This document shows, one piece after another, positions 1 through 20,219 of a DNA stretch of 20,219 nucleotides. Origin of the DNA: a virus; the IMG/VR virus record IMGVR_UViG_3300046543_000690, positions 1 through 20,219 of that record. One strand, given 5' to 3'. The position numbers and the translations under genes are program-made. Below the pieces are notes generated by a model, which was not told where the DNA came from, made no database searches, and was given only the letters and a program-made list of their open reading frames with translations. How positions within the stretch are numbered: position 1 is the stretch's first letter; each line of letters starts with the position of its first letter.

Positions 1-1
1 A

Positions 2-148
2 TATCTCGTACGTTCGTATTCGGGGGAAAAGCAGAACCTTTTCGGGCCATTCAAAACGGCTGCCGAAGCGGCGGAATGGGCGCTTGGGAATCTGCCGTAT
101 GGGGGGCAACGCTGGTTGATTGAGCCGATATGGGAGTTGGACGATTAA
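2..148 (+). CDS. C-terminal end of a small phage protein (partial)
   Basis: The reading frame is open from the left edge and stops at TAA 146-148, giving 48 residues that end in QRWLIEPIWELDD. The composition is protein-like, with a GPFKTAAEAAEWALGNLP segment followed by an acidic tail. This resembles small unnamed phage proteins that end in a W-x-I-E/M-P-type strand. No function can be assigned. The gene is rightward and converges on the leftward small-gene array that starts about 50 bp away. A leftward frame opens antisense to it from 190, but its translation is poor in protein character, so I prefer this strand. The start lies outside the window. Confidence 0.6.
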   Translation, partial: YLVRSYSGEKQNLFGPFKTAAEAAEWALGNLPYGGQRWLIEPIWELDD

Positions 149-198
149 TCGCCGCGTTCCAGAACTGTTCGCATGATCCGGGCAATTCATGTCTGGCC

Positions 199-306
199 TC
201 AAATCGCAAGTAATGTTGCCGTTGCCATGATGAACGCCACGAGCAGGCAATTCATATTCCACATCCATACCGGATCTTTCCAGCGCGTGCCGACGATGAC
301 GAACAT
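199..306 (-). CDS. Small single-pass membrane protein (35 aa)
   Basis: This is a 35-residue protein, MFVIVGTRWK...LLAI. A short N-terminal stretch with a TRWKDPVW motif is followed by one hydrophobic segment at about residues 18-35, so it probably sits in the inner membrane. The start is chosen because ATG 306-304 directly follows TTAAAGGCCCCA, a variant of the start cassette used throughout this leftward array. The stop TGA lies inside the next cassette copy (TTTGAGGCCAGAC-ATG). It is the last array gene that I accept. I recognise no family; a role in membrane stress or lysis timing would be guesswork. Confidence 0.6.
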   Translation of the reverse strand: MFVIVGTRWKDPVWMWNMNCLLVAFIMATATLLAI

Positions 307-336
307 TGGGGCCTTTAATGTTCCTACCTAAATCGC

Positions 337-519
337 TTACGCGCCTTCGCTCTGCTCGCAGGCGTTTTCCTGCTCACATATTGCGCTCGGCGTAGGATGA
401 AGCGCCTGCCGTGCAATCGAACGGAAGTTATAGGCATCGCCCAGCACAAGTGCTCTCTTATGGCTGACGATGAGTTGCAGTGCTCGCTCGTATCGGTCCA
501 ACTTGGCAGCGTCAGTCAT
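337..519 (-). CDS. Small helical phage protein (60 aa)
   Basis: This 60-residue protein has the sequence MTDAAKLDRYERALQLIVSH at its N terminus. It is strongly helical and mixed in charge, with a RYERALQLI...YNFRSIARQAL core like many small accessory phage proteins. The cassette AAATAGGCCCGACTG stands directly before ATG, and the stop codon TAG of the upstream gene lies inside that cassette, so translation is probably coupled. No domain is recognised. The C terminus contains one Cys and an acidic end. Confidence 0.75.
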   Translation of the reverse strand: MTDAAKLDRYERALQLIVSHKRALVLGDAYNFRSIARQALHPTPSAICEQENACEQSEGA

Positions 520-528
520 CAGTCGGGC

Positions 529-762
529 CTATTTTCTCTTTACACTGAGTAAGTCGTGCTGCGGCGCCTGACTCCCCACAGCGACGTTGCCGGTTCCAGT
601 CTGGATGCCACTGAGTCGGACGGCAATACGCGAGTTAGGTTTAACAGTGCCACACCGACGACAGCGGACTTCGCTAAACCCAGCAAGCCTTGTCCCGATA
701 TATTCTTCGCTTTCTATAAGCCACCAGTCGTGGCCACGAAACCAACAGACGATGCGTGCCAT
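529..762 (-). CDS. Small CxxC protein, zinc-ribbon-like (77 aa)
   Basis: The N-terminal half holds C6-x-x-x-G-H-D-W-W and then VRCRRCGTVK at about residues 33-42. This Cys/His plus CxxC pattern is typical of short phage zinc-binding proteins. The C-terminal half is Gly/Thr-rich and probably flexible. The start is ATG 762, preceded by CTAAAGGCCCGTC, one of the three perfect copies of the cassette core. The upstream gene stop TAA is contained in that cassette. The stop TAG in turn lies in the next cassette. Function unknown; nucleic-acid or protein binding is the generic expectation for this fold. Confidence 0.75.
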   Translation of the reverse strand: MARIVCWFRGHDWWLIESEEYIGTRLAGFSEVRCRRCGTVKPNSRIAVRLSGIQTGTGNVAVGSQAPQHDLLSVKRK

Positions 763-771
763 GACGGGCCT

Positions 772-921
772 TTAGCGATACAGTTTAGAGTAGCCGCAAA
801 CGCGGCAGCGCCACCTAAGTTTTCCGTCTTCGTTTCGTTGTGGGCCGTCCATGAGCGACCTACACTGACGGCAGACATTTCTATGTTCGATCTCAGCACG
901 CAGCGCCGTTTGATCAGTCAT
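772..921 (-). CDS. Zinc-ribbon microprotein (49 aa)
   Basis: This 49-residue protein, MTDQTALRAE..., carries two CxxC knuckles: CRQC at about 17-20 and CRVC at about 39-42, separated by 18 residues. The second sits in a WRCRVCGYS context typical of zinc ribbons. The start ATG 921 follows GAAAGGGCCGATTG, a cassette variant. The stop TAA overlaps the cassette of the next gene. It is short enough to be missed by automatic callers that use a 60-codon cut-off. Binding to DNA, RNA or a host protein is plausible, but nothing here fixes the partner. Confidence 0.75.
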   Translation of the reverse strand: MTDQTALRAEIEHRNVCRQCRSLMDGPQRNEDGKLRWRCRVCGYSKLYR

Positions 922-933
922 CAATCGGCCCTT

Positions 934-1185
934 TCACCTTAGCATCAAACCGACGCTACGTTGTTCGTGGCGCCGGACGGCTGCGGCTAAAGCGCTGCCT
1001 GATCCGGCAGGATTTATCAGCGTATGATGTGCGGCCAATAAACCATCGCTCTCTGCAAGCTGATCAAGAGCTACCATGAATTGACGAGCCAAAACACATG
1101 CATCACAGTCAGGGTCTCCGGGGACCAGTTGGAGACTGTTCATCTTGAAGTCTAGCCAGTCGTTTGCAATCTTGATTGCCTTCAT
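934..1185 (-). CDS. Small helical protein (83 aa)
   Basis: The protein starts MKAIKIANDWLDFKMNSL and is mostly alpha-helical, with an Ala-rich C-terminal half (SGSALAAAVRRHEQRS). One CxxC-like pair (CDAC) lies at about residues 27-30. The chosen start has a strong Shine-Dalgarno, AGGAGG with a 5-nt spacer. An alternative in-frame ATG at 1200 follows the array cassette TTTGAGGCCCGTC and would add MQEEK. Both starts may be used, with the cassette catching coupled ribosomes and AGGAGG recruiting new ones. No family is recognised. Confidence 0.75.
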   Translation of the reverse strand: MKAIKIANDWLDFKMNSLQLVPGDPDCDACVLARQFMVALDQLAESDGLLAAHHTLINPAGSGSALAAAVRRHEQRSVGLMLR

Positions 1186-1208
1186 CTTTTCCTCCTGCAT
1201 GACGGGCC

Positions 1209-1310
1209 TCAAATGTGATCTTTGGGCAGAAACTTCGCCACCATTACAAGGGCGAAGATAAGGGCCAGGGCCGCAAGCACCGATCCGGCGAAAAATTCGG
1301 GTCCACTCAT
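1209..1310 (-). CDS. Single-pass membrane microprotein (33 aa)
   Basis: The sequence is MSGPEFFAGS followed by an almost wholly hydrophobic segment (residues about 8-27) and the charged tail KFLPKDHI. That suggests one membrane span with a short positive C terminus. ATG 1310 follows TTAAAGGCCCGTC exactly. The final codons CAC ATT TGA run into the next cassette, as in the microprotein ending at 1528. The pairing of two 33-residue membrane proteins with identical last two residues (HI) and identical stop/cassette junctions suggests duplication or swapping of a module boundary. Holin-like or regulatory membrane roles are possible but unsupported. Confidence 0.7.
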   Translation of the reverse strand: MSGPEFFAGSVLAALALIFALVMVAKFLPKDHI

Positions 1311-1319
1311 GACGGGCCT

Positions 1320-1517
1320 TTAATCTCTCGGGTGTCTGGCGTCTGGATTGCAGACCGGGCAACACATGATTGGACCGTTGTTTCCCATGTCCATCCAACC
1401 GCCGCTGGCAGTCATAGGGAACCGGCGATCATATTCGCAGTTTGGGCAGTTGCCGGGTGTGATGCCGTGCTTATCTGCGCTTTTCCTAAGCTGTTCGATT
1501 TGCTTTGCGCTGAACAT
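1320..1517 (-). CDS. Small zinc-binding protein with two Cys clusters (65 aa)
   Basis: The protein begins MFSAKQIEQLRKSADKHG, an amphipathic helix. It then has NCPNCEYDRRF at about 23-33 and IMCCPVCNPDARH at about 50-62. The two CPxC pairs make a four-Cys zinc site very likely. A GGWMDMGNNGP loop separates them. The start ATG 1517 follows TTTGAGGCCCGACCA. The stop TAA is the first part of the next cassette (GAT TAA AGGCCC). The family is not recognised beyond small phage zinc-finger proteins. Confidence 0.75.
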   Translation of the reverse strand: MFSAKQIEQLRKSADKHGITPGNCPNCEYDRRFPMTASGGWMDMGNNGPIMCCPVCNPDARHPRD

Positions 1518-1527
1518 TGGTCGGGCC

Positions 1528-1629
1528 TCAAATGTGAACTATGCCAAGGCCGATCAGAACGAAGACGACGGCCAACACTAGGAAGCCCGTCATCCCGATA
1601 GCGGCCACGGTCAAGGCGATCTTTTCCAT
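1528..1629 (-). CDS. Single-pass membrane microprotein (33 aa)
   Basis: The sequence starts MEKIALTVAAIGMTG and is hydrophobic through to LIGLGIVHI, so it is essentially one membrane helix. Its ATG lies one base after the TGA of the upstream gene (TGA-C-ATG). No Shine-Dalgarno or cassette is visible, so expression probably depends on translational coupling. It is the array gene without its own cassette. A longer in-frame extension exists upstream (from 1767) but would be antisense-like in composition and overlap the preceding gene fully. Confidence 0.65.
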   Translation of the reverse strand: MEKIALTVAAIGMTGFLVLAVVFVLIGLGIVHI

Positions 1630-1630
1630 G

Positions 1631-1828
1631 TCAGTAGGCGTAGACCGTGAAGCGGTGCTCGTCGCCAACGTAACCGACATGCGCCGCGACACTGACCGGT
1701 CCATCCGAATCTCGCCACACGACCTTCTCGCCTGTCGCCACATGGAACAGCGATGACAACTGAGCACCGTTTGTGTTGGGGTGCATACTCAGGACCGCGC
1801 CGGTCCGCTCGTCTCTCAATCCGTACAT
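1631..1828 (-). CDS. Small beta-rich phage protein (65 aa)
   Basis: The protein MYGLRDERTGAVLSMHPN... alternates Val/Tyr/Phe with charged residues and is probably a beta sheet or small barrel (FHVATGEKVVWRDSDGPVSVAAHVGYVGDEHRF in short strands). ATG 1828 has the canonical AGGAGG with spacer ACACC. The array cassette core GAAAGGCCCG lies further upstream and overlaps the end of the preceding gene. It shows that the cassette can be present together with a classical ribosome site. Function unknown. Confidence 0.75.
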   Translation of the reverse strand: MYGLRDERTGAVLSMHPNTNGAQLSSLFHVATGEKVVWRDSDGPVSVAAHVGYVGDEHRFTVYAY

Positions 1829-1840
1829 GGTGTCCTCCTG

Positions 1841-2041
1841 TTAAACGGGCCTTTCATGGTTCCATTGTTTGAGGGCTTCGCGCCCCTTGTCGGTGATCTG
1901 GTAATTCGGGCCACGAGTACACAGACCTGCGTCTTCCAGAAACTCTAGGCAGGCACCCACCCACGCGCCCCATTCACCCTCGCGCTCACCGTTGAGCATG
2001 CGGAGAACTTCGATCTCGTGGCTGGTCGGCTCGTATGCCAT
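1841..2041 (-). CDS. Winged-helix-like small protein, first gene of the leftward array (66 aa)
   Basis: The product MAYEPTSHEIEVLRMLNG... continues with a helix-turn pattern and a terminal TRGPNYQITDKGREALKQW. This matches the wing and last helix often seen in small winged-helix or PadR/MarR-like domains (the x-ITxKGREAL motif), so DNA binding is plausible. ATG 2041 is favoured over an upstream ATG at 2104 because it follows the cassette variant GAAAGCGCCCGACAG, and because the upstream ATG precedes the predicted transcription start. It is the promoter-proximal gene and could autoregulate the array. Confidence 0.7.
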   Translation of the reverse strand: MAYEPTSHEIEVLRMLNGEREGEWGAWVGACLEFLEDAGLCTRGPNYQITDKGREALKQWNHERPV

Positions 2042-2075
2042 CTGTCGGGCGCTTTCTGTCTCATTTCGTAAGGTG

Positions 2076-2104
2076 AATATAGCATAGTGACTTGACTTCT
2101 GCAA
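2076..2104 (-). promoter_or_regulatory. Leftward promoter of the small-gene array
   Basis: Reading leftward, TTGCAG (2104-2099) and TATATT (2081-2076) are separated by 17 bp, a good sigma70-type match. The expected start near 2069 leaves a leader of about 28 nt to ATG 2041. Its -35 box falls inside the spacer of the opposite promoter. Confidence 0.6.
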
Positions 2105-2120
2105 TGGCGTTTCCTATATT
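2092..2120 (+). promoter_or_regulatory. Rightward promoter with leaderless start
   Basis: TTGACT (2092-2097) and TATATT (2115-2120) are 17 bp apart, close to consensus. The predicted first base falls at about 2126-2128, on the ATG of the next gene at 2127, and no Shine-Dalgarno is seen. A leaderless transcript is therefore likely. The -35 box lies within the spacer of the leftward promoter, so the two polymerases should exclude each other. Confidence 0.65.
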
Positions 2121-2126
2121 TATTTC

Positions 2127-2645
2127 ATGGCAGTGAAGATTGCACGTGGATACGCTCGAAACGAGCGCGAGGAAGCCAAGTTGCGGCAAGCCGGAATCGA
2201 AACCATCTATCGCGGCGACCGTGGCGAGACACTTGGCAAGTTCCGTATGCGCAAGGGCGAGCTACTTGGCGTCGTCAATCTGCGCGCGTTCGGGACCGCA
2301 AGGAAGGACATGGTTGCGGCAGTCAAGCAGGTCCACAAGTGGGGCGCTGTCGTCGTCAGCCTCGATAAGCTACGGTCTGACCGAGACGGTGCCGAAATGC
2401 TCGATAAAGCCTTGGTCAAGTTTGTCCCGAGTGCGGAGCACGCCAAGGAAATGCAGCGCCGTAGCGTGCTGGCCAGGACAGAGGGACGCATGTCCATGCG
2501 GGACGCGCAAAGTATCTGGCGTAACCCCAGGCTAACGACGTTAGAGGCGATTGATCTCATGCGTGGCTGGTCGGAACGGTCGGCATACGCCAAACTCGGC
2601 GCGCGTGGTGTGATCGTCGGTCGCCGGTCTAAACCGAAAGATTAA
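2127..2645 (+). CDS. Serine-recombinase-fold protein lacking catalytic residues, with C-terminal HTH
   Basis: The 172-residue product follows the resolvase pattern. It shows GYAR (8-11), AGIETIYRGD (22-31), RKGELLGVVNLRAFG (42-56), KDMVAAV and GAVVVSLD (73-80), LARTEGR (115-121), a helix-turn-helix-like W-x-NP-x-LTTLEAIDLM-x-GWS segment (131-149) and GVIVGRR near the end. Compared with gamma-delta resolvase, Arg8 is kept, but Ser10 is Glu13, Asp67-Arg68 are Arg53-Ala54, and Arg71 is Thr57. Strand exchange is therefore unlikely; a DNA-binding or regulatory role is inferred. It is the first gene of a rightward operon and is probably translated from a leaderless mRNA. The resolvase assignment is by eye and should be confirmed by profile search. 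Confidence 0.7.
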   Translation: MAVKIARGYARNEREEAKLRQAGIETIYRGDRGETLGKFRMRKGELLGVVNLRAFGTARKDMVAAVKQVHKWGAVVVSLDKLRSDRDGAEMLDKALVKFVPSAEHAKEMQRRSVLARTEGRMSMRDAQSIWRNPRLTTLEAIDLMRGWSERSAYAKLGARGVIVGRRSKPKD

Positions 2646-2659
2646 AGGAGGGTCAGCCG

Positions 2660-2866
2660 ATGCAAATCAGAATTTGCTCAATGCCGGGGTGCCAGACAAG
2701 TGCTGGATGTCGGTGTAACCAATCGCTCGGTCTGATCACATTTGTACCGCACGGCTGCGTCTGTCCGCCCGGATCGGAGAAGACGTGTCAGGGATTGACC
2801 TGTCCTCGGCGCGCTCCGATCGTTGATCCGGCCTTATCCATGGTGACATTCCATCGGATCACATAA
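2660..2866 (+). CDS. Cysteine-rich small protein (68 aa)
   Basis: Eight cysteines lie within residues 6-48, in the patterns C-x4-C, C-x-C, C-x-C and C-x7-C-x4-C, with His31 nearby. They could bind two zinc ions. ATG 2660 has AGGAGG with a 7-nt spacer, and the upstream stop TAA merges into the Shine-Dalgarno (GAT TAA AGGAGG). It is the second gene of the rightward operon. The family is not recognised. Confidence 0.65.
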   Translation: MQIRICSMPGCQTSAGCRCNQSLGLITFVPHGCVCPPGSEKTCQGLTCPRRAPIVDPALSMVTFHRIT

Positions 2867-2875
2867 GAGGAGCGA

Positions 2876-2992
2876 ATGATCGTGGTTCGCAGATGTTGCT
2901 ACGGTGGACAAGTCCTAGAATTACACGCCATCGGCCCCTACTACCGATATTGGCGGACGCCTACGCCTCTGTGGTTTTGGGCAGAAGATTAA
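2876..2992 (+). CDS. Aromatic-rich microprotein (38 aa)
   Basis: The product MIVVRRCCYGGQ... is rich in Trp and Tyr (PYYRYWRTPTPLWFWAED) and carries a CC pair. The upstream sequence TAAGAGGAGCGA contains the previous stop and a Shine-Dalgarno. That site is only 3 nt from ATG 2876. The GTG two codons later (2882) lies at the same cassette position as the GTG of the next gene, so the true product may be 36 residues. The stop TAA runs into the next cassette (GAT TAA AGGAGCGAATC). Function unknown; the aromatic cluster suggests membrane-surface or protein contact. Confidence 0.65.
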   Translation: MIVVRRCCYGGQVLELHAIGPYYRYWRTPTPLWFWAED

Positions 2993-3003
2993 AGGAGCGA
3001 ATC

Positions 3004-3228
3004 GTGCGCATTCCGAACCCAGAGGCAGTCAATCCCAAAGAGTTGAGCAAGACGCTTGAGCTTGCAGCCGAGTGTATGATCCGCGCGGATGGTGATCGCG
3101 ATCCTGACAGTGCGAGTAAGTTGACGGTCGAGCAGTCAATGGCCATCGCCCGCTTGCTGGTTGTTGCGGGATCAAAATTGGCATTGCAAGACCTCTTAAA
3201 TGAATTGCCTCGCCACAGGAGAGAATAA
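3004..3228 (+). CDS. Small helical phage protein (74 aa)
   Basis: The start is GTG 3004 with GGAG and a 6-nt spacer, giving MRIPNPEAVNPKELSKTLEL. The protein is helical, with two amphipathic segments (KELSKTLELAAECMI and VEQSMAIARLLVVAGSKLALQDLLNEL). A longer in-frame extension upstream to 2893 would overlap the previous gene and lacks a ribosome site. The stop TAA leads into another cassette copy that is followed only by a 7-codon frame. No domain is recognised. Confidence 0.75.
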   Translation: MRIPNPEAVNPKELSKTLELAAECMIRADGDRDPDSASKLTVEQSMAIARLLVVAGSKLALQDLLNELPRHRRE

Positions 3229-3429
3229 AGGAGCGGTTATGCGATTCGCTCCACTTCTTTGAACGCAATTCTGTATCAAAATGACGCGCCGTTTGTTTGA
3301 TCAATTTTCCGAATTATCCAGCATAATCATATATTTAAGTGAATTGATAAAGCCACCTGATCAATGTGTTACCATTGAACAATATCAAAGACTTAGCGGC
3401 AATTATGACGGAAATCCACTGATACATGT
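3229..3429. other. AT-rich gap with an orphan cassette and no accepted gene
   Basis: A start cassette (AATAAAGGAGCGGTTATG) is followed by only seven codons, MRFAPLL-stop (3239-3262). GGAGCG (3230-3235) and CGCTCC (3247-3252) form a 6-bp inverted repeat followed by ACTTCTTT, so a weak terminator is possible. From 3263 the base composition turns AT-rich. A rightward frame from 3281 (MTRRLFDQFSEL...) would run into and antisense to the integrase end; it has no ribosome site and I do not accept it. A stretch at 3361-3398 resembles 13532-13569. An integrase attachment site could lie here, but nothing identifies it. Confidence 0.45.
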
Positions 3430-4353
3430 TTACGGCTTGTTCTTGAGATTCTGGTTGAACTGCACAACATCCGCCGGCTTGCGCAGCGTCCGCACCGCCT
3501 CGAGCGCGTTCTCCCGCTGCTCCGCGCGCCGGCAATAGCGATGCACCATGATCGGGCTCATCCCCACCATGTCGGCGATCAGCGGCTCCCGCAGGTTCTT
3601 GCGGCGCAGCCGGATCACCGCGGTCGATCGCAGCCCGTGGAAGCTCAAGCCCAACCGCTCGTGCTCGCCGAGTGCCGGCATGGAGGCTCGCACCCGGTAC
3701 CACTGCACGCTCAATTGATTGCGGGTGTACGCCTCACCGTCGCGCTTGGTCACCAGCGGAGCGGCCGGCGTGCCCCGGGGCCAGCTGGCGATCGCCGCCT
3801 CGAGCTCGTCGGTCATCGGAATCCAGAGAATTTTTCCGGTTTTTTGCTGGCGCACATTGATGCCGGGAACCCCGTCATAGGTCTCGATATCGCCCCACCG
3901 CATCTTGATCAGATCCGATGCCCGCTGCCCGGTGTTCGCGCCAAGGGTGATCAGGCGGGCCAGATCCGGGCGTGGGTAAGCCAGAACGCGCTCGGCGACC
4001 TCAACATGCACATCCGACCAAGGCTCATGGGCGCCGTCGCTGGCGAGCGTCTTGACCCCGCGCATCATCTCCGGCGGCAAAAAATCTTCGACCACGGCCC
4101 ATTTGTGCAGTGCGAGCAACGCCACCTTGGCGCACCGCTGCTGGCCCGGTCGATCGCTAAAACCGTTGAGGTATCCCTGGATCAGCTTGGGCCGCAGGGT
4201 CGCCACATCGAAGCGGTCGAGCGCTGCTACGGCGATCTCGAGGAGTCTGGAATAGCTATTCTTCGTGCTGGTCGCCAGGTTCCGGAAGTGCGGGCTGGCG
4301 ATGTATTCGCGGACGACCGCGCCGAATGTCTTTTCGTATTTCACGGACGACAT
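3430..4353 (-). CDS. int: Tyrosine integrase
   Basis: This phage-type tyrosine recombinase of 307 residues would catalyse integration at an attachment site. An N-terminal SAM-like DNA-binding region (about 8-100) is followed by the catalytic domain. The active-site residues seen are Arg144 (TGQRASD), Lys171 (QQKTGK), His239 and Arg242 (FHGLR), and Tyr273 (VHRYCRR). The usual second His/Trp position is Met265 (MVGMS), an unusual replacement. ATG 4353 is preferred over an upstream start because GGAG stands 6 nt before it. The upstream sequence includes the repeated AACCTGCGAGG motif. It is the last gene of the leftward early operon, as expected for lysogeny functions, and its N-terminal coding region overlaps the preceding gene. 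Confidence 0.93.
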   Translation of the reverse strand: MSSVKYEKTFGAVVREYIASPHFRNLATSTKNSYSRLLEIAVAALDRFDVATLRPKLIQGYLNGFSDRPGQQRCAKVALLALHKWAVVEDFLPPEMMRGVKTLASDGAHEPWSDVHVEVAERVLAYPRPDLARLITLGANTGQRASDLIKMRWGDIETYDGVPGINVRQQKTGKILWIPMTDELEAAIASWPRGTPAAPLVTKRDGEAYTRNQLSVQWYRVRASMPALGEHERLGLSFHGLRSTAVIRLRRKNLREPLIADMVGMSPIMVHRYCRRAEQRENALEAVRTLRKPADVVQFNQNLKNKP

Positions 4354-4504
4354 CTTCAACTCCCTCGCAGGTTGCCACGTCAGCACAGATCAGGCGGTAA
4401 AGATAGTTGGAAAGCGACCGCCCATCCGCCGCGGCTCGCATTTCGAGCGCGGCCCGAATCTCGGGCGGCACATGAGCTACGACGGGGGTTCGAGCGGTCA
4501 CCAC
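4256..4504 (-). CDS. Ribbon-helix-helix (Arc/CopG-like) protein
   Basis: The N-terminal 45 residues fit a ribbon-helix-helix domain: the strand TPVVAHVPPEIRAALE, then RAAADGRSLSNYLYRLI. The conserved GRSLSNYL turn is typical of Arc/MetJ DNA-binding dimers. The Arg-rich C-terminal tail (RKDIRRGRPRIHRQ) is encoded in the 98 bp that overlap the integrase start in another frame. Two adjacent GTG starts are possible: 4504, or 4501, which gives a GTGA overlap with the upstream stop. Next to an integrase it could act as an excisionase or integrase regulator; this is inferred from position only. Confidence 0.8.
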   Translation of the reverse strand: MVTARTPVVAHVPPEIRAALEMRAAADGRSLSNYLYRLICADVATCEGVEDVVREIRKDIRRGRPRIHRQPALPEPGDQHEE

Positions 4505-4911
4505 GGGATCTCATCGTCCATTTCTGCGCCGTAGTCAGCGGGGGATTGTGCCGGCGGAATCGATGGCTCCGGTATTGGCCGCACATTCGGCGGCATGTGC
4601 TGTTTGGGGATCTTGATGCGGACAGCCTCGACCATTTCGGATTTGAATTGCACCATCGCGCTGTACAGGATGATTGGTTTGCCCAGCCACTGATCCGACT
4701 CGTCGCCATAAACCCGGGCGATCGTTTCCGAGTTAGTCTTGTTGAGCACAAGACCTTTAGCTTTGTGCTCAAAATATAAAACTGGTTTAACTTCTTCGCT
4801 GTCCATCGCGATCTTTTCCATCGCGACATGACTCATCGTGACCGTGATGTGGCGGTCCTGCAGATCAGCGGCTTTCAAGTATTTGCTCGGGAAGGCTGAC
4901 GACATTCGCAT
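4498..4911 (-). CDS. Phage SSB-like / OB-fold protein
   Basis: The 137-residue protein begins MRMSSAFPSKYLKAADLQDR. It has the phage signature KPVLYFEHKAKGLVLNKTNS, then ARVYGDESDQWLGKPIILY. The C terminus is Pro-rich and ends in the acidic tail DDEIPW, which resembles the DDDIPF tip by which single-stranded-DNA-binding proteins recruit partners. Members of this widespread phage family are usually left unnamed; SSB-like function is inferred from the tail and context. It lies just downstream of Gp157, with a 2-bp gap. Its stop overlaps the GTG of the next gene. Confidence 0.75.
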   Translation of the reverse strand: MRMSSAFPSKYLKAADLQDRHITVTMSHVAMEKIAMDSEEVKPVLYFEHKAKGLVLNKTNSETIARVYGDESDQWLGKPIILYSAMVQFKSEMVEAVRIKIPKQHMPPNVRPIPEPSIPPAQSPADYGAEMDDEIPW

Positions 4912-4913
4912 GG

Positions 4914-5435
4914 CTATTTCACCTTCACATGTAGATGCGGTTCTTGGTTGGATAATTGGAAGCCTTCGATGTTCTCGCCGGCCTTGAGCGCGGCAGCAAT
5001 CAGCGACTTACTGATCGCGCGCGACGTGATAACGAATTCATCGGCCAGATTCGGATGCGATCGCAGATCGAAGTTGCTGCCGGTGATGTCCATCACCTTC
5101 GGCTGGCTCTTGGCAAAATACAGCGTGGCTGTTGGACGCTCGAGCTTATGCAACTCGGCCGCCTGCATGACCATGCGGATGCCCTCGCGCAAGGCTTCAA
5201 TGCGGCGCTCGAATCGTTTGACACGCTCGATCAATTCCTTGGCGCGGATCTCTGCTCCATCGAGCAGGATCTTGCTGTCCTCGATGGCTCTGATCCACCG
5301 ATCGATCATCGTCAGCGCATCGGTCTCGCCCTCGATCGTGTCGAGGCGCAGATCGAGGTCCTCGAGGAGCTCGGGATAGAGCACCAACAGTGCGGCGACC
5401 TGCTGTTTTATAAAGTCCGGTTGAAGCGGCCTCAT
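4914..5435 (-). CDS. Siphovirus Gp157-like protein
   Basis: The 173-residue product has a long coiled coil at about 50-100 (IDRWIRAIEDSK...ERVKRFERRIEALREGIR), then LERPTATLYFAKSQPK and a C-terminal domain. This order matches the Gp157 family found next to SSB and recombination genes in many phages. In Streptococcus phage Sfi21 a homologue was linked to phage resistance. ATG 5435 is chosen because it overlaps the upstream TGA as ATGA; the longer frame to 5510 would lie within the previous gene. Here it probably serves replication or recombination together with the SSB-like protein. Confidence 0.8.
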   Translation of the reverse strand: MRPLQPDFIKQQVAALLVLYPELLEDLDLRLDTIEGETDALTMIDRWIRAIEDSKILLDGAEIRAKELIERVKRFERRIEALREGIRMVMQAAELHKLERPTATLYFAKSQPKVMDITGSNFDLRSHPNLADEFVITSRAISKSLIAAALKAGENIEGFQLSNQEPHLHVKVK

Positions 5436-5605
5436 AGGCGTTCCGCGAGCTTGATCTTGGCGGATGTCATAAGGCGCTCGCTCTCCTTGCGTTGCTCGAG
5501 CCGCCAGCAATCGATTTCATAGGCGATCTCGTTGAGACGCCCGATCGTGCGCTGCACTTCCGCCTGCAGGCGATTTAGAATTTCCTCCATTTCGATGCTG
5601 CTCAT
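5432..5605 (-). CDS. Small coiled-coil protein (57 aa)
   Basis: The product MSSIEMEEILNRLQAEVQRT is helical throughout with heptad-like spacing, and ends KIKLAERL. ATG 5605 is preceded by AAAGGAG with a 5-nt spacer and overlaps the previous stop as ATGA. It is tightly coupled on both sides inside the leftward operon. A longer frame to 5665 would add a Cys-rich stretch antisense in character; rejected. No family is recognised. Confidence 0.75.
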   Translation of the reverse strand: MSSIEMEEILNRLQAEVQRTIGRLNEIAYEIDCWRLEQRKESERLMTSAKIKLAERL

Positions 5606-5832
5606 GCGAGCTCCTTTGCGAGTTTGTCGAGTTGGGCAATCAACACAACGTAATCCTCCGCACAAAACTCGCCGGGTTGCGCCAGGCCGGTGTTGATCCG
5701 ATACCGAAACTGCTCGTACCGGCGCTCGACTTCCTGACGCTGCCGGTTGACGAATGCGACCCGCCGCGGCCTTTCCGTGCTCAGCGCGAGATTACGGATC
5801 ATCAGAAACCATTTGTGCATCGAGCGAGGCAT
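5602..5832 (-). CDS. Small basic helical protein (76 aa)
   Basis: The protein MPRSMHKWFLMIRNLALST... is Arg-rich in the first half (RPRRVAFVNRQRQEVERRYEQFRYRI) and ends in the helix YVVLIAQLDKLAKELA. ATG 5832 has GGAG with a 5-nt spacer. Its stop overlaps the next start. It follows a gap of about 100 bp that carries two strong hairpins. No function is recognised; nucleic-acid contact is possible given the charge. Confidence 0.7.
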   Translation of the reverse strand: MPRSMHKWFLMIRNLALSTERPRRVAFVNRQRQEVERRYEQFRYRINTGLAQPGEFCAEDYVVLIAQLDKLAKELA

Positions 5833-5852
5833 TTGTTCTCCGTCATGTAGAA

Positions 5853-5919
5853 CGGCGGCGGGGCCACTGGGCTCCTGGCACCCCGCCGCCGTCTCAGGAC
5901 CAACAGCACACTGGTCCTG
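5853..5919. other. Two strong hairpins between leftward genes
   Basis: The first is a perfect 11-bp stem, CGGCGGCGGGG (5853-5863) with CCCCGCCGCCG (5881-5891), and a 17-nt loop. The second is a perfect 8-bp stem, CAGGACCA (5895-5902) with TGGTCCTG (5912-5919), and a 9-nt loop. No U-run follows on either strand, so they look like mRNA-stability or attenuation structures rather than simple terminators. Confidence 0.6.
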
Positions 5920-5928
5920 ATCCCCACC

Positions 5929-6177
5929 TCAACCGATGATGCGCTTGAGATCGGCAAGCACGGCCTTGAGCTGCGCGAGCTGATCCTCCTGCCGGCGGAT
6001 GTCATCCTCGAGCGCCAGGACAGTCTTGTTACGCATATCGGTGAGGTTTGCTGATAGTGATGCATTGCCGCCGCGATACTTCTGCGGCGCGAACTTGGTG
6101 ACCTCGGCGCTGGATACGTGGGGCTCGATGATCGCCCGTTCCAGTCCGTCCATTACGGACATGCTTGGCTCAACCAT
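5929..6177 (-). CDS. Small protein with C-terminal coiled coil (82 aa)
   Basis: The product MVEPSMSVMDGLERAIIEPH has a short globular N-terminal half with a KFAPQKYRGGN segment. A C-terminal coiled coil (MRNKTVLALEDDIRRQEDQLAQLKAVLADLKRIIG) follows. ATG 6177 is preceded by AGGAG with a 6-nt spacer. The stop lies just upstream of the hairpin pair. The family is not recognised; the coiled coil suggests oligomerisation. Confidence 0.75.
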   Translation of the reverse strand: MVEPSMSVMDGLERAIIEPHVSSAEVTKFAPQKYRGGNASLSANLTDMRNKTVLALEDDIRRQEDQLAQLKAVLADLKRIIG

Positions 6178-6178
6178 T

Positions 6179-6532
6179 TCAGGCTCCTGTTGAGGGGGTC
6201 GCAGGCGTGTTGGCGGTCACCGCGGCGGCGAGCGCATCGTCGTTGGCCTGCAACGTAGCCTTGAGCCCGTCGATCGCGGCCTGGGTGGTCGGATCGCTCG
6301 ATGGCGGGATGGCGGCGAGCTGTGCGGCCATCCCCTGCACGAGGGCGAGAACCGATTGCTCGACGGTTGCGTTGCGGGCGACTTCGTTGGTCAGGGCAGT
6401 AAGGTCGACGGCCATTCTGGCCTCCTTTGCTAGTAGTTGGTTTAGCTTGTTGTCGATCGACATGACGCTACGCTCGATGCGGCTCACAGCGTCGATGAGC
6501 CATTGGGCTTGGTTACCGAATAGATACATCAT
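6179..6532 (-). CDS. Small helical phage protein with a possible internal start (117 aa)
   Basis: The full frame begins MMYLFGNQAQWLIDAVSRIE and overlaps the upstream TGA (ATGATG). Inside it, ATG 6415 (MAVDLTALTNEVARN) has AAAGGAGG with a 6-nt spacer, a stronger site than the first start. Proteins that start MAVDLTAL and end in TANTP...PSTGA are common in alphaproteobacterial phages at about 78 residues. So the short form is likely the main product, and the 39-residue extension may be a separate N-terminal module. Helical; no catalytic motif. Confidence 0.7.
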   Translation of the reverse strand: MMYLFGNQAQWLIDAVSRIERSVMSIDNKLNQLLAKEARMAVDLTALTNEVARNATVEQSVLALVQGMAAQLAAIPPSSDPTTQAAIDGLKATLQANDDALAAAVTANTPATPSTGA

Positions 6533-7350
6533 CGGTCACCAATAATGTTGCGGAGAGCTTCGCAGGCGAGCTCCACTTGTTTGATCCAGGCTTTAAGCTT
6601 GTCGGTTCTGCCTGACTTGGCCAGCCATTCCTTCATCGTTTCAGGATCGACCCCGGCGAGCGTGGCAAGCATGCTACGATCGGCGCGATCGCAATCTGCC
6701 ATCGCTCCCAGCCATGCCGCCAAAGTGTCCTGCTTCTTGTTGTGCTCGATCTCCTGTTTGGTGTGCAGGGTGACGTGGCCGTACTTGGTGGTGAATTCTA
6801 GCGGCGTTCCTTTGAAGTCAGGATCTACCTGTTCGCGGGTGAGAGCCTTTATATCGGCGGCCGGAAGCATGTGGCGCGGCGGCAGATAATCCTCGCGCAT
6901 GACATCCGGGATGCGAGCGGCAGCGCGCTTTCGCCGACTTGAGCCGGATCTCCAGGAAAGTGGACCCCTATCCTTTTTAGATAAGGGTCCACTAGCGACT
7001 TTCGGTGTCTTTTTTTCCCAAATTGTCCGCAAACAAAGTCCAACATTATTTTCCAACAATTTTCGGCCAGTTCCCGGATGGTCACGCTCCATCTGATAGA
7101 TAGCAACCGTTGCGCGTCTATTGTTTGGCGAGAGATGCTCAAGTTGATTTGTGCTAAGCCAACGATTGTATGCTCTACTGTCTCGCAATTCTGGGGTATT
7201 CTGCGCTTCGTTGATTACCCGGCCAAGTTCGAGAGTGCCCTCGATCCACTGTTCGCGGCCGCCCTCAGTCTTCTCGAACGCAGCACGATAACGTTGCGCC
7301 AGCATGTCCATTGCGCTGGCGCCTTGCGGAACTGCAACTAAGTTTGTCAC
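6529..7350 (-). CDS. Unrecognised phage protein with C-terminal HTH-like region (273 aa)
   Basis: GTG 7350 follows AGGAGG with an 8-nt spacer. The N-terminal 110 residues are helical, with GREQWIEGTLELGRVINEAQ and YNRWLSTNQL...NNRRATVAIYQM, a pattern seen in phage ParB-like or DNA-binding accessory proteins. Residues 120-132 encode a GPLS...GPLSW near-repeat produced by a DNA palindrome. A basic linker (SSRRKRAAARIP) follows. The C-terminal LATLAGVDPETMKEWLAKSG suggests a helix-turn-helix. It sits directly after the ParB-like gene in the leftward early operon and could be a regulator or partition accessory; this is inference. Confidence 0.75.
   Translation of the reverse strand: MTNLVAVPQGASAMDMLAQRYRAAFEKTEGGREQWIEGTLELGRVINEAQNTPELRDSRAYNRWLSTNQLEHLSPNNRRATVAIYQMERDHPGTGRKLLENNVGLCLRTIWEKKTPKVASGPLSKKDRGPLSWRSGSSRRKRAAARIPDVMREDYLPPRHMLPAADIKALTREQVDPDFKGTPLEFTTKYGHVTLHTKQEIEHNKKQDTLAAWLGAMADCDRADRSMLATLAGVDPETMKEWLAKSGRTDKLKAWIKQVELACEALRNIIGDR
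6959..6993. repeat. Palindromic element inside a coding sequence
   Basis: Positions 6959-6972 pair with 6980-6993 in a 14-bp stem. There is one non-Watson-Crick pair at 6968/6984 (G-U in the leftward mRNA), and the loop is 7 nt. It encodes GPLS and GPLSW on either side of KKDR. A T-run follows about 20 bp to the right on the plus strand. Confidence 0.75.
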
Positions 7351-7374
7351 GACACGATCCTCCTGATCGGAAAA

Positions 7375-7402
7375 TGGGAGCCACCCGGACAGATGGCTCC
7401 CA
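7375..7402 (-). terminator. Terminator-like hairpin in the leftward operon
   Basis: On the leftward transcript, a perfect 9-bp stem TGGGAGCCA/TGGCTCCCA with a 10-nt loop is followed by TTTT. It lies in the 59-bp gap between the ParB-like gene and the next gene. It may act as a partial terminator or antitermination target separating the first gene from the rest of the operon. Confidence 0.5.
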
Positions 7403-7409
7403 AGTTCAC

Positions 7410-8381
7410 CTACTCTGCGGCTTGCTGGACTGGCTGCGGCCGGACGAAACGCGGAAACGTCTCGTTGACCTTCAAGGTGATCTTCTTCACTGGCTCCTGA
7501 TTGATCCAGCTATTGAAGCCCTTGATGACGATGCCAAGGATCTGGTGCTTCTGCATCTGCTCCTTGCTGTTTGCATCCTCAGCCAGCGCCCTTTGCAGAG
7601 CAATGATGGCCGATCCGTCTTCGGCGTCATCGTTACGACGCCCGAGTTCGTTCATGAACTCGTCGAGAACGTCCTCGCCGTGCAGCTCAATAATCTGGTA
7701 CGCCACAAACGATGCGACGTCCTTCTTATCGATCACTGCGGCGGCTGACTTGTGCTCACCAACCATCAAGCGGGTGGCGAGACGCAGGTTGTCGTGTTGC
7801 TGCAGATATTCCACGACTTCGATCGGCGACACCTTGTCGAGCGAGCGCTTGGTGCTTGCCGTATAAAGTCCGTGCTCAAAATGCATTGCCATCGACACGA
7901 CGGTCGACAGCAACTTCGACAGGCCGTTCAGACCAGCCGTTGCGAGAGCGTCAGCCGCGGTGCGTGTCTTGCCGTTGTCGATGAAGGCAAACACGTGCGG
8001 ATCTGCCGGCACGTCACCAATCAAGTAGGTCGGGAACGAAGCACCGGAGAGATACGAGGCCCACAACCTGTGGCCCGCATCAATCAGCTTGCCGTCCGTG
8101 TCAAACAGAACTGCTTGGCCGGTTTGCTTCCACTTCCCGCCGAGCATCTGACGGGCGTAGTACCTCACCGTTGGCAGTGCTGCTTTACGGTTGGCTCCGA
8201 TCGGATTGCGCAGGAGCATTCCTTCGGCAATCTCCGGTGTGATAACCGTCCATCGATTGCTGAGATTGAGATTGCGCGGCTCCTGAGTAGGACGCCAATC
8301 TTCGAAGTCCGCCATCGTCTTCTGGAACGCATTGACGCTGGCGGTTTGCAGATCGAGTGCAAATTTAGGTGTCCAAGACAT
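7410..8381 (-). CDS. ParB/sulfiredoxin-fold-like phage protein (323 aa)
   Basis: The core pattern WTVITPEIAEGMLLRN, then VRYYARQMLGGKW, GKLIDAGHRL (98-106) and FAFIDNGKTRTAAD (131-144) matches a large phage family annotated as ParB-like or unknown. The DAGHRL motif stands where ParB proteins carry the CTP-binding/GERR-like segment and other family members read DGQHR. The C-terminal half is helical. ATG 8381 is chosen over upstream frames because GGAAGGGCC precedes it; that stretch resembles the start cassette of the far-left array. It is the first gene of the leftward operon under the repressor operators. It is not a canonical ParB; whether it binds CTP or DNA is unknown. Confidence 0.8.
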   Translation of the reverse strand: MSWTPKFALDLQTASVNAFQKTMADFEDWRPTQEPRNLNLSNRWTVITPEIAEGMLLRNPIGANRKAALPTVRYYARQMLGGKWKQTGQAVLFDTDGKLIDAGHRLWASYLSGASFPTYLIGDVPADPHVFAFIDNGKTRTAADALATAGLNGLSKLLSTVVSMAMHFEHGLYTASTKRSLDKVSPIEVVEYLQQHDNLRLATRLMVGEHKSAAAVIDKKDVASFVAYQIIELHGEDVLDEFMNELGRRNDDAEDGSAIIALQRALAEDANSKEQMQKHQILGIVIKGFNSWINQEPVKKITLKVNETFPRFVRPQPVQQAAE

Positions 8382-8455
8382 TGCTAGTAGGCCCTTCCTA
8401 GGCCGGTTTTGTCGCGCTCCCGGATCGGGGTGATGGGAGCAGGTCCGACGCACAC

Positions 8456-8485
8456 ACTCTAAAATCACTCTGAGTGAGCCGTCAA
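8456..8485 (-). promoter_or_regulatory. Leftward early promoter (PL-like)
   Basis: TTGACG (8485-8480) and TAGAGT (8461-8456) are 18 bp apart on the minus strand. A TCAC-N5-GTGA operator lies exactly in the spacer, so bound repressor would block polymerase. Transcription would run into the ParB-like gene, with a leader of about 70 nt. Confidence 0.55.
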
Positions 8486-8507
8486 GCCACAAAATCACTC
8501 CCTGTGA
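8465..8507. promoter_or_regulatory. Two repressor operators, TCAC-N5-GTGA
   Basis: TCACTCTGAGTGA (8465-8477) and TCACTCCCTGTGA (8495-8507) share the 4-bp arms and spacing, and their starts are 30 bp apart (about three helical turns). The first is a perfect 6-bp-arm palindrome. They match the two operators around the repressor/cro promoters. Confidence 0.75.
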
Positions 8508-8600
8508 ATTTCGATGAAAGATTTACGAAAGGGGGTTGCGTGCAGGCAACACGCATGCATCAATCAACTTCGTTCCGGTCACAGTGGGAGGCGACAGGAA

Positions 8601-8795
8601 ATGAAATCGTCCAGAAAAAACAACGACGAGATGTTGCGTCGCGTGGCAATCCAGATCGTCGCCCAGCTGCCCAGCAACAATGGCGACGCCAAAAAGATAT
8701 TGGAGCTGGCCGAGCGCCTGCTCGAAAGGGTCGAGGAAAAGCGTCCTTGGAAGCGACCGGCTTCGAAGCTCAGCGTTTGCGACGTCGCGGCTTAG
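8601..8795 (+). CDS. Small helical protein next to the repressor (64 aa)
   Basis: The product MKSSRKNNDEMLRRVAIQIV is basic and helical, with KKILELAERLLERVEEKRPWKRP forming a likely coiled segment. ATG 8601 has GGGAGG upstream with a spacer of about 9 nt. A longer in-frame start at 8514 would add an unsupported extension. The 3-prime end overlaps the repressor gene end by 26 bp (convergent). It lies where lambda carries rex-like genes; no family is recognised. Its promoter is probably near the 8495-8507 operator but is not clearly visible. Confidence 0.6.
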   Translation: MKSSRKNNDEMLRRVAIQIVAQLPSNNGDAKKILELAERLLERVEEKRPWKRPASKLSVCDVAA

Positions 8796-9144
8796 GCGGG
8801 TTCATTTCCTCGATCAGTTGTACTTCCCGCACTGGTCCTTTGAGCCAATGCGGTAGCGAGTCGAAATCGCCTTCGATGAAATAGGCCCAGGTGGCGGAGA
8901 AAAACGCCACCAGCTTGCCGATGACGGCCGTTGACATGCTGCGCTGGCCGGTTTCGTAATAGGAAATCATATTTGGATTTACGCCAATGATCGGAGCTAG
9001 ATGCTTTTGTTCTAGTCCCTTGGCAAGTCGTAGGTACTTCAGTCTTTTTCCCTGTTCGACCTGGAGCATTAGGCTCTCCGAGGATCTACGCTTACGCGGT
9101 ATTTTTTGCTTGGCCGGTTTTGGCTTTCTTCGGTTGCCCGACAT
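8770..9144 (-). CDS. XRE-family repressor (CI-like)
   Basis: After a basic N-terminal tail (KPKPAKQKIPRKRRSSES), the HTH domain runs from about residue 30 to 85: GKRLKYLRLAKGLEQKHLAP, IIGVNPNMISYYETGQRSM and VIGKLVAFF. This is the classical XRE pattern with the recognition helix at NPNMISYYE. No cleavage or peptidase domain is present; the C terminus is a short basic tail PPKPRRRKR. It is divergent from the Cro-like gene, with two operators in between, and is probably autoregulated, since one operator overlaps its predicted -10. No Shine-Dalgarno is clear. Repressor rather than activator is inferred from context. Confidence 0.85.
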   Translation of the reverse strand: MSGNRRKPKPAKQKIPRKRRSSESLMLQVEQGKRLKYLRLAKGLEQKHLAPIIGVNPNMISYYETGQRSMSTAVIGKLVAFFSATWAYFIEGDFDSLPHWLKGPVREVQLIEEMNPPKPRRRKR

Positions 9145-9165
9145 CTGGAACGATTTCCAACTACA

Positions 9166-9178
9166 TCACATTACGTGA
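9166..9178. promoter_or_regulatory. Repressor operator at the repressor promoter
   Basis: TCACATTACGTGA fits TCAC-N5-GTGA, extended by CA/TG to CATCAC...GTGATG. It overlaps a possible leftward -10 (TAATGT, with TGGACG 17 bp upstream), which fits autoregulation of the repressor. The promoter boxes are weak. Confidence 0.6.
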
Positions 9179-9227
9179 TGGAGAGGTATACGTCCACTGC
9201 AATTTTTCCCATACGCGCAGAAATCAC

Positions 9228-9256
9228 TTGCGGCTACTCACCCACAGTGATTTAAA
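9228..9256 (+). promoter_or_regulatory. Rightward early promoter with embedded operator (PR-like)
   Basis: TTGCGG (9228-9233) and TTTAAA (9251-9256) are 17 bp apart. The operator TCACCCACAGTGA (9238-9250) fills the spacer. The predicted transcription start is at about 9263, which is the ATG of the Cro-like gene, so that mRNA is probably leaderless. Confidence 0.55.
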
Positions 9257-9262
9257 TGATGC

Positions 9263-9469
9263 ATGCGGGTCATCCGATCGATAGACGATGCAATCGAAGC
9301 GTTCGGGGGCAACCAAGCCGCCGCCAAGCGGCATGGGCTGGTTCCGCATTCCATCAGCATGTGGAAAGCGCGCGGCCAAATACCGGCTGAATACATCCTT
9401 GAGCTCGTCCAAATGGGGTTCAAGGTCGATGTGCAGGCGCTGCGCAATGGCAAGACGCGGCAATCCTGA
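9263..9469 (+). CDS. Cro-like HTH protein
   Basis: The 68-residue product MRVIRSIDDAIEAFGGNQAA contains a compact HTH: AIEAFGGNQAAAKRHGLVPHSISMWKARGQIPAEYILEL. This is the YdaS/Cro-type pattern, with the recognition helix at HSISMWKARG. It is the first gene of the rightward operon and divergent from the XRE repressor, which is the usual position for a lytic-switch repressor. No Shine-Dalgarno is present, matching a leaderless start. Its end overlaps the nuclease start by 23 bp. Confidence 0.85.
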   Translation: MRVIRSIDDAIEAFGGNQAAAKRHGLVPHSISMWKARGQIPAEYILELVQMGFKVDVQALRNGKTRQS

Positions 9470-9809
9470 GCAAGCTATCCAACGTGCCGTAGTCCAGCAC
9501 CTGCGCACGCGGGCGGCGCCCGGCGTGTTCTGGTTTGCGGTGCCCAACGGCGGCTGGCGATCGCCCATCGAGGCCAAGATCATGTCCGGCACCGGCACAC
9601 GCCCAGGTGTGCCCGATCTGATTTTCCTCGCCCGCGGATCCTGCTTCGCGCTCGAGCTCAAGGCGCCGGGTGGTCGACCGACCGAGAAGCAGCTGGCGTG
9701 TATTGCCGAGATGAACGCTGCCGGCGCCTACGCGACGGTGGCCGAAGGACTCGACCGTGCGATCGCGTGCCTCGAGGAATGGGGAATCCTGAGGGGAAAG
9801 TCTGCATGA
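9447..9809 (+). CDS. VRR-NUC nuclease
   Basis: The 120-residue protein has a PD-(D/E)xK core: GTRPGVPDLIFLARGSCFAL with Pro56-Asp57, then ELK at Glu70 and Lys72. Before it stands PEQAIQRAVVQHLRTRAAPGVFWFAVPNGG, with the QxxV/L helix and NGG turn of phage VRR-NUC enzymes. These are single-domain, probably structure-specific endonucleases that work near replication or recombination genes. ATG 9447 lies within the end of the Cro-like gene; a longer frame from 9288 would be antisense-like and is rejected. It ends with an ATGA overlap into the next gene. Confidence 0.88.
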   Translation: MARRGNPEQAIQRAVVQHLRTRAAPGVFWFAVPNGGWRSPIEAKIMSGTGTRPGVPDLIFLARGSCFALELKAPGGRPTEKQLACIAEMNAAGAYATVAEGLDRAIACLEEWGILRGKSA

Positions 9810-9901
9810 ACATGCGGCTGTCCGAGTTTATGTTTTTTACCGTGCTTTGGGCTCTGGCTGTCCTGGGCGTCGTGGCGTTGGTCGCGGCGGTTTTGGCGTG
9901 A
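9806..9901 (+). CDS. Single-pass membrane microprotein (31 aa)
   Basis: The product MNMRLSEFMFFTVLWALAVL continues hydrophobic to the end (VALVAAVLA) and is one membrane helix with a short positive N terminus. ATG overlaps the nuclease stop as ATGA; GAGGGG lies 9 nt upstream. The stop TGA overlaps the next ATG (TGATG). The double overlap and good composition support a real gene. The function is unknown; placement between nuclease and replication genes is not typical for holins. Confidence 0.65.
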   Translation: MNMRLSEFMFFTVLWALAVLGVVALVAAVLA

Positions 9902-10599
9902 TGCCCGAGATGATCACGATTGCCATGCTCCGTAAGGCGGGTGCAAGCGATGCGCTGATCGTGCGCGTGCTCGAGCTAGAGCAACAAGAGTTGCTCAAAG
10001 AACAGGAAGAGGAGCTTGAGGCACATCGTGAACGAAAAAGGATAAACAAGAAAAATCAACGATTGGGTCACCGCATGTCACCGGATGTCACCAGTGTCAC
10101 CGGTGACACCGGTGACATTGTTTCTTCTTCTTCTCCCCCTTCTTCTTCTCCCCCCACACCCCCCTTAATAACTACCCCTTCTTCATCATCATCTCGCTCT
10201 GATACGCGCGCGCGTGCTTCGCGCTTGCAATTCGATTGGAAGCCTTCGGAAGTAGATTTTGAATACGCACACAGCAAAGGGTTACCCCATGCTCGGATAG
10301 CGACTGAGGGCGAGAAGTTTCGCAATTACTGGACAGCAAAGGCCGGAAGAGACGCCACCAAAATCGATTGGTCGCGCACCTGGCAAAACTGGATTCTCAA
10401 TGCAATCAGCAACGGAGGCAATGGCCATGGGCGCGGTCAAAAACCAACTCTTGCCGAGCAAGCACTGGAACTTGCCGCAGAAGCTCGACAGCGGGAAATT
10501 GAGGCAGGCCTTATCCGACCGGATGAGCCTGTCGGAGGCGCTGATGACGGTCAGCAAATTGATCTCGACCTATCCGAATGGCGGCGGTCAGGCGGGTAA
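9901..10599 (+). CDS. Replication initiator-like protein (O/DnaT-type)
   Basis: The 232-residue protein has three parts. The N-terminal helix region (MPEMITIAMLRKAGAS...) ends in a long Glu/Arg coiled segment. The low-complexity linker SVTGDTGDIVSSSSPPSSSP carries the encoded iterons. The C-terminal domain has LQFDWKPSEVDFEYAHSKG, EGEKFRNYWTAKAG, and KIDWSRTWQNWI, the signature of phage replication proteins with a DnaT-like DNA-binding domain. It would bind the origin and help load helicase. ATG 9901 overlaps the previous stop. The next gene starts inside its 3-prime end. Confidence 0.8.
   Translation: MPEMITIAMLRKAGASDALIVRVLELEQQELLKEQEEELEAHRERKRINKKNQRLGHRMSPDVTSVTGDTGDIVSSSSPPSSSPPTPPLITTPSSSSSRSDTRARASRLQFDWKPSEVDFEYAHSKGLPHARIATEGEKFRNYWTAKAGRDATKIDWSRTWQNWILNAISNGGNGHGRGQKPTLAEQALELAAEARQREIEAGLIRPDEPVGGADDGQQIDLDLSEWRRSGG
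10067..10200. repeat. Iterons and pyrimidine tract inside the replication gene (candidate origin)
   Basis: GTCACC occurs at 10067, 10077, 10087 and 10096 (spacing 10, 10, 9). It is followed by the palindrome GTCACCGGTGAC (10096-10107) and another ACCGGTGAC. Directly after it, 10118-10195 is almost all pyrimidine on the plus strand. Phased repeats inside the initiator gene recall the lambda origin inside gene O. Origin activity is inferred. Confidence 0.6.
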
Positions 10600-11035
10600 G
10601 GGCTACATGGGCGCATTGGCGGCGGTGCTGGCGTCATATCCAACGCGGATTGCGATCGCGGTGGCGGATCCGGTGTATGGGGTGCCGCGCGAATGCAAGT
10701 TTCTGCCGACGCCGGCGGATGTGATTGCCTGGTGCGAGCGTGAGCTTGCTGAGATGCGCAGACCGGTTGATCACCTCGACCGGCTCGAGAAATTGCGCGA
10801 GGAGGCAAAGCAGCGCGAGAGCGCAGATGCGGAATGGCAGAAGGCACGTATGCTGCGCCTTCCATTGGATGCATTGCGCGCCAAGCACGGACCGAATTGG
10901 GGCATCAAGGACTTGCTGGCGCCTTCGAAGCGGCAGGTACCATGGGACAAGCAGGCGCCGGAATGGGCGGATATTCGGATCAGCGACGAGCTGAAGCAAA
11001 TAATCGCCCCACCGCCGGATCCGAGCGATTTTTAA
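10544..11035 (+). CDS. Replication-associated phage protein (helicase-loader position)
   Basis: The product MTVSKLISTYPNGGGQAGKG has the phage pattern GYMGALAAVLASYP, VADPVYGVPRECKFLPTPADV and WCERELAEM, then a charged coiled region and a C-terminal RISDELKQIIAPPPDPSDF. Proteins of this pattern follow O-like genes and are probably helicase loaders or cofactors, but I see no Walker motif, so the role is inferred from position. ATG 10544 has GGAGG with a 5-nt spacer and overlaps the initiator gene by 56 bp; ATG 10523 (MSLSEAL) is an alternative with no ribosome site. Confidence 0.7.
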   Translation: MTVSKLISTYPNGGGQAGKGYMGALAAVLASYPTRIAIAVADPVYGVPRECKFLPTPADVIAWCERELAEMRRPVDHLDRLEKLREEAKQRESADAEWQKARMLRLPLDALRAKHGPNWGIKDLLAPSKRQVPWDKQAPEWADIRISDELKQIIAPPPDPSDF

Positions 11036-11050
11036 CCAGGAGGAAAGCAA

Positions 11051-11278
11051 ATGGCGAAGAGCAAGGAAAGTCCGTATGTGCCGTTGATTCCGGAACGGTG
11101 TAGGGTTGGATTGCGGGTGATGTGGGATGATTACCGGCCGACGCCGGTGATGAAGATCACCTTGGCGATGACGCAGCCGGATCAGGTTCACTGCGGCTGG
11201 TTCGACAATCAGGACCACTACCAGCAGACCAATTTACCGCTGGCGTGCCTGGTGATGTTCAAAGACGATCTTGGGTGA
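11051..11278 (+). CDS. Small phage protein (75 aa)
   Basis: The product MAKSKESPYVPLIPERCRVG is beta-rich (VGLRVMWDDYRPTPVMKITLAMTQPDQVHCGWFDNQDHY) and reads like a compact single domain. ATG 11051 is preceded by AGGAGG with a spacer of about 7 nt. It follows the replication gene by 15 bp in the rightward operon. The LVMFKDDL end and WF-x-x-x-D-x-Y middle resemble small phage proteins of unknown function (DUF type). No catalytic motif is seen. Confidence 0.8.
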   Translation: MAKSKESPYVPLIPERCRVGLRVMWDDYRPTPVMKITLAMTQPDQVHCGWFDNQDHYQQTNLPLACLVMFKDDLG

Positions 11279-11316
11279 ATGGTCTGTTGCTGGATAGCGG
11301 CAAATCGCCCATAAAT

Positions 11317-11387
11317 GCCCGCTGGTGCGAAAAACGGGGATGGCCCTGATGCCGATAGCCCTTGAGCTGCAAAACTCACCAGCGGGC
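11317..11387. repeat. 11-bp inverted repeat at the start of the HTH gene
   Basis: GCCCGCTGGTG (11317-11327) is the exact reverse complement of CACCAGCGGGC (11377-11387), 49 bp apart. All candidate starts of the gene lie inside the arms or loop, so RNA pairing could hide the start, or the repeat could be an operator pair. Confidence 0.6.
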
Positions 11388-11873
11388 TTCCTAGCGCCTT
11401 CTGGAAACATTTTCACCGAAGACCAGTTCCTCGAGGCCCTGCGAGCGCGGCGCGACCAGCTGAACATATCCCACGAGACCATCGACGCCATATCCGGGCT
11501 TGCCGCGGGGCATACGGCGAAGATCATGAGCGGGCACGCGGCCATGGGCGCGATGGCGATGTGGATCCTATTGCAGACCCTGGGACTTGGGGTGACGTTG
11601 GTTGCGGATCCGGTGGCGCTCGAGAAACTGCAGCGCAATACCAATTGGCAACCGCGAAAAGTGGCTCCGAATCGCAAGCGCAAGTACGGGAATTTGCCAT
11701 TTGTCGCCATGGCGAGACGGCGCAATGCACCGTGGTTGTGGAGCCCTGAAAAAGCCCGCGAAATGGCGTTAAAGGGCAATAATAAGAAGCGCGAGCAAAC
11801 CTATGCAAATGCATTAAAATCTGCGACCCGGCGCGCGGCGGCTTACCAGCGCTGGTTGCAGGAGGCTGACTAG
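11325..11873 (+). CDS. HTH protein with C-terminal basic extension (182 aa)
   Basis: Residues about 30-95 form an HTH like those of alphaproteobacterial XRE regulators: FLEALRARRDQLNISHETIDAISGLAAGHTAKIM, then ILLQTLGLGVTLVADPVAL. The C-terminal third is basic, with two KxR clusters and a KSATRRAAAYQRWLQ end. The start is uncertain. GTG 11325 lies in the left arm of an inverted repeat; ATG 11340 and 11349 are possible, the last with GGGG 9 nt upstream. It closes the rightward early operon and meets the leftward XRE gene tail-to-tail with a 4-bp overlap. It could be a middle or late regulator; this is inferred. Confidence 0.7.
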   Translation: MRKTGMALMPIALELQNSPAGFLAPSGNIFTEDQFLEALRARRDQLNISHETIDAISGLAAGHTAKIMSGHAAMGAMAMWILLQTLGLGVTLVADPVALEKLQRNTNWQPRKVAPNRKRKYGNLPFVAMARRRNAPWLWSPEKAREMALKGNNKKREQTYANALKSATRRAAAYQRWLQEAD

Positions 11874-12046
11874 TCCAGCCCATGCTTGACCAGCAGGCGC
11901 AACAGCTTGGCCACGGATTCGGGAATTCTTCGTTTGCCGGAATTGTAATACCAAGCGACACGCTCTGAAATGCCGAGCTCGTGCGCAAGGTCGGCCATGG
12001 TCAATTGGAGTTTATCGCGCAATCGGTCGTATTCTTTCGCGTCCAT
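11870..12046 (-). CDS. Small XRE-like HTH protein (58 aa)
   Basis: MDAKEYDRLRDKLQLTMADL, then AHELGISERVAWYYNSGKRRIPESVAKLLRLL, is a complete minimal XRE domain with the recognition helix at SERVAWYYNSGKR. ATG 12046 is preceded by GGGAGG with an 8-nt spacer; the longer frame to 12253 is rejected because its extension crosses two hairpins. It is the last gene of a leftward five-gene cassette and could control that cassette. Its 5-prime leader holds a hairpin with the repeated CCTCGCAGG motif in its loop. Confidence 0.82.
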   Translation of the reverse strand: MDAKEYDRLRDKLQLTMADLAHELGISERVAWYYNSGKRRIPESVAKLLRLLVKHGLD

Positions 12047-12069
12047 CCTGGTATCCTCCCGTATTGTTG

Positions 12070-12135
12070 CGCCCGGTTTTTCCCTCGCAGGTTTTACCGG
12101 GCGTGGCACGGCCAGGGGCTTGCAGGCCCCTGGCC
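12070..12135. other. Two hairpins in the leader of the small XRE gene
   Basis: Hairpin one is CGCCCGGT (12070-12077) with ACCGGGCG (12096-12103); its loop contains CCTCGCAGG (12083-12091). Hairpin two is a perfect 10-bp stem, GGCCAGGGGC (12110-12119) with GCCCCTGGCC (12126-12135), and loop TTGCAG. The second lies 15 bp after the stop of the upstream leftward gene. Confidence 0.65.
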
Positions 12136-12149
12136 ACATCGTGCAGATT

Positions 12150-12263
12150 TTATTTTCGTACCCTCTGGCGTATCCAGTTGAGCAGCCACAGGATGACCAG
12201 AAATTGCCACGCGAAGTCCGGGCCAAACCAGCTGACAATGTCGAATCCATCAAGCATGTTCAT
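12150..12263 (-). CDS. Small membrane protein (37 aa)
   Basis: MNMLDGFDIVSWFGPDFAWQ is followed by FLVILWLLNWIRQRVRK: one hydrophobic helix with a strongly positive C-terminal end, probably membrane-inserted. ATG 12263 overlaps the upstream TGA as ATGA. An in-frame ATG two codons on (12257) has AGGGA 6 nt upstream and may be used instead. It is followed by a strong hairpin with the TTGCAG loop. The size and shape fit small toxin, holin or spanin-like proteins, but nothing decides between them. Confidence 0.65.
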   Translation of the reverse strand: MNMLDGFDIVSWFGPDFAWQFLVILWLLNWIRQRVRK

Positions 12264-12418
12264 TCCCTGAAAAGCGGTGGCATGAGGCGGCAGATATCGA
12301 CTGTCACATTGTGGATTGGGGCTTCGGCTTTGACGTAGTGCAGTGCCTCGTCCCAATCTGAGAACAGGCCGATTACGCTTGGCGGTTCGTCGGGATAGCT
12401 GAAAACGATGCACCACAT
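12260..12418 (-). CDS. Small soluble protein (52 aa)
   Basis: The product MWCIVFSYPDEPPSVIGLFS continues DWDEALHYVKAEAPIHNVTV and ends LMPPLFRE. The strand/helix/strand pattern with DWDEALHYVK looks like a compact alpha-beta fold. ATG 12418 is preceded by GGAGGG with a 7-nt spacer. The upstream stop TGA lies just before it (TGACATG), and its own stop overlaps the next ATG. It is too short for many gene callers, but the coupling on both sides and good composition support it. The family is unknown. Confidence 0.72.
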   Translation of the reverse strand: MWCIVFSYPDEPPSVIGLFSDWDEALHYVKAEAPIHNVTVDICRLMPPLFRE

Positions 12419-12419
12419 G

Positions 12420-12560
12420 TCATTGCCCTCCTGCCAGGCAAGCGCACCACACCAGCAGCACGCTCACGAATGCGGCGATGGCCAGGAATCCGAGCAAGTC
12501 TTCAGCGTCGAGATCGAGCAGGGACGCGAGCAGAAAGCGACGATTGCGGCGTGTAGCCAT
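12420..12560 (-). CDS. Small membrane protein (46 aa)
   Basis: MATRRNRRFLLASLLDLDAE, a positive N terminus, is followed by one hydrophobic segment DLLGFLAIAAFVSVLLVWCACLAGG. The likely topology is N-terminus inside with a single span. ATG 12560 is preceded by GCGAGG with a 5-nt spacer, and that Shine-Dalgarno is part of the repeated AACCTGCGAGG motif. The stop leads directly into the next start. It forms, with the 37-residue protein two genes on, a pair of small membrane proteins in one cassette. Confidence 0.68.
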   Translation of the reverse strand: MATRRNRRFLLASLLDLDAEDLLGFLAIAAFVSVLLVWCACLAGGQ

Positions 12561-12565
12561 GGTAA

Positions 12566-12646
12566 CCTCGCAGGTTTGGGGACATCCCTTGCAGGGGATG
12601 CGGGGTCGACGTGATCCCGTGTAAGCCGCGATCGCACCGCGACTTA
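12566..12646. other. CCTCGCAGG motif and two hairpins between leftward genes
   Basis: After the CCTCGCAGG motif (12566-12574) stands CATCCC (12583-12588) with GGGATG (12595-12600) and loop TTGCAG, the same loop as at 12120-12125. A third hairpin, TAAGCCGCG (12622-12630) with CGCGACTTA (12638-12646), has one mismatch (G-U in the leftward RNA). No U-run follows. Confidence 0.6.
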
Positions 12647-12653
12647 GGCTGGA

Positions 12654-12863
12654 TCAGGCAATGCGGTGCGACCACCCATTGCGCTCAATGTGGGCGCGGT
12701 ACGCGGGCCATTCGCTCGCCAGCACAAGTTGGGACTGGCCAGGACGGTATTCGCCGTCCGTCAACGAGTAGAAGTTACACATGATGTGGTGCTCGGTTTC
12801 ACCGTCGAAGGCGCCCGCATCATAGAAATGGAAATGCAGCGATTTAGCAGGAGCATAAGACAT
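12654..12863 (-). CDS. Small protein heading the leftward cassette (69 aa)
   Basis: The product MSYAPAKSLHFHFYDAGAFD has an alternating strand pattern (HFHFYDAGAFDGETEHHIMCNFYSLTD) and ends WPAYRAHIERNGWSHRIA. His-rich; a metal site is possible but unproven. The start is ATG 12863, with only a weak GCGAG upstream; the longer frame to 12956 runs back through the promoter and is rejected. It is the first gene of the cassette, about 50 bp downstream of a good leftward promoter. No family is recognised. Confidence 0.72.
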   Translation of the reverse strand: MSYAPAKSLHFHFYDAGAFDGETEHHIMCNFYSLTDGEYRPGQSQLVLASEWPAYRAHIERNGWSHRIA

Positions 12864-12912
12864 TGGATTGTCTCGCGGTTTGTGTGGGTGGCGTTGCAGG
12901 GCCAGTGATTGC

Positions 12913-12941
12913 AATATGCACGATGTGCAGTGTGTTGGCAA
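12913..12941 (-). promoter_or_regulatory. Leftward promoter of the small-gene cassette, with palindrome
   Basis: TTGCCA (12941-12936) and CATATT (12918-12913) are 17 bp apart. The palindrome TGCACGATGTGCA (12917-12929) overlaps the spacer and -10, as an operator would. GCAATATG occurs twice, at 12911 and 12938. Further upstream, TCACAGTTACGTGA (12963-12976) resembles the immunity operator but has six central bases instead of five. Confidence 0.55.
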
Positions 12942-13012
12942 TATGTATCTGCACATTGTTCATCACAGTTACGTGAATTGATGTGGAATACAGGATAGAG
13001 AAACTTGTTCAA

Positions 13013-13141
13013 ATGGGCAGGTATAAGACGCCATTAAGGAAGTATATCAAGCGTCTTAGAGCGCGCATAATCCCTGAACCAAATTCAGGTTGTTGGCTGT
13101 GGGAGGGCGCGCATAATCGTCTGGGATACGGTTTTCGGTAA
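13013..13141 (+). pseudogene. Truncated HNH endonuclease (N-terminal part only)
   Basis: The 42-residue frame MGRYKTPLRKYIKRLRARII ends NSGCWLWEGAHNRLGYGFR and then stops. The GCWLWxGAxNxxGYG motif is the conserved N-terminal element of phage HNH homing-type endonucleases. In those the catalytic AHR...H-x-CDNP-x-CVNPxHL part would follow, but none of it is visible in any frame downstream. So the gene is broken at about 13142, where base composition also changes. Whether the short product is made is unknown; no clear Shine-Dalgarno precedes it. Confidence 0.7.
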
Positions 13142-13790
13142 TAGTTGACACCTAAGATAAACGACTGATTCGAACGCAACAATATTGCGTCTAGTCTTAT
13201 AGTCCTAGGAATAGGTAAACGATATCATGCATTTACAAGCCTATTGACAAGCCCATATCTATTGAGATCACTTTATTGATTCTGCGCGCGTTACTCTATC
13301 CTAGCTCATACACATGACATGGTTAACGCAGCCGCCAGCGTGACGCTGACGTCGACGCTCAGCCTGCCCATGAACAGCAATCATCACCACACATTATGCA
13401 CCATCAATAGCCGTTATCCTTGCCCACAATGGGCAACAATAACGCTGCGCTATGACCGATAAAATGAGCTCATTCGCAACAACACATCGCTAACGACACT
13501 TCAAGCGTAATGTGGCCGCTAACACATTAGGTCAATGTGTGTCCATCGAGTGATATCAATGAGTTGGCGAGCGCAATGCGATAAAAACGATGATTCACCA
13601 ATGGTTTTAGCAACAGACCCGGCACCCGAGGCCGGTAGGGGGAAAACCTCGGGCACCCCAGAAATTCGACCTACATCCCCTTTTTCGCGGCTGGATTTTT
13701 TCGGGACCTGGTTAGGCTATACCTACTGTAATACCATCATGATATGATATGGGTTGCATTTAAGGCGAACTATGTCTGGAGTTTGGATTG
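13142..13790. other. Long non-coding region before the late operon
   Basis: I find no credible gene in these roughly 650 bp, which are more AT-rich than the flanks. It holds two TTGACA hexamers (13145-13150, 13244-13249) without good -10 boxes. A dyad spans 13412-13444 (CGTTAT and TTGCCCA arms around CAA). Other elements are CCCGAGG/CCTCGGG at 13625-13631 and 13647-13653, ATCATGATATGAT at 13736-13748, and a 38-bp stretch (13532-13569) similar to 3361-3398. A late-gene promoter is expected between about 13690 and 13780, but no box pair is convincing. Confidence 0.5.
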
Positions 13791-14399
13791 ATGGAATTAC
13801 AACCGCGGGATGTTGAGGTTGTGCCAGAGGAGTATATTGGGCCGTGCATGGCGGCGTTATCGACTGACAAGATGCGGAAGTTTGCGTTTTTGCTGGGGTG
13901 TGGGGAGATCAGCGCGGCAGAGGCTGCGAGGGTTGCGGGGTATTCGGAGCTATCGAACGGGCATCATGTAGCTGGGTCTCGGATGCGATTACGGCCTGAC
14001 ATACAGGCGGCGGTGAGGGAGGTAGCGGAGCGGGTGTTTGAGAGTTGCATGCCGTTAGCGATTGCGTCGGCGCAGGCGATATTGAAGAATCCGGGGCATC
14101 CTTCGCATGCGCGGATGATCGAGACGATGCTGGACCGGACCGGGTTTGGGTCGAAGTCGGAGCACAAGGTTACGGTTGAGCATCGGGACCTGACGGGACC
14201 GGCGATGCTGGCGCGGATCAATGAGTTGGCGGAGAAGTTTGGGATTGGGCCTGCGAAGTTGCTGTTGCCCGATCTGCAGAAGGCCAACGAGTTGAACGAG
14301 ATTGAGCTGAAGGCGAAGGAGGTTCCACGTGAAACAGGGGAGATCGGCGAGTCTGATCCTGCCGGGGGAGCGGCACTTAAGGGCGGGGCGGGAGCTTGA
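13791..14399 (+). CDS. Terminase small subunit-like protein
   Basis: The 202-residue protein has the N-terminal HTH pattern of small terminases: KMRKFAFLLGCGEISAAEAARVAGYS, then SRMRLRPDIQAAVREVAERVFE. A helical central domain and an acidic, Gly-rich tail follow. It would recognise the packaging site and stimulate the large subunit encoded two genes on. ATG 13791 is chosen over TTG 13788; GGAG lies about 9 nt upstream. It is the first gene of the rightward late operon. The assignment rests on fold pattern and neighbours. Confidence 0.75.
   Translation: MELQPRDVEVVPEEYIGPCMAALSTDKMRKFAFLLGCGEISAAEAARVAGYSELSNGHHVAGSRMRLRPDIQAAVREVAERVFESCMPLAIASAQAILKNPGHPSHARMIETMLDRTGFGSKSEHKVTVEHRDLTGPAMLARINELAEKFGIGPAKLLLPDLQKANELNEIELKAKEVPRETGEIGESDPAGGAALKGGAGA
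14321..14336. promoter_or_regulatory. parS-like site
   Basis: GGTTCCACGTGAAACA matches the bacterial parS consensus TGTTNCACGTGAAACA at all but the first base. It overlaps the Shine-Dalgarno region and GTG start of the next gene, so the match could partly reflect coding and start constraints. Binding by host ParB is inferred. Confidence 0.6.
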
Positions 14400-14556
14400 C
14401 GGGCGCATCTGGCTGCAGATTGATAGTCAGGAGCGGGTGATGGTGCCGCCGGCCAAGGCGGTGCTGTATGCGGTGGAGTTGATGAAGTTGTGCGGGGTGA
14501 AGCTGGCGATCGATCGGGTCGACGAAGAGGCGGCCAGTCTTGAATACCGCGCTTAA
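14329..14556 (+). CDS. Small protein between the terminase genes (75 aa)
   Basis: GTG 14329 is preceded by AAGGAGG with a 6-nt spacer, one of the best ribosome sites in the window. The frame starts inside the end of the small terminase gene. The product MKQGRSASLILPGERHLRAG continues GRIWLQIDSQERVMVPPAKAVLYAVELMKLCGVKLAIDR, an alpha-beta pattern. The C terminus overlaps the TTG start of the large terminase by 17 bp. No family is recognised; conserved placement between terminase genes would suggest a packaging accessory. Confidence 0.7.
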   Translation: MKQGRSASLILPGERHLRAGRELDGRIWLQIDSQERVMVPPAKAVLYAVELMKLCGVKLAIDRVDEEAASLEYRA

Positions 14557-15982
14557 GCAGACCCAGGCCGAGCTCGAGGAGCTCGAGCACGCGCATCGGT
14601 ACTTCCAGCTGGCGTTCTTCAGGCCTTATCCAAGACAGAGAGAGTTTCTGGCGCTCGGCAAGAACAAGCGCGAGCGGCTGCTGATGGCAGCAAATCGGAT
14701 TGGCAAAACGCAAGTCGGGGCCTACGAGGCCGCGGTGCATCTGACTGGGCTCTATCCGCAGGACTGGCCGGGGCACCGGTTCGTCAAGCCGGTCAAGATG
14801 TGGGCGGTGGGGGTGACGGCCCAGGCCACCCGCGACGTGGTGCAGGAGAAGCTGTTCGGCGCCCCTGGCGTGACCGAGGCGTTCGGCACCGGAATGATCC
14901 CCAAGAGCCTGATCATTGACGTGTCGTCGGCCCGGGGCGTGACGGACGTGATCGACACCGGGCAGGTGCGGCACGCGACCGGGGGGATCTCGACCATTAC
15001 GTTTCTGTCGGCCGAGAAGGGGCGGGAGAAGTTCCAGGGCACGGGCCTCGATGCGGTGTGGTTCGACGAGGAGCCGCCGCTCGATGTCTACTCGGAGGGC
15101 CTGACCCGCATCGGCGATCGCGACGGCATCGTTTGGGTTACGTTCACGCCCCTCAAAGGGCCGACCGCGGTGGTTCTGCGCTTTACCGACGAGCCCTCGC
15201 CGAATCGGGCCTGGGTATCCATGACCCTGGGCGACGTGCCGCTGGTGGGCTCCGGCGGGCATCTGACGGCCGTCCAGAAGGCCAAGATGGAGGCCGACTA
15301 TCCGGCGCACGAGCGCGACGCCCGCACCCGCGGCATTCCCATGCTCGGCGAGGGGCGCATTTTCATGACCCCCGAGGAGCAGATCTCCGAGGCGCCGATC
15401 GCCAATATCCCGATGCATTGGAAGAAGCTGTGGGGGATCGATTTCGGTATCGGGCATCCGTTTGCCGCGGTGCTGGCGCTGTGGGACGCCGACAACGATG
15501 TGATTCACCTGCACCATTGTGTCAGGATGCCTGACGCGATTTCGCTGGCGCATGTGCAGGCGCTGAAGCGGATCGGCGCCCAGGTGCCGGTGATGTGGCC
15601 GCGCGACGGCACCGAGCGCGACGTGCATTCCGGCGAGCCGATTGCGGACACCTATAGGAAGCTCGGGCTGCTGATGCACCACGAGCACGCCACCTGGCCG
15701 GACGGGGGCATCTCGACCGAGGCCGGGGTGTACGAGTGGGACCAGCGCGAGCGCACCGGCCGGCTCAAGGTGGCGTATCAGCTGTCGGACTGGTTCGACG
15801 AGCGCCGGATGTACCATCGCAAGGACGGCAAGATCGTCAAGATGAAGGACGATCTGATGTCGGCAACCCGGATTTTGATCATGATGCGGCGGTTCGCCCG
15901 CGCCTGCCCGGTGGGCTCGGAAGCACGGCCGGTCCGCAGCCAGCAGCTCTACGCCAGCGGTATTGATTTCGAATTGACTTAA
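14540..15982 (+). CDS. terL: Terminase large subunit
   Basis: The 480-residue packaging motor has Walker A at LLMAANRIGKTQVG (47-60), Walker B at LDAVWFDEEPP (170-180), the coupling segment VTFTPLKGP (200-208), and an RNase-H-like nuclease domain with GIDFGIGHP (299-307, Asp301) and WPRDGTE (353-359, Asp356). It translocates DNA into the prohead and cuts it. The start is TTG 14540, the only start codon before the conserved N terminus; GAGG lies about 9 nt upstream. The long opposite-strand frame (13964-15817) is a codon-bias shadow. Confidence 0.95.
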   Translation: MNTALKQTQAELEELEHAHRYFQLAFFRPYPRQREFLALGKNKRERLLMAANRIGKTQVGAYEAAVHLTGLYPQDWPGHRFVKPVKMWAVGVTAQATRDVVQEKLFGAPGVTEAFGTGMIPKSLIIDVSSARGVTDVIDTGQVRHATGGISTITFLSAEKGREKFQGTGLDAVWFDEEPPLDVYSEGLTRIGDRDGIVWVTFTPLKGPTAVVLRFTDEPSPNRAWVSMTLGDVPLVGSGGHLTAVQKAKMEADYPAHERDARTRGIPMLGEGRIFMTPEEQISEAPIANIPMHWKKLWGIDFGIGHPFAAVLALWDADNDVIHLHHCVRMPDAISLAHVQALKRIGAQVPVMWPRDGTERDVHSGEPIADTYRKLGLLMHHEHATWPDGGISTEAGVYEWDQRERTGRLKVAYQLSDWFDERRMYHRKDGKIVKMKDDLMSATRILIMMRRFARACPVGSEARPVRSQQLYASGIDFELT

Positions 15983-16138
15983 GCCGTGAATTTTGGGCTT
16001 CCGGCCCCTTCCATAGGCTCCCTCCCGTTCAGCGTCTGACGCGCTGAAGTGCGTCCCCTCTTGGGCGTTCCTCCCTGAACTTGCCGGGTGATCCCTGAGA
16101 TGGGGACGCCCGGTTCTTTCAGGATACGGGAGAAAGAC
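15983..16138. other. Structured spacer in the late operon (copy 1)
   Basis: The large-terminase stop lies in TAAGCCGTGAATTTTG (15980-15995), which recurs exactly at 20025-20040. After it, GGGC/GCCC around TTCCG and a 7-bp hairpin TTCAGCG (16028-16034)/CGCTGAA (16042-16048) follow. CCGGG/CCCGG arms lie just before the next Shine-Dalgarno. No promoter is convincing. The spacer may process or stabilise late mRNA. Confidence 0.55.
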
Positions 16139-16333
16139 ATGCCGTCCGTTATTCAGCCAGCCATGGGGCTCGGGGATGCGCTCATGGCGCAGGCGTCGGC
16201 CGAGACCGATGACGAGCGCAAGAAGCGCCTCGCCCAGATGCAGCAGCAGAAGATCGGGGTCAGCCCGCTCTCCAGCATGATGGGCTCGACCCGTCAGGGG
16301 GCGCTGTCATCGGTGTATGGCGGTGCGTACTGA
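16139..16333 (+). CDS. Small late protein (64 aa)
   Basis: MPSVIQPAMGLGDALMAQAS, then ETDDERKKRLAQMQQQKIGVS and a Gly/Ser-rich end SMMGSTRQGALSSVYGGAY. The centre is a charged helix. ATG 16139 has GGGAG with a 6-nt spacer. It ends inside the start of the next gene. Small Gln/Met-rich proteins upstream of the portal gene are common in T7-like temperate phages of this group, with unknown role; possibly a virion or head accessory protein. Confidence 0.72.
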   Translation: MPSVIQPAMGLGDALMAQASAETDDERKKRLAQMQQQKIGVSPLSSMMGSTRQGALSSVYGGAY

Positions 16334-16808
16334 ACTCATCGACAAGCACCTCAACGGCTCCTGGCAAGCGCGCACGCTCGGCTATGCGACCGACCGCCCA
16401 GGGTCCTCGGATTATGTCTGGGCGCGGCACCAATTCGGCATGGTCTTGCTATCGATGCTGGCCCATCGATTTGATGATAATCAGGAGTTTCTGGTCCTCA
16501 TGCATTGCGTGCATCCGTTCTTTCACGCGATTACTGGTCCGATACTTTCGAGCATCGGTCGCATCAACAAGTCGGGCTGTGTTGTGGCTGATATGGTTCA
16601 TGGTGGAATGCCGCGTCACCGCGTCATCTTATTTCCGTCCGTCAAGCGGTTCGAAGGCGAGTGTCGCCGGTTTTGCGACAAGATGCATTTCCGCGATAAG
16701 GAACGCATTGAGTTCTTCGAAATGGTGAAGCTGTGGCTCGCCGCCGACGAACGGCTCGACCCAAACATGAATCCTAATGATCCCGATGCCAAGCGGCTGG
16801 TACATTGA
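16317..16808 (+). CDS. Unrecognised late protein upstream of portal (163 aa)
   Basis: The protein MAVRTELIDKHLNGSWQART has hydrophobic stretches (FGMVLLSMLAHRF; EFLVLMHCVHPFFHAITGPILSSIG), a HRVILFPSVKRFEGECRRF strand/helix, and an acidic/Asn-rich end ERLDPNMNPNDPDAKRLVH. It overlaps the preceding gene by 17 bp and the portal by 1 bp (TGATG), which supports coupled translation. It has no clear Shine-Dalgarno. The family is not recognised; the composition looks soluble, not transmembrane. Confidence 0.7.
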   Translation: MAVRTELIDKHLNGSWQARTLGYATDRPGSSDYVWARHQFGMVLLSMLAHRFDDNQEFLVLMHCVHPFFHAITGPILSSIGRINKSGCVVADMVHGGMPRHRVILFPSVKRFEGECRRFCDKMHFRDKERIEFFEMVKLWLAADERLDPNMNPNDPDAKRLVH

Positions 16809-18535
16809 TGGCAAGCGATCTGGTCGAACAGACAGACATGCCGCGGCCGCGCCAAATCGGCGCGCGCGAAGCCGACATCGTCCGCAGCGTGCTCGCGGAG
16901 TTTAGTCAGTATCAGACCTGGCGCTGGAATTTTGCCGAGCAATGGGAAGAAGCGGCACAACTGATCCTGCCAACAAGCAGGAATACGTTCTACTATCAGA
17001 ACTTCAATTGGCCCGGCGGTAAGAAAACCCGCGAGCAGATAGACGCAACAGGCGCGCTCGCGCTGCATCGGTTCTGCGCTATTGCCGATTCGCTGGTGAC
17101 GCCAAAGAACCTGATCTGGCACGGGCTGCGCGCCGGCGGTCCCAACGCCGACTACATCATGAAGGATCGCGCCACCAGGCTGTGGTTCGAACAGGCTACC
17201 CGCGTTCTGTTCCGATTGCGCTATGCGCCGAACGCCAATTTCGCCGGCCAGAACTACAACAACTGGCAATCACTCGGCGCGTTCGGCAACGCCACCATGT
17301 ACGTCGATTCGTTCGATGCCCGGCATTGGGGCGGCACACAAGGCCTGCGCTACAAGGCTATCCCGCTCGGCGAGACGTTCTTCGGCGAAAACCATCAGGG
17401 TAAAGTCGATCGCATGATCCGCTGGTTCCGCATGACGCCGTATCAGGCAGTGCAGAAGTGGGGCCTGGAAAACCTGCCGGTTGCCCTGCAGGCGCCATAT
17501 CAGGCGCAAAGCAAGTGGCCCTATCAGTTTCTGCACTGCGTGCGCCCGCGCCGCGACTACGATCCGCAGCGCATTGATGTGCGCAGCATGGCGTTCGAAA
17601 GCTACTACGTCTCGGTCGAAGGCCAATGCCTGATGGAGGACGAGGGCGGCTATCGCAAGTTTCCGTTCTCCGTGCATCGCTACGATCAAACCCCGGGCGA
17701 GGTCTACGGCCGCGGCCCGGCGCAGATCGTGCTGCCGGCGCTGAAAACCCTGAATGCGGAAAAATCCGTCTACTTGAAACAAGGGCATCGCGCCGCCGAC
17801 CCCGTGCTGCTGACGGCTGACGACGGGCTGATCGACTTCAACCTGCGGCCCGGCGCGCTCAACAAGGGCGCCATGTCGATGGACGGCAAGCGCCTGGTCG
17901 ATGTGCTGCCGACCGGCAACTTCGAAATCGGCGAGAAGATGATCGCCGAGGAGCGAAGCCTGATCGATGACACGTTCCTGGTGTCGCTGTTCAAGGTGCT
18001 GACCGACAATCCCAACATGACGGCCACCCAGGTCATCGAGCTGGTCAACGAAAAGGGCATGCTGGTCGCACCGACACTCGGTCGCCAACTCGATGAACGC
18101 TCGCAGATGATCGAGCGTGAGATCGATCTCGCCATGGCGATGCGAATGCTCGAGCCAATGCCGCCGGCATTGCGTGACGCAGGCGGCGAATACGAGGTTG
18201 TCGATACCTCGCCGTTGGCCATGGCCGCACAGCAGGGCGAGGTCGCCGGCTTCTTCCGCACCATCGAAGGCGTGCGGGAGCTGGTTAACATCACCCAGGA
18301 CCCGAGCTATCTCGATCCGTTCAACTTCCAGGTCGCGATCCCGGAGATTGCCCGCAGACAGGGCGTGCTGGAAAGCTGGATGGCGTCGGTCCAGGAAATC
18401 GCCGGAAAGCAACAGGCGCGCGCCCAGCAACAGCAGCGCCAGCAGCAGATTGAGTCCGCGCCCGGCCAGGCCGCCTTAATCAATGCCTATGCCAAGACCG
18501 GGTTGCAGGGCACGCAGGGACAAGCGCCTGCATGA
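16808..18535 (+). CDS. Portal protein (T7-like head-tail connector)
   Basis: The 575-residue protein matches the podovirus head-to-tail connecting family. It shows W-x-x-N-F-AEQWEEAAQLILP near 38-55, then the GKKTREQIDATGALALHRFCAIADSLVTPKN segment, ending with NLIWHGL. The middle has EVYGRGPAQIVLPALKTLN. The C-terminal tail is Gln-rich (QQARAQQQQRQQQ). It forms the dodecameric vertex ring through which the terminase packages DNA. This portal type suggests a short-tailed phage. ATG 16808 overlaps the upstream stop, and its stop overlaps the next ATG. Confidence 0.92.
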   Translation: MASDLVEQTDMPRPRQIGAREADIVRSVLAEFSQYQTWRWNFAEQWEEAAQLILPTSRNTFYYQNFNWPGGKKTREQIDATGALALHRFCAIADSLVTPKNLIWHGLRAGGPNADYIMKDRATRLWFEQATRVLFRLRYAPNANFAGQNYNNWQSLGAFGNATMYVDSFDARHWGGTQGLRYKAIPLGETFFGENHQGKVDRMIRWFRMTPYQAVQKWGLENLPVALQAPYQAQSKWPYQFLHCVRPRRDYDPQRIDVRSMAFESYYVSVEGQCLMEDEGGYRKFPFSVHRYDQTPGEVYGRGPAQIVLPALKTLNAEKSVYLKQGHRAADPVLLTADDGLIDFNLRPGALNKGAMSMDGKRLVDVLPTGNFEIGEKMIAEERSLIDDTFLVSLFKVLTDNPNMTATQVIELVNEKGMLVAPTLGRQLDERSQMIEREIDLAMAMRMLEPMPPALRDAGGEYEVVDTSPLAMAAQQGEVAGFFRTIEGVRELVNITQDPSYLDPFNFQVAIPEIARRQGVLESWMASVQEIAGKQQARAQQQQRQQQIESAPGQAALINAYAKTGLQGTQGQAPA

Positions 18536-18771
18536 TTCCTCTGACTGAATACGAGGAAATGAAGCGGGCCTACCAGCTCACATTCAACAGTGAGGCTGGC
18601 AAGGCCGTCATCCGCGATCTGGTCAGATTCTGTCGTGCCAAAACAACGACCAACGCCGAGCCGCTGCTCGAGGGCAGGCGCCAGGTCTACCTGCGTATCA
18701 TCCAGCACCTCGAGCTCACCCGCGAGGAATTGAGAGAACTGTTCCCCGACATGGAGAAGTACTATGGCTGA
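18532..18771 (+). CDS. Bbp19-like small late protein (79 aa)
   Basis: MIPLTEYEEMKRAYQLTFNS, then GKAVIRDLVRFCRAKTTTNAEP, LLEGRRQVYLRIIQHLEL and ELRELFPDMEKYYG. The EGRRQVYLRI motif after a FC-x-A-x-TTT segment is characteristic of the Bbp19-like family in Bordetella-phage-type podoviruses. The gene lies between portal and scaffold, as in those phages. ATGA overlap on the left and an 8-bp overlap with the next gene on the right. The precise role is unknown. Confidence 0.82.
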   Translation: MIPLTEYEEMKRAYQLTFNSEAGKAVIRDLVRFCRAKTTTNAEPLLEGRRQVYLRIIQHLELTREELRELFPDMEKYYG

Positions 18772-19630
18772 AGCCGCACCCGCGACACCTTCGGCACCGC
18801 CGGCCCCGCCGCCCGCAGCGCCCATTACAACGCCCGCAACCCCATGGCATACCGGCATCGAACCGGATGTTGTCGGCTCCTGGCAGAACAAGGGTTGGGA
18901 CATCACCGATCCCGCCAAGCTCGTGGTCGACGTGACCAAGAGCTGGAAGGCGGCCGAACGTCATATCGGCGCCCCCGCCGACAAGATCGTGCGGCTGCCG
19001 GAACCCAACGATCTCGCCGGCTGGAAGAATGTCTGGGAGAAACTGGGCGCGCCCAAAGAGGCCAAGGACTATTCCCTCCCCGAAGGCGTCGATCCCGCGC
19101 TCGCCGACACCTTGCGCAATACCTTTGCCAAGCAGAACATGCCGAAAGCCATGGCCGAGGAAGTCGCCAAGGCATTCGCCAAGCATGTCGCCGATGGCAA
19201 GGTCAGCGAGCAGACCCTCAATGAGCAGCGCAAGACCGAAACCCTGGCCGCGTTGCAACGCGAGTGGGGCGCCAAGTTTCAGGAAAATCAGGTCGTTGCC
19301 CTCGATGGCGCGCGCCGGCTCGGTCTATCGCAGGAGCAGGTGGTCAAGATCGAGGACGCACTCGGCTGGGACACCGCCGCCAAGCTCCTGCACCGCATCG
19401 GCTCCGGCCTGCGCGAGCCCGGACAATTGCACGGCCCCGATCAGTCAACGTCTGCCTCCACCAAGGAGCAGGCGCAGTCGCGGCTCAACGATCTGATGGC
19501 CGAGAAGGAAGGATGGGCCAAGCGCCTGCAAGCCGGCGGCAAGGTCGAGGCGCGCGAATTCAAGGCGTTGATGGAACAGATCCATGGCGTCAACGAACAG
19601 CATGAACTTGCCGCAATGGGCATGAGGTAA
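18764..19630 (+). CDS. Scaffold-like protein (288 aa)
   Basis: A Pro/Ala-rich, low-complexity N terminus (about 1-28) is followed by a conserved WHTGIEPDVVGSWQNKGW, then a long helical body with LPEGVDPALADTLRNTFAKQN, EQRKTETLAALQREWGAKF and a charged C terminus. The pattern PEGVD...LADTLRNTFAKQNMPKAMAEEVAKAF is common in phage scaffolding proteins placed between portal and capsid genes. It would assemble the prohead and then leave it. ATG 18764 lies within the end of the previous gene. Confidence 0.8.
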   Translation: MAEAAPATPSAPPAPPPAAPITTPATPWHTGIEPDVVGSWQNKGWDITDPAKLVVDVTKSWKAAERHIGAPADKIVRLPEPNDLAGWKNVWEKLGAPKEAKDYSLPEGVDPALADTLRNTFAKQNMPKAMAEEVAKAFAKHVADGKVSEQTLNEQRKTETLAALQREWGAKFQENQVVALDGARRLGLSQEQVVKIEDALGWDTAAKLLHRIGSGLREPGQLHGPDQSTSASTKEQAQSRLNDLMAEKEGWAKRLQAGGKVEAREFKALMEQIHGVNEQHELAAMGMR

Positions 19631-19634
19631 AGCC

Positions 19635-20012
19635 ATGAATCAAGAACCGGAACAGGTGCGTGCCGCCGATTTCCCGCCTGAGCCGCCCAGGCCCAAGCGC
19701 AAATACGTCAGGCGTAAGTATATAAAGAGAGGACAGGCGCCGTCTGTCGAAAGGGCTCCAATGCCGGCATTGAATACGGCTTCCGATGACGAGCTGTTCT
19801 TCGGGCTGTCAACCAATTCGTGCAGCTTCAAGTGCGACGAGGCCGCCGCCAGGGGCGAGCCGTGCTGCGTGATCACCGGTCAGAATCGCTGCGGCAATCC
19901 CTTGACGGCGGGGTTGCAGGCCATGGACCGGGTGAATCCAAGGGTGCTCAATCTCTACAATCGGGCAATCCGCTGGCTGAAGATGCAGGCGGCGGCAAAA
20001 AAACCCGTATAA
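19635..20012 (+). CDS. Late protein with basic N terminus and Cys cluster (125 aa)
   Basis: MNQEPEQVRAADFPPEPPRP, then a strongly basic RKYVRRKYIKRGQ, a linker, and CSFKCDEAAARGEPCCVITGQNRCGNP with five cysteines at about 63-86. A helical end LNLYNRAIRWLKMQAA follows. GAGGT lies just upstream of ATG 19635. The Cys arrangement could bind zinc or form disulphides. It lies in the scaffold-capsid interval; a head decoration or maturation role is possible but unsupported. Confidence 0.7.
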   Translation: MNQEPEQVRAADFPPEPPRPKRKYVRRKYIKRGQAPSVERAPMPALNTASDDELFFGLSTNSCSFKCDEAAARGEPCCVITGQNRCGNPLTAGLQAMDRVNPRVLNLYNRAIRWLKMQAAAKKPV

Positions 20013-20219
20013 ACCGCCGTTTTCTAAGCCGTGAATTTTGCAAGGTGTGACCCGCGTTCTAGCCTCCGCGCTGCTAGTAAGCGGGCCTTCCCAGGGGATC
20101 AGCGTCTCCCTCATGCGCCCCCAAACCCCGGACGCTGATCCTCCCCGCCCCCTGTAAAGGGACACGCGGGCATAGGCTTCTAGCTCATACGGCCCCCGCA
20201 AGGACACGGCCGAACCATC
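20013..20219. other. Structured spacer at the right edge (copy 2)
   Basis: The exact 16-mer TAAGCCGTGAATTTTG (20025-20040) is followed by a nested hairpin. Its outer stem is CCCGC/GCGGG (20051-20055, 20081-20085) and its inner stem CTAGC/GCTAG (20059-20063, 20073-20077). A perfect 11-bp stem follows, GGATCAGCGTC (20096-20106) with GACGCTGATCC (20131-20141). I accept no gene here; a leftward frame 19809-20207 is antisense to the last gene. The capsid gene probably starts beyond the window. Confidence 0.6.

Follow-up and report, generated by a model that had tools for sequence, protein, structure and literature searches.

The window, the whole 20,219-base virus record analysed here, carries integrase, HTH repressor, replication, terminase and portal genes. 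At 2127-2645 it holds an open reading frame that a first-pass annotation had described as a serine-recombinase fold with its key catalytic residues replaced, standing at the head of an operon and perhaps serving as a DNA-bridging repressor or synapse factor. This frame is a real gene, distantly homologous to the small serine recombinases and ending in a resolvase-type HTH; small rightward genes follow it, and small leftward genes face it across two opposed promoter-like sites. The features of the locus are as follows.

1844-2041, - strand: first divergent gene, 66 aa, a possible small winged-helix protein (weak Pfam HTH_45 match, E 0.031)
2076-2104, - strand: weaker, opposed promoter-like site TTGCAG-17-TATATT, 8/12 matches, with an extended -10 (TGC before TATATT)
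2088-2104, no strand: candidate operator over both -35 boxes, TGACTTGACTTCTGCAA, proposed from palindromes at the same place in the homologous loci L056 and L058
2092-2120, + strand: sigma-70-like promoter TTGACT-17-TATATT, 10/12 matches, with the same architecture in L058
2127-2645, + strand: predicted inactive small-serine-recombinase homologue, 172 aa, from sequence, profiles and selection against homologues; recombinase-derived domain at residues ~5-120, HTH at residues ~121-158
2660-2866, + strand: second gene of the rightward operon, 68 aa, Cys-rich, of no known family, preceded by the ribosome-binding repeat AAGATTAAAGGAG
3004-3228, + strand: small downstream gene of the rightward operon, 74 aa, GTG start, of no family, with AAGATTAAAGGAG at 2985-2997
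3430-4386, - strand: tyrosine integrase, convergent with the operon, start probably at 4353 (PHROG integrase, E 3.3e-30)

The same gene order, with leftward genes, the family gene, small rightward genes and a convergent integrase (12107-13252, - strand), is found in L058, which encodes a homologue of the 172 aa protein. In the window, a repeated stop-plus-ribosome-binding sequence, AAGATTAAAGGAG, joins one rightward small gene to the next (2638-2650, 2985-2997 and 3221-3233, + strand), and the leftward small genes carry a repeated AGGCCCG, often as AAAGGCCCGTCATG, at their junctions and starts (530, 771, 1209, 1319, 1528 and 1852, - strand). GC3 is 0.68 in the 2127-2645 gene and 0.79-0.87 in the terminase, portal and integrase genes, a difference that accessory DNA would be expected to show. 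Positions 3354-3460, just downstream of the integrase, are 88% identical to 11028-11135 of L002 and form a candidate attP region, of which a second partial copy, 49 bp long and similar to the same part of L002, lies at 13521-13569. No tRNA was found in the window. Separate from the 2127-2645 locus, an HTH repressor gene (8773-9144, - strand) and a Cro-like gene (9263-9466, + strand) lie divergently as a usual immunity region.

Single-sequence searches of Pfam, PHROGs and phage, plasmid, viral-contig and genome-contig collections returned no relatives of the 172 aa protein: Pfam gave no match even at E 10, and PHROGs gave two matches at noise level only. In the PDB, searched with the single sequence at E up to 10, the sole match was Tn3 resolvase, which aligned in the right register at E 0.45. 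An HMM of seven small serine recombinases scored the protein at 15.6 bits, above the maxima of 13.4 and 13.1 reached when its sequence was shuffled 20,000 times in each of two sets. Homologues came from scanning IMG/VR with a DNA pattern that encodes M.GW[ST]..[ST]AY..LG, a motif of the HTH; two of the three matches are members of the family: L055/L058 (43% identical) and L056 (35%). With a profile of the window protein and these two homologues, Tn3/gamma-delta resolvases took places one to six among the PDB matches (best E 0.003, 177,635 sequences). In an hhalign comparison with eight resolvases, P was 1.5e-6 and the probability 90%, and the alignment took in the HTH and ran over 135 columns; three of the eight (gamma-delta, Gin and Hin) were entered by hand, and the PDB result is independent of those three. 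The resolvase HMM by itself places the L058 protein at noise level. On these profile comparisons, of the kind the first-pass annotation had proposed, the 172 aa protein belongs by homology to the serine recombinase superfamily, at a level below Pfam gathering.

The homologues also show that the gene has been maintained. At codon positions 1, 2 and 3 the window gene has identities of 0.61, 0.62 and 0.36 with L058, and of 0.50, 0.52 and 0.27 with L056. Third positions are thus near saturation while the protein has been kept, which indicates purifying selection and not decay, and invariant residues span the entire length of the three-member alignment. The L058 homologue (7989-8816) additionally carries a fused C-terminal MUG113/T5orf172 domain (E 2.7e-12 for MUG113 and 1.7e-9 for T5orf172); no fused effector domain was found in the window or L056 protein. 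Weak tblastn matches in Sinorhizobium, Rhizobium, Proteus, Ochrobactrum and a Rhodococcus phage were rejected as chance, as they encode sensor kinases, a sugar-kinase-like protein, a methyltransferase and a transposase; L059 and L057 were likewise chance pattern matches. In phages reached by synteny through integrase and terminase relatives, neither a homologue nor a PF00239 protein was present. Scanning with an LRxFG DNA pattern recovered L056 and chance matches only, besides an inactive recombinase of a different lineage in L070. The family profile, run against 395 genomes from the phylum of G019 (Syntrophobacteraceae), found one resolvase only, L072, which is catalytically intact.

Structure prediction bears mainly on the C-terminus. 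A three-sequence AlphaFold2 model places helices at 124-131, 138-144 and 150-157 with block-mean pLDDT of 81-86, and hhalign aligns these helices with the resolvase HTH, in keeping with the terminal HTH that had been read from the sequence. Across most of the N-terminal domain pLDDT is below 50, and a single-sequence AlphaFold model of the 172 aa protein reaches a pLDDT of 40. The best Foldseek match of the model is gamma-delta resolvase 1zr2_B (E 0.18, TM 0.24, with the N-terminal domain poorly modelled). Since the N-terminal fold is not confidently predicted, its retention is argued from the sequence profiles.

Aligned with gamma-delta resolvase, the window protein has GYARNER for GYARVST (S10->E) and LRAFGT for LDRLGR (D67->R, R68->A, R71->T), so that the replacement of Ser10, Asp67, Arg68 and Arg71 by Glu, Arg, Ala and Thr had been correctly identified in the first pass. 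The scissile phosphate is contacted by R8 and R68, and proposedly also by R71 (PMC4499144). In addition, the stretch bearing D36 is deleted, and no arginine stands squarely at R45. The homologues have likewise lost S10 and LDRLGR: the LDRLGR position reads LRVFGK in L058 and LRVFGS in L056 (family consensus LR[AV]FG), R68 has become A or V and R71 has become T, K or S across the three members, and neither homologue has a serine in its S10 region, nor one at a shifted equivalent position. The GYAR motif fared differently. It is present in the window protein at the resolvase position, although outside the HMM local alignment, and does not characterise the family: in its place the homologues have RAFVLN and, where the alignment is ambiguous, RYAYVC/FRRWPV, and R8 is retained in the window protein only. 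Because GYAR is missing from both homologues, its survival in the window protein is incidental. Loss of S10 and of LDRLGR in all three members points instead to a maintained inactive family and not to a single damaged gene. As judged from sequence, strand-cleavage chemistry has been lost and the protein is probably inactive.

Upstream of the gene, the -35 box of the leftward site overlaps that of the rightward promoter, and the ATG lies 6 nt past the rightward -10, so that the mRNA is probably leaderless. The homologues have the same arrangement. L058 has TTGACA-17-TAAATT, with an ATG 7 nt downstream, facing TTGACA-17-CATATT; L056 has TTGACT-17-TACACT facing TTGACA-17-TATGTT; and the leftward promoter has 10/12 matches in each. 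Face-to-face promoters with overlapping -35 boxes thus lie directly upstream of all three family genes, each of which belongs to a different phage. Strict pairs, in which both promoters have at least 9/12 matches, occur at L056 and L058, and only three more were found in 530 kb of other loci; weak pairs like that of the window, whose leftward site has 8/12, number 84 in the same 530 kb.

At the -35 overlap, L056 has the palindrome AAGGCTTGACTTGTGTCAAAAGCCTT (4188-4213; 0 expected by chance) and L058 has GGCTTGACAGATTGTCAAGAC (7950-7970; 0.04 expected by chance), each with one copy in the stretch searched, and TGACTTGACTTCTGCAA is likewise single in the window; these counts cover incomplete contigs and use a candidate motif. 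The divergent-promoter site is weaker in the window than in L056 and L058, and its -35 region is not cleanly palindromic. Around 2060-2130 of the window no inverted repeat of at least 10 bp was found, and the symmetry there is that of the two opposed -10 boxes. Two divergent promoters with overlapping -35 boxes form a palindrome by themselves, and the palindrome therefore need not be an operator; it could also belong to a host regulator or to another phage regulator.

Several readings of this gene must be weighed. That the gene is a recombinase in decay, or resembles one by chance, would fit the failure of standard searches of Pfam, PHROG, phages and plasmids to find relatives. This reading is already contradicted by the two homologues with full-length invariant residues and protein-level selection, by the six resolvases at the head of the PDB matches and by the conserved promoter, and we regard it as highly improbable. 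A still-active recombinase, with a rearranged active site and another nucleophile, could draw on the R8 of GYAR in the window protein, on the arginine and threonine kept at the R119, R125 and T126 positions in the HMM alignment, and on a Cys near the S10 position of L056. However, S10, D67, R68 and R71 are gone in 3/3 members, R8 is lost in L058, and the family has no replacement nucleophile in common, which makes residual activity barely credible.

The L058 protein, whose fused C-terminal MUG113/T5orf172 domain is GIY-YIG-related, raises the alternative of a DNA-binding targeting domain that delivers a partner or a fused effector, such as a homing or defence factor, and a GC3 that marks an accessory gene suits this role as well. 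The window and L056 proteins, however, lack the fused domain, and the conserved divergent promoter points to regulation, so that we hold a targeting role to be unlikely. The dead recombinase might also act elsewhere than on its own promoter, either as an accessory or directionality factor of the integrase, which lies ~0.8 kb away in an order common to L058, or as a multi-site bridging or synapse protein. Serine recombinases by nature form dimers and synaptic tetramers. Yet the gene is convergent with the integrase and not co-transcribed with it, and the fused domain of L058 suits other roles. Bridging moreover needs at least two sites, and each stretch searched has only one operator-like copy. 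We consider such a role distinctly unlikely. Thus, of what the first-pass annotation had suggested, a regulator at the head of an operon is upheld by the homology, the shared loss, the selection and the conserved divergent promoter, with its palindromic -35 overlap in both homologues, whereas bridging or synapsis finds no support.

We favour, with somewhat better than even confidence, a reading in which the dead small serine recombinase acts locally, as autoregulator of a divergent pair of accessory operons. Homology, missing catalytic residues, a retained HTH and purifying selection show that its ancestor was a small serine recombinase akin to the Tn3/gamma-delta resolvases, and that the cleavage chemistry was lost while the DNA-binding architecture was kept. 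Made from the probably leaderless mRNA of a promoter that faces the leftward one, the protein would form a dimer that binds an inverted repeat of ~26 bp across both -35 boxes, and the bound dimer would then shut down, or keep in balance, both its own operon and the one opposite. Such an action would parallel that of Tn3 TnpR at res, between the divergent tnpA and tnpR genes, minus recombination. Both operons of the window are clusters of small unrecognised genes next to the integrase, so that control of prophage accessory genes is the likely output, separate from the HTH repressor region near 8773-9466.

Comparison with known systems is consistent with autoregulation. Tn3/gamma-delta resolvase (TnpR; PF00239 plus HTH_7 PF02796) resembles the window protein in size, in profile homology and in having a recombinase domain followed by an HTH. 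The two are also alike in their place between divergent promoters: Tn3 resolvase, when bound at res between tnpR and tnpA, regulates both genes, its own among them (PMC7157771). The window protein differs from it in having no catalytic serine, LDRLGR arginines, D36 loop, adjacent transposase or Pfam match. Hin/Gin-type DNA invertases are likewise phage-borne small serine recombinases and share the profile, but are catalytically intact inversion enzymes. A precedent for conversion of a recombinase to a repressor is MrpR of the Bacillus phage SPbeta, a phage protein with the tyrosine-recombinase fold that no longer recombines DNA and serves as a DNA-binding prophage repressor (PMC10516654). Whereas MrpR acts on repeated SPBRE sites, the window protein is a serine-class relative with one local operator-like site. 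Within the serine class, a phage-borne protein of L070 (reverse strand, 10259-10771; PF00239, E 8.4e-10) is also inactive by its sequence, with GYSKTK for GYARVS and LSVFGY for LDRLGR; it has an ordinary resolvase C-terminus and belongs to a different lineage. This independent case suggests that loss of serine-recombinase activity is recurrent.

The three-member family is absent from Pfam and PHROGs, and a literature search that covered few subscription journals found no catalytically dead small serine recombinase described as a phage regulator; a recombinase turned regulator, as a kind, has in MrpR a close precedent in the tyrosine class. We propose tentatively, with a little less than even confidence, that these proteins form an undescribed family of temperate-phage regulators derived from small serine recombinases, which kept the ancestral autoregulation of divergent promoters and of which one branch acquired a MUG113/T5orf172 effector. 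This reading would give an orphan family of phage proteins, unrecognised by either Pfam or PHROGs, a function. As a serine-class counterpart of MrpR, the family would show the regulatory half of a resolvase outliving its enzymatic half. If the reading is true, then together with the L070 protein it would mean that recruitment as phage transcription factors has happened repeatedly to serine recombinases, as it has to tyrosine recombinases (MrpR) and TnpB (TldR).
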